From the NCBI GenBank assembly GCA_009780855.1, contig WQZG01000006.1, forward strand, positions 1 to 64,000: 64,000 bases of DNA, written 5' to 3'. This document shows, piece by piece, positions 1 to 64,000 of the stretch (positions are counted from its first letter, which is position 1; each line of letters begins with the position of its first letter). Origin of the DNA: Treponema sp. (GTDB lineage: Bacteria; Spirochaetota; Spirochaetia; Treponematales; Breznakiellaceae). The notes beneath the pieces are model-generated. The model was given only the letters and a program-made list of their open reading frames with translations, ran no database searches and was not told the DNA's origin. A program made the translations under genes and the position numbers.

Positions 1-699
1 ATAGAACTTGTTGACCCCGCGGCGTTCGGCGTTCTTCATTCCGTAGAAGTTGAGATCGCCCATCGCGTAAACAGTCTCCGGCCTGCTTCCAATCCAGAAG
101 TTGACCAAATCAAAATGATGGGTTGCCTTGTGTACCAGCAGTCCTCCGGAATTGTACTTATTCCGGTGCCAGCGGCGGAAGTAATCCGCTCCGTGCTGGG
201 TATTGAGCAGCCATTCAAAATGGATTGAAAATATTTCGCCGATGGTTCCGTCCATTATTATTTCGCGCATCTTGGTATGGTGCGGGGCGTAACGGTAATT
301 AAAAGTTACACGCAGATTCCTGCCGGTTCTTTTTATGCAGTCAAAAATCGCCTGTGCCTTTTTCTCGTCAATGGTCATTGGTTTTTCCGAGATTACGTCG
401 TAGCCTTTTTCCATGGCCCGGATTATGTAGTCGTGGTGGGTCCGGTCAACGCTGGTTACGATTACCGCGTCAGGTTTATTTTCATCCAGCATTTTTTCAA
501 AATCCGTGTAATAGTAAGTCTTTGCCGCAGGGACATGATATTTTTCAGTAAGCAATTTATTCGCATAATTCATGCGCGTGGGAGACAGATCGCAGAACCC
601 AACCATTTCCGCGGTGTCTTTGTAAGTTGTGGAAATGGCTTCATAATACATCCTCGCCCTTCCGCCGGTACCGACCTGAACATACTTTTTTTTAGCCAT
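1..699 (-). CDS. Gfo/Idh/MocA-family oxidoreductase (3' end beyond window)
   Basis: NAD(P)-dependent sugar or inositol oxidoreductase, cut by the window edge so that only the first 233 codons are visible. The N-terminal Rossmann domain carries GTGGRA at residues 10-15, and EKP at 105-107 holds the lysine typical of the family. The start of the second, substrate-binding domain follows. The ATG at 699 is preceded by AGGAG about 7 nt upstream. It lies 38 bp downstream of the URO-D-like gene on the same strand, so the two are probably co-transcribed. The exact substrate cannot be told; family members oxidise or epimerise sugars, polyols and glycosides. Confidence 0.85.
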   Translation of the reverse strand, partial: MAKKKYVQVGTGGRARMYYEAISTTYKDTAEMVGFCDLSPTRMNYANKLLTEKYHVPAAKTYYYTDFEKMLDENKPDAVIVTSVDRTHHDYIIRAMEKGYDVISEKPMTIDEKKAQAIFDCIKRTGRNLRVTFNYRYAPHHTKMREIIMDGTIGEIFSIHFEWLLNTQHGADYFRRWHRNKYNSGGLLVHKATHHFDLVNFWIGSRPETVYAMGDLNFYGMKNAERRGVNKFY

Positions 700-737
700 A
701 CAAATCTCCTTGTGCCGCGGCCGATCAGCCGCGGAAA

Positions 738-1844
738 TTAAAATCTGATCCAGCCTTTTTCGTGCGGATCTATCCCCAGCATTTCCTGGGCAGTCCTTAC
801 ATAATAACGGTAATTTTCCAGCGGCGTTCCGTTGGGAATCCTGTGATCCAGGCCAAAGGAAACCCCTCCTCCGCGCATACAGTCCTGCAGCTTGTATTCC
901 AGTTCCTTGCGAATCTCCTGTTTGCCCTGCCGTAAAACATGTTTGTCTATGCCGCCGCGCAGGGCAAACTGCTTCCCGTATTTTTTGCGTATACTTACAA
1001 TATCCATGCCCGCGGCCGGTTCGCAAGGGAAAACAATATTTACTCCGGCGTCAAAAAAAGCCTGGATTACAGGATTCATGTCGCCGTCGCTGTCCTGTAT
1101 AAAAAGTTTGGTCCCCCTGGATTTAAGCAGATCCCAGATACGCCGGTAATACGGATGAATGAATTCATTGATGAGGCCGGGCCCGATCATGGGGCCGCCT
1201 TTGCCTGCCATGTCCTCGTGCACCGTAAGACAATCAATCGTTATTAAGCTGCTGATTTTTTCAAGAACCTTAAAACTCGTGTCAGAGGCGGTTTGGAGAA
1301 TATCGATCATAAGTTCCGGATTATCGTAGTAACACAAACAGGTGCGCTCTTCTCCCATAAGTTCCCTGGGAAAATCATAGCCGCCGGGAATTGCAGCCTT
1401 GACCACAGAACCGGATTTTTGCAGTTTTTTGGAATTCTCAAGCTCGTCCAGATTTATCCGGGTTTCGTCATATTCAAACATATGTTTGATATTAAGCCAG
1501 TCGTCCATATTTTTAACCGGATATGTCTGCGGGAGCGGAATAGTCGCCGTGCCTTTTATCATTTTTGTTGTCCGGCCCCAGGAATCCCGGCTTATAAGGT
1601 ACTCTTTGGTATTCTCCAGAACAACTTCTTTTTGGGTATGGATCGCTCCGGTGTTTCCGCCGCAGCCGCAGGAATGAATATAATCAAAACCAAACGCCGA
1701 AAGATCGAGTTCGCTTTCGGCAGCACCCTGGGCCTTCCATTCTCCATCGAGTCCGACAAGAAGCCCCATTGTCTCGCTGAACATTTCCCTTTTGGGGTGA
1801 TTAAAAGTCATAAGATCAATGTAGTCCTGTCTGTCCCAGCGCAT
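738..1844 (-). CDS. Uroporphyrinogen decarboxylase (URO-D)-like protein, possible corrinoid-linked methyltransferase
   Basis: A 368-residue protein of the URO-D superfamily (TIM barrel). This superfamily includes haem-pathway HemE and also the MtaA/MtbA-type cobalamin methyltransferases. There is no haem context here; the neighbours are catabolic genes, so a demethylase or methyl-transfer role is more likely than decarboxylation. The segment IQDSDGDM matches the loop that reads HSDGD in the second copy at 47913, but its histidine is replaced by Gln-Asp. The ATG at 1844 has AAGGA upstream. It probably leads an operon with the oxidoreductase at 699. Family assignment is firm; the reaction is not established. 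Confidence 0.75.
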   Translation of the reverse strand: MRWDRQDYIDLMTFNHPKREMFSETMGLLVGLDGEWKAQGAAESELDLSAFGFDYIHSCGCGGNTGAIHTQKEVVLENTKEYLISRDSWGRTTKMIKGTATIPLPQTYPVKNMDDWLNIKHMFEYDETRINLDELENSKKLQKSGSVVKAAIPGGYDFPRELMGEERTCLCYYDNPELMIDILQTASDTSFKVLEKISSLITIDCLTVHEDMAGKGGPMIGPGLINEFIHPYYRRIWDLLKSRGTKLFIQDSDGDMNPVIQAFFDAGVNIVFPCEPAAGMDIVSIRKKYGKQFALRGGIDKHVLRQGKQEIRKELEYKLQDCMRGGGVSFGLDHRIPNGTPLENYRYYVRTAQEMLGIDPHEKGWIRF

Positions 1845-1972
1845 AAGAATCCTTAATCAAAATGATTTATTAAAAGATGTTATTATATATCCATTCATAA
1901 GAAAACAGTATAAAATATTAATAGAAACCAGACAATCCTGAAAATTTATATTACATAAAAAAGGAGAAATCT

Positions 1973-2923
1973 GTGAGCCATTATGTAACGATTTCCACCG
2001 TGGGCGGCCCGCCTTGCGAAGTTCCGCCGGGGACAAGCGACGAAACCGCCGTTGATACAATACTGCGGTGGCTGGAAAAAAACCTTGACCAGGTCCTGCC
2101 GGACAACCCGGATATCATTGCATTGACAGAAGATGCCGCAGGCCCCGCCGGGTATTCACCAGGGAATAATCCGGATTTTTATGAAAAAATTGAGCGTCCT
2201 GTTATTGACCTGCTGTCCGGTAAAGCGAAAAAGCACAAAACCAATATTATTTACGCTGGTTATCTGCGGGAAGATTCCAAACTTTATAATACCCAGCGTC
2301 TTATAAACCGCAGCGGCGAAGTTACAGCCATGTATAAAAAAGCATTCCCCACCATAGGTGAAGTCGAAATGGGAGTAACTCCGGGCAGCGAACAGGGTTT
2401 AATAAAAAGCGACATCGGAAACATCGCGGGCGTTATCTGCTTTGACCTTAATTTTCATCCCGCGCTTTTCCATACCGCCGCCCTGCATCCGGACCTGATT
2501 GTATTTTCGTCAATGTACCACGGCGGATTCATGCAGCAGGTTTGGGCATATTTTTGCCGTTCGCACTTCGCAAGCGCGGTGGACAGCGGCCCCTGCGAAA
2601 TTTATAACCCGGCCGGCGTAAAAATCGCTTCCACCACCAATTATTTTAACACAGCGACCGGAACCGCCAATTTCGACGGCGCGCTTTTCCATGTAGATTA
2701 CAACATCTTCGACGGCAAGTACAAAGAGGCAAAAAAGTATTACGGCCCCGGCATTAAGATAAGCGATCCCGGATACCTGGGCGCAGTATATATAACTTCT
2801 GAATCAACTGAATTTACAATAAACGATATCGCAAAAAAATTCGAACTGGAAAAACTGGATGATTATTTTAAACGCTCAACAGATAAAATCGCGCAGGCCC
2901 GCGGCAAGGAGTTTATTGCATGA
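1973..2923 (+). CDS. Carbon-nitrogen hydrolase (nitrilase superfamily)
   Basis: A 316-residue nitrilase-fold amidohydrolase hydrolysing a C-N bond (amide, carbamoyl or nitrile). The Glu-Lys-Cys triad is visible: Glu53 in LTEDA, Lys122/123 in MYKKAFPT and Cys156 in GVICFD. The start is GTG at 1973, chosen because AAAAAAGGAGAAAT lies just upstream; no ATG is better placed. The stop overlaps the start of the downstream 2-hydroxyacid dehydrogenase (ATGA), implying translational coupling and a shared pathway. The substrate is unknown; pairing with a D-2-hydroxyacid dehydrogenase suggests breakdown of an amide-bearing acid, which is inference. Confidence 0.85.
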   Translation: MSHYVTISTVGGPPCEVPPGTSDETAVDTILRWLEKNLDQVLPDNPDIIALTEDAAGPAGYSPGNNPDFYEKIERPVIDLLSGKAKKHKTNIIYAGYLREDSKLYNTQRLINRSGEVTAMYKKAFPTIGEVEMGVTPGSEQGLIKSDIGNIAGVICFDLNFHPALFHTAALHPDLIVFSSMYHGGFMQQVWAYFCRSHFASAVDSGPCEIYNPAGVKIASTTNYFNTATGTANFDGALFHVDYNIFDGKYKEAKKYYGPGIKISDPGYLGAVYITSESTEFTINDIAKKFELEKLDDYFKRSTDKIAQARGKEFIA

Positions 2924-3930
2924 ATAAGAAATTCAAAGTCGCAGTTCTTGTAAACAAAAATATGGCCGCAAGCATTTTCTCCAATGACACACTGGATTTT
3001 CTGCACAGTTTCGCGGACACAAACGATCTGCAGACATTGCCGGAAGCCATGACAGCCGATTACATGAGGACAGCGCTGCACGATGCAGACGCGTGCATTA
3101 CCTGCTGGGGAACCCCGGCCTTTACCGACGACATGTTTGGCGGCGGACTGCGTATGATCGCGCATGCGGCAGGTTCAATAAAAAACCTGGTACCCAAAAA
3201 TTTTTGGAACACAGGATGCCGCCTTACTTCCAACGCGCCTGTTATAGCGGAGGATGTAGCACAAACTACCCTGGCCTTAATCCTGTGTTCGCTTAAAAAC
3301 CTCTGGGGATTCGCTAAATCCACCAGGGACGGCCAATGGGCCGGCGGCGAAAAATCCCGCTTCGCGACGCGCAGGCTGGACGGCTTGCGTGTCGGAGTAA
3401 TCGGAGCCTCCCATGTAGGCAAAGAAGTAATAAAAATCCTTTTACCGTTTAAATGCGAAGTAGTACTTTCTGACCCTTATATCTCACCAATCGAGGCGGG
3501 AAACCTGGGCGTAAAACTAATGAGCCTTGACGAACTAATCACCACAAGCGATGTCGTAACCCTGCACGCGCCGCCGGCAGAAACCGCCAGGCATATAATA
3601 AACAGCCGCAATGCGCCCATGTTTAAAGACGGCGCCTTGTTTATCAATACAGCCCGCGGCATGTCGGTTGACGAGAACGCCCTTATAAAAGAACTGCAAA
3701 CCGGCCGGATTTTCGCCTGCATCGACGTAACCGACCCCGAGCCGCCGGCCCCGGATCATCCTTTTAGGAAACTGGATAACGTTATTCTTACGCCCCACGT
3801 CGCGGGCGGCCATACTGTCAACGGGAGACACATGCTCGGTGACAATTCCGTCAGGGAAGTTTACAACTTTCTGACCAAGGGACTTATCAAATACGACATA
3901 CGCCGGGAAATGCTTGAGCTGATGGCTTAA
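2920..3930 (+). CDS. D-isomer-specific 2-hydroxyacid dehydrogenase
   Basis: A 336-residue NAD(P)-dependent dehydrogenase interconverting a 2-hydroxyacid and a 2-oxoacid. The Rossmann segment GVIGASHVGKEV lies near residues 159-170. The catalytic Arg246 (NTARGM), Glu274 (DPEPP) and His293 (TPHVAGGH) are all present, so it should be active. It overlaps the nitrilase-like gene by 4 bp. Family members include phosphoglycerate, glyoxylate and hydroxypyruvate reductases; this one has no ACT domain, so serine biosynthesis is unlikely. Substrate not determinable. Confidence 0.88.
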   Translation: MNKKFKVAVLVNKNMAASIFSNDTLDFLHSFADTNDLQTLPEAMTADYMRTALHDADACITCWGTPAFTDDMFGGGLRMIAHAAGSIKNLVPKNFWNTGCRLTSNAPVIAEDVAQTTLALILCSLKNLWGFAKSTRDGQWAGGEKSRFATRRLDGLRVGVIGASHVGKEVIKILLPFKCEVVLSDPYISPIEAGNLGVKLMSLDELITTSDVVTLHAPPAETARHIINSRNAPMFKDGALFINTARGMSVDENALIKELQTGRIFACIDVTDPEPPAPDHPFRKLDNVILTPHVAGGHTVNGRHMLGDNSVREVYNFLTKGLIKYDIRREMLELMA

Positions 3931-3933
3931 ATA

Positions 3934-3962
3934 TTGACATTAAACCGGTTTCAGTCTTTAAT
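3934..3962 (+). promoter_or_regulatory. Sigma70-type promoter for the small membrane protein at 3980
   Basis: TTGACA at 3934-3939, a 17-nt spacer and TTTAAT at 3957-3962, placed 17 nt before the ATG at 3980. The -35 is perfect and the -10 matches four of six consensus bases. It separates the next two genes from the upstream catabolic operon. Confidence 0.6.
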
Positions 3963-3979
3963 TGGCATCAGGAAATCAA

Positions 3980-4216
3980 ATGGTAGAATTTACCCCCATA
4001 GCCATAGTCGCAATAATAGCGTTGTTTATAATACTGCCCACCACTATAATCAACTCTGCAAGAAAAAACAGTATTAATAAAAGACAGACAGACCTGGAGA
4101 AACTCAAATACCAGAAAGAAATACTGGAACTGGAACTGCAAAAACAGCAGAACGAAATCAAGCTGCTCCAGGAAGAAAGCAAGAAGTACGATAGAATCAT
4201 CGAAGGTAATTCCTGA
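3980..4216 (+). CDS. Small membrane protein with one TM helix and a coiled coil
   Basis: A 78-residue protein of unknown function. One hydrophobic helix (about residues 5-22) is followed by a basic patch and a long charged, heptad-like segment rich in Glu, Lys, Gln and Leu, probably a cytoplasmic coiled coil. The layout resembles PspB-like or phage-shock accessory proteins but no specific motif supports that. The ATG at 3980 is preferred over an upstream in-frame TTG at 3962 because AGGAAA sits 6 nt upstream. It is followed after 30 bp by the YhfC-like gene and likely shares its transcript. Confidence 0.65.
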   Translation: MVEFTPIAIVAIIALFIILPTTIINSARKNSINKRQTDLEKLKYQKEILELELQKQQNEIKLLQEESKKYDRIIEGNS

Positions 4217-4246
4217 TAATCGGTTTTGTATTGTAAAGGGGAAATT

Positions 4247-5032
4247 ATGCACATACCCGTAACTTCAATATTATTAATGTCAGTATCTGCTGTCCTGTCC
4301 ATCGGAGTGCCGATAGCGCTTTTTTTGGTATTCAGAAAAAAATTTAATTTTAAAATATTGCCGATGATATTCGGCATTATCGGTTTTACTTTGTTTGCCC
4401 TGGTTCTGGAAAGTACCATACACAGTCTGGTTATCGGCAAAATAATCATAAAAGAAAGCCAGCCTTTGCTTTTTATAGTGTACGCGGTTTTTATGGCAGG
4501 AATTTTTGAAGAATCCGCCCGCCTTATAGCGTTTTTAATACTTAAGAAAAAATACAGCGGCATAGGCACAGGGCTTTCCTACGGCATAGGCCACGGCGGC
4601 ACAGAGTCAATTCTGCTTGCAGGTGTTTCGCTGATTTTTACCATTGTCATGAGTATTCTGATAAACACAGGCAACATCAATTTATTGACCGGTAAATTAT
4701 CCGGAACAGCCCTAACCGCCATGAACGCTCAAATCACGCAATTGACAACAACGGCGCCTTACCTGTTCCTGGTAAGCGGCCTGGAACGGATGATCGCGAT
4801 TGCGATTCAGCTTTCACTGTCGGTGGTAATGTTTTACGCGGTATTCGGCAACAAAAAACTATGGCTTTACCCGGCCGCGATTATCTGCCACGCGATCATT
4901 GATACTCCCGCGGCTTCGATGCAGGCCGGTCTTTTAAAAAGCATTCCGCTGGTAGAAATATTGGCTTTGGTCTGCGCCGTACTGATGGTAATTTTAGCCT
5001 GGTTTATTCACCGTTCGTTCAGAGAACCGTAA
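4247..5032 (+). CDS. YhfC-family integral membrane protein (putative intramembrane metalloprotease)
   Basis: A 261-residue polytopic protein with seven or eight hydrophobic helices. The family signature is visible: EESAR in one helix, GHGGTE in the next and a conserved His (ICHAIID) near the C-terminus, consistent with the predicted metal ligands of YhfC/CPBP-like intramembrane proteases. ATG 4247 is chosen over a TTG at 4226 because AAGGGGA lies just upstream. The 3' end overlaps the convergent rimO gene by 14 bp. Proteolytic activity is predicted for the family, not demonstrated here. Confidence 0.75.
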   Translation: MHIPVTSILLMSVSAVLSIGVPIALFLVFRKKFNFKILPMIFGIIGFTLFALVLESTIHSLVIGKIIIKESQPLLFIVYAVFMAGIFEESARLIAFLILKKKYSGIGTGLSYGIGHGGTESILLAGVSLIFTIVMSILINTGNINLLTGKLSGTALTAMNAQITQLTTTAPYLFLVSGLERMIAIAIQLSLSVVMFYAVFGNKKLWLYPAAIICHAIIDTPAASMQAGLLKSIPLVEILALVCAVLMVILAWFIHRSFREP

Positions 5033-6446
5033 CTTCCATATCCATTCCGGCTCTGCCGGTAATTTTTCCCTTAACAACAACGCCCGGCTGTAATTCGCGG
5101 CCGTCATTTATCAATGCCGAGGCATTGATAAATTCCGAAGTGTCTATAACTGCGGCTCCGTCGACTTCCGGCGCCTGGAAAGGCAGACGCCCAAGCCACA
5201 TATCTTCTTCGCCTTCAACTTTTTCTTCAAAAAGGACATCGAAAGTTCTGCCCACAAAACGATCCATTTGTTTTTCGGTAATGGAAATTTGGCGATCCTC
5301 GATAATTTTCTTGCGCTGCAGTGCTGTTTTTTTGGGAACCTGGGGTTTCATGGAATAGGCCGAAGTATCTTCTTCCCGCGAGTAGGCAAAACACCCGGCC
5401 CAGTCCAGAGCCGCCTTTTCCTGGAAATCTACAAGCGCGTTAAAGTCTTCGTCAGTCTCGCCCGGAAACCCTGTTAAAAAAGTTGAGCGGATAACAGCGT
5501 CCGGGAACCTTTGGCGGATAGTATGTATCAATTCAAGGTAGGTTTCGGCATTGCCCCGGCGGTTCATAAGGCCCAGAATTTTTTTTGAACCATGCTGGAA
5601 AGGCAAATCAAAGTACTGTAAGAAACGTTTATCTTCCCCTATTAAATCGAGAATGGGCAGCGGAAAATGATCCGGATGTATGTAAAGAAGCCGCACCCAA
5701 AAATCGCCGTTTAAACCGGACAGCTTTTCCATAAGCCCGGGAAGGCTCATTTTCAGACTGTTCAGATTATTGCCGGGAAAACTGACTTCCGGGCCGCTGT
5801 AAAGACCGGCAGCCGCGCCCACGAGACCGGAAAAATCCCTGCCGTACGAACCAATATCCTGGCCGATAATGTTGAGTTCCCATATCCCGCGTTTGAGCAG
5901 TGATTTACATTCGTCAAAAATACTATTGACATCCCTGCTCTTTAAATTACCGCGTATAAGGGGAATGGCGCAGAAACTGCAGCGGTTATCGCAGCCTTCG
6001 CTGATTTTTACATAAGCGGAACCTGGAAAAGAAAGCAGCGGTCTTTCTCCGGCAGAAACCGCTGGAGATGAATCCCCGGCCGCCCCCGGCGTAAGCGGCT
6101 GCGGCGGTTCTGCAGCCAATGCAGCCGCTTTTGTAATACCTGCCAGATCAGAGTTACCGAACAATAAATCAGCTTCGGGTAGGGATTCCTTTAATTCTTT
6201 TTCATAACGCTGGGCCAGGCAGCCGGCCAGCATAATTTTTTTCCCGGGATAAAGTTTCCGCCATTCCAGTACCGCGTTAATGGATTCCTGCTTGGCGCTT
6301 TCGATAAAACCGCAGGAGTTAATTATTATCAGTTCAGCGTCCTGCGGCTCCGAAGGTGTCCAACCGGCGAGGTTGAGGGCAGCCATCATGTTCTCGGCGT
6401 CCACCTGATTCTTGGCGCAGCCAAAGGGATCTATATAATAACGCAT
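5019..6446 (-). CDS. rimO: Ribosomal protein S12 methylthiotransferase RimO
   Basis: Radical SAM methylthiotransferase that modifies the conserved aspartate of ribosomal protein S12. The N-terminal UPF0004 domain has Cys10, Cys45 and Cys76 for the auxiliary cluster. CDNRCSFC (Cys152, 156 and 159) binds the radical SAM cluster, and a TRAM domain closes the protein. Between the two domains lies a roughly 24-residue Pro/Ala/Gly insertion (DNA 6046-6117) not expected in the family. An in-frame TTG at 6452 (GGAA upstream) is an alternative start. It lies 39 bp downstream of the RodZ-like gene on the same strand. Confidence 0.88.
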   Translation of the reverse strand: MRYYIDPFGCAKNQVDAENMMAALNLAGWTPSEPQDAELIIINSCGFIESAKQESINAVLEWRKLYPGKKIMLAGCLAQRYEKELKESLPEADLLFGNSDLAGITKAAALAAEPPQPLTPGAAGDSSPAVSAGERPLLSFPGSAYVKISEGCDNRCSFCAIPLIRGNLKSRDVNSIFDECKSLLKRGIWELNIIGQDIGSYGRDFSGLVGAAAGLYSGPEVSFPGNNLNSLKMSLPGLMEKLSGLNGDFWVRLLYIHPDHFPLPILDLIGEDKRFLQYFDLPFQHGSKKILGLMNRRGNAETYLELIHTIRQRFPDAVIRSTFLTGFPGETDEDFNALVDFQEKAALDWAGCFAYSREEDTSAYSMKPQVPKKTALQRKKIIEDRQISITEKQMDRFVGRTFDVLFEEKVEGEEDMWLGRLPFQAPEVDGAAVIDTSEFINASALINDGRELQPGVVVKGKITGRAGMDMEVTVL

Positions 6447-6485
6447 CAGCAATTTTATTCCAACAAAATTTTTTCCGGCTGAATT

Positions 6486-7565
6486 TTATTCCAGATAATT
6501 GAATACCAGACGATAAGACCCGCTGTCATCCTTTACCCATCTTAGATCCGCTACGACAACTTCACCCGGGCCGCCGGCTTCAAGCGGTTTGGTTATACCC
6601 CCGCCGCCTATTACCTGGAGCTTTACAGCCTGCGCATTGGAAATACCGAGCCGGATGCCGTTTTGGGCCTGAATGTTCAGCTCATCGGATTGCTGAAAGT
6701 ACTGTTCGTTTCTGCCCGGTCTGTCCCGTTCAAAAAGGATCTCCCAGCGGAAAAGACAATATCCCTGGAACACTGCCTGTAACGTAAAGGGATATGGGTT
6801 TTGGGCAGTCAGCAGCACAATTGAGCCGGAGCCGGCCGGAGGTATATCATCCGCGGTAATCACAGGTTCGGCCGCGGGAGGATTATTTATTTCAAGGCGG
6901 ATCAGGGCGCCGGCGCTGCTGTCATTTTTGGCAAAGTCAGCAATTGTAACGGTCAGTTCGGGGAACCCATCTCCGTTCAAATCCAGTGCGGCTTCCTGGC
7001 TCAAATCCAGACGAACCGGCCCGGTGGGCGTATTAAGAGTGACCGTATCGCCCAGCTCCGCAAGTTCAAGCGTATAGGAATCGTTCCCGATTGTAACAAG
7101 AATTGAATCTCCGCTGTAAATCCGTTTTTCCAAGGAATCATCATTCATCTGGTATTGCACAGGAACACGGGGAGGCGGAACTGCCATGGCAGGTTTATTC
7201 AGTTTGGTAAAAAAAAACAGGACGCCTGCGGCAATCAGGCCCAGGATAACAACCGCAACTACCAGCCGCATTATTATTTTGGGCGCACGCGAAGGTGTTT
7301 TTAAAAGTACATCAACCGGAACAGGCTGCTCCTGAATTTTATAGGAACGGTAAAGCTGAAGCAGTTCATTGACATTGAGTTCAAGGTAGGCGCCGTAATT
7401 CTTAAGGAAACCAAGCAAATAAGGTTCTCCGGGAAAAACCGTATAGTCTTCCCGTTCAAGGGCATCCAGGTAACGGCCTGCAATATTGGTTTCCCTGCTT
7501 ACCGAATCAATGGTATACCCTTTTTCTTCGCGGGCAGTTTTTAACAGATTCCCCAGAGATTCCAC
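6486..7565 (-). CDS. RodZ-like protein: HTH domain, one TM helix, periplasmic domain
   Basis: A 359-residue protein with an N-terminal helix-turn-helix of the Xre/HTH_25 type (residues 5-75), a single TM helix near 98-120 and a periplasmic beta-rich C-terminal half. This is the architecture of RodZ, which links MreB to the elongation machinery. The start is GTG at 7565, preceded by AGGAG. The C-terminal half is longer than in E. coli RodZ and contains GDSILV and LDLNGDGFPELTV stretches; the latter resembles a Ca-binding or FG-GAP-like loop. It sits between the LolA-like gene and rimO on one strand, an envelope-biogenesis neighbourhood. Confidence 0.75.
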   Translation of the reverse strand: MESLGNLLKTAREEKGYTIDSVSRETNIAGRYLDALEREDYTVFPGEPYLLGFLKNYGAYLELNVNELLQLYRSYKIQEQPVPVDVLLKTPSRAPKIIMRLVVAVVILGLIAAGVLFFFTKLNKPAMAVPPPRVPVQYQMNDDSLEKRIYSGDSILVTIGNDSYTLELAELGDTVTLNTPTGPVRLDLSQEAALDLNGDGFPELTVTIADFAKNDSSAGALIRLEINNPPAAEPVITADDIPPAGSGSIVLLTAQNPYPFTLQAVFQGYCLFRWEILFERDRPGRNEQYFQQSDELNIQAQNGIRLGISNAQAVKLQVIGGGGITKPLEAGGPGEVVVADLRWVKDDSGSYRLVFNYLE

Positions 7566-7583
7566 CGATTACTCCTGATGTCC

Positions 7584-8309
7584 TTATTCGGTATCACGAA
7601 ACAAAAAATTATTTACCACATTGGCCGACGCGGGCGAATCGTAGATAAAACGTCCGGGAGGAATTCCCAGGTTGGTTCTGATATTGGAAAAATCAAATCT
7701 GACCAAAGCGTCCGCTATGGTCCTGCCTTCGATGCGGCGGATAAGCAGGGTATCGGGCGAAATGCTTAAAACGATTTCCCGGTAACCTTCAGAGATTGAA
7801 CGCCTGGTAAGCCTTAGTTTTACCACCATTTCTTTCGAGCCGTCGTCAATCGGAACCGGATCGGGTCCTGTCACAAACGAAGGAATGTAATTTTTTCTTA
7901 ACAGCGAAAGACCCTGGGAAGAAGCCAATGACGCGCCGGTTGCTGCGCCGCCGGCCGTACTCCGCTGGGTGGTAATTTCCTGGTTAAGAACAATTTTGTA
8001 ATCAGGCAAATATATTGTAAGCAGGTCTCCGTTAAAACAAATAACCTGTTCGGCCGGACGGGTAAAATCTATGCGCAAAAAAGAAGGATTAAGAAAACTG
8101 AGCTGCCCGGTCATATCGGTGGTGCCGGAACGAATCACAACGCCGGCCTCGTAATCTTTTACATTCGCATAATTATCCGATACGGTTTGCAGGTAACTGT
8201 CGGCGGTTATAATGTCCTGGGCCTTTATTTCCCGGACGGACGTAACAAGAAAAATTACCGTAACAGCAAAATAAAAAAAGGGGATTCTTTTCCCGGATAC
8301 TGTCTTCAT
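7584..8309 (-). CDS. LolA-like outer membrane lipoprotein carrier protein
   Basis: A 241-residue exported protein with the LolA/LolB fold pattern: alternating beta strands with LSFLNPSFLRIDF and VICFNGDLLTIYLP. It would ferry lipoproteins or lipids across the periplasm. ATG 8309 is chosen over an upstream TTG/ATG-bearing extension because it gives a clean signal peptide (about residues 1-24, cleavage after IKA). Eighteen bases separate it from the RodZ-like gene, with which it is probably co-transcribed. The divergent gene upstream is a lipoprotein. Assignment rests on fold-level resemblance and position. Confidence 0.7.
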   Translation of the reverse strand: MKTVSGKRIPFFYFAVTVIFLVTSVREIKAQDIITADSYLQTVSDNYANVKDYEAGVVIRSGTTDMTGQLSFLNPSFLRIDFTRPAEQVICFNGDLLTIYLPDYKIVLNQEITTQRSTAGGAATGASLASSQGLSLLRKNYIPSFVTGPDPVPIDDGSKEMVVKLRLTRRSISEGYREIVLSISPDTLLIRRIEGRTIADALVRFDFSNIRTNLGIPPGRFIYDSPASANVVNNFLFRDTE

Positions 8310-8379
8310 GATATAAAAATAACATACCTTATAAAAGGTTAAAAACTCAAGTAGCATGGAAAAGTTATATGGAAATATT

Positions 8380-9495
8380 ATGATGAAAAAATCATTTTTT
8401 TATCCTGTACCTCTGGCAGGTATTATATTATTATGCGGAGCGGCTCTGTGTTCCGGATGTTATACATTAAAACAGGGAACTACCATGCTAGGATACTTGA
8501 ATAGAGCTATCCCTCTGGAAGACCTGTTAACTGCAAAAACCTTTGACGGAAGCTCTGCCGCGGCTTCTGACGAAGCTTTGGCCAAAGCCGAAGACAACCG
8601 GCTTTTTGCTGAGCGGGCCCAGGATATTCGCGGGTTTGCCATGAATGACCTGGGCCTTAAAGAAAGCAAAAATTACACAAAGTATGTTGAACTGGACAGG
8701 GACTACCTGGCGGCGGTTGTTTCGGCATGCGCCAAAGATTCTTTTACAAGATACGAGTGGTGGTTCCCCATTGTAGGGAGTGTTCCGTATAAAGGATTTT
8801 TCAATATAGAAGATGCCCGCAAGGAAAGGCAAAATCTGGAGAAAAAAGATCTGGATGTCTGGATCCGCGGCGTAGACGCGTTCAGTACTCTGGGCTGGTT
8901 TGCGGACCCGCTTTATTCATACATGAAAAACTACCCGCCGCAGGAACTGGCTGACCTTATAATTCATGAACTGGTCCACGCCACAATTTATTTAAAAAAT
9001 TATTCGCAATTCAATGAGGAACTGGCCGAATTTATAGGCAGTGAAGGCTCAAGGCTTTATATGCTTAAAACTTACGGCAGCACGGCGGAAGAAGAAATGG
9101 AAAAAGAAGCCGCCGATAATTCAGCCGATAACGCCGCCTTTGTTCTTTATATCCAAAACCTGATCGCGCAGCTTGACAGTATGTATAATAACCCCGGTTT
9201 AAGCCGGGAAGAAAAACTTAACCAAAAAAGCATTATTATAAGTGAAGCCCAGGCCAGGTTCATGGAGAGTTATGACCAGAAATATAAAACACAAAATTAC
9301 CGCGGGTTTGGCGATATGCAGATCAATAACGCCTATCTTGATTTGTACAGGTTATATTACGAAAGGAATAACTGGTTCAGAGATGTTTATGAAAAATCGG
9401 GAAGCGACCTTAAAACTTTTATCGCTGCAGCCAAAACATTAAAGGGGAAGGACGACCCAAGGATTGAATTGCAAAAAGCTCTGGGTTTACTATAA
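8380..9495 (+). CDS. Putative lipoprotein aminopeptidase (PF10023-like zinc peptidase)
   Basis: A 371-residue zinc peptidase with a type II signal (LCSGC; lipidated Cys near residue 27), so it is membrane-anchored. The HELVH zinc motif lies at about residues 196-200, followed by a downstream glutamate in FNEELAEFIGSEG. This combination is typical of the predicted aminopeptidase family COG4324. ATG 8380 has GGAAAT upstream; an ATG at 8356 would add eight residues. Its 3' end contains the promoter of the next gene. Function as aminopeptidase is family prediction. Confidence 0.78.
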   Translation: MMKKSFFYPVPLAGIILLCGAALCSGCYTLKQGTTMLGYLNRAIPLEDLLTAKTFDGSSAAASDEALAKAEDNRLFAERAQDIRGFAMNDLGLKESKNYTKYVELDRDYLAAVVSACAKDSFTRYEWWFPIVGSVPYKGFFNIEDARKERQNLEKKDLDVWIRGVDAFSTLGWFADPLYSYMKNYPPQELADLIIHELVHATIYLKNYSQFNEELAEFIGSEGSRLYMLKTYGSTAEEEMEKEAADNSADNAAFVLYIQNLIAQLDSMYNNPGLSREEKLNQKSIIISEAQARFMESYDQKYKTQNYRGFGDMQINNAYLDLYRLYYERNNWFRDVYEKSGSDLKTFIAAAKTLKGKDDPRIELQKALGLL

Positions 9496-9496
9496 T
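9469..9496 (+). promoter_or_regulatory. Promoter giving a probable leaderless mRNA for the CDF transporter
   Basis: TTGCAA at 9469-9474, a 16-nt spacer and a perfect TATAAT at 9491-9496, lying inside the end of the preceding gene. Only 7 nt separate the -10 from the ATG at 9504 and there is no Shine-Dalgarno, so transcription should begin at or next to the start codon. Confidence 0.65.
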
Positions 9497-9503
9497 ATTA
9501 ATC

Positions 9504-10469
9504 ATGAGCAAAAGTTTGGATAATAAGGCAAGTTTAATCAAGAAAGCTTCGATTACGACGCTGCTTGGCAACATAATTTTGGCCGCTGCAAAAATCGTGA
9601 CAGGAATTTATGCCGGAAGTATGGCGGTTGTCGGAGACGGTATTGATTCCTCAGTAGATGTGGTTATCGATATTATGAATATTGTAGTAGCCGGGATTAT
9701 TTCCCGCCCCGCTGACGAAGACCATCCCTGGGGGCACGGCAGGGCAGAAACAGTGGCGACGAGTTTACTTGCGTGCATACTTTTTTTTGCAGGAGCACAG
9801 CTTATCCTCAACAGCGGCAAAGATATTATTATGGGCGTAAGTAAAGAAGTCCCTTCATTACCGGCAATTATAGTTACACTTGTTTCAATAATCGGAAAGA
9901 TCCTGCTGGCCTGGTGGCTGTATATATTCGGGAAAAAAGCCAATTCTCCCATGCTCAGGGCGCACGCGAAAAATATGAAAGCCGACGTAATGCTTTCGGC
10001 CGGTGTACTCGTGGGACTCGGGCTTTCCACCTTGTTCAATATCGGCGTCATTGATTCATGGGCGGCGCTCCTTGTAGGCATTTGGATTATCAAAACATCG
10101 CTTGGGATTTTCACCGAAGCCAATACTGAATTAATGGACGGCGGTACAAACAAAATTTATTATCAGCATATTATCGAAGCTGTTAATTCGGTAAAAGAAG
10201 CCGGAAAACCCCACCGTCTGCGCATGCGCCGTATCGCCGGATTATGGGACGTAGATATAGATATTGAAGTACCGCCGCAAAAAACTGTAATCGAAGCCCA
10301 CTGGATCGCCTTTATGGTCGAAAAAGCCATAAAAGACCGCATCGAAAACATTTATGACATTATGGTCCATGTAGAACCAGCCGGAAACGTAGAAGCAGAA
10401 GGATTCGGCCTTACAGAAACGACCATTCAGGAATTAAAAGATACTGAGTCCGGTGAAGAGAAGTTATAA
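9504..10469 (+). CDS. Cation diffusion facilitator (CDF) family transporter
   Basis: A 321-residue divalent-metal/proton antiporter of the inner membrane. It has about six TM helices and a cytoplasmic C-terminal domain. The first metal-binding helix contains DGIDSSVDVV; DHPWGHGRAE follows, and HAKNMKADVMLS supplies the second set of ligands. The C-terminal 120 residues match the CDF dimerisation domain. The likely substrate is Zn, Fe, Mn or Co; this cannot be fixed from sequence. No ribosome-binding site precedes the ATG. Confidence 0.9.
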   Translation: MSKSLDNKASLIKKASITTLLGNIILAAAKIVTGIYAGSMAVVGDGIDSSVDVVIDIMNIVVAGIISRPADEDHPWGHGRAETVATSLLACILFFAGAQLILNSGKDIIMGVSKEVPSLPAIIVTLVSIIGKILLAWWLYIFGKKANSPMLRAHAKNMKADVMLSAGVLVGLGLSTLFNIGVIDSWAALLVGIWIIKTSLGIFTEANTELMDGGTNKIYYQHIIEAVNSVKEAGKPHRLRMRRIAGLWDVDIDIEVPPQKTVIEAHWIAFMVEKAIKDRIENIYDIMVHVEPAGNVEAEGFGLTETTIQELKDTESGEEKL

Positions 10470-10503
10470 AAATACCAGGAAAAACATTAAAAAATACTGA
10501 AAA

Positions 10504-10519
10504 TGTTTCACGTGAAACA
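10504..10519. other. parS centromere site (ParB/Spo0J binding)
   Basis: TGTTTCACGTGAAACA, a perfect 16-bp palindrome identical to the consensus chromosomal parS sequence. It lies in the 101-bp spacer between the CDF gene and the HD-domain gene, about 51 kb from dnaA. No second perfect copy was noticed in the window. ParB nucleates here to load SMC/ParA partition machinery. Confidence 0.92.
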
Positions 10520-10570
10520 ATTTACAGGCCGCCGGGTAAAAATTTGGGGGTAGGGAAGGAAAAAAAATTA

Positions 10571-11137
10571 ATGAAAACCGAACAGATGATAGACGAATTA
10601 TACACATTGACAGAAAATTCCTGTAAATCACCCAATAACGTTTTTGGTTACGGAATCTGGTCGCACCATATAAAACCGATGGTTCCGTTGGGACAAAAGC
10701 TGGCAAAAGATTACGGCGGCGACAGCGAAATCGTGACAATAGCAATCCTGCTGCACGACCTGGTTTCGATAGAAGACCAAAAGAATTACAGGGAACACCA
10801 TATAATCGGGGCAGAAAGAGCCGCAAAACTGCTTAATGACTATAATTACCCGATCGAAAAAACCGAAAGAGTCAAATCCTGTATACTTAACCACCGGAGC
10901 AGTGTTAACAATCAAAAAAATTCCATTGAAGAAATCTGCGTTGCCGATGCCGACGCCATAATACACCTGACCGAAGTCTCATCTCTTTTCTATGCCGCCT
11001 ACAAAGAAATGAATAAAACCATAGAAGAAGGCCAAAACTGGATTAAGAGTAAACTGCAAAAAGATTATATCAAACTAAGCCCAGGAAGCAAGGAAAATTA
11101 TAAAGCCGAGTTTGATAACTTGATAAAGCTGCTATGA
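10571..11137 (+). CDS. HD-domain protein (putative metal-dependent phosphohydrolase)
   Basis: A 188-residue HD-superfamily protein. The metal ligands are visible as His in WSHHIKP, LLHDL (the HD pair), the EHH segment, ILNHRSS and the late aspartate in VADADAI. It would hydrolyse a nucleotide or phosphate ester in the cytoplasm. ATG 10571 is preferred over an upstream GTG/ATG because AAGGAAAA precedes it. The parS site lies 51 bp upstream. A perfect 12-bp hairpin begins at its stop codon. Substrate unknown. Confidence 0.75.
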   Translation: MKTEQMIDELYTLTENSCKSPNNVFGYGIWSHHIKPMVPLGQKLAKDYGGDSEIVTIAILLHDLVSIEDQKNYREHHIIGAERAAKLLNDYNYPIEKTERVKSCILNHRSSVNNQKNSIEEICVADADAIIHLTEVSSLFYAAYKEMNKTIEEGQNWIKSKLQKDYIKLSPGSKENYKAEFDNLIKLL

Positions 11138-11165
11138 AGTTTTTGCAGGAGATCTGCAAAAACTT
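11137..11165. terminator. Perfect 12-bp hairpin after the HD gene
   Basis: AAGTTTTTGCAG (11137-11148) and its exact complement (11154-11165) flank a 5-nt loop. It starts at the last base of the HD stop codon. There is no U-tract after it, and its right end overlaps the -35 of the next promoter, so it may be an operator rather than a terminator. Confidence 0.5.
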
Positions 11166-11192
11166 GACATTTTAACATAGTTTTTGTAGTAT
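11164..11192 (+). promoter_or_regulatory. Promoter of the AAA/DUF4143 ATPase
   Basis: Perfect -35 TTGACA (11164-11169), 17-nt spacer, -10 TAGTAT (11187-11192), 22 nt before the ATG at 11215. The first two bases of the -35 lie in the right arm of the hairpin just upstream. Confidence 0.65.
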
Positions 11193-11214
11193 CACTTCAA
11201 AAAGAGAATTTAAG

Positions 11215-12411
11215 ATGATACAAAGAAATGAATATCTGGATATTTTTAAACGTTTTTTGGACAAACACCTTATAAAAGTGGTCACCGGCATACGAAGATG
11301 CGGAAAATCCACGATGTTTGAAATATTTCAGGATTATTTATTAAATAACGGAATAGCAAATGACCAGATAATTAATATTAATCTTGAAGATGGGGATTAC
11401 ATTGATATTGAAACAGGCAAACAACTTTACAACCTGGTCAAACCCGGATTGTTACCAAACAAAAAAATGTATATTTTCCTTGATGAAGTCCAAAGGGTAA
11501 CTGATTTTCAGAAGGCGGTTGATAGTTTATATATTATAAAAAACTGCGATATATATATTACGGGTTCCAACGCTAATTTACTAAGCGGTGAACTGGCGAC
11601 TTTGCTTTCCGGGCGGTATGTTGAAATAAAAATGCTTCCCCTGTCATTCAGGGAGTATATATCAGTATTTCCCAAAGATTCAAATATCGACCGCCTTTAT
11701 AATGAATATATTCAAAATAGTTCTTTCCCGTATACACTGGAATTATCCAACCCCAGGGACAGAAGACAATATTTACAGAATCTTTTTGATACCATAATAC
11801 TTAAAGATATAGTTGCCAGGAAAAAATTTCCGGATATCGCGTTATTGCAAAGTGTCGTACGATTTATGTTCGATAACATCGGGAATACATGCTCCACCAA
11901 AAGTATCGCAGACACTATGACTTCAATGGGCAGAAAAATTTCGGTGCATACTGTCGAAAATTATTTAACGGCGTTAACCGACAGCTTTACATTCTATAAA
12001 ATCAGCCGTTATGATGTTAAAGGAAAACAATATTTAAAAACCGGCGATAAATATTATGCCGCAGATATTGGGCTTAGATATGCCCTGCTTGGTACAAAAA
12101 AAGCAGACGCAGGCCATATACTGGAAAATATTATTTTTTTGGAATTGCTGCGCAGGGGCTATGAAATATATATAGGTAAAGTAAAGAATTACGAAGTAGA
12201 TTTTATCGCAATAAACAGCGCAGGAATCGAATACTACCAGGTAGCTTATACAGTCATTGATGCAGATGGAAAAACAATGGAGCGGGAACTAAAGCCGTTA
12301 AATGAGATAACCGATCATAACCCAAAATATCTGCTGACAATGGATCATGCGCCTGTTACTTCACATAACGGCATAAAACAAATAAATGCGCTGGATTGGC
12401 TTTTAACCTAA
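11215..12411 (+). CDS. AAA-fold ATPase with DUF4143 C-terminal domain
   Basis: A 398-residue protein of the AAA_14/DUF4143 family, common in gut bacteria and often scattered as multicopy accessory genes. Walker A is GIRRCGKST near residue 25 and Walker B is YIFLDEVQ near 95. The C-terminal half is the DUF4143 nuclease-like fold with YEVDFIAI, the E-V-D-F motif of PD-(D/E)XK-like domains. Codon use is more AT-rich than flanking genes, suggesting acquisition. It overlaps the convergent mannosidase by 4 bp. The cellular role of the family is unclear. Confidence 0.85.
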   Translation: MIQRNEYLDIFKRFLDKHLIKVVTGIRRCGKSTMFEIFQDYLLNNGIANDQIININLEDGDYIDIETGKQLYNLVKPGLLPNKKMYIFLDEVQRVTDFQKAVDSLYIIKNCDIYITGSNANLLSGELATLLSGRYVEIKMLPLSFREYISVFPKDSNIDRLYNEYIQNSSFPYTLELSNPRDRRQYLQNLFDTIILKDIVARKKFPDIALLQSVVRFMFDNIGNTCSTKSIADTMTSMGRKISVHTVENYLTALTDSFTFYKISRYDVKGKQYLKTGDKYYAADIGLRYALLGTKKADAGHILENIIFLELLRRGYEIYIGKVKNYEVDFIAINSAGIEYYQVAYTVIDADGKTMERELKPLNEITDHNPKYLLTMDHAPVTSHNGIKQINALDWLLT

Positions 12412-15353
12412 ATTTTTACCAATAAACCGAATATTTTATTGGGCAAGGCGTCAAATTCCACCAAATTTTCGTTTGAATTAACGGTAATATTACCGCAGCC
12501 GTCTTTTTTGGCATCCATTATTTTTAGGTCCAGATCAACAAAATGCGCCTCTTTTACCCGGCACGGCATGGTAAGTCGTACTTTGTCCTTAACACCGGAG
12601 GTCTCATAACCGCGAATAAGCAGGGTATTTTGGTCAATCATGGCCTGGGAGTTTACGACACTGCTTTTCGCTTCCAGTTTGAGCATTTCTTTTTTAAGCG
12701 GCAGATTGCCTTGATGTTTAGTCCCCGAGATAATATTTACCGGACGGCACAGGGAAACTGCTGTATCGTAAAGCGTTTTTGGATCGCCGGACCCGTTGTT
12801 TATCCAGAGCTTTATCGCGTGTTCGCCGCGTTCCGGGTATGGATCGGGGCTGGACGCGGTGTTAATAAGGGTTACGCTTAATACATCTTCGCATCCGCGG
12901 AAGCCGTACTTGCAGTCTGTAACCAGGGCAACGGCTTTTTGTCCGTTAACAGCGGCCGCATACTGGTTCGCGGGAAAATCCTGGAAGTCGCCTGCGGTTT
13001 TTAAAAACCCGCCGGGAATGTCATACTGATAATAATCCGGTTTTACAGCAAGAGGTACAGAGAAGCAGAGCACCGGAACCTTGTCATACAAAGAGGCGAT
13101 TTCGTTCCATTCAATATTAAAGGAATATGAAAGGGACCGCGAGTCTTTGTCAAGAAAAACCGTTGTTTTAATTTTTGAATTTAATATTTGCTGTTCGATT
13201 TCCAAAAAATTCCGCAGGGTATTTCCGGTTGAAACCGTAATTTTAGTGGTTTTTGTTACCGGATCACTGGCAAGGAAACGGCCTATATTCCAGGCGTTAT
13301 TGGTAGTTTTTTCCGCCCAGTTAAGTATCAGGCGTGCTTTTTGACCGCGGGCAAGTTTCTCGGCGCCGTTTTCTTTTTCGCCTCTTTTATCGGTTAATGA
13401 GCTTAAGGCGCCGGTCTGCGGATCAAAAACAGCTTTGATAAATTCATTTTCAAGAATAACAGGTCCGTGCACAGGTTCTGTGCGGGGGAAAGGCTGGAAA
13501 TAGAAGGGGTAATTTTTGCCCATTTCCGCTTCCTTTAAAACTACGGTGGTGTAACCCGATGCCGGTATCTCAACTGGAGCAATAAGTTTAAAGAACCAGT
13601 GATCCCAGTACCTTTGCGGCTCCTTGTCCAGTGTCTGGAAGGGGAGTTTGCTTCCCGGATTTTGATTTGAATCCGGCGCGTATGTCATTTCAATGCGGTC
13701 CATATCATAGTTCCAGTCCCATACGGTAAACTCAACAGTTTCTTTGCGGGTTATGGGGAGCGGATTAAAAATATGGAAAATTCTTGCCGGGCCGCGGCCG
13801 CGCTCCGGGGACGGGACTCCGCTGTAATTGGCAATCCCAAAACCGGTGCCGGCGCCTTCGGAACGGGTTCCTTTTGGATCAGATTCCGCAGTACCTTCCG
13901 CAGCAGCGTCTGCCCCCGGTATCAGCAGGTTTGAGGTATCAATCTGCGCGGCAATATTTAGAGACGCTTTCTCCCTCATGGTCTGGCCCAAAGCCATAAT
14001 TTTGGCAAACAGCCCCATGGCGTACTCACGGCTGTCCCTTACACAGGAACCGGTCAGAATATCGTGGAAATGGGTAAACAGCAAATCCCGCCAGGATTCA
14101 GTATATTTTTCCTTTGAATACGTTTTGCCGGTAAGAAGCCCGGCGGAAGCGTCCAGAGCCTCGGCGTCCAGGAGAGCCGCTTCTCCCTTGCGGTTGCCCA
14201 GTTTGATGCGGGATTGGGTGGTGTAACAGCCGGTAAACATATAATTGATCTCTTTGTTAATAAGCGGAACCTTGTCCCTGACCGCCTGGGCTGCGTTAAA
14301 ATACTCATGCAATGTACCGAATTTTACCTTCGGAAAAACCGGCCAGCCCCCGATTTCAATAATTTGCTCGATGTCCCGTCTGGTCGGGCCGCCTCCGTGA
14401 TCGCCTACACCGTATACTATAAGTGAAGTTTTTAAACCGCCGCACAGGGATTCAAGCTCGGTTACCCCGCAGCCGATTTCAGCAGTTATACCGCTGTTAT
14501 ACCAGAACGGTTCACAGTAGCTTAATATTTCGCTGCCTGACGGAGACTGCCAGCGGTAAAGTACATAACGCTCGCTTAAGGCGCGGCAATGGTACATAAA
14601 TTTTACGCCGCCGTAGGAATCGATCTCCGGAATATTGGCGCTGTGTCCAAAAGTATCCGGGGAAAAATCGATATTTAAAGTATCAGGATCAACGCCCCAA
14701 TTAGCGCAAAGATAATCTTTGGTATAACGGATATGCCGCAGCAAAGATTCGGCGCAGGGCATGTTTTTGTCGGTTTCTACCCAGGCGGAAGCGGTTACTT
14801 CCCACCTGCCTTCCTTTATGCGCCGCGTTATTTCTTCTTTCATTTCAGGATCGTATTTTTCGACAATACTGTAGACAGAAGCCTGGGACTGAGAAAAAGT
14901 AAAATCCGGATATTCGTTCATTAAACCGAGAATAGTTCTGAAAGTCGCCAGAGAGGCGGCCACTGTTTCCTGCCAGCCCCACATCCAGTTCATGTCAATA
15001 TGGGCATGGGAAGCGCAGAGCACCGTGTATTCTTTGGCTGAATTTTTAAGCGGCAGAAGGAAGTTTTCTGATTCCGCGCAGGCGTCAGCGGTTAAAACTC
15101 CCTGTTTTGCCAATGATTTTTCTAGAACTTCAAGGGCTTTGCCGATCTCGCTGTCGAATTTGCCGCTGTTTGCCAATGATAGCTTGATTGCAAACTCAAG
15201 CTCGCTTAATATCCGGATTATTTTTTGATTGGGCAGGGCAATATGATGGAGAGTTTCCAAAGGAGTGCCAAAAGACCATTCAAACCTGGACTTTTCCCTG
15301 GTTCCGCCGGTTCTAGTCCTTACATCCAATAATCTGGCAGCCAGTGTCTTCAT
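12408..15353 (-). CDS. Glycoside hydrolase family 38 alpha-mannosidase
   Basis: A 981-residue GH38 enzyme removing alpha-mannosyl residues. The zinc-binding HID (His118, Asp120) and the PDTFGHS segment with nucleophile Asp233 are intact, and THFHDIL gives a further zinc ligand. C-terminal beta domains follow. No signal peptide is seen, so it acts in the cytoplasm on imported oligosaccharides. A low-complexity stretch near residues 478-520 interrupts the linker between catalytic and beta domains. ATG 15353 has GGAGG upstream. Direct repeats in its promoter region (15383-15411) suggest specific regulation. Confidence 0.9.
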   Translation of the reverse strand: MKTLAARLLDVRTRTGGTREKSRFEWSFGTPLETLHHIALPNQKIIRILSELEFAIKLSLANSGKFDSEIGKALEVLEKSLAKQGVLTADACAESENFLLPLKNSAKEYTVLCASHAHIDMNWMWGWQETVAASLATFRTILGLMNEYPDFTFSQSQASVYSIVEKYDPEMKEEITRRIKEGRWEVTASAWVETDKNMPCAESLLRHIRYTKDYLCANWGVDPDTLNIDFSPDTFGHSANIPEIDSYGGVKFMYHCRALSERYVLYRWQSPSGSEILSYCEPFWYNSGITAEIGCGVTELESLCGGLKTSLIVYGVGDHGGGPTRRDIEQIIEIGGWPVFPKVKFGTLHEYFNAAQAVRDKVPLINKEINYMFTGCYTTQSRIKLGNRKGEAALLDAEALDASAGLLTGKTYSKEKYTESWRDLLFTHFHDILTGSCVRDSREYAMGLFAKIMALGQTMREKASLNIAAQIDTSNLLIPGADAAAEGTAESDPKGTRSEGAGTGFGIANYSGVPSPERGRGPARIFHIFNPLPITRKETVEFTVWDWNYDMDRIEMTYAPDSNQNPGSKLPFQTLDKEPQRYWDHWFFKLIAPVEIPASGYTTVVLKEAEMGKNYPFYFQPFPRTEPVHGPVILENEFIKAVFDPQTGALSSLTDKRGEKENGAEKLARGQKARLILNWAEKTTNNAWNIGRFLASDPVTKTTKITVSTGNTLRNFLEIEQQILNSKIKTTVFLDKDSRSLSYSFNIEWNEIASLYDKVPVLCFSVPLAVKPDYYQYDIPGGFLKTAGDFQDFPANQYAAAVNGQKAVALVTDCKYGFRGCEDVLSVTLINTASSPDPYPERGEHAIKLWINNGSGDPKTLYDTAVSLCRPVNIISGTKHQGNLPLKKEMLKLEAKSSVVNSQAMIDQNTLLIRGYETSGVKDKVRLTMPCRVKEAHFVDLDLKIMDAKKDGCGNITVNSNENLVEFDALPNKIFGLLVKI

Positions 15354-15382
15354 AATTTACCTCCGCTTCATTATTTACAAAT

Positions 15383-15411
15383 CATTACTTTACATAACTT
15401 TTCATCACTTT
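15383..15411 (+). repeat. Three 9-bp iterons at exact 10-bp spacing upstream of the mannosidase
   Basis: CATTACTTT (15383), CATAACTTT (15393) and CATCACTTT (15403): the same 9-mer with one variable base, repeated every 10 bp and therefore on one face of the helix. They lie 30-58 bp upstream of the mannosidase ATG. A cooperative activator or repressor site is likely. Confidence 0.6.
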
Positions 15412-15418
15412 CAGATTT

Positions 15419-15443
15419 CTTTACTTTCTTACAGTAAGTAAAG
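15419..15443. promoter_or_regulatory. Inverted repeat between mannosidase and DUF362 genes
   Basis: CTTTACTT (15419-15426) and AAGTAAAG (15436-15443) flank a 9-nt centre that itself contains CTTAC/GTAAG symmetry. It lies upstream of the iterons. It could be an operator for the mannosidase or the 3' hairpin of the DUF362 gene; no U-run supports termination. Confidence 0.4.
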
Positions 15444-15478
15444 AATATATACGCCAGGAAATACCTTACGTACAGAAA

Positions 15479-16597
15479 TTATTTAATATCAATGGCCTTT
15501 GCCGGGCAAATCTCGTGGCAGCAATAACAGCTTATGCATTTTTCCCTGTTTATCTCCACTTGCTTGGAAACTCCCTGGCCGGAAAAATACATGGCTCCAG
15601 CAGCGCAGATTTGTATACAGTCGCCGCAGCGAATGCAGCTTTGATGGTTAATGTACGGCTGGGGGTCTTTGGTCTTAAACAGGGAGCGAATGGGTTTTGG
15701 AATTATAAAGTCCACAAGCTGGCTGCGGGATTTTTTAAAGGGTATTTTTTCAAAATCCCTAACCCTGACTTGATCGGGAGTTAACAGCGGATATTCGATT
15801 TCATTTAGATTTTTTAACCAGAATTGCCTGTCCAGCCCGTCGCGGTTGGTCGGAATGCTTAACGGCGGGTAGCCGACAATGGTACAGGCGGCAATATCAA
15901 GCGCCAGAATGTTGGAAGATGCCAGAACCAGGCCTAAATCTTTGGGTCTACCGCCGGAAGGACCCGGTCCCTCCATGGCGGTTACGGCGTCCATAAGTGC
16001 GTAAGCCGGTTTTACGAGTAAATTAAGGTCGACCAGCATGGACGCAAAATCCTGCCGGGAAGAATACTTTACATGGAAGGGCGTTTTCCCGATGGAAGGT
16101 ACAAGGCCGAATGTGTTTTTGATAGCCCCGGTAAAAAACATCAATTGATGATTTTTTAACTTGGGAAGGGTAATTATTAGATCGGCTTCTTTGACAGCTT
16201 TGGTAACCTGGAACTTGCGGTGTACTTTGCCTTCCGCAATTTCCAAATCAATTTTTTCTTTGGTAAAATCAACCCATTCCGCGCCGCCCTTTAATGCCGC
16301 TTCCCGCAGGCCGGACAGACGCGCGGTAAAATTGGGCCCCTGGATTCCTGGGCTGTCACCGACAAGAATCCGTGAAGCGCCCCATTCCCGGATCAGTCTT
16401 ATAACAGCCTCCAGAAAAACAGGATGGGTAGTAACCGCTTTTTCCGGAGGAGTATCAAAAAGAATATTTGGTTTTAAAAGTACTTTTTTGCCGGCGACAT
16501 CGGGAAGTCCGGCAGCTTCCGCGGCAGTTTTTAACGACCTGTACATTTCTTCACTGTCATATTTGGTGCAGCGGGTAACAGCGACTTTTTTATTCAT
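15479..16597 (-). CDS. DUF362-domain iron-sulfur protein
   Basis: A 372-residue cytoplasmic protein with an N-terminal DUF362 domain (LLKPNILFD, GDSPGIQG and ITLPKLKNHQL motifs) and a C-terminal 2[4Fe-4S] ferredoxin module (CIRCGDCIQIC and CISCYCCHEIC). Such proteins are common in anaerobes and are thought to transfer electrons; the reaction is unknown. The ATG at 16597 lies 9 nt after a TATAAT (16607-16612 on this strand) with no Shine-Dalgarno. It is divergent from the MscS gene. Confidence 0.85.
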   Translation of the reverse strand: MNKKVAVTRCTKYDSEEMYRSLKTAAEAAGLPDVAGKKVLLKPNILFDTPPEKAVTTHPVFLEAVIRLIREWGASRILVGDSPGIQGPNFTARLSGLREAALKGGAEWVDFTKEKIDLEIAEGKVHRKFQVTKAVKEADLIITLPKLKNHQLMFFTGAIKNTFGLVPSIGKTPFHVKYSSRQDFASMLVDLNLLVKPAYALMDAVTAMEGPGPSGGRPKDLGLVLASSNILALDIAACTIVGYPPLSIPTNRDGLDRQFWLKNLNEIEYPLLTPDQVRVRDFEKIPFKKSRSQLVDFIIPKPIRSLFKTKDPQPYINHQSCIRCGDCIQICAAGAMYFSGQGVSKQVEINREKCISCYCCHEICPAKAIDIK

Positions 16598-16647
16598 GTT
16601 GTTATGATTATATACCTTATGTTATTATAAACCAATAGATAAAAACC

Positions 16648-17895
16648 ATGGAACAAATGGAAATTTTTTTAAGCAAATACGGAATTGCCGCGGCCATAAT
16701 AATAGGACAGATTATAGCGATTATTGTCCTGTGGCTGATTGCAAGCGGCGTAAGCAAGTGGATATCCGGACACGCGGGGCGCTTAAAACCCCTGACCATC
16801 AAGAAACTGCGGATACTTACCCCAAAACAGATCAGCCAGGTATTTCTTGGCGGAATCCGCCTGCTTAAATACGTTATTACCCTGTTCCAGCTTTTTATCA
16901 CTGTGCCGATAATATTCAGCCTTTTTCCCCAGACAGAAGAGCTTGCCTTTGTAATTTTTGGGTATATCCTGACCCCGTTAAAAAATTTTGGAATGGGATT
17001 TATTGGTTATATACCCAACCTGATTACGATAATTATTATTCTGTTTATAACTAAATACGTACTGCGCGCCCTAAAATTTTTTGCCAGACAAATTACAATC
17101 GAAAAACTGAATATCCCGGGATTCCATGCCGACTGGGCCAATCCCACTTTTAATATTCTGCGCTTTTTGATTTACGCCTTTAACGTTGCCGTTATTTTCC
17201 CTTATCTGCCCGGATCGCAGTCCCTTGCTTTCCAGGGAGTTTCGGTGTTTGTCGGTATTATTTTTTCACTGGGGTCCAGCACCGCGATCGGCAACCTTGT
17301 TGCAGGCCTTGTGATTACCTACATGAGGCCGTTCAAAATCGGCGACAGGATTCAGATTCAGGGCAATACGGGGTTTGTTGTGGAAAAAAGCCTGATGGTG
17401 ATGCGCATCAAAACCCACAAGAACGAATACGTTACATTTCCAAACCTGCAGGTTTTGTCGGCCAGCATAATCAATTACAATACATCCTCGGATGAAGACG
17501 AAGAAGGCCTTATACTTAACGCCCTGATCACCTGCAACTACGCGACATCCTGGCGCACGGTTCATGAAATCCTGATTGGCGCGGCCCTTAAAACTACAAA
17601 TGTATTAAAAAGCCCAAAACCTTTTGTGCTTCAAACCGCCCTGGAAGACAACTATGTACGTTACCAGATAAACTGTTTTACAAAGCAAATCGCCAAAATA
17701 CCCGCGATTTACACGGAACTGTACGAGAATATACAGGACGGTTTTGGGGAACTGGGCCTGGACATGACCACGCCGCAATTCCGGATAATACTGCCGCCGG
17801 AGTCCAGATTCCCGCCGGCCGCAGAGGCTGACCAGGATGAGGAAGATACGGAAAAGAAGGGCAGACGCAAAAAAGCACAGGAGCCGGAGGAGTAA
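16648..17895 (+). CDS. MscS-family mechanosensitive ion channel
   Basis: A 415-residue channel relieving osmotic stress. Four hydrophobic helices precede the pore-lining TM3 region (GSSTAIGNLVAGLV), followed by the beta domain with FKIGDRIQI. The C-terminal 35 residues are a charged Glu/Lys tail beyond the MscS core. A second in-frame ATG at 16657 is possible; neither has a clear ribosome-binding site. It is followed after 5 bp by the aldo/keto reductase, likely on the same transcript. Confidence 0.9.
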   Translation: MEQMEIFLSKYGIAAAIIIGQIIAIIVLWLIASGVSKWISGHAGRLKPLTIKKLRILTPKQISQVFLGGIRLLKYVITLFQLFITVPIIFSLFPQTEELAFVIFGYILTPLKNFGMGFIGYIPNLITIIIILFITKYVLRALKFFARQITIEKLNIPGFHADWANPTFNILRFLIYAFNVAVIFPYLPGSQSLAFQGVSVFVGIIFSLGSSTAIGNLVAGLVITYMRPFKIGDRIQIQGNTGFVVEKSLMVMRIKTHKNEYVTFPNLQVLSASIINYNTSSDEDEEGLILNALITCNYATSWRTVHEILIGAALKTTNVLKSPKPFVLQTALEDNYVRYQINCFTKQIAKIPAIYTELYENIQDGFGELGLDMTTPQFRIILPPESRFPPAAEADQDEEDTEKKGRRKKAQEPEE

Positions 17896-17900
17896 AAGAT

Positions 17901-19091
17901 ATGCAATACCGTACAGATTTAAAAACAGGCAATAAATTATCCATTCTTGGGTTCGGGTGTATGCGGTTTCCAAGAAACCTAACCCAGATCGATTTTAACC
18001 GCACCGAACAATTGATATTAAGGGCCGTTGAAAAAGGTGTTAATTATTTTGATACCGCCTATTTATACGGAGGAAGCGAAGAAGTACTTGGTAAAATAAT
18101 CGCCAAAAACAATTTGCGCGGCAAGGTTTTTTTGGCGACCAAACTGCCTTTGATAAAATGCAAAACTTACGATGATTTTGAAAAAGTTTTTACCGAACAA
18201 TTAAAAAGCCTTAATACAGATTACATTGATTATTACCTCATGCACAATCTTCCCAATGCTGAATTATGGAAAAAATTTTGTGATATGGGAATAGAAAAAT
18301 GGCTGCGGGAAAAAAAGGAAAAAGGCCAAATAAAAAATATCGGATTTTCGTTTCACGGAATGTACAATGAATTTAACAGGCTGCTCGATGCTTACAATTG
18401 GGATTTGCTTTTGATGCAGTATAATTACCTTGACGAAAATTTCCAGGCAGGCAGGGCCGGTCTTAGGGAAGCGGCGGCAAGAAGTATCCCGGTGATTATT
18501 ATGGAACCATTGCTGGGAGGGAAGCTTGCAAACGGAATGCCAAAAAAGGCAGTCAACATTTTTAAGACTGCCGACAGTTCGCTGACGCCGGCAGCCTGGG
18601 CGCTGCGGTGGCTGTGGAATCAAAAGGAAGTGACAGTTGTCCTGTCCGGCATGAACGATATTTCGCAATTGGAAGAAAACCTAAAAACCGCGGAAAATTC
18701 ACTGCCGGACATGCTGACCGAAGGAGAAAATAACACATATAAGTCCGTTATTGATTTAATAAGAACTTCCTACAAGATTCCATGCACCGGATGCAATTAC
18801 TGTATGCCGTGTCCGCACAGGGTAAATATCCCGGCCTGTTTTTCCGCCTATAATGTTTCATATACTATTGGTTTATATGCAGGAATAAAAAATTATATTA
18901 CCAGCACCGAAATAATGCACTCCAGCAAAAATTACAGCGCTTACAATTGTACTGAATGCGGAAACTGCGAAAAACTGTGCCCCCAGCATATTCCGATTAT
19001 CAAGTCGCTCAGAGATGCAAGAAAAAGGGTGGAACCATTCTGGCTAAAAGCGGGGCTTAATCTTTACAGGAAAGCGGGAGAAAAAAAATGA
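17901..19091 (+). CDS. Aldo/keto reductase with C-terminal ferredoxin domain
   Basis: A 396-residue fusion. The AKR barrel occupies about residues 1-270, with Asp51 and the following Tyr (FDTAYLYGG), a Lys in ATKLPL and a His in LMHNL. The last 100 residues carry two Cys clusters, CTGCNYCMPCPH and CTECGNCEKLCPQH. This ferredoxin-fused AKR class is frequent in anaerobes and reduces carbonyls using NAD(P)H or ferredoxin electrons. GGAGG precedes the ATG. Its stop overlaps the M55 gene by 4 bp (ATGA). Substrate unknown. Confidence 0.88.
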   Translation: MQYRTDLKTGNKLSILGFGCMRFPRNLTQIDFNRTEQLILRAVEKGVNYFDTAYLYGGSEEVLGKIIAKNNLRGKVFLATKLPLIKCKTYDDFEKVFTEQLKSLNTDYIDYYLMHNLPNAELWKKFCDMGIEKWLREKKEKGQIKNIGFSFHGMYNEFNRLLDAYNWDLLLMQYNYLDENFQAGRAGLREAAARSIPVIIMEPLLGGKLANGMPKKAVNIFKTADSSLTPAAWALRWLWNQKEVTVVLSGMNDISQLEENLKTAENSLPDMLTEGENNTYKSVIDLIRTSYKIPCTGCNYCMPCPHRVNIPACFSAYNVSYTIGLYAGIKNYITSTEIMHSSKNYSAYNCTECGNCEKLCPQHIPIIKSLRDARKRVEPFWLKAGLNLYRKAGEKK

Positions 19092-19882
19092 ACATTTACA
19101 TGATGGTCGACGCGGAAGGAATTTCCGGTATTTACACACGGGAACAGGTAATGACATCCGGGGCAAAGTACAATGAATGCCGAATGTTCATGACAGCAGA
19201 CATAAACGCCTGCGTGGAAGCGGCAAAAGAAGCAGGGGCGGGGAAAATTTTTGTCCGGGACTGCCACGGCGGCGGCAGCAGCATTATCTGGGAAAAACTG
19301 AGCCCCAAAGCCGATTACTATATTGCCGGAAACGCGTCCGGCAACAGGATGCCCGGGCTGGAAGAATGCGACGCCGTGATCCTTCTTGGCTACCATGCCA
19401 TGGCCGGAACCGCCGGTGCGATTCTGGAACACACGATGAGTTCGGCGTCAATTCAGAATTACTGGATTAACGGAAACCGGGCCGGCGAGACTGCTGTGGA
19501 CGCGGCAATCGCCGGAGACAGCGGCAAACCGGTGATCATGGTAAGCGGAGACGACAAGGTCTGCAAAGAAGCAAAGGCCCTGCTGCCCTGGGTTGTTACA
19601 GCGGAGGTCAAAAAAGGACTGGGGTGTTTTTATTCGATGCTGCTTCCGCAGGAAAAAGCACTGGCGCTTTTAAGGGAGAAAACAAAGGAAGCGATAAAAA
19701 ATTTCGGCATCGCAGCAGCTGCGGCAAAACCCTATATTGTTGAAAAACCTGTAAGGCTCAGAATAGAAAATATGGAAAGAATCCAGATGCCTTACGCAAA
19801 CAAACCTTACCTAAAAATAATTGACGGCCGGACCTTTGAGGTCGAAGGCGCCACTATGGAAGAGGCGCTGTTCAGAAGTTAA
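19088..19882 (+). CDS. M55-family D-aminopeptidase (DppA-like)
   Basis: A 264-residue zinc peptidase of family M55. Asp8 and Glu10 (MVDAEG), the DCHGG segment, the His of LLGYHAMAGT and ILEH are the expected metal and catalytic positions. DppA cleaves D-amino-acid peptides such as D-Ala-D-Ala, so a role in peptidoglycan fragment recycling is plausible. It is translationally coupled to the AKR gene and ends in a 4-bp overlap with the convergent MBL hydrolase. Confidence 0.88.
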   Translation: MNIYMMVDAEGISGIYTREQVMTSGAKYNECRMFMTADINACVEAAKEAGAGKIFVRDCHGGGSSIIWEKLSPKADYYIAGNASGNRMPGLEECDAVILLGYHAMAGTAGAILEHTMSSASIQNYWINGNRAGETAVDAAIAGDSGKPVIMVSGDDKVCKEAKALLPWVVTAEVKKGLGCFYSMLLPQEKALALLREKTKEAIKNFGIAAAAAKPYIVEKPVRLRIENMERIQMPYANKPYLKIIDGRTFEVEGATMEEALFRS

Positions 19883-20712
19883 ACCTCAACTTCCAACCCG
19901 TCATAGGCAACAATAAAATCATCTTTATCCGCAGCATCGCAGAGGGCATCATGGTTGAGTCCGCCGTTATGCGAGAAGTGGTTAAGGACAAAAAGCGTTT
20001 TATCGTCGGCGGCGTTCATGGACTGCAAAACTTTGCGGACATCAATGCAGTCGGGTATGCCCATGTGGTTGCCGCCGTCTTTATGAATTCCTACGGTGCA
20101 ATCAAGGCTTACCAGATCAAAATATACATGTATCTTGGAAAAAAATTCCCAGACCTGCTCGGGGAAGAATCCGGTATCATGGGCATACAGCAAAGTTTTG
20201 CCGTCAAATTCGGCCATGTAAAAAAGACATTCTTCGCCAGGCGCGTGCAGAGCCGGCAGCGGGGTAATACGGTATTCGTCGGCCCCGATGGGAATAAAAG
20301 GTTCCGCGTAATGGAACTGGTTGCAGGGTTTTGAAGTCTCTTTTTCCTGCAGACTCAGCAGCTTTTTTTCCACTGCCCTGTTGCCGTAAATATGCAGGGT
20401 TTCAACAGGTTTGGAAGCAACAAAAACCGGCCTGCGCATTTCCAGTTCATCCGGATAAAAATGATCCATGTGCGAGTGGGTTATAAATAGCCGCCGTATT
20501 GCGGGAAGATCAACGCCGGAAAAACCGGATGTTATATAATGGGAGTAACTGTCAGGGGGAAAATCAAAGAGGATTCTACCGTCAAGAACGGCCTGGCTCC
20601 TGGTGCGGATGTTCCGGCCTTTTTTTTTGCGGGCTTCCAGACACACGGGGCATGTGCAGAAAACCGCGGGAATTCCTTCGGATGCGCCGGTTCCAAGGTA
20701 TAATAATTTCAT
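19879..20712 (-). CDS. Metallo-beta-lactamase-fold hydrolase, PhnP-like
   Basis: A 277-residue MBL-fold enzyme. HSHMDH (His79, His81, Asp83 and His84) gives the binuclear metal site. N-terminal cysteines in FCTCPVC resemble the structural zinc site of PhnP, a cyclic phosphodiesterase of phosphonate metabolism. No phn genes are near, so the role is open; tRNase Z or PqqB-type relatives are alternatives. The start lies 27 bp from the divergent GH39 gene and has no Shine-Dalgarno. Confidence 0.8.
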   Translation of the reverse strand: MKLLYLGTGASEGIPAVFCTCPVCLEARKKKGRNIRTRSQAVLDGRILFDFPPDSYSHYITSGFSGVDLPAIRRLFITHSHMDHFYPDELEMRRPVFVASKPVETLHIYGNRAVEKKLLSLQEKETSKPCNQFHYAEPFIPIGADEYRITPLPALHAPGEECLFYMAEFDGKTLLYAHDTGFFPEQVWEFFSKIHVYFDLVSLDCTVGIHKDGGNHMGIPDCIDVRKVLQSMNAADDKTLFVLNHFSHNGGLNHDALCDAADKDDFIVAYDGLEVEV

Positions 20713-20739
20713 AAATATATATTATAATAAACGCATCAA
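20713..20739. promoter_or_regulatory. 27-bp divergent promoter with a symmetric -10
   Basis: The whole spacer between two divergent start codons is 27 bp. ATTATAAT at 20721-20728 reads as TATAAT on both strands, 8 nt from the minus-strand ATG and 11 nt from the plus-strand ATG. Both -35 regions would lie inside the opposite gene. Neither gene has a ribosome-binding site. Confidence 0.5.
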
Positions 20740-22404
20740 ATGAATAAGACCGTAACGGTAAAAGTTGATGCTGCCATAAACAAGGGCGTTCTCGCGCATA
20801 ACTGGAACTATATCGGTTATGATGAATGTAATTATACCCATTCACCGGGCGGCATGGAGCTGCTTAAAAAATTCGGCCGGCTGGAAAAACCTTATTATGT
20901 ACGCGCCCACCACATGCTCTGTACGGGGAACTGCCACGGCCAGTATAAATGGGGTTCCACAAACGCGTACACCGAAGATGAGGCCGGCAATCCGGTTTAT
21001 GATTTTACGGTAATCGACAAAATGTGCGATATCTGGCTGGGCAGCAACTGCAAACCGTTTTTCGAAATAGGTTTTATGCCGCTGGATCTCGCGGACATGA
21101 CAAACCTGAACGGTAACGCGGACGGTACGCAGATTACACAGTGGAACCGCTACAGCGAGTACAAACGCGCGGGGTGGAACAGGCCGCCAAAGGATTACGA
21201 TAAATGGTACGGCCTGATCCGCGCGTTAACCGAACACCTGCTTGGCCGCTACGGACAGGCGGAACTGGAAACCTGGTATTTTGAAATGTGGAACGAGCCT
21301 GATATTTTTTACTGGCAGGGCACGCACGAACAGTACTGTAAACTTTACGATTTTACCGAATCCGCGATCCACGGCGTATGTCCTGGTTTGCGCTTTGGCG
21401 GACCGGCTACCTGCGGCCCTTTGGAAAAAGATTCCGCGCCGGCCAATTTTTTACGGGATTTTTTGCTGCACGTAAAATCGGGGAAAAATTATAAGACAGG
21501 CGGTACGGGAACCAGGCTGGATTTTACAAGTTTCCATACTAAAGGCGGCGGCTATACTTTTACAACAAAAAAAGATTTGGAAAAAACGCCTTCGGTAAAA
21601 AGGCTGCTGGATCAGGTCAGCATTGGGGCCGCCATCATTAAGGAATGCGGTTACAGCGGTTTGGAATGCATACTCTCGGAGGCGGACCCGGACGGCTGGG
21701 CGGCCGGCGGCCGTTTCGACAATCCGGCGTTTGACTTCCGCAACACCGAATACTACGCCTCCTACACCGCCTGCGCGTATAAAAATATCGCCGGCATTGC
21801 CGCGGAAATGAACATGGACATTAGACCTTTAGCCTGGGCATTTATGTTTGAAGGAGAACGGTGTTTTGAAGGGACACGTACTTTTTCAACCCAGGGCATT
21901 AACAAGGCAGTGTTCTATTTATTTAAGATGTACGCCAAACTCGGGGATCGGTTAGTGGAATTCAAAACGGCAACCGGTGCGGGTGCACATAGGGACGCGG
22001 ACACGAACGCAGGCGCAAACGCGGGTACGGATGCGGAAATTAATGGCTGGGCCGTTTTAAACAATAACAGCGCTCTGGGAGTTTTAATCTATTGTCATCA
22101 GGATACATGGGCAGACGATGATTTGTACCGGATTGAATTAAATGTTAAAAACCTGCCGTTCAAAGGCAATTGCAGGGTGAGCCGCTTCCTAATCGATAAA
22201 AATCATTCCAATGCCTATGCCGAGTGGGTTTGCCTGGGCAGACCTGACTGGCCGGACAGCGTACAGTACCAGGCGATAAAGGCAAAGTCGGAACTTGAAC
22301 TTGCCGGGCCTGTACAGAACACGGAAGCGGAAGATGGAAAAATTAATTTAAGTTTTGAAATGGCAGTAAAGAGTGTAACGTTAATTGTGATAGAACAAGA
22401 ATGA
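20740..22404 (+). CDS. Glycoside hydrolase family 39 (beta-xylosidase-like)
   Basis: A 554-residue GH39 enzyme, typically a beta-xylosidase or alpha-L-iduronidase. The acid/base Glu186 is in MWNEPDIF and the nucleophile Glu314 in ILSEADPDGW. The barrel is followed by a C-terminal beta domain. No signal peptide, so it acts on imported xylo-oligosaccharides. A run rich in Ala, Gly, Asp and Asn (DNA 21978-22036) is inserted in the C-terminal part. It begins an apparent operon with the racemase and TIM-barrel genes at 22424 and 23127. Confidence 0.88.
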   Translation: MNKTVTVKVDAAINKGVLAHNWNYIGYDECNYTHSPGGMELLKKFGRLEKPYYVRAHHMLCTGNCHGQYKWGSTNAYTEDEAGNPVYDFTVIDKMCDIWLGSNCKPFFEIGFMPLDLADMTNLNGNADGTQITQWNRYSEYKRAGWNRPPKDYDKWYGLIRALTEHLLGRYGQAELETWYFEMWNEPDIFYWQGTHEQYCKLYDFTESAIHGVCPGLRFGGPATCGPLEKDSAPANFLRDFLLHVKSGKNYKTGGTGTRLDFTSFHTKGGGYTFTTKKDLEKTPSVKRLLDQVSIGAAIIKECGYSGLECILSEADPDGWAAGGRFDNPAFDFRNTEYYASYTACAYKNIAGIAAEMNMDIRPLAWAFMFEGERCFEGTRTFSTQGINKAVFYLFKMYAKLGDRLVEFKTATGAGAHRDADTNAGANAGTDAEINGWAVLNNNSALGVLIYCHQDTWADDDLYRIELNVKNLPFKGNCRVSRFLIDKNHSNAYAEWVCLGRPDWPDSVQYQAIKAKSELELAGPVQNTEAEDGKINLSFEMAVKSVTLIVIEQE

Positions 22405-22423
22405 GTTTTAAAGGAAGTAAAAT

Positions 22424-23122
22424 ATGGGCAAGGATTTAAGCGGAAAGACCCTGGGAATTATCCACGCGGCGATTTTTACCGCGTTTACGCTGGAGCCTAT
22501 TGCAAAAGAAATAATGCCTGAAGTTTCGATCATGCACGCAGGCGACGATACAGTGCAGCGGGACAACCTGGCCGCGCCGCCCGGTACAATACCAAAAAAA
22601 AATTTTTACAAGTTCGCCACATTTGCCCGGTTTTTTGAGGAAGCAGGCGTTGACCTGATTGTGCTTGCCTGTTCCACTTTCAGCCAGGCCGTGGAATTCG
22701 CGGCTCCAATGGTTAACGTACCTATGCTCCAGATTGACCGGCCAATGATGGAAAAAGCGGTTGCGTGTGGAAAACGCATCGGCTTAATCGGCACCCTCGC
22801 GTCAACCATGCCTTCTTCGGAACGCCTGCTGCGCAAGTGCGCGGACGAGGCCGGGAAAAAGATTGAAGTAGTACCGGTGCTGAACGCCGAAGCTTTTAAA
22901 ATACTCAGGGCCGGAGACACCGCAAAGCACAATTCCATGGTACTGGATGATATAAAAAAACTGAGCAGGGAGACCGACTGCATAGTACTTGCCCAGGCGT
23001 CAATGACTGTAATGGAAAAAGAAACAGAAAATAACCCGGTACCGGTTTTTACGTCTCCGCGGCTCGCGTTCCTGCGCGCCCGTCAAATACTTGAAGACGC
23101 CAAAAGCCTTAAGCAAGGATAA
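22424..23122 (+). CDS. Aspartate/glutamate racemase-superfamily protein
   Basis: A 232-residue protein of the Asp/Glu/hydantoin racemase fold. The first catalytic Cys is present in VLACSTFSQ. At the position of the second Cys the sequence reads VLAQASM, with Gln in its place, so a classical two-Cys racemase mechanism is unlikely. Relatives of this type may be isomerases or decarboxylases. AAAGGAAG precedes the ATG. It lies 19 bp after the GH39 gene and 4 bp before the next gene. Confidence 0.75.
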   Translation: MGKDLSGKTLGIIHAAIFTAFTLEPIAKEIMPEVSIMHAGDDTVQRDNLAAPPGTIPKKNFYKFATFARFFEEAGVDLIVLACSTFSQAVEFAAPMVNVPMLQIDRPMMEKAVACGKRIGLIGTLASTMPSSERLLRKCADEAGKKIEVVPVLNAEAFKILRAGDTAKHNSMVLDDIKKLSRETDCIVLAQASMTVMEKETENNPVPVFTSPRLAFLRARQILEDAKSLKQG

Positions 23123-23126
23123 AAAA

Positions 23127-23927
23127 ATGATAAAAATCGGATGCTGCCTGAACATGAATGCCAGGGACAATTATAAAGCCGGATATGACGATATTCCTGT
23201 TATCGCGAAATTGGGATTTGATTATGCAGAACTTCCGCTGGCCCAGGTAATGGATTTGCCGCGGGAAGAGTTTACGGATTTGCTGTCTGTAATAAAAACA
23301 AACGGCATCCCCGTGGAAGCCTGCAACAATTTTTTCCCCGCGCGCGTCCGTCTTACAGGAAGCCAGGCCAGCCTGGATACAATCCTGGAATACGCCAAAG
23401 CCGCAGTTGACAGAGCGGCGCAGATGGGCGCAAAGATAATTGTGCTTGGAAGTTCCGGCGCCAAAAATATACCCGACGGTTACCCATATGACAAGGCCAG
23501 GGGCCAGTTAAGGGAAATAACATTTTTATTGAATCAAACGGTGAAACCATTTGGTATTACAATTGCGCTTGAACCCCTCAATTCAAAAGAAAGTAATTTT
23601 ATTACAACAGCGGCGGAGGCTCTGGAATTTGCCGTAAAGCCTCCCCTGGAAAATGTTAAAATGCTCATTGATTATTACCACCTGCGCATGGAGAATGAAA
23701 ACCCCGCCATTGTAAACAGGGCGGGGCCGTATCTGCGCCACCTGCATATAGCGTCAAAGGAAGGCAGACTATTCCCCAAATATGGCGACGGCGAAAATTA
23801 CGCGGATTTTTTTAAGCGCTTAAAAGAAATAAATTACAATGGCAGAATCAGTGTGGAAGGCTTTACCAAAGACCTGGAGGCGGACGGCGCAGCTTCACTT
23901 GACCTGCTCAAAAAATTGGCCGTATAG
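23127..23927 (+). CDS. Sugar phosphate isomerase/epimerase (xylose-isomerase-like TIM barrel)
   Basis: A 266-residue AP_endonuc_2-type barrel. Metal-binding residues are suggested by IALEPLN (Glu), LIDYYHL (Asp and His), LRHLHIAS and ISVEGF (Glu). ATG 23127 is used rather than an upstream in-frame ATG at 23091, because AAGGAT overlaps the preceding gene's stop. Operon position after a GH39 xylosidase and a racemase-like gene suggests sugar or sugar-acid isomerisation. Substrate not known. Confidence 0.82.
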   Translation: MIKIGCCLNMNARDNYKAGYDDIPVIAKLGFDYAELPLAQVMDLPREEFTDLLSVIKTNGIPVEACNNFFPARVRLTGSQASLDTILEYAKAAVDRAAQMGAKIIVLGSSGAKNIPDGYPYDKARGQLREITFLLNQTVKPFGITIALEPLNSKESNFITTAAEALEFAVKPPLENVKMLIDYYHLRMENENPAIVNRAGPYLRHLHIASKEGRLFPKYGDGENYADFFKRLKEINYNGRISVEGFTKDLEADGAASLDLLKKLAV

Positions 23928-23988
23928 AAAACCGGCCGGCCATGAAGAAAATCCTCCGGCACACAGCGGCCGCGTATTTCAGCCAAAT

Positions 23989-25128
23989 CTAAATTTCGTA
24001 TTTTAACAAACCAAACCCAGTTTCCTGTTCGCGTATATACGATGAAACACTGTCATGAATAATTTCATCCGCGGTTACCTCGCGGCCCTTTGCGCCTGAC
24101 TGGTAGATGCCTTCGGAAATCAGCATGGTATCAAGGGCAATGTGTTTGGTATCGTACAGCTGACATTCGCCGCGCAGGCCGGCAACCCAGTGGGCAATGG
24201 AATTGTCGTACACGGCCAGCCCCGGATCAATCTTGTGAGTGCGGTAAACTTCTTTTGCAAGATCAAGCTTTGTCACGGCAGGATAACCCGCGATCTCGGA
24301 AGTAAATACCGGTTCACTGCCCAGGCTTAGCCCGCCCTTTGAGCCTGCCACCATTGACGGCGGAAACTCGGCAGCGTTAATGGCCCAGGATTCAAGTATG
24401 TCCATGGTAAGTCCGCCCGCGAATTTAACAAATCCGACTCCGAGTTCTTCCACGTCAAAGCCGCCTTCCTTGCGCCGGCCTTCGTGCATATCCAGTTTCT
24501 GATAAACCTGGCCGCTTACCCTCTCGGCTTTGGGCAGGCCCAGGATAAAAAGCAGCTGGGAAATATGGTAAACACCCATATCGTAAAGAGCCCCGCCGGA
24601 AGCCCAATATTTGGAATCAAATTCTTTTTCCGCGTAGCCGTCTACAAACGGTCTGCCGCGCCGGCGGTAACCGTAACTCCTGGCATGATAAATCTCACCC
24701 AAAAGACCTGCGGCAATGAACCTGCGTGCGGCCTGAGTCTCTGCCGTGTACAACTGGGCCAGCTGGACATGAAGATTCTTACCGGTTTCTTTGGAAGCCT
24801 TAAGCATAACAGCCGCGTCCGTATAACTGCCGGCCATCGGTTTCTCGCAGTAACAGTGCCTGCCGGATCGCAGAACTTCGACCGCGACAGGTGCGTGCAG
24901 GTTGTTGTGCAGACAAACATCCACCGAGTCCAGATCATCCCGCCCCAGCATCTCCCGGAAGTTGGTATATTGATTTTCGATACCGTACTCCCCGCAGAAT
25001 TTTTCCAGCTTGGGTTTTTGCAAATCGCAGGCCGCGACAATCTTAACGCCCGGCAGTTTGGCGTAATCACGGGCGTGGGTATGTGCGATAATTCCTGTTC
25101 CGATAATACCGATACGGATTTCTTTCAT
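23989..25128 (-). CDS. Gfo/Idh/MocA-family oxidoreductase
   Basis: A 379-residue NAD(P)-dependent oxidoreductase. IGIIGTGIIAHTHA at the N-terminus binds the dinucleotide and CEKPMAG near residue 93 contains the catalytic Lys. The C-terminal domain includes GGALYDMGVYH, with the conserved His. It is convergent with the TIM-barrel gene upstream. Its promoter places the -10 only 6 nt before the ATG, without a ribosome-binding site, indicating a leaderless transcript. Substrate unknown; sugar or inositol derivatives are usual. Confidence 0.87.
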   Translation of the reverse strand: MKEIRIGIIGTGIIAHTHARDYAKLPGVKIVAACDLQKPKLEKFCGEYGIENQYTNFREMLGRDDLDSVDVCLHNNLHAPVAVEVLRSGRHCYCEKPMAGSYTDAAVMLKASKETGKNLHVQLAQLYTAETQAARRFIAAGLLGEIYHARSYGYRRRGRPFVDGYAEKEFDSKYWASGGALYDMGVYHISQLLFILGLPKAERVSGQVYQKLDMHEGRRKEGGFDVEELGVGFVKFAGGLTMDILESWAINAAEFPPSMVAGSKGGLSLGSEPVFTSEIAGYPAVTKLDLAKEVYRTHKIDPGLAVYDNSIAHWVAGLRGECQLYDTKHIALDTMLISEGIYQSGAKGREVTADEIIHDSVSSYIREQETGFGLLKYEI

Positions 25129-25134
25129 GTAATA

Positions 25135-25163
25135 ATGGTAAGGCTGTATCTATAAATGGTCAA
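25135..25163 (-). promoter_or_regulatory. Leaderless promoter of the Gfo/Idh gene
   Basis: On the minus strand TTGACC (25158-25163), 17-nt spacer, TACCAT (25135-25140), then 6 nt to the ATG at 25128. The same -10 TACCAT with a 17-nt spacer occurs in the promoters at 50643 and 51636. Confidence 0.65.
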
Positions 25164-25202
25164 TGGCTGCGGGAATTGGCTTTTTAAAGAATAGATTAAT
25201 AT
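25159..25202 (+). repeat. Copy D of a dispersed hairpin element
   Basis: Begins with GTCAAT (25159-25164), which pairs with ATTGGC (25175-25180), then a tail containing AAAGAATAGATTA shared with copy B at 51660. The second hairpin seen in copies A and B is missing. Its left end is the -35 of the divergent Gfo/Idh gene. Confidence 0.55.
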
Positions 25203-25210
25203 CTCTTCTT

Positions 25211-25244
25211 AATTACACTTTTTAACCACCCTAAAAGTGTAATT
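25211..25244. promoter_or_regulatory. Perfect 12-bp inverted repeat in a divergent spacer
   Basis: AATTACACTTTT (25211-25222) and AAAAGTGTAATT (25233-25244) around a 10-nt loop. No U-run follows. It lies between divergent catabolic genes, about 85 bp upstream of the promoter for the 25409 gene. An operator or an RNA hairpin are both possible. Confidence 0.5.
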
Positions 25245-25288
25245 CCCGGATTTCGGCAAAGAACTTCGGCCTCAATAACGGCATTAAA

Positions 25289-25355
25289 AGCATACCTTTA
25301 TATGCTGTATGGTGTATCAAAAAAAGTTGACTTAAATTACCGCACACATTAAATT
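25289..25355 (+). promoter_or_regulatory. Promoter of the 25409 gene with overlapping inverted repeats
   Basis: TTGACT (25327-25332), 17-nt spacer, TAAATT (25350-25355). Just upstream are two overlapping inverted repeats, AGCATA/TATGCT (25289-25306) and CATAC/GTATG (25291-25311), a plausible activator or repressor site. A leader of about 45 nt and AGGGAT precede the ATG. Confidence 0.5.
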
Positions 25356-25408
25356 TATATTTGTAATGAATTGTTAAAAATATAAAGATAATTTTACAGG
25401 GATAATTT

Positions 25409-26278
25409 ATGACAAATACAAAACTTGTAATAACAAGCGATTATCACGGAGAAAGCCGAAAAACAACAGACATAAAAAATTCTTTGGCCAAAGCAGCGCA
25501 AGCGGGATTCAGTCATATCTTTTGGTGTCATGAATTCGGCAGTTCTTATATATATTCTGTTTATGAAATGCTTCAGATAAACAATTGGTGCAATGAATTG
25601 GGACTTTTAATCAAAGGTGTTCATGCTTCGATCGGAGACAGAGGAACAGACTTAAAAAATTTCGCTTCCGGAAATGATTATAACCGGCTTGCAGGAACTG
25701 AATTAATCAAAAATCGTGTGGACCTGGCCTATGTTCCGAGCACGGACGCCATTGTTTTGCATTTGGGTTTTCCCTGGGAACGCGCCCTGGAAAGCAATAA
25801 AACTCTTAATGATCTTTTGCGGCCCGTATTCAGATCATTTGATGAACTTGAAGCTTACTGTAAAACCCGGGGAATCAAAATTTGTCTGGAAAATACCGGC
25901 GGGACCATAGCCGAATGCAGCGCTGTATTTGACGCCATTTTTAAACGTTACAGCGGCGATTATATGGGACTCTGTTTTGATACAGGCCACGCATACATGC
26001 AATGCAGGGAAAATTGTCTTGAATACGCCCAGCGTTACAATGACAGACTTTTTATGATTCATTGCGCAGATAACCACGGAGAATCCGATGAACATCTTAT
26101 TCCCTTCGAAGGCGGTTTTGACTGGGAAGCATTTGCTCCGGTGCTTGCCCAATCACCCTATGAATTGCCGATTCTGCTGGAATCAATGAACAATGCAAAA
26201 GAAGATGATACTTTGTGGTTAAAAAGAGCTTATGACGCAGGCAGCCGATTTTCGGCAATGGTGGAAAAATACAGGTAG
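25409..26278 (+). CDS. Sugar phosphate isomerase/epimerase (TIM barrel)
   Basis: A 289-residue AP_endonuc_2-like barrel. ICLENTGG (Glu), LCFDTGHAY (Asp, His), IHCADNHGESDEH (metal His/Asp cluster) and ILLESMN (Glu) are the expected metal-site segments. AGGGAT precedes the ATG. Base composition is more AT-rich than the paralogue at 23127. It is the last intact gene before the toxin-antitoxin island. The substrate is unknown. Confidence 0.82.
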   Translation: MTNTKLVITSDYHGESRKTTDIKNSLAKAAQAGFSHIFWCHEFGSSYIYSVYEMLQINNWCNELGLLIKGVHASIGDRGTDLKNFASGNDYNRLAGTELIKNRVDLAYVPSTDAIVLHLGFPWERALESNKTLNDLLRPVFRSFDELEAYCKTRGIKICLENTGGTIAECSAVFDAIFKRYSGDYMGLCFDTGHAYMQCRENCLEYAQRYNDRLFMIHCADNHGESDEHLIPFEGGFDWEAFAPVLAQSPYELPILLESMNNAKEDDTLWLKRAYDAGSRFSAMVEKYR

Positions 26279-26337
26279 AGAGGAAAAGGAAAAAACTGCT
26301 GGATCAGGCTACACTTATATTATCCCCTCCTGCTCTC

Positions 26338-26366
26338 TTGACAATATGAATTATAGTTCATACATT
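26338..26366 (+). promoter_or_regulatory. Toxin-antitoxin promoter with embedded operator
   Basis: Perfect TTGACA (26338-26343), 17-nt spacer, TACATT (26361-26366). A 16-bp near-perfect palindrome (26346-26361, 14 of 16 positions symmetric, arms ATGAA/TTCAT) fills the spacer. This is where an autoregulatory antitoxin would block RNA polymerase. Confidence 0.65.
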
Positions 26367-26375
26367 ATTTAACAG

Positions 26376-26717
26376 ATGAGATAGAATATCGAGACAACTG
26401 ATGAATTTGACATATGGTTTCTGGAACAACCTGAAGATGGACAAATATCAATACGTGTAAAGATTGAGCTGCTTGAAGAATATGGCCCGCAATTACCAAG
26501 ACCCCATGCTGATACTTTAAAAGGCAGTTCTTTAAGTAATCTAAAAGAATTAAGGTCACAAACTGAAAATCATTTATACAGAGTAGCCTTTATTTTTGAC
26601 AAGGAACGGAAAGCATTATTACTTATTGGGGGAGACAAGAAAGGAAAAAATGAAAAACGATTTTACCGGAATTTAATTAAGAATGCTGAAGAAATTTATC
26701 GGCAATATCGTAATTGA
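26376..26717 (+). pseudogene. HigB/RelE-like toxin with a stop at codon 3
   Basis: From 26385 the frame reads about 110 residues of a RelE/HigB-superfamily mRNA interferase (Gp49-like): TDEFDIWFLEQ, LKELRS, YRVAFIFD, LLIGGDKKGK and a basic C-terminal helix. The only upstream ATG in frame (26376) is followed by AGA and then TAG at 26382-26384. No ATG, GTG or TTG starts the conserved frame. Either the toxin is inactivated by a nonsense change or it uses a non-standard start such as ATC or ATT. The antitoxin gene follows after 17 bp and is intact. Confidence 0.7.
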
Positions 26718-26734
26718 CAAAAGGAGAAAATACA

Positions 26735-27055
26735 ATGAAGAACAATAAAACACTAAAAAAGATGCATCCATTAACTGAACTTGATTCCAAAATTAATCCC
26801 CTGATACTGGAGAAGGCTAAAAAATTAGCAAAAAAGGAGAGCTTGAATATACAACTTGGACTATTACGGGAAAAATATGGTATAAAGCAAAGTGAATTAT
26901 CCAATTTTACGCAAACATCAGTTTCAAAAATTGAAAATCGTAAAGATATACGTATTTCTACATTAATTGAATATTTGGACAGCCTTGATATGGGCCTGGA
27001 AATTTTTGCTTATCCGAAAGACTCAACAAAAAAAGAATTATTATTAAAAATATAA
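26735..27055 (+). CDS. HigA-like Xre-family antitoxin
   Basis: A 106-residue protein with a C-terminal helix-turn-helix of the Xre type (about residues 45-95: LREKYGIKQSELSNFTQTS, then KIENRKDIRISTLIEYL). This is the order toxin then antitoxin of HigBA modules. AAAGGAG precedes the ATG at 26735. It would bind the palindrome at 26346 and neutralise the toxin. AT-rich compared with flanking catabolic genes, consistent with horizontal transfer. Confidence 0.8.
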   Translation: MKNNKTLKKMHPLTELDSKINPLILEKAKKLAKKESLNIQLGLLREKYGIKQSELSNFTQTSVSKIENRKDIRISTLIEYLDSLDMGLEIFAYPKDSTKKELLLKI

Positions 27056-27127
27056 GGCGGCGGCGGGCACAGATTCTATGCGGACATCGGCTGGGAAGCA
27101 ATGAACGCATACCTGCGGAATTTCTAA
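27056..27127 (+). pseudogene. Short gene remnant after the antitoxin
   Basis: Immediately after the antitoxin stop, an open stretch of 23 codons ends in TAA. It encodes GGGHRFYADIGWEAM and NAYLRNF, a strongly protein-like C-terminus with the GC-rich codons of host genes, unlike the AT-rich antitoxin. It looks like the tail of a gene truncated by arrival of the toxin-antitoxin island. The parent gene was not identified. Confidence 0.4.
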
Positions 27128-27165
27128 ACCAGGATTTTTAAATCAGAATTCTAAACAAAAATTTT

Positions 27166-28032
27166 TCAGGACTCAGCCAGTTTTCTGACATTCCCGCAAA
27201 TTTCAGCGTTTAACGGCGTAAACATTCTGTGCGAATATTCGCAGACATAAATGCCTGCAAAACCTGTCTTTTTTAATTCCCCAATAACATAAGGTATTGG
27301 TGTTTCGCTGTACAAGGGCGGCATATGTATATCCCCGCGGCCAAAGGCAATGCGGTAACCCATGGGTAAAGTCCGGTACAGATCAAAATTTTGCAGACGC
27401 ATTTTTTCAAAAATTCCAGAGTTATCATTTAAATGGCAGTGAAAAATAAACGGCGCGCATTCTTTTACTGCGTCCTCAAAAGAAAAGCCGTAATATCCCG
27501 ATGCCAAAAATAAATGTCCGGTATCAAGTACCATCCCCAGATTTGGATGATTTATCTGCCTTACAGTATCAAGCACAGGTTTGTAGTGTTCAATTTCAAT
27601 ATTTTCAAGGCCAAGTTTTACCTTGGATTGCAGAGCGAATTCGGCGGCCGCGGCATGGCAATTGAAAAATTGAGTTTCGGTATCCGGGTCGCCGGAATTT
27701 TTTTCATAATGCAAAATAAGGGGATTAAGGCCAAGCTCGGCGCAAATTTCTACAGAAGCGTTTAATACTTTTACATGAAGGCCAAGGGAATCTTTGCTTC
27801 TTAAGTCCAGCCCTGTCCCGATATGGGCGCTGCCGCGGATATTATTTTCTTTTAAAATATTTTTTAATAAACTGACAAAAGGCTTGTTAATTTTGCCGGA
27901 AATTATAAGCGGAAAAGCGTAAAGACCAAGTTCGATTCCGTCAAACCCCCAGGATTTTACGGCTGCCAGCTCCGCGGCCAATGCCTCGATCGCGACACCG
28001 CTGTATACATTCAAATATATAGGATTCTTCAT
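27166..28032 (-). CDS. Sugar phosphate isomerase/epimerase (TIM barrel)
   Basis: A 288-residue AP_endonuc_2-like barrel, third copy in the window. LGLENIE (Glu), MVLDTGHLFL (Asp and His), FIFHCHLNDN (His cluster) and YVCEYS (Glu) mark the metal site. The ATG at 28032 lies 7 nt after a perfect TATAAT and lacks a Shine-Dalgarno, so the mRNA may be leaderless. The composite hairpin repeat at 28052-28142 lies directly upstream. Confidence 0.82.
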   Translation of the reverse strand: MKNPIYLNVYSGVAIEALAAELAAVKSWGFDGIELGLYAFPLIISGKINKPFVSLLKNILKENNIRGSAHIGTGLDLRSKDSLGLHVKVLNASVEICAELGLNPLILHYEKNSGDPDTETQFFNCHAAAAEFALQSKVKLGLENIEIEHYKPVLDTVRQINHPNLGMVLDTGHLFLASGYYGFSFEDAVKECAPFIFHCHLNDNSGIFEKMRLQNFDLYRTLPMGYRIAFGRGDIHMPPLYSETPIPYVIGELKKTGFAGIYVCEYSHRMFTPLNAEICGNVRKLAES

Positions 28033-28039
28033 TATGCGT

Positions 28040-28045
28040 ATTATA
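28040..28045 (-). promoter_or_regulatory. -10 box of the 28032 gene, probably leaderless
   Basis: TATAAT on the minus strand, 7 nt before the ATG. No convincing -35 is seen at 16-18 nt; the hairpin repeat occupies that position. Confidence 0.5.
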
Positions 28046-28051
28046 GAATAA

Positions 28052-28142
28052 AAGAGCCAATGCCGTTAGCCATTGACCCGTCGGGCACGATAGTGCCCAG
28101 TAAATCCATTCCTTGTAAGAGCCAATGGCGTTAGGCATTGAC
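28052..28142 (-). repeat. Copies A and C of the dispersed hairpin element
   Basis: Read on the minus strand: hairpin 1 (28142-28121, GTCAATGCC/GCCATTGGC arms with TAAC loop and one C-C mismatch), linker, hairpin 2 (28098-28083, GGGCAC/GTGCCC with a 4-nt loop), then a second hairpin-1 copy (28077-28052) in which the mismatch is G-G. Copy A resembles copy B at 51660 through hairpin 2. The element sits between divergent genes. Confidence 0.6.
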
Positions 28143-28167
28143 AATAGCAAATTTCTCCATTTATCAT
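28138..28167 (+). promoter_or_regulatory. Promoter of the 28188 membrane protein
   Basis: TTGACA (28138-28143), formed by the end of the hairpin element, an 18-nt spacer and TATCAT (28162-28167). The ATG at 28188 has GAGAGG upstream. Confidence 0.5.
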
Positions 28168-28187
28168 TAAGAAAAGAGAGGTAAAAT

Positions 28188-28811
28188 ATGGCGGATATTA
28201 ACAAGAACGGATCTTCTGACAATCATTTTTTTGGCTTCGCAAAACCGTATTTTGATTTTATTAGCAAGGGTAAGATCTACAGTATTTTTTATGTTGTAAT
28301 GGCTTTCCTTAACCTGCTGCTTCCCCTGGTAGTTATTTATTTGGTCATTGATTCCGGATTCCTGCAGAATACAGGCGGAAGGACAGTGGTCGCTTTTATG
28401 CTTTCATGGCTGGTTATAGCATTTTCGAGCTGGATTTGTTTCCAGCTTTGGTGGAACAGAAAAAACAATCTAAGGCGGTTTGAATCGGCGGATTTTATTG
28501 CGACTCCGGTAATTTCAGAAATTATACAGACCTCCGGCGAATGTCTGGGGACCTTCATTATAATCAACGGCGTCGGAATCGGATTGATCGCTACAATTCT
28601 TTTGTGGGATATAGCAAAAATTCCGCTTTCGTATCTTCCGTTCGGATATTATATGGATGGATATCTATATTGCGGTCCTGCCGCGATAGTATTCGGCCTT
28701 GTAATCGGTTTCTTTGTTATTCTGTTACACCGCTTTTTGGCGGAGATGATCAGAATCTGGGCAGCTATAGCAAACAATACCAAGGACATCGCCAGGAGTC
28801 TTCGGAAGTAA
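28188..28811 (+). CDS. Uncharacterised four-helix membrane protein
   Basis: A 207-residue protein not recognised. Four hydrophobic helices are visible (about residues 28-53, 64-86, 117-142 and 157-184). The amphipathic C-terminal helix (LAEMIRIWAAIANNTKDIARSL) is cytoplasmic. The N-terminal 25 residues are polar. No catalytic motif is seen. The gene ends in a strong hairpin facing the convergent AEC transporter. Confidence 0.65.
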   Translation: MADINKNGSSDNHFFGFAKPYFDFISKGKIYSIFYVVMAFLNLLLPLVVIYLVIDSGFLQNTGGRTVVAFMLSWLVIAFSSWICFQLWWNRKNNLRRFESADFIATPVISEIIQTSGECLGTFIIINGVGIGLIATILLWDIAKIPLSYLPFGYYMDGYLYCGPAAIVFGLVIGFFVILLHRFLAEMIRIWAAIANNTKDIARSLRK

Positions 28812-28813
28812 AC

Positions 28814-28839
28814 TTTCACGGAAGTAAACTTCCGTGAAA
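28814..28839. terminator. Bidirectional hairpin between convergent genes
   Basis: TTTCACGGAAG (28814-28824), loop TAAA, exact complement (28829-28839). A partial direct repeat of the gene's last codons (CGGAAGTAAACTT twice) builds the stem. The downstream sequence is A/T-rich on the plus strand but has no pure U-run. It sits in the 59-bp gap of converging genes. Confidence 0.6.
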
Positions 28840-28870
28840 ATAAATTTTCTCAGAAAATAACCTGCCCGGT

Positions 28871-29794
28871 TTACATAAAATTTTTGGCAATGATCATCAC
28901 AAGCGGGATCGTTGCCATACACAGCATCGTGGACAGGAATACAAGCGAACTGGCCTCTTCGGTAGTTGTGTCATAAAGAGTCGCAAGAATTGAGGTGGAG
29001 GAACCGGCCGGCATGGCGGTAATAAGGACCGCCATCATAAAGAGCGGGCCCCGGATTCCAAGAAAATACAAAATCAATCCCGCAAGCAGCGGCAAGATTA
29101 GAAGCCGCATGGCGACAGTAATGTAAACCTGCCAGCGGCCAAAAATATTGGAGAACTTCGCCTGCGCTAGAGTCGTTCCTATCACAATCATCGACAGCGG
29201 AGAGGTCATATCTCCGGCCATTTTTATGCTGCGGAATAACGGGTCCGGTATATTTATCGATAACAGAAAAAATATTAAACCCAGGAAAGTCGCGACTACA
29301 TTGGGATTTACAAAAGTCTTCCATCCAAACTTTATGGAGAGCCTGCCTTCTTTGGCGATAAGCCAGGCGCAGACAGAAAACGCAAGGAAGCTGTAGGGAA
29401 TATTGAATATTACGGCGTGGAAAAGAAAAGCCGGACCTATCAGCGCTTCCACCATCGGGTAGCCGATAAAGCCGCAGTTTGAAATTATAAGGGTGTAACG
29501 GTGCACTCCGCGTTCCGGGCCTTTTATTCCAAGGAGCCTGGGATAAAAAAAAGCGATTAAAAATGAAAGGCCGTAAAGCAGTACCGATAGGGCAAAGGCC
29601 AGACCGGCTTCGCGCAGGAGCTCCTGGCTGAAAGGCCGGATAAACGATGAAAAAAGCATTGCCGGCAGAGTTACATTTATTACAAGCGTTGAAAGATTCC
29701 CGGCCATTGCGGGGCCGGTAACTTTTAGTTTGGCGCAGATAAAACCAGTAAGTATTAAAAAAAACAGAACCAGAACAGGGCTTACCGCTTCCAT
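28871..29794 (-). CDS. AEC-family transporter (auxin efflux carrier / malate permease-like)
   Basis: A 307-residue secondary transporter with about ten TM helices. The family-typical unwound-helix segments include NCGFIGYPMVEAL and MPAGSSTSILATLYD. Bacterial members carry malate, malonate or other organic acids. Its ATG abuts the stop codon of the upstream ATPase (TAA followed directly by ATG), so translation is likely coupled. Substrate unknown. Confidence 0.85.
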   Translation of the reverse strand: MEAVSPVLVLFFLILTGFICAKLKVTGPAMAGNLSTLVINVTLPAMLFSSFIRPFSQELLREAGLAFALSVLLYGLSFLIAFFYPRLLGIKGPERGVHRYTLIISNCGFIGYPMVEALIGPAFLFHAVIFNIPYSFLAFSVCAWLIAKEGRLSIKFGWKTFVNPNVVATFLGLIFFLLSINIPDPLFRSIKMAGDMTSPLSMIVIGTTLAQAKFSNIFGRWQVYITVAMRLLILPLLAGLILYFLGIRGPLFMMAVLITAMPAGSSTSILATLYDTTTEEASSLVFLSTMLCMATIPLVMIIAKNFM

Positions 29795-30529
29795 TTATTT
29801 GGCATTGTCTTCAAGAATCAAGAGAGTCCTGGGATCCAGCCACAAAGGCAGGAACTCCTGTTTTGCCTGATCCCTGTTCCGCGAGATTATCAGTTCGATA
29901 TGTGCGGGTTCCGCAGGTTTTTTGGATTCCTGCTTGGGCTCCAGTACTACAATCACATCAAAAAGATCAGCGTAATCCTTAATAATAAACGGAATATTTT
30001 TTTCATCATAAAAAGGCTTGTCTTTTACATTGCAGCTAAAAAGCATCGCCAGCCCAAGTTCACCCGCGAATTCTTTAATTTTTAAAATATTATCTTTTTC
30101 TGCCGCAGAAAATTTATATCCGTCAACAATAATATATTCAGCAGCAAAACCGCCGTCCTTAATCATGGCGCGAAGGCTTCTTAATATCTGATCAACTGTA
30201 AGGCCTTCCTGGTTGAACTTCATCAGCACCCGGTTTTTGACGATCTCGTCGTTGATATCCTGTTCGTTCTCAAGATTTTTTTTGCGGATAAACTCGTCAA
30301 AAATATTTTTGTACCAGGTGAGCACGTAATCGGTATGCTGGGTAAACGATACGTGAATAATTTTTTTACCGCGCAGCAATTTATCCAGGGCTATCTGAAC
30401 CAGGACGGAAGTTTTGCCTATGCCGGAAGGAGAGGCAATGACGCCCAGTTCCCCGGGCTCAAGGCCGCCGTTGATGGACTTCATCAGTGTCCGGACCGGG
30501 CTGCGCTGTATCAGTTCATCTTTAACCAT
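29795..30529 (-). CDS. RecA-fold ATPase (DnaB/KaiC-like single domain)
   Basis: A 244-residue P-loop ATPase. Walker A is ASPSGIGKTS near residue 33; Walker B is YIIVDGYKF near 137; LIISRNRDQ towards the end resembles the DnaB/RadA arginine-containing motif. There is no N-terminal primase-binding domain, so it is not a replicative helicase. AGGAG precedes the ATG. It sits 18 bp after fusA and directly before the AEC transporter, probably one operon. Function not known. Confidence 0.7.
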   Translation of the reverse strand: MVKDELIQRSPVRTLMKSINGGLEPGELGVIASPSGIGKTSVLVQIALDKLLRGKKIIHVSFTQHTDYVLTWYKNIFDEFIRKKNLENEQDINDEIVKNRVLMKFNQEGLTVDQILRSLRAMIKDGGFAAEYIIVDGYKFSAAEKDNILKIKEFAGELGLAMLFSCNVKDKPFYDEKNIPFIIKDYADLFDVIVVLEPKQESKKPAEPAHIELIISRNRDQAKQEFLPLWLDPRTLLILEDNAK

Positions 30530-30547
30530 AAATGTCTCCTGTTTTGT

Positions 30548-32677
30548 TTAACGTTTGCGTTTTTCTTCGTACTCTTTGACAAGAGCTTCCGAAATACTGA
30601 CCGGTACTTTTCCGTATTTTAAAAATTCCATAGTGAACTCGGCCTTGCCCTGGGTAAGGGAGCGGAGCACTGTTGAATAACCGAACATCTCGCCCAGCGG
30701 AACTTCCGCGTCAACTTTTGAAAACGCGCCGTCCTCGGTAGAGGATGAGATGATTCCCCTGCGCTGGTTAAGCGAGGCGAAAATGTTTCCCTGGAACTCT
30801 GTCGGCCCTTCCACGGAAACCTTCATTATGGGTTCCAGTATGCAGGGTTTGGCGCTGCGGTAACCTTCCCTAAAGGCGCCGATCGCGGCAAGCTGGAAAG
30901 CGATGTCGGAGGAGTCCACCGGATGGCTTTGGCCGTCGTTGATAACACAGCGGACATTTACAACCGGGAAACCGATAAGGCTTCCTTTTTTGATCGCTTC
31001 CTTGAATCCCTTGTCGCAGGAAGGAATAAATTCTGTAGGTATAGAAGCGCCCCTTATGCTGTCAACAAACTCATAATCGCCCCCGGCCCAGGGTTCCATA
31101 AAGCCGGCAACCCGGCCGTACTGCCCCGCGCCTCCGGTTTGCTTCTTGTGGGTGTAGTTGAATTCAGCCTTCTGTGTAATGGTCTCACGGTAAGCGACCT
31201 GGGGCATACCTGTGTCAACTTCGGCCTTGTATTCGCGGCGCATGCGCTCTATGTAAACATCCAGGTGAAGTTCACCCATGCCCTGGACTATACACTGGTT
31301 GGATTCGGGATCGACATAGGATCTAAAGGTCGGATCTTCTTTGGTAAAACGGTTAAGAGCTTTGGCGAGCTGGTCCGCGCTCTTTTTGTCTTTGGGAGTG
31401 ACCGCCAGCGATATAACAGGCTCCGGCACAAACATGGAACTCATGGCGTAATTGAGGCCGCCGCCGCAGAACGTATCGCCGGACGCGCATTCGATACCAA
31501 AGAGCGCTACAATATCGCCCGGAGATCCCTCGGTGATGTCTTCCATGGTTTCCGCATGCATGCGCACAAGCCGTCCTACCTTGAACTTTTTGCGCGCGCG
31601 GGTATTGAGCAGGTCTTCACCCTTCCGCAGAGTACCCTGGTAGATCCGCACATAGGTAAGCTGTCCGTACTTGCCGTCTTCGAGCTTGAAACCAAGAGCC
31701 ACTGTGGGGCTGTTCTCGTCTGCGGAAAGCTCAACCTGCTGCTCGCCGTTGTCCAGATCCAGGGCGAAATTTTTTACCTCGGTAGGATCGGGAAGATAAT
31801 AGGCAACACCGTCAAGCAGCGGCTGGATTCCCTTGAATTTGTACGCCGAGCCCATCATTACAGGCACAAACGATTCGCTTAAGGTACCCTTGCGGATGGC
31901 GGAGCGCAGCAGTTCATCGTCTATCGCTTCGCCGGAAATATATTTTTCCGCAAGCTCATCGGAGAAAAGGGAAGCCGCGTCAATAAGCTCTTCGCGGTAT
32001 TTTTCGGCATCACTTTTAAGATGGCCGGGTATCTCGGCGTAACGGATATCAGTGCCCTGCTCGCCGTCAAAGTAGACAGCCTTCATGGAAACAAGGTCAA
32101 CCACGCCTTCAAGCTTGTCTTCAAGGCCGATTGGAATCTGGATCATAACAGCGTTAAGGCCGAGTTTTTCGCGAAGCTGGTTTTTAACCCTAAAAGGATT
32201 GGCGCCGGTGCGATCGCACTTGTTGACAAAGGCGATGCGGGGAACGTGGTAGCGCTTGAGCTGCCTGTCCACGGTAATGGACTGCGACTGAACGCCGCCG
32301 ACAGCGCAGAGCACAAGAATCGCGCCGTCCAGGACGCGCAGGGACCGTTCAACCTCGATGGTAAAATCCACATGCCCGGGGGTATCGATAAGGTTGACAG
32401 TATAGTTTTTCCAGAGAACCTGAGTCGCCGCCGACTGGATGGTAATGCCCCTCTCCCGTTCCAGTTCCATGGCGTCCATTGTAGCCCCGACTCCGTCTTT
32501 GCCGCGGACTTCGTGGATGGCGTGAATCTTGTTGCAATAGAACAATATCCGTTCCGAAAGCGTGGTCTTTCCTGAATCAATGTGCGCGCTGATGCCTATA
32601 TTCCGCATATAGCGGACTGAAGTCTGATCAACCGATGACGTCTGCCCGACGTTGGCCCGGTTATTATCAATTCCCAT
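30548..32677 (-). CDS. fusA: Translation elongation factor G, spirochaete/mitochondrial EFG1 type
   Basis: A 709-residue GTPase driving ribosomal translocation. G1 is AHIDSGKTT with Ser where most bacterial EF-Gs have Ala, G2 lies in RGITIQ, G3 is DTPGH and G4 is NKCDR. The sequence around [14 protein letters not shown] and [10 protein letters not shown] resembles mitochondrial EFG1 (GFM1) more than E. coli FusA, as known for spirochaete spdEFG1. All five domains appear complete. AGGAG precedes the ATG. It heads an operon with the ATPase and AEC transporter. Confidence 0.93.
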
Positions 32678-33200
32678 GCTGTTTTATACTCCTGAAAAAT
32701 CCATAAATAAATAATACCCTATGATAGAAAAGGCCGTTATTTGTTTAAATATAGCAAGGTTTTCTACTAATTTCAAGTCGGCATGGTCCTCTTGCCTCCG
32801 CCACCCCGCACAAAATTCCTTGGGACATTCATTTCTGCGTTTTTACGTATCATTAATTAAAAATTGAATAAAAGTAAAAATTTATGCCCAAATAAATTCA
32901 GCGCGGGGTGTGCGGGAAAAATACATGTGGTCCGACCTATGGTCTTTAAGAATAAAAGTTAAACCGTCTTAGCCAAAGAATCAAAAATTACAGAAAAAAG
33001 GCGTGATCCCAAAAATGTTAAGATCCGTGAGAGGACCATGTGGATTTTCCCCGCACAGGACCCCCAGAGAATTTTTATTAGGGCATAAATTTTTACAATA
33101 GCCGAGTTTTAATTTTTTCCGATGTCCAATAGATATTTTTGCGATTTTTTCATAAAATAATACAATAAATTAAAAAGTATTCCAAAAGAGGCATTTATAT
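32678..33200. repeat. 523-bp intergenic region carrying a degenerate inverted-repeat element
   Basis: No gene is seen. A segment at 32874-32933 recurs in inverted orientation at 33033-33096. It includes a perfect 16-bp pair starting GTAAAAATTT (32874-32889 and 33081-33096), a GGGGT...GTGCGGG...AAAAT core and a CATG(TG)GTCC end. A third fragment, CATGGTCCTCT at 32782, is the exact complement of 33030-33040 and is followed by CCCCGCAC. The rest is AT-rich. It resembles the decayed remains of a MITE or paired repeat. Confidence 0.5.
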
Positions 33201-34217
33201 ATGAAAGTATTTCTGGTCGGCGGAACCGGTCTTTTGGGCAGCGCGGCAGCGGCGGAATTGATCCGGAGAGGACATCAGGTGCATGCGATAGCCCTGCCTC
33301 CCGTGCCGGAGGGCGCCGGGCTTCCCCCGGAAATGAAGCTGGAATTTAAAAACTATCTTACAATTACCGATAGTGAACTGCACGGGTATATGACCGGCTG
33401 TGACGGTTTTGTGTTTGCTTCCGGCGTTGACGAGAGGGTCGACGGGCCTTCGCCTATACTGGAGTTTTATAACAAACATAATCTTTATCCCCTGGATAGA
33501 ATGCTGCGCACTGCCAAAGAGTGCGGGGTAAAAAACGCGGCCATCTGCGGTTCCTACTTTTCTTATTTTGATAAAATATGGCCGGAGAAACAGTTATACC
33601 ATTGGCATCCCTACATACACAGCCGCCGCGATCAGGAGAAGATGGCAATGGATTACGCGGATACGGATTTTAATGTCGGTATTCTTGAATTGCCGTATAT
33701 CTTCGGCGCTCAGCAGGGGCGCGAACCGGTATGGACCTTAATCGTAAAAATTGTACGGGGCATGATGGGCGCGACAATGTACCCCAGGGGCGGGACAGCA
33801 ATGGTCACCCGCAGACAGGTCGGGCAGGCTCTGGCCGGGGCGCTGGAAAAAACCAAAGGCGGGCAGTGCTGGCCTATCGGTTACTGGAATATGAAGTGGA
33901 AAGAACTGCTGCCCATTGTACACAAGTACATGGGTATGCCAAAACGCAGGGTGATAACGATTCCGGACTGGATGCTCAAACTGGGAATGAAGGGCATGGA
34001 AAAGCAGCTTCGAAAACCGGGCGCCGAAGGCGGGTTATATATGCCCAAATTCCCGGATATCCAGTGCGCGCAGACTTATGTAGACAAAGCGCTGGGCTGC
34101 GTTCCGCTGGGAGTGGAAGACGACGATATTGACGCTGCAATAGGCGAATCAATACGGCTGGCAGCCGACATTCTTGACGGTAAAATAAAAAATTACGCCA
34201 CAATGATTGGCGAATAA
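33201..34217 (+). CDS. NAD(P)-dependent epimerase/dehydratase-like (atypical SDR)
   Basis: A 338-residue extended/atypical short-chain dehydrogenase. GGTGLLGSAAA at residues 6-16 is the dinucleotide-binding loop. YSYF-region tyrosines and the downstream H-x(4)-R-x-D-x-E-K stretch replace the usual YxxxK, so catalysis is uncertain; many atypical members act as binding or reductase proteins. AAAGAGG precedes the ATG. Neighbours do not define a pathway. Confidence 0.78.
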   Translation: MKVFLVGGTGLLGSAAAAELIRRGHQVHAIALPPVPEGAGLPPEMKLEFKNYLTITDSELHGYMTGCDGFVFASGVDERVDGPSPILEFYNKHNLYPLDRMLRTAKECGVKNAAICGSYFSYFDKIWPEKQLYHWHPYIHSRRDQEKMAMDYADTDFNVGILELPYIFGAQQGREPVWTLIVKIVRGMMGATMYPRGGTAMVTRRQVGQALAGALEKTKGGQCWPIGYWNMKWKELLPIVHKYMGMPKRRVITIPDWMLKLGMKGMEKQLRKPGAEGGLYMPKFPDIQCAQTYVDKALGCVPLGVEDDDIDAAIGESIRLAADILDGKIKNYATMIGE

Positions 34218-34244
34218 AACGCTATGAATAAAACGTTTAGTTTA

Positions 34245-34260
34245 ATTGAAACGTTTCAAT
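34245..34260. promoter_or_regulatory. 16-bp palindrome resembling a LacI-family operator
   Basis: ATTGAAACGTTTCAAT is perfectly symmetric with a central CG, the hallmark of LacI/GalR-family operators. A second AAACGTTT core lies just upstream at 34232-34239. It ends 3 nt before the ATG of the EFR1 gene. No LacI-type gene is present in the window. Confidence 0.5.
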
Positions 34261-34263
34261 AAA

Positions 34264-35052
34264 ATGCCATCCTGCAAGATCTGTTACTTCAGCGGCACAG
34301 GCAACACCCTCTGGTCGGCAAAGAAAATCGCAGAGATTATCGGCCCGCAGTGCGAACTGGTCAGTATTGGCGTAATAATGTCCGAGCTGGAAAACACGAA
34401 AATTGATAACCGGATAATCCTTGAGGCAGATGCCGTCATATTGCTGTTCCCTGCCTACGCTTACGGTCTGCCGGCCGCTGTCCGCAATTTTGTAAAAAAT
34501 GCTGAATTGCGGACGTCTTATACAGCGGCAATTGTTACATACGGAACAAGTCCGGGCGGCGCGCTTGCACAGATAAAGCGGCTATTACACCGAAAAAAGA
34601 TCACGGTCTCCTGGTATGGCCGCATTCCTTCTGTAGAAAATTATACCGCATTGTTTGGTCCGCAAAAGCAAAAGACAATCAATAAGCGTATTGAAATGCA
34701 GCAAAAGGCGACCAAAGAAACAGCGGACCGGATACTAAACCGGGATACAAACAGCGTATTTGGTTTTAGGCCGCTTTCAGCATTTATCTCAATGCTTTTT
34801 TATATTGGCATAAAAGTCTTTTATAAATGGTATAAAGTCACAGGAGACTGCGACGGCTGCGAAACCTGTAAAAAAGTCTGCCCTGTCTCTGCCATTGTCA
34901 TGAACCAGGGAAAGCCTGAATTTACCAAAAAATGCGAACACTGCCAGGCATGTATTCAGTGGTGCCCAAGAAAGGCGATTTTATTCGGGCGGTTTAGGGC
35001 CGGCACAAGGCAGTACCATCATCCGGAGATCGGCTTAACGGACTTAACCTGA
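34264..35052 (+). CDS. EFR1-type flavodoxin-ferredoxin fusion
   Basis: A 262-residue electron-transfer protein. The N-terminal flavodoxin domain has the FMN phosphate loop SGTGNTLWSA; the C-terminus has two [4Fe-4S] motifs, CDGCETCKKVCP and CEHCQACIQWCP. Such EFR1 proteins shuttle electrons in anaerobes. ATG 34264 is preferred; a TTG at 34246 would place the start inside the palindromic operator. No Shine-Dalgarno is evident. It overlaps the helicase gene by 1 bp (TGATG). Confidence 0.87.
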   Translation: MPSCKICYFSGTGNTLWSAKKIAEIIGPQCELVSIGVIMSELENTKIDNRIILEADAVILLFPAYAYGLPAAVRNFVKNAELRTSYTAAIVTYGTSPGGALAQIKRLLHRKKITVSWYGRIPSVENYTALFGPQKQKTINKRIEMQQKATKETADRILNRDTNSVFGFRPLSAFISMLFYIGIKVFYKWYKVTGDCDGCETCKKVCPVSAIVMNQGKPEFTKKCEHCQACIQWCPRKAILFGRFRAGTRQYHHPEIGLTDLT

Positions 35053-36497
35053 TGCAGGAAACAGAAAGCAGGCTGCCGGCTGATTTTGTTTTAACCAAAG
35101 AACTGGAAAACGCCTTTACGCTGGCGGAAAACACAGGCCAGTCGTTTTTTATAACCGGCAAAGCCGGTACGGGAAAATCCACATTTATCGAATACTTCCG
35201 CGGTAATTCCAAAAAAAATGCGGTATACCTGGCGCCGACCGGTGTGGCTGCCCTTAACATCCGGGGCAAGACCATCCATTCCCTGTTTCAGTTTCCGCCC
35301 AGGATTATTTCCAAAGACGAGATAAAGGGCACCAAATACAACAAAAATATACTCAGGCTGTTCGCCGGCCTTGACGCGATGATCATTGACGAAATTTCCA
35401 TGGCGCGCGCCGATATAATCGACGGCATTGATTTTATCCTTAAAAAAACCAGACATAATGAAAATCCCTTTGGCGGAGTTCAGATGATTTTTGTGGGAGA
35501 TTTGTACCAGCTTCCGCCGGTGATCTCCGGCCGTGAAAAGGTAACAGTCACCTTTAACGGCGAACTTTTTTACAAGGGAACACTGCAGGGCTATTTTGAA
35601 AAAGTTTACAGAGGCCAGTATTTTTTTAACTCAAAAGCGTTCAGAAACGCTCTGTTTAAATACCTGGAGTTTGCGAACATATTCCGCCAAAAAGGCGACA
35701 TGGAATTCATTAACATACTCAACGCCATACGGGAGAACACCGCCGGCGCCGGTATCCTAAAAAAACTTAATGCGCGGTATATACCGACAGGCGGCGCCAA
35801 TAATGGCGGCGCCAAGGGCGGCCCGGAAGACAGCCCTGCCGAAGAAAGCAGCACAAAAAACAAAAAACCCGTTGTAACATTATGCACAACCAACGCGAAG
35901 GCAAGAGAAATAAACGACACCAGGCTTGCAGGACTTGACTCCATGATGTATATCTACGCGGCCGAAATTTCCGGCGAATTTGAAACCAGTTACACAGACG
36001 CTGAATTACCGGCCGATAAAAAGCTTTATTTAAAAGTGAAATCCCAGGTTATGATGATAAAAAACGACAGGGATAAGCGCTGGGTAAACGGCAGTATGGG
36101 AATCGTAAAAAGCCTAAAGCCAAAAGAAATAGTAATAAATATTGAAGACGCAGATTACACGGTTGAAAAAGAAACCTGGGAAACAATTGAGTACGAGTTC
36201 AACAGTGAAACCAAAAGCGTAAATACCCGCGTAACCGGGACATTCAGGCAGTACCCGCTCAGGCTGGCCTGGGCAATTACGATTCACAAAAGCCAGGGCA
36301 AGACATTCGATAACGTGATCATCGATCTTGAACGGGGCGCCTTTGCCCACGGCCAGACCTATGTTGCTCTGAGCCGGTGCAGGTCCCTTAACGGGATCGT
36401 TTTAAGCAGACCGGTTACAGGGCAGGACATAATTCTGGATCCGCGGGTGGCGGAGTTCTTTAAATCAATAACTCCGCCGGAGTTTACTCAGTCCTGA
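35052..36497 (+). CDS. PIF1/RecD-like superfamily 1 helicase
   Basis: A 481-residue SF1 helicase. Walker A is GKAGTGKST (about residues 36-44), Walker B is IIDEISM, motif III is GDLYQLPPV, and motifs V and VI are ITIHKSQGKTFD and YVALSRCRS. This is the core of the PIF1-like family that unwinds DNA structures and 5' flaps. A Gly/Asn/Ala/Ser-rich insertion (DNA about 35787-35870) with a duplicated GGCGGCGCCAA separates the two halves. Coupled to the upstream EFR1 gene by a 1-bp overlap. Confidence 0.87.
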   Translation: MQETESRLPADFVLTKELENAFTLAENTGQSFFITGKAGTGKSTFIEYFRGNSKKNAVYLAPTGVAALNIRGKTIHSLFQFPPRIISKDEIKGTKYNKNILRLFAGLDAMIIDEISMARADIIDGIDFILKKTRHNENPFGGVQMIFVGDLYQLPPVISGREKVTVTFNGELFYKGTLQGYFEKVYRGQYFFNSKAFRNALFKYLEFANIFRQKGDMEFINILNAIRENTAGAGILKKLNARYIPTGGANNGGAKGGPEDSPAEESSTKNKKPVVTLCTTNAKAREINDTRLAGLDSMMYIYAAEISGEFETSYTDAELPADKKLYLKVKSQVMMIKNDRDKRWVNGSMGIVKSLKPKEIVINIEDADYTVEKETWETIEYEFNSETKSVNTRVTGTFRQYPLRLAWAITIHKSQGKTFDNVIIDLERGAFAHGQTYVALSRCRSLNGIVLSRPVTGQDIILDPRVAEFFKSITPPEFTQS

Positions 36498-36499
36498 GC

Positions 36500-38698
36500 C
36501 TACTCAACCTTGAACCTGGACACTTCCTTGACCAGCATATCTATGCTTTCCTTGTTCTTCTCGCTGATTGAGTTGACTTCGTTTACGGCGATATTGATTT
36601 GATCGGCGCCAAGGGCCATCTCGTTCATTCCCCCGGTAATTTCCTGGGTAACGTTTTCGAGGTTCTTCCCTTCCTGGATTATTTCTTTTGAACCTTCAAG
36701 CATTTCTCCGGATCCGGCCTTAACCTGCTGGGTTATGTCGTTGACTTCTCCAATGGCCTGAAGTATCTGTTTGCTGCCTTCGCCCTGTTCTTCCATCGCG
36801 TTGCGGACGCTTTCTTCCTGCTCGGAGACGATCTTTACACCGTTATCAATCAATTCGAACTTGTTCAGTACATTTTCGGTGGAATGCATTATTTTTTCGA
36901 TTGATTCCTTGATTTTTTTGAGGACTGTCGAAATCGTCTTAGACTGCTCGCTTGAATTCTCGGCCAGCTTGCGGATCTCGTCGGCAACTACGGCAAATCC
37001 CTTCCCGGCTTCTCCGGCATGGGCCGCTTCGATCGCGGCGTTCATTGAAAGCAGGTTGGTTTGGCTGGCGATGTTTTCCATTACCGAGTTGATTTCCAGC
37101 AGCCCTTCTGATTCCCGCGAAATTTCTTGAATGTCGGCGGCAACATCCTGCAGACCGGTCCGGCCGTTCTCGGCGGATTCGGTAAGCTTTTTGACGTTTT
37201 CCATATTCTTCATCAGGGTCTGGGTGACCGACTGGACATTCGCCAGCATTTCTTCGATGGCGGACGAAGACTGCGCCACGCTGGATGTCTGCCTTTCAAT
37301 ATGCCCGTCCAGCTTGTCAATGTTGGCGGTAATTTGTTCCATGGTCGCGTTGGTTTCGGTCACACTCGCACTTTGATTGATAACCCGGCCCTTGATACTC
37401 TGAATATTCGCGGTAATTTCGTTGATCGCCGCGGCAGTCTCTGTCATGTTGCTTGCCAAATCATTGCCTATGTTCATGAGTTTTGCGGCCTGTTCTTTAA
37501 TGCTTATGATGAGGTTTCTGATTTTTTCGATGGTCTGGTTAAAATAATGCGCCAAATCCCCGATTTCATCCTTGGAACTGACAACTATACTGCGGGTCAG
37601 ATCACCTTCTCCTTCGGATATATCCTTAAGAGTATCCGCGACCCTTACTATTGGGTTTGTCATCCCGGCAAGGACAAAGTATATCCCGACTGCGGTTACC
37701 ACAACCGCGATGACAGCCAGTATAATGACAAACCTGGTTATATCGTTTACACCCTTTAGGATTATGTTTACATCATTGGAAACCATTACAGTCCATTGGG
37801 TATCAGAATCGCCTATGGTAAATGATTGCATGACAAGTTCAACAGTCGTGTTCAATACTGGTGAATAAAAACGGCCGTGGAAGGGCTTGGCGTTTACGAT
37901 TGACTGGAAAGCCTCATTTTTCCTGTCCCCGTAAATTGTTTCAACATCATTAAAGTTCTTGCCTATTCTGTCCGGCACATAACTGGCCAGGACAAAACCG
38001 GTATCTGTATATATCGCGAGGCCCGAAATTTCATCGTTATTCTGAATCATACTCATTACGGTAGTCTGCAGCGGTGATATATCAACGAGGCATCCGACTC
38101 CGCCTATAATTTGGGTAAAATCACCATTATAAACGGGAACTACAATTCTTAGAATATAAGTATCAACCCCGTTAAGAGTCCTTGCAGTGGGGTCTTCAAC
38201 CCTGGTTTTACTGGCGTTGGGCCCGGCAATCCAGTTCATGACGCCCTGTACATCGTTACTGTCCCTTAGGGCAATATTGTTGCCGGTCCTCTCCCAGGCC
38301 GCCGCGTACTGCCCGGTCGGAGTCGACCCGGCACGGCCGATATATTGCGCGTCCATGCCGTCCAGTGCGTTTGGTTTCCAGATAGTGTACAGCAGATTTA
38401 AATCCGGCTCCATTGATATGATACTATTCATCATCTCATCATAACGATCCCGTCTTGTCTCTGCCGGAATACTTTCAAAATCGCTCATTACATTGGCCAT
38501 GGTAGTAAGTATCCGTATATAGCCGTCTTCCATGCCTTTCCAGTACTCGGCGCGCCCGGTGGCCAGATAATTGAGCTTATCGACACTCAAATTTGTAGCA
38601 ATTTGCGAAGACTGCGAAAGTGACAAAAAAGAAAGCCCGGCAATAATAAATGCTATAATGCAGATAACTATTATGCTGAGTTTGAACTTAATCTTCAT
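36500..38698 (-). CDS. Methyl-accepting chemotaxis protein (dCache sensor)
   Basis: A 732-residue inner-membrane chemoreceptor. TM1 is near residues 7-29, a long periplasmic dCache-like sensor follows, TM2 is near 330-355, then HAMP ([14 protein letters not shown]) and the signalling domain with the hairpin-tip [18 protein letters not shown]. Short flanking Glu/Gln-rich helices carry the methylation sites. AGGAG precedes the ATG. Ligand unknown; it is a stand-alone receptor convergent with the helicase. Confidence 0.93.
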
Positions 38699-38794
38699 TT
38701 CTTGACTCCTGAATAATTAATAACAATCTAATTAATATAATATATTAATTATATAAAAAAAACTATAATATAAAAATATTAATCTGGAAAAATA

Positions 38795-39997
38795 ATGAAA
38801 TCCTGGAAAGTTAGCTTTACCGCCCTCATGATAGCCCAGCTTTTGGCGATTTCCGGGTTTGGGTTTACAAATCCAATAATACCGCTATTTTTATCGGAAG
38901 AAATCGGTATTGCCGATCCGGTCAAACTAAAGGCCTGGGTCGGCGCGATCTCGGCAATTTCTTCTTTAATGATGGCCGTTTTCGCCCCGATTTGGGGCCA
39001 CCTTGCCGATACCTTTAGCCGCAAGGCAATGCTGTTAAGGGCAATGTTCGGCGGCGCGGCGGTTATTTCGCTCATGTCATTTGTTAACGCGCCATGGCAA
39101 TTACTGGTTTTAAAAACCATCCAGGGCTGCCTTACCGGAACCGTAACGGCGGCGACTGTAATTACGGTAGGTATCGCGCCGGCGGCCCAGGTTGCTTTTG
39201 CCCTTGGGCTGCTGCAAACCGGGATTGCTATCGGCAACTCCCTGGGCCCGCTGATAGGCGGTTTTATCGGCGACTTTTTGGGCTACAGGGCCAATTTTAT
39301 AAGTACAAGCGCAGTACTCGCAATTGCCGGCCTTTTGGTCCTCAAATTTGTGGAGGACAGCAGCCAGCCGGCAGCCAAAACAGAAAAAAAGAAAAAATTA
39401 AGCATAATTCCGGATTTTCGTCCAATTGCGGGATCTTCAATCTTGCTGACAATGATGATGGTCAGATTTGGCATAAACATTGCGTTAAACACAATAAGCC
39501 CGATGCTTTCGTTATTTATAATGGAACTGGTCAGGGGCGGTTCAGCCGATTCCGCGTTCGTCGGTTCTTCCACGGGAATCGTGCTGGGCGCGAGCGCCGC
39601 TTCCACCGCCGTTGCGGCAATACTGGTCGGAAAATTTTCCCCGCGCCTGGGGTACCGCAGAGCCCTTATTCTCTGCCTTACAGCCGGCTGCTTTTTTATT
39701 ATTCCCCAGACTTTTGTCCAAAATGTTGCTCAGCTTGTGGTCTTAAGGATTCTTTCCGCGTTCTTCCTGGGCGGGGCTACCCCGGTAATAAGCGCGATAA
39801 TCGCGATCTCATCGGATAAAAAATCCCAGGGAATGATCTACGGCCTAAATTCTTCGGTAGGTTCGGCAGGAAACGCGCTTGGCCCGGTAATCGGTTCGGC
39901 AGCCGCGATGATCAGCTACCGCGCGGTTTTTATGGTATCGGCCGCGGTGCTGGCGCTTTTTTCATGGCAGTTGCTGAGGCGGCGGAATACCGGGTAA
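38795..39997 (+). CDS. Major facilitator superfamily transporter
   Basis: A 400-residue secondary transporter with 12 predicted TM helices. The loop between TM2 and TM3 reads GHLADTFSRKAML, matching the MFS signature G-x-L-A-D-x-x-x-R-K. The TM5 region has the antiporter-type GNSLGPLIGG motif, typical of drug or sugar efflux proteins. GGAAAA precedes the ATG. It is divergent from the chemoreceptor across a very AT-rich spacer. Substrate unknown. Confidence 0.88.
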   Translation: MKSWKVSFTALMIAQLLAISGFGFTNPIIPLFLSEEIGIADPVKLKAWVGAISAISSLMMAVFAPIWGHLADTFSRKAMLLRAMFGGAAVISLMSFVNAPWQLLVLKTIQGCLTGTVTAATVITVGIAPAAQVAFALGLLQTGIAIGNSLGPLIGGFIGDFLGYRANFISTSAVLAIAGLLVLKFVEDSSQPAAKTEKKKKLSIIPDFRPIAGSSILLTMMMVRFGINIALNTISPMLSLFIMELVRGGSADSAFVGSSTGIVLGASAASTAVAAILVGKFSPRLGYRRALILCLTAGCFFIIPQTFVQNVAQLVVLRILSAFFLGGATPVISAIIAISSDKKSQGMIYGLNSSVGSAGNALGPVIGSAAAMISYRAVFMVSAAVLALFSWQLLRRRNTG

Positions 39998-40020
39998 AAG
40001 AGGCTTACCGGTAAATAAAA

Positions 40021-41196
40021 TTATTCCAACGACAATCCGACAGAGCCGTTATCCTCAATCATTGGAATTTCTGCCAGGGAATTTCCTGCTATGCCTTTAA
40101 TCGACCCGATAAAACTGTTTGTATTAAGCAATAATTTTTCCAGTTGTTTCTCCCGGGCCTTCCAGATTCTTTCCATTCTGTTCCGTTCATCAAAGTAGCC
40201 TCTTTGTAAATCGCCAAAACTCTCGATAATGGACAAAATCAGCGAAGAAAATTCCCTGCCTGTAAGGTAATCGTAAAGCATCTGCATTTTTTCGCCCTTG
40301 TTGGTCTGGGAAGAAAAAGCTGCGTTAACACGGATCAAACTATCGCGCAATACCAGCGAAAGTCCCTTAAAATCACCAAATGAGCAAATCCAAACGCCGT
40401 CTTTTTGTCCGATCCGGCTGATATCTTCCGGCATAGTTTCCGTAACCAGTACGCAGATATCGGCTTTAACACGCGCTCCGTCTTCTTTTAGTTTACTTGT
40501 CCAATCCTTGCCAAAGGCCTTGGTACGTTTACTCTCGTAGGCTATTATACCAGCTTCATTGCCGGTGTTATTGCGTACTTTTTGAATTACGTCGGCGCCG
40601 TTAATGCCTTTAGGTACAGGCTCAACTATATCAAAACGGAAAGTTTCCCTTAGTATGTCCTCAATGGCCAATTCCTGGACTTCTCCCTGTAATTGCACAG
40701 ATCCCTGTTCTGCCTTGCGCTTCATTTCATCCGCAAGGGCGGTCTGGTCATCCAGTTTTTTTTGCAATTCATCAATCTTAAAAGCGTTTATTTCGTCAGA
40801 TTCCTTCCTGATACGTACCTTTTCGTTTTCAAGGAGTACCCTCTGCACATCGCGTTCTTCTTTTAACTTCTTGTTAAGTTCGGCGTCTTTGGCAGCAGTT
40901 ATCCTGTATTCGGCTTCTTCCTTTTCCAGCCTTGTTTTTTCCAAGTCTGCTTTTACTTTATTAAGTTCATTTACCTGTTCAGATTTTTCCCTAAGAGATT
41001 TTTGAAGCGTCTTAATGGCTTCTTCGTTTTCAATAGTCAATGTTTCGCGTATTTTGGTTTTTTCGGTTTCCAGACGTTTTAAGTATTCATTTTCATTATC
41101 TTTTTTAAGACGGGCTTCGATATCGCGGCTGAGGATCATATTTACATCAATTTCTGTACCGCAAGCCGGACATTTTATTTTATCTACAGTATTCAT
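40021..41196 (-). CDS. DUF2130-domain protein
   Basis: A 391-residue protein. An N-terminal zinc-ribbon half (CPACG, Cys9/Cys12) is followed by a coiled coil rich in Glu, Lys and Arg (about residues 35-165). The C-terminal DUF2130 domain begins near LQGEVQELAIEDIL and contains IAYESKRTK, which looks like the catalytic strand of a PD-(D/E)XK-type nuclease. Its biochemical role is unknown. AAAGGAG precedes the ATG. It lies 23 bp downstream of the Fic gene and is probably in its operon. Confidence 0.8.
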   Translation of the reverse strand: MNTVDKIKCPACGTEIDVNMILSRDIEARLKKDNENEYLKRLETEKTKIRETLTIENEEAIKTLQKSLREKSEQVNELNKVKADLEKTRLEKEEAEYRITAAKDAELNKKLKEERDVQRVLLENEKVRIRKESDEINAFKIDELQKKLDDQTALADEMKRKAEQGSVQLQGEVQELAIEDILRETFRFDIVEPVPKGINGADVIQKVRNNTGNEAGIIAYESKRTKAFGKDWTSKLKEDGARVKADICVLVTETMPEDISRIGQKDGVWICSFGDFKGLSLVLRDSLIRVNAAFSSQTNKGEKMQMLYDYLTGREFSSLILSIIESFGDLQRGYFDERNRMERIWKAREKQLEKLLLNTNSFIGSIKGIAGNSLAEIPMIEDNGSVGLSLE

Positions 41197-41219
41197 ATTT
41201 ACTCCTTTTGATTAACGGC

Positions 41220-42389
41220 TTAATAATGCCGTTTTAACAATACACTTCTTTCGGGTAAAAAGCTAAGAAGCAATTTATAATTGGCACAATATCTCCCCTT
41301 CTCGGCTAATAATAATTCATTTTTAACAAGGAGACCCAAATCGCGGCGCAGGGTAATTAGGTTTAACTTCCTGTATTCCTCTGCAATTTTTGTATTTAAA
41401 ATCAGTATTTCATCGACACTGCAAAATTTTCCGGGCGGAATGGAGCAGGCGAGCTGTAATAAACGCCTGATGGTTTTGGAATTTTTATCATCCATTTCCT
41501 CAATTACATAATTAAAATAATTATTCCAGGTTAATTCGGTTTGTTCTTTATGTATAAAAGCAATGGTTTGTTCCAATCCATCCCTGAATCCTTCAAGAGC
41601 ATATTGAATAAAGCGGCTTAAATCCCCGGTTTCTGTGGTATATTCAAGCTGTTTGTAATAAACAGGCCTGGTATCATTATAATGATTTGACAGGATGTGG
41701 GAAGCAATACTGGGAATACCTGCCCTCAGAAAGAAATAGAATTCCAAAAGTCTGGCTGTTCTGCCGTTACCGTCCGTAAACGGATGAATCCATGCTATGT
41801 ATATATGGGTGACAATTGCTTCTATCACTGCTTCGTCAAAATTTTGTTCATTGCTGTAATGGAATTCCTTTAAAAGCCAATCGCATAACTGATTGATTAA
41901 TCCTTCTACTTTTTCAAAAGACGGCGGCCTGTAAATTAATCCAACGATTACATTGCTTCTGCGGAATTTCCCGGGATTGCCGTTAAACGCTTCTCCAATA
42001 TCTTTGCCGACCATTTCGTTGAACCGGCATATCAGTTTGGGTGAAACAATCTCGGGAGACTGTTCATGCACAAGTTCATCAAGAATAGTGTTAAAAGCCG
42101 CAAGAATATTTTCAACTTCCCGCTGCTGATATTTTCTACCCGGTTCCAGGTCCTTTCCCATTTGAATTAATGCCAAATCATCTGCTGTCAGGGTATTTCC
42201 TTCAATGGCTGTTGTAGCCAACGCTCCCTTGTTAAGAGATACAAGAAGCATTTCCCTGTGATGGTCAGGCCTAATGGGTATATTAAGCATGGAGTTTACA
42301 TAGGCATAGCATTGTCCAAGAAGGTTTAATGATTTTTCGTTTAAAATCCAGTTTTGCCTGAATGTAATATGTTCCAGCGTGTTTTTCAT
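41220..42389 (-). CDS. Fic-domain protein (AMP-transferase), class II
   Basis: A 389-residue Fic enzyme that would transfer AMP (or another nucleotide part) to a target protein. The active motif HPFTDGNGRTAR is intact. An N-terminal inhibitory motif TTAIEGN near residue 60 fits [ST]xxxE[GN], so it is self-inhibited (class II). A C-terminal winged-helix-like domain follows and could bind DNA. The promoter contains a palindrome between -35 and -10 and ends 6 nt before the ATG, without a ribosome-binding site. Confidence 0.88.
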   Translation of the reverse strand: MKNTLEHITFRQNWILNEKSLNLLGQCYAYVNSMLNIPIRPDHHREMLLVSLNKGALATTAIEGNTLTADDLALIQMGKDLEPGRKYQQREVENILAAFNTILDELVHEQSPEIVSPKLICRFNEMVGKDIGEAFNGNPGKFRRSNVIVGLIYRPPSFEKVEGLINQLCDWLLKEFHYSNEQNFDEAVIEAIVTHIYIAWIHPFTDGNGRTARLLEFYFFLRAGIPSIASHILSNHYNDTRPVYYKQLEYTTETGDLSRFIQYALEGFRDGLEQTIAFIHKEQTELTWNNYFNYVIEEMDDKNSKTIRRLLQLACSIPPGKFCSVDEILILNTKIAEEYRKLNLITLRRDLGLLVKNELLLAEKGRYCANYKLLLSFLPERSVLLKRHY

Positions 42390-42395
42390 TATTTT

Positions 42396-42424
42396 AATAT
42401 AATACTTGACAAGTAATAGATCAA
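42396..42424 (-). promoter_or_regulatory. Leaderless Fic promoter with internal palindrome
   Basis: Minus strand: TTGATC (42419-42424), 17-nt spacer, TATATT (42396-42401), then 6 nt to the ATG at 42389. The spacer holds TACTTG-N-CAAGTA (42403-42415), a perfect 6+1+6 palindrome placed where a repressor would block polymerase. Confidence 0.65.
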
Positions 42425-42543
42425 GAATATCAACAAAAAATATTCAAGACGAAGATAATTCCTTATTATATATAGAATTAATTGAAACAATTTAAGTAAC
42501 AAAATATTATCAAAATAAATACATTCCGGCTGTCTGAATTTAC

Positions 42544-42572
42544 TTGACACAATAATCAGCGCGGTATTATTT
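42544..42572 (+). promoter_or_regulatory. Promoter of the MGMT-like gene
   Basis: Perfect TTGACA (42544-42549) with TTATTT at 17-nt spacing (42567-42572), or TATTAT at 15 nt. AGGAG follows, then the ATG at 42591. Confidence 0.5.
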
Positions 42573-42590
42573 TCAAACCAGGAGTAAATT

Positions 42591-43070
42591 ATGCCCAAAA
42601 AAACCTGGAACGAAAAATTGAACTTCGCGGGTGATCTGCCCAAGGTGGTGGAACTGACCAACCCAAAACTGGCGCAGCGTTATAAGGCGCAGACAATGAT
42701 AATCGCGGCGCCCGCTGAATATGACGAACTGATGAAGAAGGTCCCCAAAGGCAGGCTCACTACCATAGACCGCATGATGGCCGAAATGACTAAAAAGTAT
42801 AAGGCCGGATGCGCGTGTCCGATAACCGCGGGCATTTTTACCAATATCGCTGCCCACGCCAGCGAAGAACGTTCTGCGATACCCGGGCCGGGAAGCAAAA
42901 AGGAAACGCCCTGGTGGCGTACATTAAAAAAGGATGGGCAGTTAAGCGAAAAATTCCCGGACGGGATTGAGGGCCAAAAGATCAGGCTTGAAGCGGAAGG
43001 GCATACTGTTATTCAAAAAGGGAAACGCTTTTTGGTGGAAAATTACGAAAAAAAACTTTTTCAATTTTAA
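42591..43070 (+). CDS. MGMT/alkyltransferase-like family protein lacking PCHR
   Basis: A 159-residue protein resembling the DNA-binding domain of O6-methylguanine methyltransferases. PKGRLTTIDRMMAEM matches the helix-turn-helix entry PKGxVTTY. Where active MGMTs have PCHR, this protein has PWWRTL, so the acceptor Cys is absent as in alkyltransferase-like (ATL) proteins. A Cys pair in GCACPITAGIF belongs to a distinct subfamily. The likely role is damage recognition in DNA rather than repair itself; this is inference. AGGAG precedes the ATG. Confidence 0.68.
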   Translation: MPKKTWNEKLNFAGDLPKVVELTNPKLAQRYKAQTMIIAAPAEYDELMKKVPKGRLTTIDRMMAEMTKKYKAGCACPITAGIFTNIAAHASEERSAIPGPGSKKETPWWRTLKKDGQLSEKFPDGIEGQKIRLEAEGHTVIQKGKRFLVENYEKKLFQF

Positions 43071-43075
43071 GCCAA

Positions 43076-46000
43076 TTACAGGTTTTTCTTTCCTGTAATG
43101 GGTTTACCTTTTTGGGTTAAAACATCCACAAGCTGGTTAAGTTTATAATCCGAGACGGCCTCCGCTTTTTTAACGCAGGAGACAAATTCTTTTATAAGTT
43201 TTGCCCTTAAGCGGATATCAGCGGTTGTCTGGCCGGGTCTGCCCATAATATTAGCTGTCTCCGGAATAAGGAAGCGCTGCGCCCAGTAAAGGACATCTTC
43301 AAATAATTCCTTGTTGAACCAGGTAACTCCGTCATAACGGTTTATGCCCAATAAATCAATAAAATCCTGCTCTCCGCTGTTTTCCAGAATCAGGGCTGCG
43401 GCGAGCTTGTCCATGTCAATTGCGGTTTTAGCGGCTGCGGTTCGTTTGGACGCGCCGGGTTTTCCTGACACTGCCGGGCGGCCGGACAGGGCCGGTTTTT
43501 GGGGAGTTTCGTTTACAATATGATCCGGGGATTTGGTCCGCACAAGAACAGCTTTGGCGATTTCTCCGATGCGGTGAGCTTCTTCCTTTTCCATACCAAG
43601 GCCTGCCCAAAGCAGTTCCAGTTTTCCAAAGAGCTTCCAGTGTTCGGCCAATTTGACAGCTTCCGCGCCGGTGCTGTGTCCCAAAACGTCTCTGAGCATG
43701 GCGAGAAGGCCGTATCCAAGGACAGGCGCGATAACCAGCAGGGCTCTGGTATGTGCCGTATGCTGATTAATGACTTCTTCTTCGGGGTTTATAAAATCGT
43801 TAAACAAAAACAGATCATTTATAAAAACAGAAAAATCTTTCCATTCTTTTTCCGGCGGTAATTTTGGGTTTATATCATGCCTGTTGACGGAATCAAACGG
43901 CGGATAACCGTTTTCCGCGCCCATTATAAATTTTTTGGCGGCCTTTACAAAATCCAGTACGGGCATTTTGAGGCTTTCTATAAATAACTCCCTGTCCGTT
44001 CCGTTTACAAAATTAATCATATTTTCACGCAGGAATATTTCTTCCAGCGGCGCATAAAGTTCCCGTAAATAAATTTCCAGGACAGCCTGGTTAAGATCCG
44101 GTACGCCGCGGCCGTCAAGTTCAAAATTAAGCCTTGCCCACCGGGCGTCCCATGAACCGGGCGCCGCGTCTTCCCTGTCGGTAGTTTCGAATATGTCCAT
44201 AAAAACCTGGGCTTCGTAGCCGCTTAGGCTTACAAAAAGACCGTGTTCCGCCAGGTCCTTGGATGAACGGATATACCATAACTTTGAACGCTGTTCCCTT
44301 AAAACGGTAAAAAACCGGTCTTTTGCGCACAGGCCCAGGGCAGCATAAAAATCGTCCTGGCGGAATGTTCCGTCCTTTTGCGGGATTGCAACAGCGCTCC
44401 GGCGTATCCAGCCGGAAGCATGGGAATAGCAGTTGTTGTAAAACACAAGTGCGTACTCGTTGCGGTCCGATTTGTTGGAATATGCAAAAACATTTTCATT
44501 TACATGACCGTCGGTTCCGGCGAGATCGTACAGGGTAAAATCCGCGCTGCCGGAAAAAACATATCTTTTTTTAAGGAGCGGAAATATTTCCCTTTCGTGG
44601 CGATCCATTAAATGCTGATCCGGAACCTCGTCTCTGTAGGAACGCCGGTACTCCATGCCGTATTTTTCTTCAAAGCCTTCGATTTGGCCGTGGCCGAACA
44701 TGGGCATGCCCGGCATGGTCACAAGCAGGGTGGCAATGCCGAAATACTTGTCGCCCTTGCCGAACTGGGCGACAGCGGTTTCCTCGTCCGGGTTGTTCAT
44801 AAAATTAACAAAACGTTTCAATACTTCCGGATCAAACTCCAGTGTGTTTTTAATTGTCGCCCGGTATTTGGCGTTTTCCTCGTTCTTGAGCATATTCATA
44901 AACGCCGAATTATAAACGCGGTGCATTCCAAGGGTGCGGACAAAATAGCCTTCCATCATCCAGAAGGCTTCGGCAAGAAGCAGGGTATGGGGCGCTTCAA
45001 CCGCGCACCGGTCTACGACTTCGCGCCAGAACTCATTTGGTATGCGGCGGTTAAATTCCTCGGTGGAAACAGCGTGTTCGGACCTGCTTGCGATATCGCC
45101 TCCGCGCCCCGGCTCCGGATACCACAGCCGCTGAATGTGGCGTTTGGCCAGGGTCATGGCCGCGTCAAAACGCACAATAGAAAATTGTTTGCAGACTCCG
45201 ATAATGGTGCTTATTACAGCCTCGCGGGCCTCCGGATTGAGAAAATCAATCTGGGCGGTATCGTTCCACGGCATTGAAGTGCCGTCGTTTCCGTGGTAAA
45301 TATAACGTTCTTCGCGTGTGTTAAAATTTACGCGTTTAAAAACAACCGCCGCGTCGCTGCGGTTATAATAATGGTCTTCCAGAAAAATTCCGATTCCCTC
45401 GCGGCCGGAAAGGTTGCCGCCGTTAAAGGTATATGTGGGAAAAGGCGGATACGGGAGCTGTAAAAAACGTTCGGGATGTTCCATGACCCAGCGGCTGTCC
45501 AGTCCGGTATGATTGGGAACCATATCCGAACCAAGCCTTATGCCGCGGCGGTAACAGCGATCCCGCAGCTGCGCAAGGGCGTCCCATCCCCCAAGCTCGG
45601 CAGCTATGTCGTAGTCGTAGAGACTGTAGGCGCTGGCAGCGGCTTCCGGATTGCCGGTCCACTGTTTGACGATTTGGCTGGCCATGCTGCGTTCCCAGAT
45701 TCCGATTAACCAGAGACCGGTAAAACCCCGGCGGGCAAACTCGTCAAGTTCCTCGTCCGGGATTTGGTCGAGGCGGTTTATCTGGCGGCCGTATTTTCTG
45801 GAAAGCTGGAAAAGCCAGACCAGAGTACTTTTGGCGATCAGCACGGTGCGCGGCATCCAGTCCTGATCCGGAGTAAACGCTTCGTACTCGTTTTCCATCC
45901 AGCCGTAGTCGGGCGCCTGAGTGGGACCGGGCCCGCCAAAGAATGGTTTTTCTTCTTCCTTTACCACGTCCAGGCCGGTAATCATCCTGTCCAGATAACT

Positions 46001-46783
46001 GCCAATAAAAAGGCCCCATTTTTTGCGCATAAATTCGAGCTGGCCGGCAAGGGAATCGGGGCAAGCCAGCGCAGGCGCCCTCAGCAGATCCCAAAGATTT
46101 AAGCCCTCAGGCCCAAATACAGGGAGTCCGGTCAAATAAGTCTTAAGTTCTTCGACTGCGCCCGGATATACGGTTTTGGCGGCAAGGCCGGAATCATCAA
46201 AAAGAAAACGGAACGGCTTAAAGGCCGGGTTAAGGTTTGCAATCGCAAGCATAAGAAGTTCTTCAAGGCTTACCGAACGGCAGCTATCGCCGTTTTCTGA
46301 CGATGCAAGATACTGGTCTACGGTTGCTTTGCCGCTGTAAACAGCTTTTGGCGGAAACTGCAGGCTAAAACTTTTGAGCAGGTTTCCGGTATCGTCAGCG
46401 CCAAGACTGGTTTCCAGCCGGACTACAGCCGCGTCAAAAAGGTCAGTTTTTATCTGTTCGCGGTAAAGGGAGACCATGTAGTGAAGGATTTCGTCGATAA
46501 GGCCCATCGCGTTGAGCTGACCGGCTTTTACAGTCTGTTCCGGATTAAGGATAATGCCGGGCCGGGAATTAAGCTGCTGGGCAAGTTCACGGGCTCCCCT
46601 GATGTCTATAAAAACTACATTCCCGCTGAGCGAAAAAAGGGAATCCTTTAAACCGCAGCTTTCCCTGATTTCACGGTTAATGTGAAATTCCTTAAGTGCA
46701 TAGTTAAAATTTTTAATAATATTTTTTTTATTATTAAATGAAAATTCTTCGATTTTTAAAAGTGAAATCCGCCACTTAGCCAT
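43076..46783 (-). CDS. Giant GH13 alpha-amylase-family protein
   Basis: A 1235-residue cytoplasmic protein. A roughly 330-residue N-terminal extension of unknown fold precedes a GH13 barrel (about 340-800) with the four conserved regions: SDMVPNHT, RFDAAMTLAK (nucleophile Asp), LLAEAFW (acid/base Glu) and FMNNPDE (stabiliser Asp). A beta domain and a 350-residue C-terminal region follow; the latter includes a low-complexity Pro/Gly/Ala/Ser/Lys stretch. No signal peptide. It probably acts on intracellular alpha-glucans. A TATAAT lies 6 nt before the ATG with no Shine-Dalgarno. Confidence 0.82.
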   Translation of the reverse strand: MAKWRISLLKIEEFSFNNKKNIIKNFNYALKEFHINREIRESCGLKDSLFSLSGNVVFIDIRGARELAQQLNSRPGIILNPEQTVKAGQLNAMGLIDEILHYMVSLYREQIKTDLFDAAVVRLETSLGADDTGNLLKSFSLQFPPKAVYSGKATVDQYLASSENGDSCRSVSLEELLMLAIANLNPAFKPFRFLFDDSGLAAKTVYPGAVEELKTYLTGLPVFGPEGLNLWDLLRAPALACPDSLAGQLEFMRKKWGLFIGSYLDRMITGLDVVKEEEKPFFGGPGPTQAPDYGWMENEYEAFTPDQDWMPRTVLIAKSTLVWLFQLSRKYGRQINRLDQIPDEELDEFARRGFTGLWLIGIWERSMASQIVKQWTGNPEAAASAYSLYDYDIAAELGGWDALAQLRDRCYRRGIRLGSDMVPNHTGLDSRWVMEHPERFLQLPYPPFPTYTFNGGNLSGREGIGIFLEDHYYNRSDAAVVFKRVNFNTREERYIYHGNDGTSMPWNDTAQIDFLNPEAREAVISTIIGVCKQFSIVRFDAAMTLAKRHIQRLWYPEPGRGGDIASRSEHAVSTEEFNRRIPNEFWREVVDRCAVEAPHTLLLAEAFWMMEGYFVRTLGMHRVYNSAFMNMLKNEENAKYRATIKNTLEFDPEVLKRFVNFMNNPDEETAVAQFGKGDKYFGIATLLVTMPGMPMFGHGQIEGFEEKYGMEYRRSYRDEVPDQHLMDRHEREIFPLLKKRYVFSGSADFTLYDLAGTDGHVNENVFAYSNKSDRNEYALVFYNNCYSHASGWIRRSAVAIPQKDGTFRQDDFYAALGLCAKDRFFTVLREQRSKLWYIRSSKDLAEHGLFVSLSGYEAQVFMDIFETTDREDAAPGSWDARWARLNFELDGRGVPDLNQAVLEIYLRELYAPLEEIFLRENMINFVNGTDRELFIESLKMPVLDFVKAAKKFIMGAENGYPPFDSVNRHDINPKLPPEKEWKDFSVFINDLFLFNDFINPEEEVINQHTAHTRALLVIAPVLGYGLLAMLRDVLGHSTGAEAVKLAEHWKLFGKLELLWAGLGMEKEEAHRIGEIAKAVLVRTKSPDHIVNETPQKPALSGRPAVSGKPGASKRTAAAKTAIDMDKLAAALILENSGEQDFIDLLGINRYDGVTWFNKELFEDVLYWAQRFLIPETANIMGRPGQTTADIRLRAKLIKEFVSCVKKAEAVSDYKLNQLVDVLTQKGKPITGKKNL

Positions 46784-46789
46784 AAATTT

Positions 46790-46795
46790 ATTATA
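46790..46795 (-). promoter_or_regulatory. -10 box of the GH13 gene, leaderless arrangement
   Basis: Perfect TATAAT on the minus strand, 6 nt before the ATG at 46783. The -35 region is A/T-rich with no good TTGACA. No ribosome-binding site is present. Confidence 0.55.
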
Positions 46796-46813
46796 TCATA
46801 AAATTAATGAAAA

Positions 46814-47818
46814 TTAACCCTTAAAATGCCAGACCGGAACCGATAATTGCGATGAAAAAGGATTGGGCCGGTTAAAATCCGGAAGCCATTCTAACCCGGT
46901 TACAAGCTCCTGGCAATACCCGTCATCAATGCCAAACTCCTCCAGCATGGAGACAACTGCCTCATATTCGGCCTCGTTAATATAGCGTGAAGGTATCTCT
47001 GTCCTGACGCCCGGAATACGCACAGGCGTGTACTGGGTCATAAGCGAAAGGAGCGCCCGGCCGGCGCAATTTTTGGCAAACCAGGCCAGAACCTGCCTGG
47101 TAGAGTCCAGGTAACCGGGCAGGATAAGGTGGCGGATCATAACGCCGGAAGTCATAGTTTGCGTGACCGCACCCGCAGCAGCTGTAGCACCGGCGGCTGA
47201 GCCGGAGGCCGCACAGGGACCAAAACGCAATTCCTTAAATTCCATCATTTTTAAAATCGCGGCTTTGGCGTATTCCGGATAATCCGGCGCGTAAAAAAAT
47301 TTTGCGGCGATTACAGGATCCAGAGTCTTAAGATCGGGCAGATAAACATCAATACAATCTTTAAGAATTTCAAGGCTTTCCATCCCGTCGTAACCGGAAG
47401 AATTCCAGAGCACAGGGATCTTTAGCCCCTGATTGCGCGCCAGGCCAATACCGGCGGCAATCGCGGGAGCAGCGTGGCTGCCGGTTACGATGTTAATGTT
47501 TTCGGCTCCTCTGTTCTGCAAATCCAGGCAGATTTCCGCGAACTCGTCGCTGTCTACGGCCCGGCCAATGGTACCTTTTGAGAGCTGCTCATTTTTAGAG
47601 AGCTGGTAATTTTGGCAAAAGGCGCAGCCAAGATTGCAGCCGCTTATAAAAATGGTCCCGGAGCCGCCGCTGCCTGTAACAGGAGGTTCTTCGCCGCGGT
47701 GGATTCCGGCAAAGGCTACACGCAGTTGGGAGGTTTCCCCGCAGTAACCGCGCACGCCGTGTTCGCGGTCAGCGCCGCAGCGGCGCGGGCAAAGCCTGCA
47801 ATTTTGATAAGGAGACAT
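46814..47818 (-). CDS. Radical SAM protein, pyruvate formate-lyase activase-like
   Basis: A 334-residue radical SAM enzyme. CNLGCAFC (Cys61, 65 and 68) binds the catalytic cluster. An N-terminal Cys motif (Cys7, 10, 14 and 26, CRLCPRRC...GYC) suggests a zinc or second Fe-S site, as in the PflA-like COG1313 group. An Ala/Gly/Thr-rich insertion near residues 198-215 is unusual. The target glycyl-radical enzyme is not in the window. It precedes the GH13 gene by 30 bp. Confidence 0.82.
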   Translation of the reverse strand: MSPYQNCRLCPRRCGADREHGVRGYCGETSQLRVAFAGIHRGEEPPVTGSGGSGTIFISGCNLGCAFCQNYQLSKNEQLSKGTIGRAVDSDEFAEICLDLQNRGAENINIVTGSHAAPAIAAGIGLARNQGLKIPVLWNSSGYDGMESLEILKDCIDVYLPDLKTLDPVIAAKFFYAPDYPEYAKAAILKMMEFKELRFGPCAASGSAAGATAAAGAVTQTMTSGVMIRHLILPGYLDSTRQVLAWFAKNCAGRALLSLMTQYTPVRIPGVRTEIPSRYINEAEYEAVVSMLEEFGIDDGYCQELVTGLEWLPDFNRPNPFSSQLSVPVWHFKG

Positions 47819-47912
47819 GGTTAGTTTTTTATTATCGCATAAACGGTTACATTAGTAAATTTGTTGTTAAAATAATATTTTTAATCGGTTTAGGCATACG
47901 TGACCTCTTTGG

Positions 47913-48971
47913 TTAATTCTGCGGTACAAAAGATTTAACCGCGTAAACAAAAGCATCAACATTTTCAAGAGGTACTTCCGGTTCAAGAACATGGGTGGGA
48001 GCCAGAATCAATCTGCCGTCATTCCTGCCCAAATCCAGAAGTGAATTTACAGTTTTGCGGATATCATCAGGCGTGCCGAAAGGCATGGTGGTCTGGGTGC
48101 CAATGCAGCCCCAGAAGCTGATCCTGTCTTTATATTGATTGTATATTTGAAAGGGATCCATGCACTCAGGCTGAACGGGGTTCAGTATATCAATCCCGAT
48201 TTCGATCAGATCATCAATTATTTGCCGGATATCTCCGTCAGAATGGTAGTAAACAAGAACATCCTGGTTAACATCTTTGGCCGCACGGATCGCTTTTGCA
48301 AGCCTGGGCTTAAGCCATTCCCGCCAGGTCTCCGGAGCCATCATCATGTCGCGCTCTGTCCCGACATCATCGCCGTAAATAATTACATCAACGCCGGCAG
48401 CGGCATACCTGGCGGCCGCCCCGTATTTAAGCTCCGCCATCCGATCCAGGCATGCCGCGGCCATTTGCGGATCTGTTAAAAAGTCGACAAGCAGATTCTC
48501 CATGCCGCGCAAATACCAGGCAGGTTCAAATATGTCGATTACAAGACCGCCGGAAATGACAATTTTGTCTTTTTTCTTTAATGCGGCGGTTTTTTCCGCC
48601 AATCCGTCCCAGCGGTAACCGGCAAGGTAATCTTCCATGGGAAAAGCCCACACCTGTTCGGGTGAAGTAAAATTCCGCATGGGAGATATAAATTTTTCAA
48701 AATGGGCAATGCTGCCTTTTTTACGGCCGACTCCGTAATGATTTATATAGTCAACTTCACCGGGAGAAAAATATGACGAATAATCAACAGTATTTCTGGA
48801 AGGTCCGTTACCCGCATATGCGAATGGAATATCATAAAAAGAAAGATAATCATCTGTTTTATACCTGTCCCTGAATTTGGCTTTAAGACTGTCGCACATG
48901 CTGAGAATGAAAGGAAACCTCTCCGGTTTACCCCCTTTGATTAAATGAAAAAAATTCTCCCGGTTGGTCAT
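47913..48971 (-). CDS. URO-D-like protein, possible methyltransferase
   Basis: A 352-residue URO-D superfamily barrel. YYHSDGDIRQ and NPVQPECMD give a His and a Cys where MtaA/CmuA-type methyltransferases bind zinc and a methyl group. It is 13 bp downstream of the solute-binding protein and in the same operon, arguing for a role in catabolism of an imported, possibly methylated, compound. No corrinoid protein is encoded nearby, so the methyl-transfer idea is inference. Confidence 0.75.
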   Translation of the reverse strand: MTNRENFFHLIKGGKPERFPFILSMCDSLKAKFRDRYKTDDYLSFYDIPFAYAGNGPSRNTVDYSSYFSPGEVDYINHYGVGRKKGSIAHFEKFISPMRNFTSPEQVWAFPMEDYLAGYRWDGLAEKTAALKKKDKIVISGGLVIDIFEPAWYLRGMENLLVDFLTDPQMAAACLDRMAELKYGAAARYAAAGVDVIIYGDDVGTERDMMMAPETWREWLKPRLAKAIRAAKDVNQDVLVYYHSDGDIRQIIDDLIEIGIDILNPVQPECMDPFQIYNQYKDRISFWGCIGTQTTMPFGTPDDIRKTVNSLLDLGRNDGRLILAPTHVLEPEVPLENVDAFVYAVKSFVPQN

Positions 48972-48984
48972 TGCTTTGATGCCG

Positions 48985-50610
48985 TTATTGCGCGGCTTTC
49001 ATCCTGTCATAAACCTGCTGATAAATTTCCAGGTAACGCGGCAGCTTCATCCGGCTTAACTGCTGCTGTACCTGATCCCACTCGGAATCTACCGTGCCTT
49101 TGACTATCCAGTTTGCCAGGGTAGTCATCGCAAAGGTATTAAGCTCGGTCTGCATGGGTTGTATTTCATTCATTTCCGCATCATTGAAAACAAAATTCGG
49201 CAGGCCGTCTTTGATAAAATATCCGCTCTTGGCAGCGTCGCTTTCTTTCTTGGCGACCGCGGTATTGGGCACAAGATTTTTTGGCATGTAAAAATCCAGT
49301 CCGAGGCCGTTGGAAACCGTGAACCGGTATTCGTCATATGTCATGCCGGCGGGCGGATCTGCTACCTGGTAGGTATACTGCGGATCTTTTGACGGTACCA
49401 GATATTTCCCAAGAACGCCGTACATCTGCTGCGCTGACAGTTCAGGTTTATAAAATTCATTTAACCAGCGGATTGCGATTTCGGGTGTTTTGCATGACGC
49501 GGAAATGGAAGGACCGGTACCCGGGCCGCCGAATTCGCTGTTCCTGTAATAAGCCGGATTCTGTCCGTTGGGACCTTTAAGGTACAGGGTCACATAATTG
49601 GAAACTTTATCCGACCCGAATGTTATATCGGGAGCATACCCGATGGCAGCGCCAACTTCCTTTGCTTTGCACGCCGCAAAAAGCTGCTGCCGGTTATATG
49701 TGAAACTTTCCGGATCTATCAGTCCGTCTTTGTACATGTCCGCGTACAACCTGACACCATCCCTGAACTGCGGCATTGTAAAGGTATGCTGCAGTTTGCC
49801 GTTGACAGGCATCAGGTGCAGGTTATTTTCTGCTACGCCAAACGGAAAAAACATAATATAGAAACCGGTATACGAATACTGCGGTGATCCTTCCTGATAA
49901 CAGAACGCAAACGGAATTTCATCATTGGGATTACCGTTGCCGTTCGCATCTTTGGCTTTGAACTCCTTAAGCGCATTATAAAATTCCGTTATTGTCTCGG
50001 GAACTTTAAGGCCAAGGTTATCAAGCCATTTTTTATTTATGAACAAATCCGGATCGCTTAAAACAACATACATGGGATCGCGTATCTGGGCCATTGAATA
50101 CCAGTTTCCGTTATCCGGGTTTGTCATCATGCCGATTACATTGGGCTGCGCCTGAATCGCGTTCCAGATGTCGGGAGCGTAGTTTTTAATCAAATTGTTA
50201 AGCGGGGCAAGCTGACCCTGTTTTCCGTAATAGTTAACCATACTGCCGACAGAAGTAAGAAAAACATCGGGCAGCATATTGGTTGCAAACGCCAGCTGTC
50301 TTTTTTCATCTACCTGCGCGGCTTCCCATTCGATCCATTGAACTTTTACATTGGTCTTTTTTTCAAGATCGATCATGTATTCAAACTCCGCCACAGAACG
50401 GTTGTGCTGGGGGCGTTTATTGACTGCGACACTCAGGTTTACAGGCTGAACCGCGATTGGATATCCGGTCAGATTCATATTGGCAACCTGACCACCGGCA
50501 GAGGAATTTCCGCCGGATGCTGAACCGCCGCTCTGGCCGCTGCCAAAAACAGGCGCTGCCAGGCACACTAACGCCAGGCAAACTATTAACAGTAATATGT
50601 TTCTTTTCAT
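48985..50610 (-). CDS. Extracellular solute-binding protein of an ABC transporter
   Basis: A 541-residue family 1 sugar-type substrate-binding protein. An N-terminal signal peptide (about residues 1-24) is followed by a Gly/Ser-rich linker (GSGQSGGSASGGNSSAGG), which suggests surface display. ATG 50610 is chosen over 50634 because GGAGG precedes it. No permease or ATPase gene is near, so it must use transport partners elsewhere. Its promoter contains a NagR/DasR-like operator. It is followed by the URO-D gene. Confidence 0.87.
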   Translation of the reverse strand: MKRNILLLIVCLALVCLAAPVFGSGQSGGSASGGNSSAGGQVANMNLTGYPIAVQPVNLSVAVNKRPQHNRSVAEFEYMIDLEKKTNVKVQWIEWEAAQVDEKRQLAFATNMLPDVFLTSVGSMVNYYGKQGQLAPLNNLIKNYAPDIWNAIQAQPNVIGMMTNPDNGNWYSMAQIRDPMYVVLSDPDLFINKKWLDNLGLKVPETITEFYNALKEFKAKDANGNGNPNDEIPFAFCYQEGSPQYSYTGFYIMFFPFGVAENNLHLMPVNGKLQHTFTMPQFRDGVRLYADMYKDGLIDPESFTYNRQQLFAACKAKEVGAAIGYAPDITFGSDKVSNYVTLYLKGPNGQNPAYYRNSEFGGPGTGPSISASCKTPEIAIRWLNEFYKPELSAQQMYGVLGKYLVPSKDPQYTYQVADPPAGMTYDEYRFTVSNGLGLDFYMPKNLVPNTAVAKKESDAAKSGYFIKDGLPNFVFNDAEMNEIQPMQTELNTFAMTTLANWIVKGTVDSEWDQVQQQLSRMKLPRYLEIYQQVYDRMKAAQ

Positions 50611-50642
50611 TTTAAAAAACCTCCAAATCATCAAATGATTAA

Positions 50643-50671
50643 ATGGTATGCTGGTTAATGCCAGTTGTCAA
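50643..50671 (-). promoter_or_regulatory. Promoter and operator of the solute-binding protein operon
   Basis: Minus strand: TTGACA (50666-50671), 17-nt spacer, TACCAT (50643-50648). The spacer reads ACTGGCATTAACCAGCA, containing CTGG/CCAG symmetry. It matches the 51636 promoter at most positions and resembles dre sites bound by NagR/DasR-type GntR regulators. Confidence 0.65.
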
Positions 50672-50729
50672 GTAATTTATTTAATTATTGACAAAAAATA
50701 TCATTTATACATCATCTTCCATGCATCTT

Positions 50730-51629
50730 TTATGCAAGCGAAAGCAGGTATTCTCCGGTTTTATACGCGTGCTGAGCGTGCATGGTTTGTATATAATCCG
50801 GTTTTCCCCAATTGTAGGGGCCCAGTTCCAATGTAAAATTACTTTTATACCCGATTTCGGTGAGGATTTTCATTATGGGCTCCCATTTAATATTACCGAC
50901 AAAAGGTACCATGTGTACGTCTTCTTTACCCCAGTTGTCATGGACATGGGTCGCCTTGAGCCATTTACCGAGCTGACGGAGCGGTTTTGTCTGTTCGGTG
51001 TAAACCAGGTTTGCATGGCCAAAGTCCCAGCAAATGCCGACATTTGAAGCTTTTATACTTTCAACAAAGTCTATTAATTCCCAGGCTGTCACCATATACC
51101 GGACACTGACTTTTGGGGTTGGAACCATGTTTTCAAACGCGATTCCTACATTGGCTTTGGCCGCGGCCTCAATAAACGGGGCCGTGTATTCCAGACTTTT
51201 CTTTTTAATTAAAGGCATAAAACCGGCGTCTTCCCTGTTGTGGGTTATATGCTCAACAGCCCATTTTACACCCCAGGCGCCGCAGGCCTGTATTGAACGG
51301 TATTTTGCCCTTTCGACAAACGCACGCTTTTCCGGATCCCTGAACCGGGGATCTTCAACATAAAAGAAGGGCAGATGGGCGCTGTCCAATTGTATGCCGA
51401 GTTTTTCCTTTAAATTCCCGATATGATCAATCCAGCGTTCCCAGCCGTCATTGTTAAGCGGATGGTTTTTATTATCTCCCGAATCGCTTACGCTTGCGTC
51501 CTGTACAGTAAAACCGATTTCCAGGCAGCGTTTCATTGATTCCTCAAATGGAACTTTTGTATCCCGGTCCGGATGCGCGGCAGAATTTTCATATTCCATA
51601 AACAGATTGGTAACGGTTGAAAGACGCAT
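50730..51629 (-). CDS. Sugar phosphate isomerase/epimerase (TIM barrel)
   Basis: A 299-residue AP_endonuc_2-like barrel. IAFENM (Glu), ICWDFGHAN (Asp and His), ATHVHDN (His/Asp) and FTLELG (Glu) mark the metal site. It is divergent from the phosphodiesterase gene. Its promoter has an operator like that of the solute-binding operon and ends 6 nt before the ATG, with no ribosome-binding site: a probable leaderless mRNA. It likely acts on the substrate of the regulon. Confidence 0.83.
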   Translation of the reverse strand: MRLSTVTNLFMEYENSAAHPDRDTKVPFEESMKRCLEIGFTVQDASVSDSGDNKNHPLNNDGWERWIDHIGNLKEKLGIQLDSAHLPFFYVEDPRFRDPEKRAFVERAKYRSIQACGAWGVKWAVEHITHNREDAGFMPLIKKKSLEYTAPFIEAAAKANVGIAFENMVPTPKVSVRYMVTAWELIDFVESIKASNVGICWDFGHANLVYTEQTKPLRQLGKWLKATHVHDNWGKEDVHMVPFVGNIKWEPIMKILTEIGYKSNFTLELGPYNWGKPDYIQTMHAQHAYKTGEYLLSLA

Positions 51630-51635
51630 AAATCA

Positions 51636-51664
51636 ATGGTATTATGGTAAATACCAGTTGTCAA
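51636..51664 (-). promoter_or_regulatory. Leaderless promoter and operator of the isomerase
   Basis: Minus strand: TTGACA (51659-51664), 17-nt spacer ACTGGTATTTACCATAA, TACCAT (51636-51641), then 6 nt to the ATG at 51629. The spacer contains TGGT/ACCA and TGGTATT/AATACCA symmetry, shared with the operator at 50643. Confidence 0.68.
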
Positions 51665-51724
51665 CTCCTTCCGAGTTGGTTCTTATAAAGAATAGATTAT
51701 ATGGGCGCTAAGAACGCCCTGCGA
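51660..51724 (+). repeat. Copy B of the dispersed hairpin element
   Basis: Hairpin 1 pairs GTCAACTC (51660-51667) with GAGTTGGT (51673-51680) through eight pairs including two G-T, around CTTCC. A linker with TTATAAAGAATAGATT and hairpin 2 (GGGCG 51703-51707, CGCCC 51715-51719) follow. It lies in the leader or promoter region of the phosphodiesterase gene; its left end forms the divergent -35. Confidence 0.6.
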
Positions 51725-51743
51725 ATCAAGGGAAGAAACTAAC

Positions 51744-53690
51744 ATGAAAAAAATATTATTTCTGGGGCTTGACGCCGCCATGCCCGATTTATTAAAAAAA
51801 TTCAGTGCAGAAGGGGTAATGCCCAATCTCAAAAAATTGATCGATAAAGGTGTTTTCAGCAGGATTCAAACAGTGTTTCCGCCCCTTACCGCCGCAGGCT
51901 GGTCCGCGATTGTAACAGGCGCCGGATGCGGAACAGCGGGCATTCCCAGCCTGATGGTAAAATTGCCGGGCGAGGAACTGGATCACTGGCACACATCTTT
52001 TGATCGCTCAATTCTGATGGCAGAAACCTTTTGGGAAGCCGGAGAAAAACAGGGGAAAAAGGCCGCCCTTATAAATTGGCCTGTTACTTTTCCGCTGGGC
52101 GCTGTTGAACGAAGCGGCAGCACACAGATAGCGGCGGCGCTTAATCCGCCATTCCGTTATTTTTATATGCCATTATGGGATATTGCTTCAAGCGCCCTTT
52201 TTACAACCAAACGTTTCGCGTGCAATCAGATACCGGGCAGAGCGGTAATGATTAAACCCGGTCCGGCCGCGGGCTGGAAAAATATTCCCTGCTCAGCCAA
52301 ACCCGCGCTGGATTTTAAAATTACAGTCCCGCCGGTCTATGTGCCTGGATATAATTTTAATGTTCTGATTCTGGCAGGAGAAAACGGATACGATCATATA
52401 CTGATATGCGAAGAAAAAGATGCGGCTCATCCGGTGACAGTACTGTCAGCCGGAGAAAAAAGTGAATGGATAATTAAAAATTTCCAAACAAAAGACGGGC
52501 AAAAAAACGGCCGTTTCCGCTTTCAGCTTATTGAGCTATCTCCTGAAGGTGACTCCATAAAATTATACCAGAGCGCCATAAATACAGCCGAAACTTATAC
52601 AATTCCGTCGGAATTTACAACAGAGCTTGAAAAAGAAGCGGGTCCGTACATGGAAGTGGATGATCCGTGGGCATTTATGGACGGCTGGATTTCCATGAAA
52701 GATTATCTGGAGCAGCTGAATATGCACGCCCGGTGGTGGGGAAAAGCCACCAGTTATACCCTTAAAAACAGGGAATGGGACATGGCTTTTTCGTGGGTAG
52801 GAACCATCGATCATATTGAACATATTTTATACGGAGGAATAGAACCAAAAGCCAGAGTTTATAATCCGGACAAGGCAGATTGGTGCTGGGCCTGTATACG
52901 TACTGCCTACAGTCAGGTGGATAATCAGATAGGACATATTCTTGAAAATATCGATCTGGATAATACCATAGTCGCGGTTGTTTCGGATCACGGTTTTAGT
53001 CATCTGGACTGGAACCCCTATGTCAAGGAATGGCTGCATAAAGCAGGCCTCCTGGAATATGTACTTGATTTATCACATGACAATCCGTCCAACCTGTCGA
53101 TCGACTGGAGCAGGACCAAATGCCATCCGCTGGAACCCTGCCATGCCCATATTTTTATTAACCTTAAGGGCCGGGACCCGCACGGAATTGTTGAACAAAA
53201 AGACTATCAGAAGATTCAGCAGGAAATTATCAGGGCGTTATATGGTATTACCAATCCCGAAACCGGTGAATCTGCGGTAGCAGTGGCATGTACACGGGAT
53301 GAGGCCGCTTCCCTGGGTATCCTGCCGAACAGGGGATACGAGAGGGTAGGTGATGTAGTTTATGCCTGGAAACCCGGATATATGTCTCATCCGTTCATAT
53401 ACCGCAGCGCTGTTAAATACCGCGACGGGACTGAACGTATGGTCGCCAATCCGGAGCTGATGGAACAGGCGGTTTTGTGCGGTAACTTTACCGGAGTACA
53501 TCTTTGCCTGCCAAGCGAACATGACATGCACGCTGTTATGATACTGGCAGGCGCAGGAATGCCGCACTACGAACGCGCAAACACTGCCAGGATTATTGAT
53601 ATAGCGCCCACATTGGCAAAAGTTCTGGGGATGCCGGTTCCCAAAGACGCAGAGGGAGCGGTCTTGTACGATATTTTGGACAGGATGTAA
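51744..53690 (+). CDS. Type I phosphodiesterase / alkaline phosphatase superfamily enzyme
   Basis: A 648-residue phosphodiesterase/nucleotide-pyrophosphatase-like enzyme. Asp10 (LGLDAAMP), nucleophile Thr49 (FPPLTAAGWS), GTIDHIEH, VVSDHGFSH and GVHLCLPSEHD are the binuclear metal-site motifs. No signal peptide, so it works in the cytoplasm. AAGGGAAG precedes the ATG. Relatives cleave phosphodiesters, phosphonates or sugar phosphates. It begins a three-gene run with the GntR and HAD genes. Confidence 0.85.
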   Translation: MKKILFLGLDAAMPDLLKKFSAEGVMPNLKKLIDKGVFSRIQTVFPPLTAAGWSAIVTGAGCGTAGIPSLMVKLPGEELDHWHTSFDRSILMAETFWEAGEKQGKKAALINWPVTFPLGAVERSGSTQIAAALNPPFRYFYMPLWDIASSALFTTKRFACNQIPGRAVMIKPGPAAGWKNIPCSAKPALDFKITVPPVYVPGYNFNVLILAGENGYDHILICEEKDAAHPVTVLSAGEKSEWIIKNFQTKDGQKNGRFRFQLIELSPEGDSIKLYQSAINTAETYTIPSEFTTELEKEAGPYMEVDDPWAFMDGWISMKDYLEQLNMHARWWGKATSYTLKNREWDMAFSWVGTIDHIEHILYGGIEPKARVYNPDKADWCWACIRTAYSQVDNQIGHILENIDLDNTIVAVVSDHGFSHLDWNPYVKEWLHKAGLLEYVLDLSHDNPSNLSIDWSRTKCHPLEPCHAHIFINLKGRDPHGIVEQKDYQKIQQEIIRALYGITNPETGESAVAVACTRDEAASLGILPNRGYERVGDVVYAWKPGYMSHPFIYRSAVKYRDGTERMVANPELMEQAVLCGNFTGVHLCLPSEHDMHAVMILAGAGMPHYERANTARIIDIAPTLAKVLGMPVPKDAEGAVLYDILDRM

Positions 53691-53693
53691 TAT
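53664..53693 (+). promoter_or_regulatory. Internal leaderless promoter of the GntR gene
   Basis: TTGTAC (53664-53669), 18-nt spacer, TAATAT (53688-53693), then 6 nt to the ATG at 53700. It overlaps the end and stop codon of the phosphodiesterase gene. No Shine-Dalgarno. This would let the regulator be made independently. Confidence 0.5.
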
Positions 53694-53699
53694 ACCAAT

Positions 53700-54464
53700 A
53701 TGTTATACCCGGGAAACGGAAAAGCACTGTTCATGCAGCTTAAAGACATTATTATGCAATGGATAGACTCCGGTGAACTTAAACCCAATGACAAGCTGCC
53801 CAGTGAACGGGTCCTGATGGGAAAATACAATATCAGCAGAGTTACGGTCAGATACGCCCTCAATGATCTTGTGCAAAAAAACATCATTATTAAAAAACAC
53901 GGCAAGGGATATTTTGTTTCTCCCCCGCAGAAGATAGAATACCAGCTCGACAGTCTTTTGGGTTTTATCGAAGAATTTACAATTAAAAAAATGAAATGTA
54001 AAATTTCCAGCCTTAAGCGGGAATTTTTGATACCTCCAAAAGAAGTGCGCTCGGCTTTTGGGACACAGCCGAATGAAAAAGTTTTTTTGCTTTCAAGGCT
54101 GATTTTTGTGGACAGGGAACCTTTGGCAATTGATAAAACATATCTTCCCGCCCAGGTCGCAGTTCTGCTGGAAAACATGAATTTAACAAACAGCATACTT
54201 TACAGAATTTTCGAAAAAAACAATTATAAATTGACGTTTGCAGATCAATGGATTAGCGCCGAAAAACCAGGCGCTGATGAAGCAAAATTACTTGGAATAA
54301 AATCCGGAGATCCAATTCTGGTCATTTACAGAAAAACCCATGTAGAAGGCAATGCAGTCCTTCTTTTTAGCCGTACAGTTTACCGCGCGGATCGTTACCA
54401 ATATTATATTACTCTAAAACGCTACCCGCAGAACCATATAGAGCCCCAGTTACCAAATGAATAA
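53700..54464 (+). CDS. GntR-family transcriptional regulator, HutC/UTRA type
   Basis: A 254-residue regulator. The N-terminal winged helix (about residues 10-75) contains LKPNDKLPSERVLMGKYNIS and VTVRYALNDL, typical of GntR. The C-terminal UTRA effector domain (about 95-240) senses a small ligand, often a sugar phosphate or amino sugar. NagR/DasR belong to this class, and two dre-like operators lie 2 and 3 kb away. It overlaps the HAD gene by 8 bp. The regulated ligand is unknown. Confidence 0.9.
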   Translation: MLYPGNGKALFMQLKDIIMQWIDSGELKPNDKLPSERVLMGKYNISRVTVRYALNDLVQKNIIIKKHGKGYFVSPPQKIEYQLDSLLGFIEEFTIKKMKCKISSLKREFLIPPKEVRSAFGTQPNEKVFLLSRLIFVDREPLAIDKTYLPAQVAVLLENMNLTNSILYRIFEKNNYKLTFADQWISAEKPGADEAKLLGIKSGDPILVIYRKTHVEGNAVLLFSRTVYRADRYQYYITLKRYPQNHIEPQLPNE

Positions 54465-55110
54465 ATATAGCGCGGTAATTTTCGATTTTGATCGTACGAT
54501 AGCCGATACCGAAGATGCCGTTCTTTATTGTCATGATCAAACATTGAGAAATTTTGGATACACGCCTTTGGATAAAAATAAATTTAAGCAAGTAATCGGA
54601 AAACCGGCTGATGTTCAGATAAAATTTTTAACAGGCGAAAATGATCCCGGGTTGATAAAAAAAATATCGGATTGGCATACAAAAATGTGTGACGAACACA
54701 TGAGCGAAATGACAAAATTTTTCCCTTATGTAAAAGAGGGATTAATTGAATTGCAGAAAGCAGGTATTAAAACCGGAATAATTTCAAACAAAAATCAAAA
54801 ATATATTATTACCCCCCTGGAGCGGGACGGTATTTTGCCCTTTATAAATAAAATTTATGGACCTGAACAAGTCAAAATGGCAAAACCCAATCCTGAGGGG
54901 CTGCTGCGCATGATAAATGAATTCGGCCTTGATAAAAGAGAAGTTTTATATATTGGCGACAGCCTTATTGATCAGGCGGCCGCAAATAATTGTGATGTAG
55001 ATTTTGCCGCAATGCTTACCGGCGGAACCGGACAAAAAGAATTTGATTTAAATGGCTCATATACTGCGGTTTTTAACCGGTTCTGCGACTTGATAAATGC
55101 TCTGATCTAA
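54457..55110 (+). CDS. HAD-family phosphatase (phosphoglycolate phosphatase-like)
   Basis: A 217-residue HAD hydrolase. Motif I is FDFDRTIADT, with nucleophile Asp and Asp+2, motif II is GIISNK, motif III Lys is in KMAKPNPEG and motif IV is YIGDSLID. The cap domain is of the alpha-helical C1 type. It dephosphorylates a small phosphate ester; the phosphodiesterase-regulator-phosphatase gene order suggests sequential removal of phosphate from one substrate. Overlaps the GntR gene. Confidence 0.87.
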   Translation: MNKYSAVIFDFDRTIADTEDAVLYCHDQTLRNFGYTPLDKNKFKQVIGKPADVQIKFLTGENDPGLIKKISDWHTKMCDEHMSEMTKFFPYVKEGLIELQKAGIKTGIISNKNQKYIITPLERDGILPFINKIYGPEQVKMAKPNPEGLLRMINEFGLDKREVLYIGDSLIDQAAANNCDVDFAAMLTGGTGQKEFDLNGSYTAVFNRFCDLINALI

Positions 55111-55125
55111 AAATTAATAATCTTT

Positions 55126-55620
55126 TTAATCCTGAACATCATCTTCCGGATTATTTCTGTTGCGTTTCTGTATAACTTTTTTAAATTTATTTAACGATTC
55201 GTGCAAAGACTTATCAACCTGCGGATCATAGGTTTCCGGTTCCGCGGCGGTTTCCGGCGGGAAGGCCGCGGCCGCGGATTTGGGCAGACCGGAGATGGGT
55301 TCGCGGCTAAGACAAAACGAAAGCCCCTGGATTTTTAATTCGGGGAATTTTTTCTGGAATATACCAAGCAGATATTTTTGCTTTGTCTGCAGAATCTGAA
55401 CCCAGCCCGGATGCTCTGCTTCGATCACGAGTATTCCGCGCTCAAGTTCCCTAATCCTGCAGTGATCACAGGCCGCGGAAATCTGGGCTTGTTTTGCCGC
55501 CGCGGCCCATGAATTGGAAAAGAGTTCAGCGGAGATTCGGGCGTTTTCCAATGTTTCCCGATCAAAACGTTCGCTGAACAAAGAAGTTAAAAGATCGCCC
55601 GCCTTCCTTACATTTTCCAT
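55126..55620 (-). CDS. dciA: DUF721/DciA-like protein
   Basis: A 164-residue protein with the DUF721 fold pattern (ELERGILVIEAEHPGWVQIL, QTKQKYLLGIF). DciA helps load the replicative helicase DnaB in bacteria lacking DnaC. It normally follows recF in spirochaetes; here a chemoreceptor intervenes, with 1 bp between its stop and this ATG. There is no ribosome-binding site, implying coupled translation. The C-terminal 50 residues are Pro/Glu/Lys-rich and likely disordered. Confidence 0.78.
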   Translation of the reverse strand: MENVRKAGDLLTSLFSERFDRETLENARISAELFSNSWAAAAKQAQISAACDHCRIRELERGILVIEAEHPGWVQILQTKQKYLLGIFQKKFPELKIQGLSFCLSREPISGLPKSAAAAFPPETAAEPETYDPQVDKSLHESLNKFKKVIQKRNRNNPEDDVQD

Positions 55621-55621
55621 T

Positions 55622-57721
55622 TCAACTGCGTATCTTGAACGGATTTATGGATTTCTCCAGTTGATCAACACCGGATCTGGTATTTTGCACTACCGCGGCC
55701 ACATTTTCGGAATTGGAAGTGAGGGATTTTGTATCATCGTTGCATTTGGTCACTTTCTCATCCACACTGCCGCTTAACTTCATAAGGAATTCGCAGGTTG
55801 TTACGGCTTCGCTGGCGCCGGCTTCCATTGCCTGTGAAGCTGTTTCTACATCGCCGGTAATGGCGTTAATGGCAGTAATCGACGAAAGCAGCTGGTTGGA
55901 ACCCAGACTCTGTTCTTCCGCGGCTTTTTTGAGTGTTGCCGTTATTTCTTCAATCTGCTTAATCATGGTAAGCATTCCGCCGAATGATACTTCCACGCTT
56001 CCGGCTGATATGGTGATTTCCTTAATATGTTTTTGAAGCGACTTGATAGCTTCCTCGGAACTTCTGGACTGCTGGGCTGTTGTCTCCGCGAGCTTGCGGA
56101 TTTCCTGCGCAACAACGGCAAAACCTTTGCCGGCTTCACCGGCATGGGCAGCTTCAATGGCGGCGTTCATGCTGAGCAGGTTGGTTTGTGTGGCAACATC
56201 GGAAATAACTTTGTTCATGACGGCAAGAGCCTGAGATTCTTTCTCAACCATTTTTGTCGCGTCCGCGGTTTCTGTCAGCAGTTTCTTTTGTTCGCCGGAG
56301 GAATGAACAAGATCCCGTATACGGTCATCAACCAGAACAGTACTGTTCTCTATCGAGTGAAGATTGGCTACCATTTCTTCTATTGCGGACGAAGCGCCGC
56401 TGATCTGGGCGCTCTGTTCCTTTATCTTAACATTCAGGTTTTCAATCTGGTTCATTACACTGTTAACGGCAGATTCATTCTTACCAATGGAATGATTTTC
56501 ATTCTCCACATCATTATGTATTGAATTAACCGTCTCGCTTACGTGATTAATAATGGTCTGGGTGTCATTAACCGATAACGAAAGATCTTCGGCAACTTTA
56601 TTGATGTGCCCTGCGGAATCCTTGATCTTGCGCACCAGACTGCTTATGTTGTCGTTAAAACTGTTGAATCCCGCAGATAGTTCCGAAGCTTCCCTGGAAT
56701 TATAATCCGGAATAATGGCGGTAAAATCACCGGACGAGATGATATTGAGCGAGGTAACCAGCCGTTTAAACGGGTTGGCGAGATAATTGCTTAACAACAC
56801 GGTAATAATTACGGCGATTACAGTCATGCCAAGAACTATCATGATGACAGTCAATAACAGCCGTCTCAGGCCGGCAAGAAGGCTGTCAGTAGAACCGGTG
56901 GATACCAGGATCCATCCGGTGGTTCCGACGGGAGCGGAACAGATATATACCTTGCCTTCAAAATCGACGGTTAAATCGGAGTTTAGTATGGTCTGCTTGT
57001 CCGCGTTGGGCATTACGGTAAACAGATTTTTTTGGAGTTCAAAGGACGAATCCGGGTGAACCAGAAATAATCCGTTGCGATCAATCAGCATTGTAAGGCC
57101 GTCATCGGTAATTTTTTCGCTGGTTACAAGTTCATTGAACTTGGCCAGCAGTACGTCAACACCCAGGACCCCGGTAATTTTTCCGGTCTCATCACTGACT
57201 GTAAGTGAGAAGGTAACGACCAGTTTACCGGTCTGTGCGTCAATATACGGATCTACAAGTACGATTTTGCCGGGATTGGCCATGGCTGCCTTATGCCAGG
57301 GCCGGTTCGGCGGATCCCAGGTATAATCCCATTCGGGATCAGTGTCCGGATTCCAGAGAGTGCTGGAAATCCAGAAACCGCCCGGACCGTACATTGAAGT
57401 TACCGAGCCGTAATAGAAGTCAAGCACATCCGGATTTGCGCTTTTGATGCTTGTCAGGACATCGTTCTTCAGCTCATTTGACGGCAATACATTGATATAC
57501 GTAGCGCAGCTCTGGATCATGTCATAAAACGGCGACAGTGCTCCTTCCAGATGCGAGGTAATGTACTGCATGGTAATACCGGCTTTTTCCTCGACGTTTT
57601 TTACGGTCAGGTTATTCATGTTTACATAAAAAATGGCTGTAATGGTAAACGAAAATACCAGAACCAGACACAAACAGAACAGCATAATCAGGATGGCCAT
57701 TGAAAGATGTTTCTTTTTCAT
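55622..57721 (-). CDS. Methyl-accepting chemotaxis protein within the dnaN-recF-dciA operon
   Basis: A 699-residue chemoreceptor: TM1 near residues 8-30, periplasmic dCache sensor, TM2 near 283-305, HAMP, and a signalling domain with [24 protein letters not shown] precedes the ATG. It begins 3 bp after recF and ends 1 bp before dciA, so it is embedded in a replication operon. The tip sequence is identical to that of the receptor at 36500 over [18 protein letters not shown], so both should work with the same CheA/CheW. Confidence 0.92.
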
Positions 57722-57724
57722 AAT

Positions 57725-58855
57725 TTATTCCTGTTTTAAAATTCCTGAATTTACAAAGTAAACCATTGTATCATTTTTACGGTAAAAATTATAGGGTTCT
57801 TCGGGAAGAAAGGTAAAGAACCCCTGGTCGTACTCCGGCATGAGCGCGATAAATTTTTTTCTTTTTTCGCCGTCAAGCTCAAGCAAAACATCATCCAGAA
57901 GCAGGACCGCCTTTTTGCCGGTTTTCTCCGAGAATATCCTGGCCTGGGCAATACGGAGCAGCAGGGCAAGAAGGCGGCGCTGGCCGGTAGAAGCTCTGGC
58001 GGAAAAATCCGCCGGTTCTGTAAATTCTTTAAAATCTTTTGAACCGGTTTTTCTGGTAAAGATATACCTGTCCCTGTGGGGCCCCGACATTGTTATTCCG
58101 GAAAAAAGATCATTTACCCTGCGGCTTTCAAGTACTGCCAAAACCGCTTCAGCAGTTTCTTCTTTCCAGGAAGGCAGATAATCTACCGCTACATTGTCCA
58201 GACCGGAAATTTCGCAGTACAGCGGCCGGAAGATCCCGGAGAAAACCTGCACCTCCCTTTGTCTTTTGCGCATCAGTTCCAGGCCGTACTGAACAAGCTG
58301 GGGATCAAGGGCATCCAGCAGCGCCGAAGTTTCCGCGGAAAGCTTGCCGCGGCTGCTGTCATTTTTTAAAATGCTGTTTCTGGTTTTTAAAACCTTGCGG
58401 TAGTTCTGCAAATCCCTAAGGTAGACAGGATCGGGCAGGCTTTGGGTCTGATCAAAAAACCAGCGCCGTCTCTCCGGAGACCCCGTTACAAACTCCATGT
58501 CCTCGTGGCAAAAAACAATGCACGGCGCGACAGACAGCAGGTCTTTGCGGTCTTCAACCCTTTTGCCGTCAAGAAAAATATTTTTTTTGCGGTCTTTATA
58601 AATTACCGAAATACCTGAATTTATCGTATCGTCCAGTTTTACCGTAACCGAAAAATCCCTGCTTCCGGTCCGGGCCAGTTCGCTGTCCTTTACTCCGCGG
58701 AAAGATGATCCGTAGGAAGCAAAATAGAGAGCTTCGATAAAATTTGTTTTTCCCTGGCCGTTTTCCCCGACAAGAAAAATATCTTTTGCGCCAGTATCTG
58801 TCCCGGCATCGCCAAGGTTACGGAATGAAACTGCCCTTAGTGATGTAAAAGCCAT
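57725..58855 (-). CDS. recF: DNA replication and repair protein RecF
   Basis: A 376-residue SMC-like ATPase loading RecA at gaps. Walker A is GENGQGKTNF near residue 31, an ASTGQRRLLALLL signature lies near 290 and Walker B is LLLDDVLLELD near 315. Length matches the family. It starts 9 bp after dnaN with no clear Shine-Dalgarno, suggesting coupling, and is followed by the chemoreceptor rather than dciA. Confidence 0.95.
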   Translation of the reverse strand: MAFTSLRAVSFRNLGDAGTDTGAKDIFLVGENGQGKTNFIEALYFASYGSSFRGVKDSELARTGSRDFSVTVKLDDTINSGISVIYKDRKKNIFLDGKRVEDRKDLLSVAPCIVFCHEDMEFVTGSPERRRWFFDQTQSLPDPVYLRDLQNYRKVLKTRNSILKNDSSRGKLSAETSALLDALDPQLVQYGLELMRKRQREVQVFSGIFRPLYCEISGLDNVAVDYLPSWKEETAEAVLAVLESRRVNDLFSGITMSGPHRDRYIFTRKTGSKDFKEFTEPADFSARASTGQRRLLALLLRIAQARIFSEKTGKKAVLLLDDVLLELDGEKRKKFIALMPEYDQGFFTFLPEEPYNFYRKNDTMVYFVNSGILKQE

Positions 58856-58864
58856 ATTCTGTTT

Positions 58865-59962
58865 TTAGTCTGTCTGCATCGGCATTACGATATGGAAAAA
58901 ATCTTCCGCTGGTACAGAACTGATTGTAATTGCTTTGGTAGGTTCGCTGAACTGAACGCTGATCTCGTCGGTCTTTATAACTTTGAGCGGTTCCTCAATA
59001 TACCGGTAATTGAGCGCTATCGAAATTTCTTCTCCGTCATATTTACACGGTATCTCTTCCCTTGCGTTGCCGATTTCGTTTTCTTCGCAGTAAACCGATA
59101 CCGTACCCGGATTAAGGCCCAGATAAACCCTGTGGGATTTTTGTTCCACCAACAGCGATACCCTTTTTAGGGCGTCAAGCATTTCCAGTCGGTTGGCCAT
59201 AAATGAATTAACCTGGTTCTCCGGAATTACACGCCGGTAATTTGGAAACTGTCCTTCAATAAGCACAGAAGATAATTTATATGCGCCGAATTGTATAAAA
59301 ATAGTTTTATCTGTCACCGAAATCTCAACCATGCCTTCGTCGCCGGACCTCTTCATGATAACGTTGAGAATCTTCGGCGGAATAATTACGCCGCTGAAGT
59401 CCTGTACTTCTTCTGCCGGTTTTGATATACAGGCCAAACGTCTGCCGTCTGTGGCCACCATGGAAAGTTTGCCTTCCGCCTTTTCAAAAAAGACCCCGTT
59501 CATAAAATATCTTGTCTCATCATCGGAAACCGCGAATACAGTCTGCCCTACCATACTTTTAAAATCTTTTATTGGTATATTAAAAAATTGGTTATTGGAT
59601 ATGGCAAATTCAGGATACTTTTCTGATGAAGTTACTTTTAACTGGAACCTGGCCTTTTTAACCGCTGTCTTTATTGTTATTTTGCCTTCTGACTGTTCAA
59701 AATCAAGGTCTCCCTCCGGAATGGAATTAAGGATCCCAAAAAATTTTTCTCCGAATACAGTCACTACTCCGGGCTCTACAACCTGTACAGGAACTTTTGT
59801 CTCAAAATTAACTTTCATGTCGGTAGCTTTAATTATAAGCTGATCACCGGCCGCTTCCATGTAAATATTTGAGAGTATGGAAATGACATTTCTTGAAGCG
59901 ATAATTTCGTTCGCAATTGCGATTTCTTTTAACAAAACGCTCCGGTTACAGGTAAACTTCAT
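58865..59962 (-). CDS. dnaN: DNA polymerase III sliding clamp beta subunit
   Basis: A 365-residue clamp of three similar domains. Conserved segments include DGRRLACI in the middle domain and the C-terminal HIVMPMQTD, which ends the protein like the MPM(R/Q) tail of other clamps. AGAAGGAG precedes the ATG. It lies 222 bp downstream of dnaA, on the same strand, and starts the dnaN-recF-MCP-dciA run. Confidence 0.96.
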   Translation of the reverse strand: MKFTCNRSVLLKEIAIANEIIASRNVISILSNIYMEAAGDQLIIKATDMKVNFETKVPVQVVEPGVVTVFGEKFFGILNSIPEGDLDFEQSEGKITIKTAVKKARFQLKVTSSEKYPEFAISNNQFFNIPIKDFKSMVGQTVFAVSDDETRYFMNGVFFEKAEGKLSMVATDGRRLACISKPAEEVQDFSGVIIPPKILNVIMKRSGDEGMVEISVTDKTIFIQFGAYKLSSVLIEGQFPNYRRVIPENQVNSFMANRLEMLDALKRVSLLVEQKSHRVYLGLNPGTVSVYCEENEIGNAREEIPCKYDGEEISIALNYRYIEEPLKVIKTDEISVQFSEPTKAITISSVPAEDFFHIVMPMQTD

Positions 59963-60184
59963 TGGAGGCTCCTTCTCTTATTATATTATATATATAAATA
60001 GTAATAATAGTAATAGTAAGCCGGAAATGTTGATAACTCATCTATTTCCTTATGTGATATGGAAATAATTTTTTGTTATCCTGTTGAATAAACATATTTT
60101 TTTTATATCATTTTCCACATTGATCACCATAAAAAATATCCCGGTAATAAACAGCTCATTTTTTAACCTCATATTAACACCATA
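59963..60184. other. dnaA-dnaN spacer with DnaA-box-like sites
   Basis: 222 bp, very AT-rich. TGTTGATAA at 60028-60036 (TTATCAACA on the minus strand) and TTTTCCACA at 60111-60119 are near-consensus DnaA boxes. It could form part of a bipartite origin or serve dnaN autoregulation by DnaA. Confidence 0.5.
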
Positions 60185-61624
60185 TCAACTCTTTACCCCG
60201 GACTCCCGGATTAGCCGCTGAAGGTTTTGTAATGTTGGTTCAAGGTTGGGATCTGTGCGTATCTGGTTGTCAATCTTGTCGCAGGAATGGATCACCGTCG
60301 CATGATCCCTGCCCCCGAACGCCTCTCCGATTTCTGTCAGTGAGTAACCGGTCATGTCCCTGGCCAGGTACATGGCTATTTGTCTGGGGAAAACGATGTT
60401 TTTGGTTTTCTTTTTTGCCTTGAGGTCAATGTATGATAAATGAAAAAAGTCCGCGACGACTTTCTGAACCTGTTCGATGGACATGTTGGGCTGTATGGGG
60501 CTAAAAAACTCCACTAGGGCTTTTTGGGTATTTTCATTATTGATTGGCTCATTTACAAGTTCAACATAGGCAAAGAGTTTATTGAGCGCGGAAATCAGGT
60601 CCCTTACATTTGACGAAATATTTTTGGCTATAAGGTCAATTGACTCGTCGGGAACCGGTATTCCCCTGTGCTTGATCGTTGACCTGATAATCGCGCAGCG
60701 GGTTTCGTAATTGGGCGGCTGAAGGTCTACATTGAGGCATGACTCAAACCGGTTTTTGAGGCGTTCGTGCATACTCTTGAGCTCGGATGCCGGCCGGTCG
60801 CAGGTAAAGGCGAGCATTTTTTTTTGGTCCATAAGCGCGTTGAATGTATAAAACATTTCTTCCTGGACACCCGGCTTGTCTCCCTGGAAAAAGTGAATAT
60901 CGTCAATTAATAGTACATCTGCCTGGCGGTATTTGTTTTTAAAAGCAGCCATTTTGTTTGGGCCGCCTGTAACCGGCATTGAAGAAATAAATTCGTTGAG
61001 GAAACCTTCCGCGCTTATAAAAATTATCTTGCTGTCGGAATTGGCGTAAATAAAATTTCCTATGGCCTGCATCAGGTGGGTTTTGCCCATCCCGACTCCG
61101 CCGTAAATTAGGAACGGATTATAGACTTTCCCCGGATTGCGGGCTATCGCCAGGGCGGCGTTGGCGGCAAAATTGTTATTTTCCCCTATTACATACTTGT
61201 CAAATGTATATTCTTCCCTTAATTGGGGATGTTTACCCTTTGCCGCTGCAATTTTACCTGTACCGGCAACTTTGCCAGTCTTGCCTGCTCCGGGTTTCCC
61301 TGTTTTACTGTCCTCGCTATTTTCGTTATTATTATCGGAAACTTCATTTTGATTTATCTGGCCCGGATCTTTATGAATTACCTCCAAAACTATCGAAATG
61401 TTCTTTCCTGTCAATTCCGCCATTTTCTCTTCCAGTCTTTTGTGGTATTTGGTTTTGAATTTTTCCTGGAAAAAGACCGATGGCACAGAAATTGTAATTT
61501 GGGTTTCTGTAGCGCCGATATAGTCCAGATTACTGAGCCATATGGTAAATTCACCCTCACCCAGCTGGAGCCGCAGCTGGCTGATCGCCTCATCCCAAAA
61601 GAGTTTATAATCCCATTCAGGCAT
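60185..61624 (-). CDS. dnaA: Chromosomal replication initiator DnaA
   Basis: A 479-residue initiator. Domain I ends near residue 85; domain II is a low-complexity linker rich in Lys, Gly, Ala and Thr; domain III has Walker A GGVGMGKTH and Walker B LLIDDIHF; domain IV ends with the DnaA signature GGRDHATVIHSC. ATG 61624 is chosen over an ATG-less extension to 61663 because AGGAG lies 6 nt upstream. Upstream DNA contains several DnaA boxes. Confidence 0.96.
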   Translation of the reverse strand: MPEWDYKLFWDEAISQLRLQLGEGEFTIWLSNLDYIGATETQITISVPSVFFQEKFKTKYHKRLEEKMAELTGKNISIVLEVIHKDPGQINQNEVSDNNNENSEDSKTGKPGAGKTGKVAGTGKIAAAKGKHPQLREEYTFDKYVIGENNNFAANAALAIARNPGKVYNPFLIYGGVGMGKTHLMQAIGNFIYANSDSKIIFISAEGFLNEFISSMPVTGGPNKMAAFKNKYRQADVLLIDDIHFFQGDKPGVQEEMFYTFNALMDQKKMLAFTCDRPASELKSMHERLKNRFESCLNVDLQPPNYETRCAIIRSTIKHRGIPVPDESIDLIAKNISSNVRDLISALNKLFAYVELVNEPINNENTQKALVEFFSPIQPNMSIEQVQKVVADFFHLSYIDLKAKKKTKNIVFPRQIAMYLARDMTGYSLTEIGEAFGGRDHATVIHSCDKIDNQIRTDPNLEPTLQNLQRLIRESGVKS

Positions 61625-61932
61625 CGGGATCTCCTGATTTTTTAGATTTTTGAAGGACAACAATGTTCACCGGAAAAATACCCCTTTATCAACAAATTAT
61701 CAACAATAAATAAAATTACAGCCTGTCCGCCATTATACACAAATTCAGAATAATTGGAACAGTACACCTTTAAATCTGAATAGTAATATCAATTAATTCT
61801 TTGTAATATAAGGAATTAACCGCTATCAATATTTTCCCCGATTTTATGTATTTTCTTCCGTGGTTTTTTGTATTTATTACTAAAAAAACCAAAGATTTAT
61901 CCACAACTTATTCACATTATGGGCCATTTCTG
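61625..61932. other. Probable replication origin (oriC) with DnaA boxes
   Basis: About 310 bp, strongly AT-rich. DnaA boxes are TTATCAACA (61686-61694 and 61697-61705), TTATACACA (61733-61741), the perfect TTATCCACA (61897-61905) and TTATTCACA (61908-61916), all in one orientation. An inverted repeat TGGTTTTTT/AAAAAACCA (61861-61869 and 61883-61891) sits just before the perfect box. No protein gene is seen. Position upstream of dnaA supports an origin. Confidence 0.7.
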
Positions 61933-61966
61933 TAAAAAAATCATCCCCCGCATACGCCGGGGGATG
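61933..61966 (-). terminator. Rho-independent terminator of the Ig-like repeat gene
   Basis: On the minus strand, a 9-bp GC-rich stem (CATCCCCCG/CGGGGGATG, 61966-61942) with a 7-nt loop is followed by a run of seven U (61940-61934). It begins 9 bp after the stop codon at 61976 and insulates the origin from upstream transcription. Confidence 0.88.
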
Positions 61967-61975
61967 GAGTTTAAT

Positions 61976-64000
61976 TCAATTTCTGCCCTGGGCCTGTCCC
62001 TGATTGGAACCCTGGTTTTGATTGTTATTTGTAATTGTAACCGCCGCAGTTGCTGATTTTGATGTATCTGCCGCAGAAGTGGCTGTTACATACAGTGTTG
62101 TTGAAAATTCGTTGGGCGCCACTGTAAGCAGACCGTTTGCGCTGATATTAGTCCCCGGCGCCATGGAACCTGTCCCTGCTGGGTTTGAACTGACTTTCCA
62201 TGTTACCGCGTTATTGGAATTATTGGAACCTGCAACCGCTGCCCTAAACTGCATTGTCTCATTCGTCTTCATTGAGGCGCTCGCGGGGCTTATTGTAACT
62301 CCTGTTATGCCGGGTGTCGGAGCCGGAGATGGAGCAGGTCTTGAAGGAGTCTGAGGTCCGGGATTAGGCTGCGGTGCGGGCGCCGGGTTTGGCTGCGGAG
62401 CCGGGGCCGGTGCGGGCACAGGAGTTGGTGCGGGATTGGGCGCCGGAGCCGGTCTTGCCGGAGGCTGCGCTGCTTTTACAATTGTGACTGCCGTGCTGCC
62501 GGATTTTGAAGTATCAGCCGTTGAAACCGCAAAAACATAGACAGAGGCAAGCGTTTCATTGGCAGAGACAGTAAGCAGCCCGTTGGCGCTGATGCTTGTT
62601 CCGCCGGTGACAGAACCGGTGCCGGCGGCATTGGAGCTGACTTTCCAGGTAACCGTACCGGCAGGATTATTTGTACCGGTAACCGCAGCGCTGAACTGTA
62701 ATGCAGCGCCGGCCGTTACAGACGGGTTTGCCGGATTGACGGTTACGCCTGTAACTGCAGGGGAGGGAGGCGGCGCAGGTTGCGGCGCGGGTTGCGGCGC
62801 AGGCGGCTGGGGCCTCGGATTGGGCGCTGGCTGAGGCTGCGGATTAGGTTGCGGCGCAGGCTGCGGCGCGGGTCTTGAGGGAGGCTGCGGTCCGGGATTG
62901 GGCGCCGGAGCAGGCGCCGGAGACGGCGTCGGCCTTGCTACAGGCGGCGTGATCTTTGCTATATTGACGGATACACTGCCGGATTTTGAAGCATCAAATG
63001 TTGAAACTGCAAAAACATAGAGCACCGTCGCGGTTTCGTTGACAGAAACTGTAAGCAGTCCGTTGGCGTTAATGGCTGTACCGGCTGTGACAGTGCCGGT
63101 GCCGGCGGCATTGGAACTGACTTTCCAGGTAACCGTATTGGGCGGATTGTTTGTACCGCTGATTGCCGCGCCGAACTGAAATGTAGAGCCAGCCGATACT
63201 GTCTGGCCGGCCGGACTTACTGCCACGCCTGTTACTGTCGGAATAACAACATTTAACATGACAATACCTGATTTGGACGTATCATAGGCGGATGTCGCTA
63301 TTACATAAAGGACAGAAACAGATTCATTGGCCGCGACCGTAAGCATACCGTTGGCGTTAATGCCGGTTCCCGGCGTGACTGCTCCGGTGCCGGCGGCATT
63401 GGAACTGACTCTCCAGGATACTGAAGTGTCGGGATCGTTGACGCCTGTAACAGCGGCGCTCAACTGTACGGAAGAACCTCCCCATACTGACTGGCTTGGG
63501 GAATTAACTGTAACACTTGTAACAACCGGCACTACAACAATGACCTGGGCGCTGTCTGATTTTGAAGGATCCAGCAAGGAAGTCGCAAAAACATAAAGGG
63601 TGGTTACAGATTCGTTAACCGCTACCCTAAGCAGTCCGCTGCCGTCGATGCTGGTTCCCGATGTTACGGCTCCGGTACCGGTAAAATTGGAACTTACCTT
63701 CCAGGTAACGGCGTTATCCGGATTATTGTTGCCGTAGGCCTCGGCGCTGAACTGCAGGGATCTGCCCCTTGCAAGCGATATATTTTTTGGGACTATATTT
63801 ATTCCGGCCACTGTTACAACTCTTATCTGCCTTATTCCTGTGGCTTCGGTTCTTTGGGATCTTGCTATAATGTAGATTACAGAAGCTGTTTCGTAAGGCG
63901 ATACCGTCAAAAGTCCGTTGGCGTCAATATAGGTTCCCGCGGTTAAAGGCCCTCTGCCGTCGCTTGTTGAACTTACCGTCCAATAGACATCCGGGGAGGA
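61976..64000 (-). CDS. Large Ig-like (Big) repeat protein with proline-rich linkers (5' end beyond window)
   Basis: The visible 674 residues are the C-terminal part of a longer open frame. They contain five complete and one partial Ig-like domains of about 90 residues, each with the pattern TVTWKVSSNAAGTG, then ISANGLLTV, then LYVFAVST-DTSKSG. Two Pro/Ala/Gln/Asn-rich linkers (roughly 65 and 53 residues) separate the last domains. The tail is Gln/Asn/Gly-rich. The architecture suggests a surface or adhesin-like protein; the export signal would be upstream of the window. A strong terminator follows. Confidence 0.75.
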   Translation of the reverse strand, partial: SSPDVYWTVSSTSDGRGPLTAGTYIDANGLLTVSPYETASVIYIIARSQRTEATGIRQIRVVTVAGINIVPKNISLARGRSLQFSAEAYGNNNPDNAVTWKVSSNFTGTGAVTSGTSIDGSGLLRVAVNESVTTLYVFATSLLDPSKSDSAQVIVVVPVVTSVTVNSPSQSVWGGSSVQLSAAVTGVNDPDTSVSWRVSSNAAGTGAVTPGTGINANGMLTVAANESVSVLYVIATSAYDTSKSGIVMLNVVIPTVTGVAVSPAGQTVSAGSTFQFGAAISGTNNPPNTVTWKVSSNAAGTGTVTAGTAINANGLLTVSVNETATVLYVFAVSTFDASKSGSVSVNIAKITPPVARPTPSPAPAPAPNPGPQPPSRPAPQPAPQPNPQPQPAPNPRPQPPAPQPAPQPAPPPSPAVTGVTVNPANPSVTAGAALQFSAAVTGTNNPAGTVTWKVSSNAAGTGSVTGGTSISANGLLTVSANETLASVYVFAVSTADTSKSGSTAVTIVKAAQPPARPAPAPNPAPTPVPAPAPAPQPNPAPAPQPNPGPQTPSRPAPSPAPTPGITGVTISPASASMKTNETMQFRAAVAGSNNSNNAVTWKVSSNPAGTGSMAPGTNISANGLLTVAPNEFSTTLYVTATSAADTSKSATAAVTITNNNQNQGSNQGQAQGRN

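Follow-up and report, generated by a model that had tools for sequence, protein, structure and literature searches.

A chemoreceptor gene within the dnaN-recF-dciA operon of an uncultured relative of termite-gut treponemes

Replication operons and the genes that enter them

The gene for DciA, the replicative helicase loader/operator, belongs to the replication operon in 15 of 23 phyla, Spirochaetes included, as far as the available part of the survey by Brezellec et al. (2016, PMC5109545) goes. Position next to recF or gyrB is a tendency of the DciA family and no strict criterion. Genes foreign to replication have also been met in this operon: in Mycobacterium smegmatis, MSMEG_0002, encoding 6-phosphogluconate dehydrogenase, lies in the dnaN-recF-dciA region (PMC5720831, from the part of the article at hand). 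In the available parts of the literature on chemoreceptors or methyl-accepting chemotaxis proteins (MCPs) together with recF and dnaN, PMC2650404 included, an arrangement with a chemoreceptor was not found described.

Such an arrangement is present in the window, the whole 64,000-nucleotide stretch of DNA analyzed here, which comes from one uncultured relative of termite-gut treponemes. Its minus strand carries, in this order, dnaA (60185-61663), the sliding clamp gene dnaN as the first operon gene after dnaA (58865-59962; Pfam PF00712/PF02767/PF02768), a full-length recF (57725-58855; identified by Pfam, its C-terminus aligned with those of relatives), a chemoreceptor gene of 699 aa (55622-57721) and, as the last operon gene, dciA of 164 aa (55126-55620), and the operon is closed by a convergent HAD-family hydrolase gene on the plus strand (54457-55110). 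From dnaN on, the spacers are 9 nt (dnaN-recF), 3 nt (recF-receptor) and 1 nt (receptor-dciA), so that the first-pass annotation, which had placed a chemoreceptor 3 bp past recF and 1 bp before dciA on the same strand, was exact in coordinates and geometry. The identification of dciA rests on a PF05258 match of 29.8 bits (cut-off 24) that covers only positions 39-89 of the 89 in the profile.

Compared with the dnaN-recF-dciA operon in the accessible portion of PMC5109545, the window has the same genes in the same order, on the same strand and beside dnaA, but differs in the receptor between recF and dciA and in the lack of a following gyrB, the place after dciA being taken in the window by the HAD-family gene. 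dciA thus adjoins neither recF nor gyrB. The likeness to MSMEG_0002 lies in the presence of an unrelated non-replication gene in the operon of one species that is located elsewhere in a relative; that gene, however, is a metabolic one and sits between dnaN and recF according to a figure legend in the part of PMC5720831 available. The insertion in the window is accordingly a further case of genes entering the replication operon, already known in kind.

The genes are probably read as one transcript. Terminator-like sites were found at neither the recF-receptor nor the receptor-dciA junction, and one minus-strand stem lies within the receptor gene (57443-57422). A promoter-like site with a 10-of-12 match within recF (57817-57788) could give the receptor and dciA a transcript of their own, but such hits are weak and not in excess (20 sites against 15.5 expected), and an internal promoter for the receptor was discarded on these grounds.

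Occurrence of the arrangement in the family

The family was sampled with 195 genomes from 56 genera, the genus of the window being represented by its one genome, and recF was found in 131 of them. We surveyed 133 other recF neighborhoods and sought DciA by iterated profile search; recF genes that were fragmentary or cut by contig ends (G185, G112, G119, G004, G127) were omitted, as were the second pieces of split genes, and 80 named loci from the same assemblies were kept out of the counts. In 91 of the 133 loci dciA starts no more than 60 nt from recF or overlaps it; in six it starts further off, in 33 it was not found in the stretch, and in three the contig was too short. The expectation that dciA usually follows recF directly in spirochaetes therefore holds as a tendency, in 91 of the 130 family loci that were long enough, and is also in print for Spirochaetes in the part of PMC5109545 consulted. 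The recF-dciA link, a common marker of the replication operon, is nevertheless loose in this spirochaete family, dciA not having been found near recF in 33/133. Loci of this kind include L137, L141 and L156, and PF05258 occurs elsewhere in nearly all such genomes (38 of the 39 genomes searched, a set made up of the genomes without dciA near recF and six controls).

A receptor between recF and dciA was seen in none of the 133 other family loci, and the arrangement is therefore not general in the clade. This result, together with closest relatives in which recF and dciA are mostly joined, supports the earlier proposal that a signaling gene was inserted without disruption of the operon. A receptor homologue near recF occurs in one other locus (L140, Breznakiella), after dciA, and in L083 a distant receptor is encoded on the opposite strand, some 3 kb upstream of recF. 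Unrelated genes other than the receptor also enter the operon. In L197/L036 recF and dciA are separated by an OmpA-family gene on the same strand, in L159/L047 by a guanylate-cyclase-domain gene on the opposite strand and in L202/L088 by MnmE and PAP2 genes (paired numbers denote the same assemblies, as judged from equal gaps); recF and dciA are more than 60 nt apart with no clear gene between them in L187/L065, and L180 has a short gap of 122 nt. The OmpA-family case of Treponema sp. Emb289P3bin52 (G042; L036:3877-4797) is an independent insertion, again on the same strand, into this junction in another genome of the family, but dciA there follows after about 63 nt and the tight stop-start junction of the window is absent.

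In a recF tree the window clusters with G033, G028 and G023 (95/90), and a FastTree phylogeny of dnaA, dnaN and recF, which does not contain G033, places it with G007, G028, G023, G038 and G072 (0.998). In G028, G023, G033, G038 and G072 dciA begins at or over the recF end; in G007 the DciA match is on a different contig from recF. Because recF and dciA are joined in the closest relatives, except G007, the simplest reading is that the insertion happened in the lineage of the window itself. The junctions themselves suggest where it occurred. In G023 the recF end runs into the dciA ATG as AAAAGAAAATTATGGATAATGTA, the start of dciA reading ...AAAATTATGGATAATGTA; the corresponding stretch in the window, at the receptor start, is AAAACAGGAATAAATTATG, reading ...AATAAATTATG, and dciA begins with ATGGAAAATGTA. 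Since both arms resemble the uninterrupted form of G023, the insertion point would be the old dciA start codon, to judge from this one sequence pair. The N-terminus of DciA is M-K/R-x-AGD or close to it in most relatives, and an extra M-D/E-N-V is common to the window and G023.

The exactness of these joins also bears on whether a receptor contig was misjoined into the operon during assembly. The genome is a draft of 3.97 Mb in 201 contigs with 5.9% contamination, and its gene order recurs in no second genome, but both joins coincide exactly with gene boundaries (spacers of 3 and 1 nt) and leave every reading frame intact, G+C is alike in the receptor (0.464), recF (0.470) and dciA (0.479), and the dciA of the operon is the single copy found in the genome, which makes such an error extremely improbable.

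Source and placement of the receptor gene

The receptor sequence is that of a complete dCache-HAMP-MCP protein, with the domains expected of a normal array member and no feature that links it to replication: the protein matches the MCP signaling domain PF00015 at 105.6 bits (cut-off 34.6), the dCache_1 sensor PF02743 at 88.9 bits and HAMP PF00672 at 25.5 bits (cut-off 25). The genome contains 13 MCP-signal matches, two of them within the inserted receptor, and four CheW-domain matches. A second receptor gene in the window, a distant paralogue of 732 aa, lies on the same strand at 36500-38698 (MCP match at 36653-37195), some 23 kb from the putative origin.

An orthologue search of the order gave matches at E up to 1e-120 in 13 of 291 genomes, all inside the family, and members of the close orthologue set show 42-55% full-length identity and lie in unrelated genomic places; in genus g53 the orthologue has conserved neighbors of its own. 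A recently inserted paralogue was considered and rejected, as the best identity to other receptors of the window's genome is 35%. Composition gave no sign of horizontal insertion (receptor G+C 0.464 against 0.460 for the window), and that candidate was dropped as well. Because the orthologues lie elsewhere and the genome holds no close paralogue, the receptor is probably a relocated old, unduplicated gene and not a fresh duplicate. We therefore favor, with a probability of roughly 0.72, a reading in which an old dCache chemoreceptor gene of vertical descent moved into the recF-dciA junction in this lineage only, as tolerated gene shuffling, with dciA translated by reinitiation. The receptor would serve the normal chemotaxis array, its placement having no regulatory link to replication, and the arrangement as a whole has the look of ordinary gene shuffling, not of a new control system.

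The locus of Breznakiella homolactica RmG30 complicates this picture. An orthologous receptor, likewise of 699 aa, follows dciA directly there on the same strand and thus adjoins dciA as in the window, but it lies past dciA and the spacers are wider (recF and dciA are separated by 147 nt, dciA and the receptor by about 160 nt). A receptor of this lineage was seen beside dciA in these two genomes only, before dciA in one and after it in the other. Two unrelated relocations fit this placement poorly: by our estimate, a randomly placed gene in a 4.6-Mb genome would come to lie about 1 kb or less from dciA with a chance below 1 in 1,000 per genome, so that an ancestral neighborhood or some preference is conceivable. 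In the receptor tree the position of the window has a support of 43/87, at which one relocation and two are not separated.

If the ancestor shared by Breznakiella and the window's clade already had the receptor by recF and dciA, a local swap in the window and departures in other lineages would explain why both genomes have the orthologue beside this gene pair and on its strand. Breznakiella, however, lies outside the window's clade, the members of which (G028, G023, G038, G072 and, by the recF tree, G033) have recF and dciA joined, and G028 carries its receptor at 1.74 Mb; this history would call for several independent losses or moves, and we regard it as unlikely. It is quite unlikely that the receptor lineage was recruited, that is, kept beside dciA and the origin, where synthesis in step with growth or replication, through co-expression or dosage, would be of benefit. 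Two members of one receptor lineage adjoin dciA, and the orthologue is about 22 kb from recF in G084 and about 112 kb in G052, but such distances in drafts can be measured for same-contig pairs alone and are biased accordingly. Against recruitment also stand the two complete genomes with the orthologue at 1.74 Mb (G028) and 1.45 Mb (G037) and recF at 3 kb in both, and the presence of the lineage in 13 order genomes with a position beside dciA in only two. The same complete genomes leave the suggestion of the first-pass annotation of a coupling between receptor dosage and replication, or of selection for near-origin copy number, without positive support; the origin-proximal dosage of the receptor is a fact of position, with no evidence of selection. 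More speculative still, and very improbable in our estimation, is that the receptor lineage was brought beside dciA twice, on opposite sides and in two treponeme lineages, owing to a benefit of tying its synthesis to the helicase loader and to origin-proximal dosage, which would make it a chemosensory input to replication initiation.

Translation of dciA and the surroundings of dnaA

On relocation into the junction, the receptor would have come to occupy the former dciA start, directly after a ribosome-binding stretch at the recF end. At 57722-57738 (minus strand) an AGGA-like motif within the end of recF is followed by TAA-ATT and the receptor ATG at 57721; the duplex energy with the assumed anti-Shine-Dalgarno (SD) sequence is -4.3 kcal/mol, and the motif, which may formerly have served dciA, is probably now the ribosome-binding site of the receptor. 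The coding sequence of dciA would thus have been retained and its upstream signal lost. The earlier observation that dciA has no ribosome-binding site of its own is borne out by a duplex energy of -0.2 kcal/mol with the assumed anti-SD sequence, compared with -6.3 at the median of 97 relatives. Before dciA, 90 of these have an SD-like sequence with an energy of -2 kcal/mol or lower, the other seven being above -2. Where recF and dciA overlap in relatives, the SD-like stretch of dciA lies within recF. Missing SD sequences are common in the window: the first start of 18 of its 49 ORFs is above -2, and recF has +0.4. Among its first 25 codons dciA has an in-frame start that scores -4.3, but from a reading of the sequence its use would delete the conserved KAGD block.

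In 54 of the 97 relatives recF and dciA overlap by 4 nt, an arrangement known for tight translational coupling (PMC6728339, available part), and because of this the coupling of dciA to its upstream gene is probably ancestral, only the partner having changed. Reinitiation or coupling needs an overlap or very short spacing (the part of PMC10666635 at hand), and the receptor-dciA junction (55616-55643, minus strand), which has no SD sequence, reads TGA-A-ATG, with the stop and start 1 nt apart. Most likely, ribosomes finishing the receptor would restart 1 nt on and translate dciA, as they formerly did in coupling to recF, and the proposed dependence of dciA translation on the receptor is plausible on this geometry. 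If this coupling is real, the translation of an essential replication protein hangs on a dispensable sensory gene, and the locus would be a clear natural case of insertion tolerance in an essential operon.

The stop and start of this junction lie within a weak hairpin (-6.0 kcal/mol in a 30-nt segment), which was rejected as a coupling device because it is not significant, shuffled sequences doing as well in 14 of 200 cases for this segment, 57 of 200 for 49 nt and 151 of 200 for 120 nt. At five loci of the family (L158, L159, L187, L230, L241), where dciA is at least 19 nt from recF and has no SD sequence, an AT-rich stretch resembling TATGTTAT/TATGATAT stands just before the dciA start and is perhaps the promoter of a leaderless transcript.

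DnaA-box-like sites are found on either side of dnaA, at 60028, 61686, 61697 and 61897, and put the putative origin in close vicinity to the receptor. Along the minus strand, the dnaA-dnaN spacer (59963-60184) contains TTATCAACA and, after a GC stretch, TTACTATTACTATTATTACTATT with an AT-rich run behind it, and resembles an origin with a DnaA box and a DnaA-trio; three of the sites listed are further DnaA-box-like sites upstream of dnaA (61686-61905). Adjoining dnaA on the far side, from 61976 to 64000 and beyond, is the gene of a large protein containing bacterial Ig-like domains (Big_2) in repeated copies as well as proline-rich spacers.
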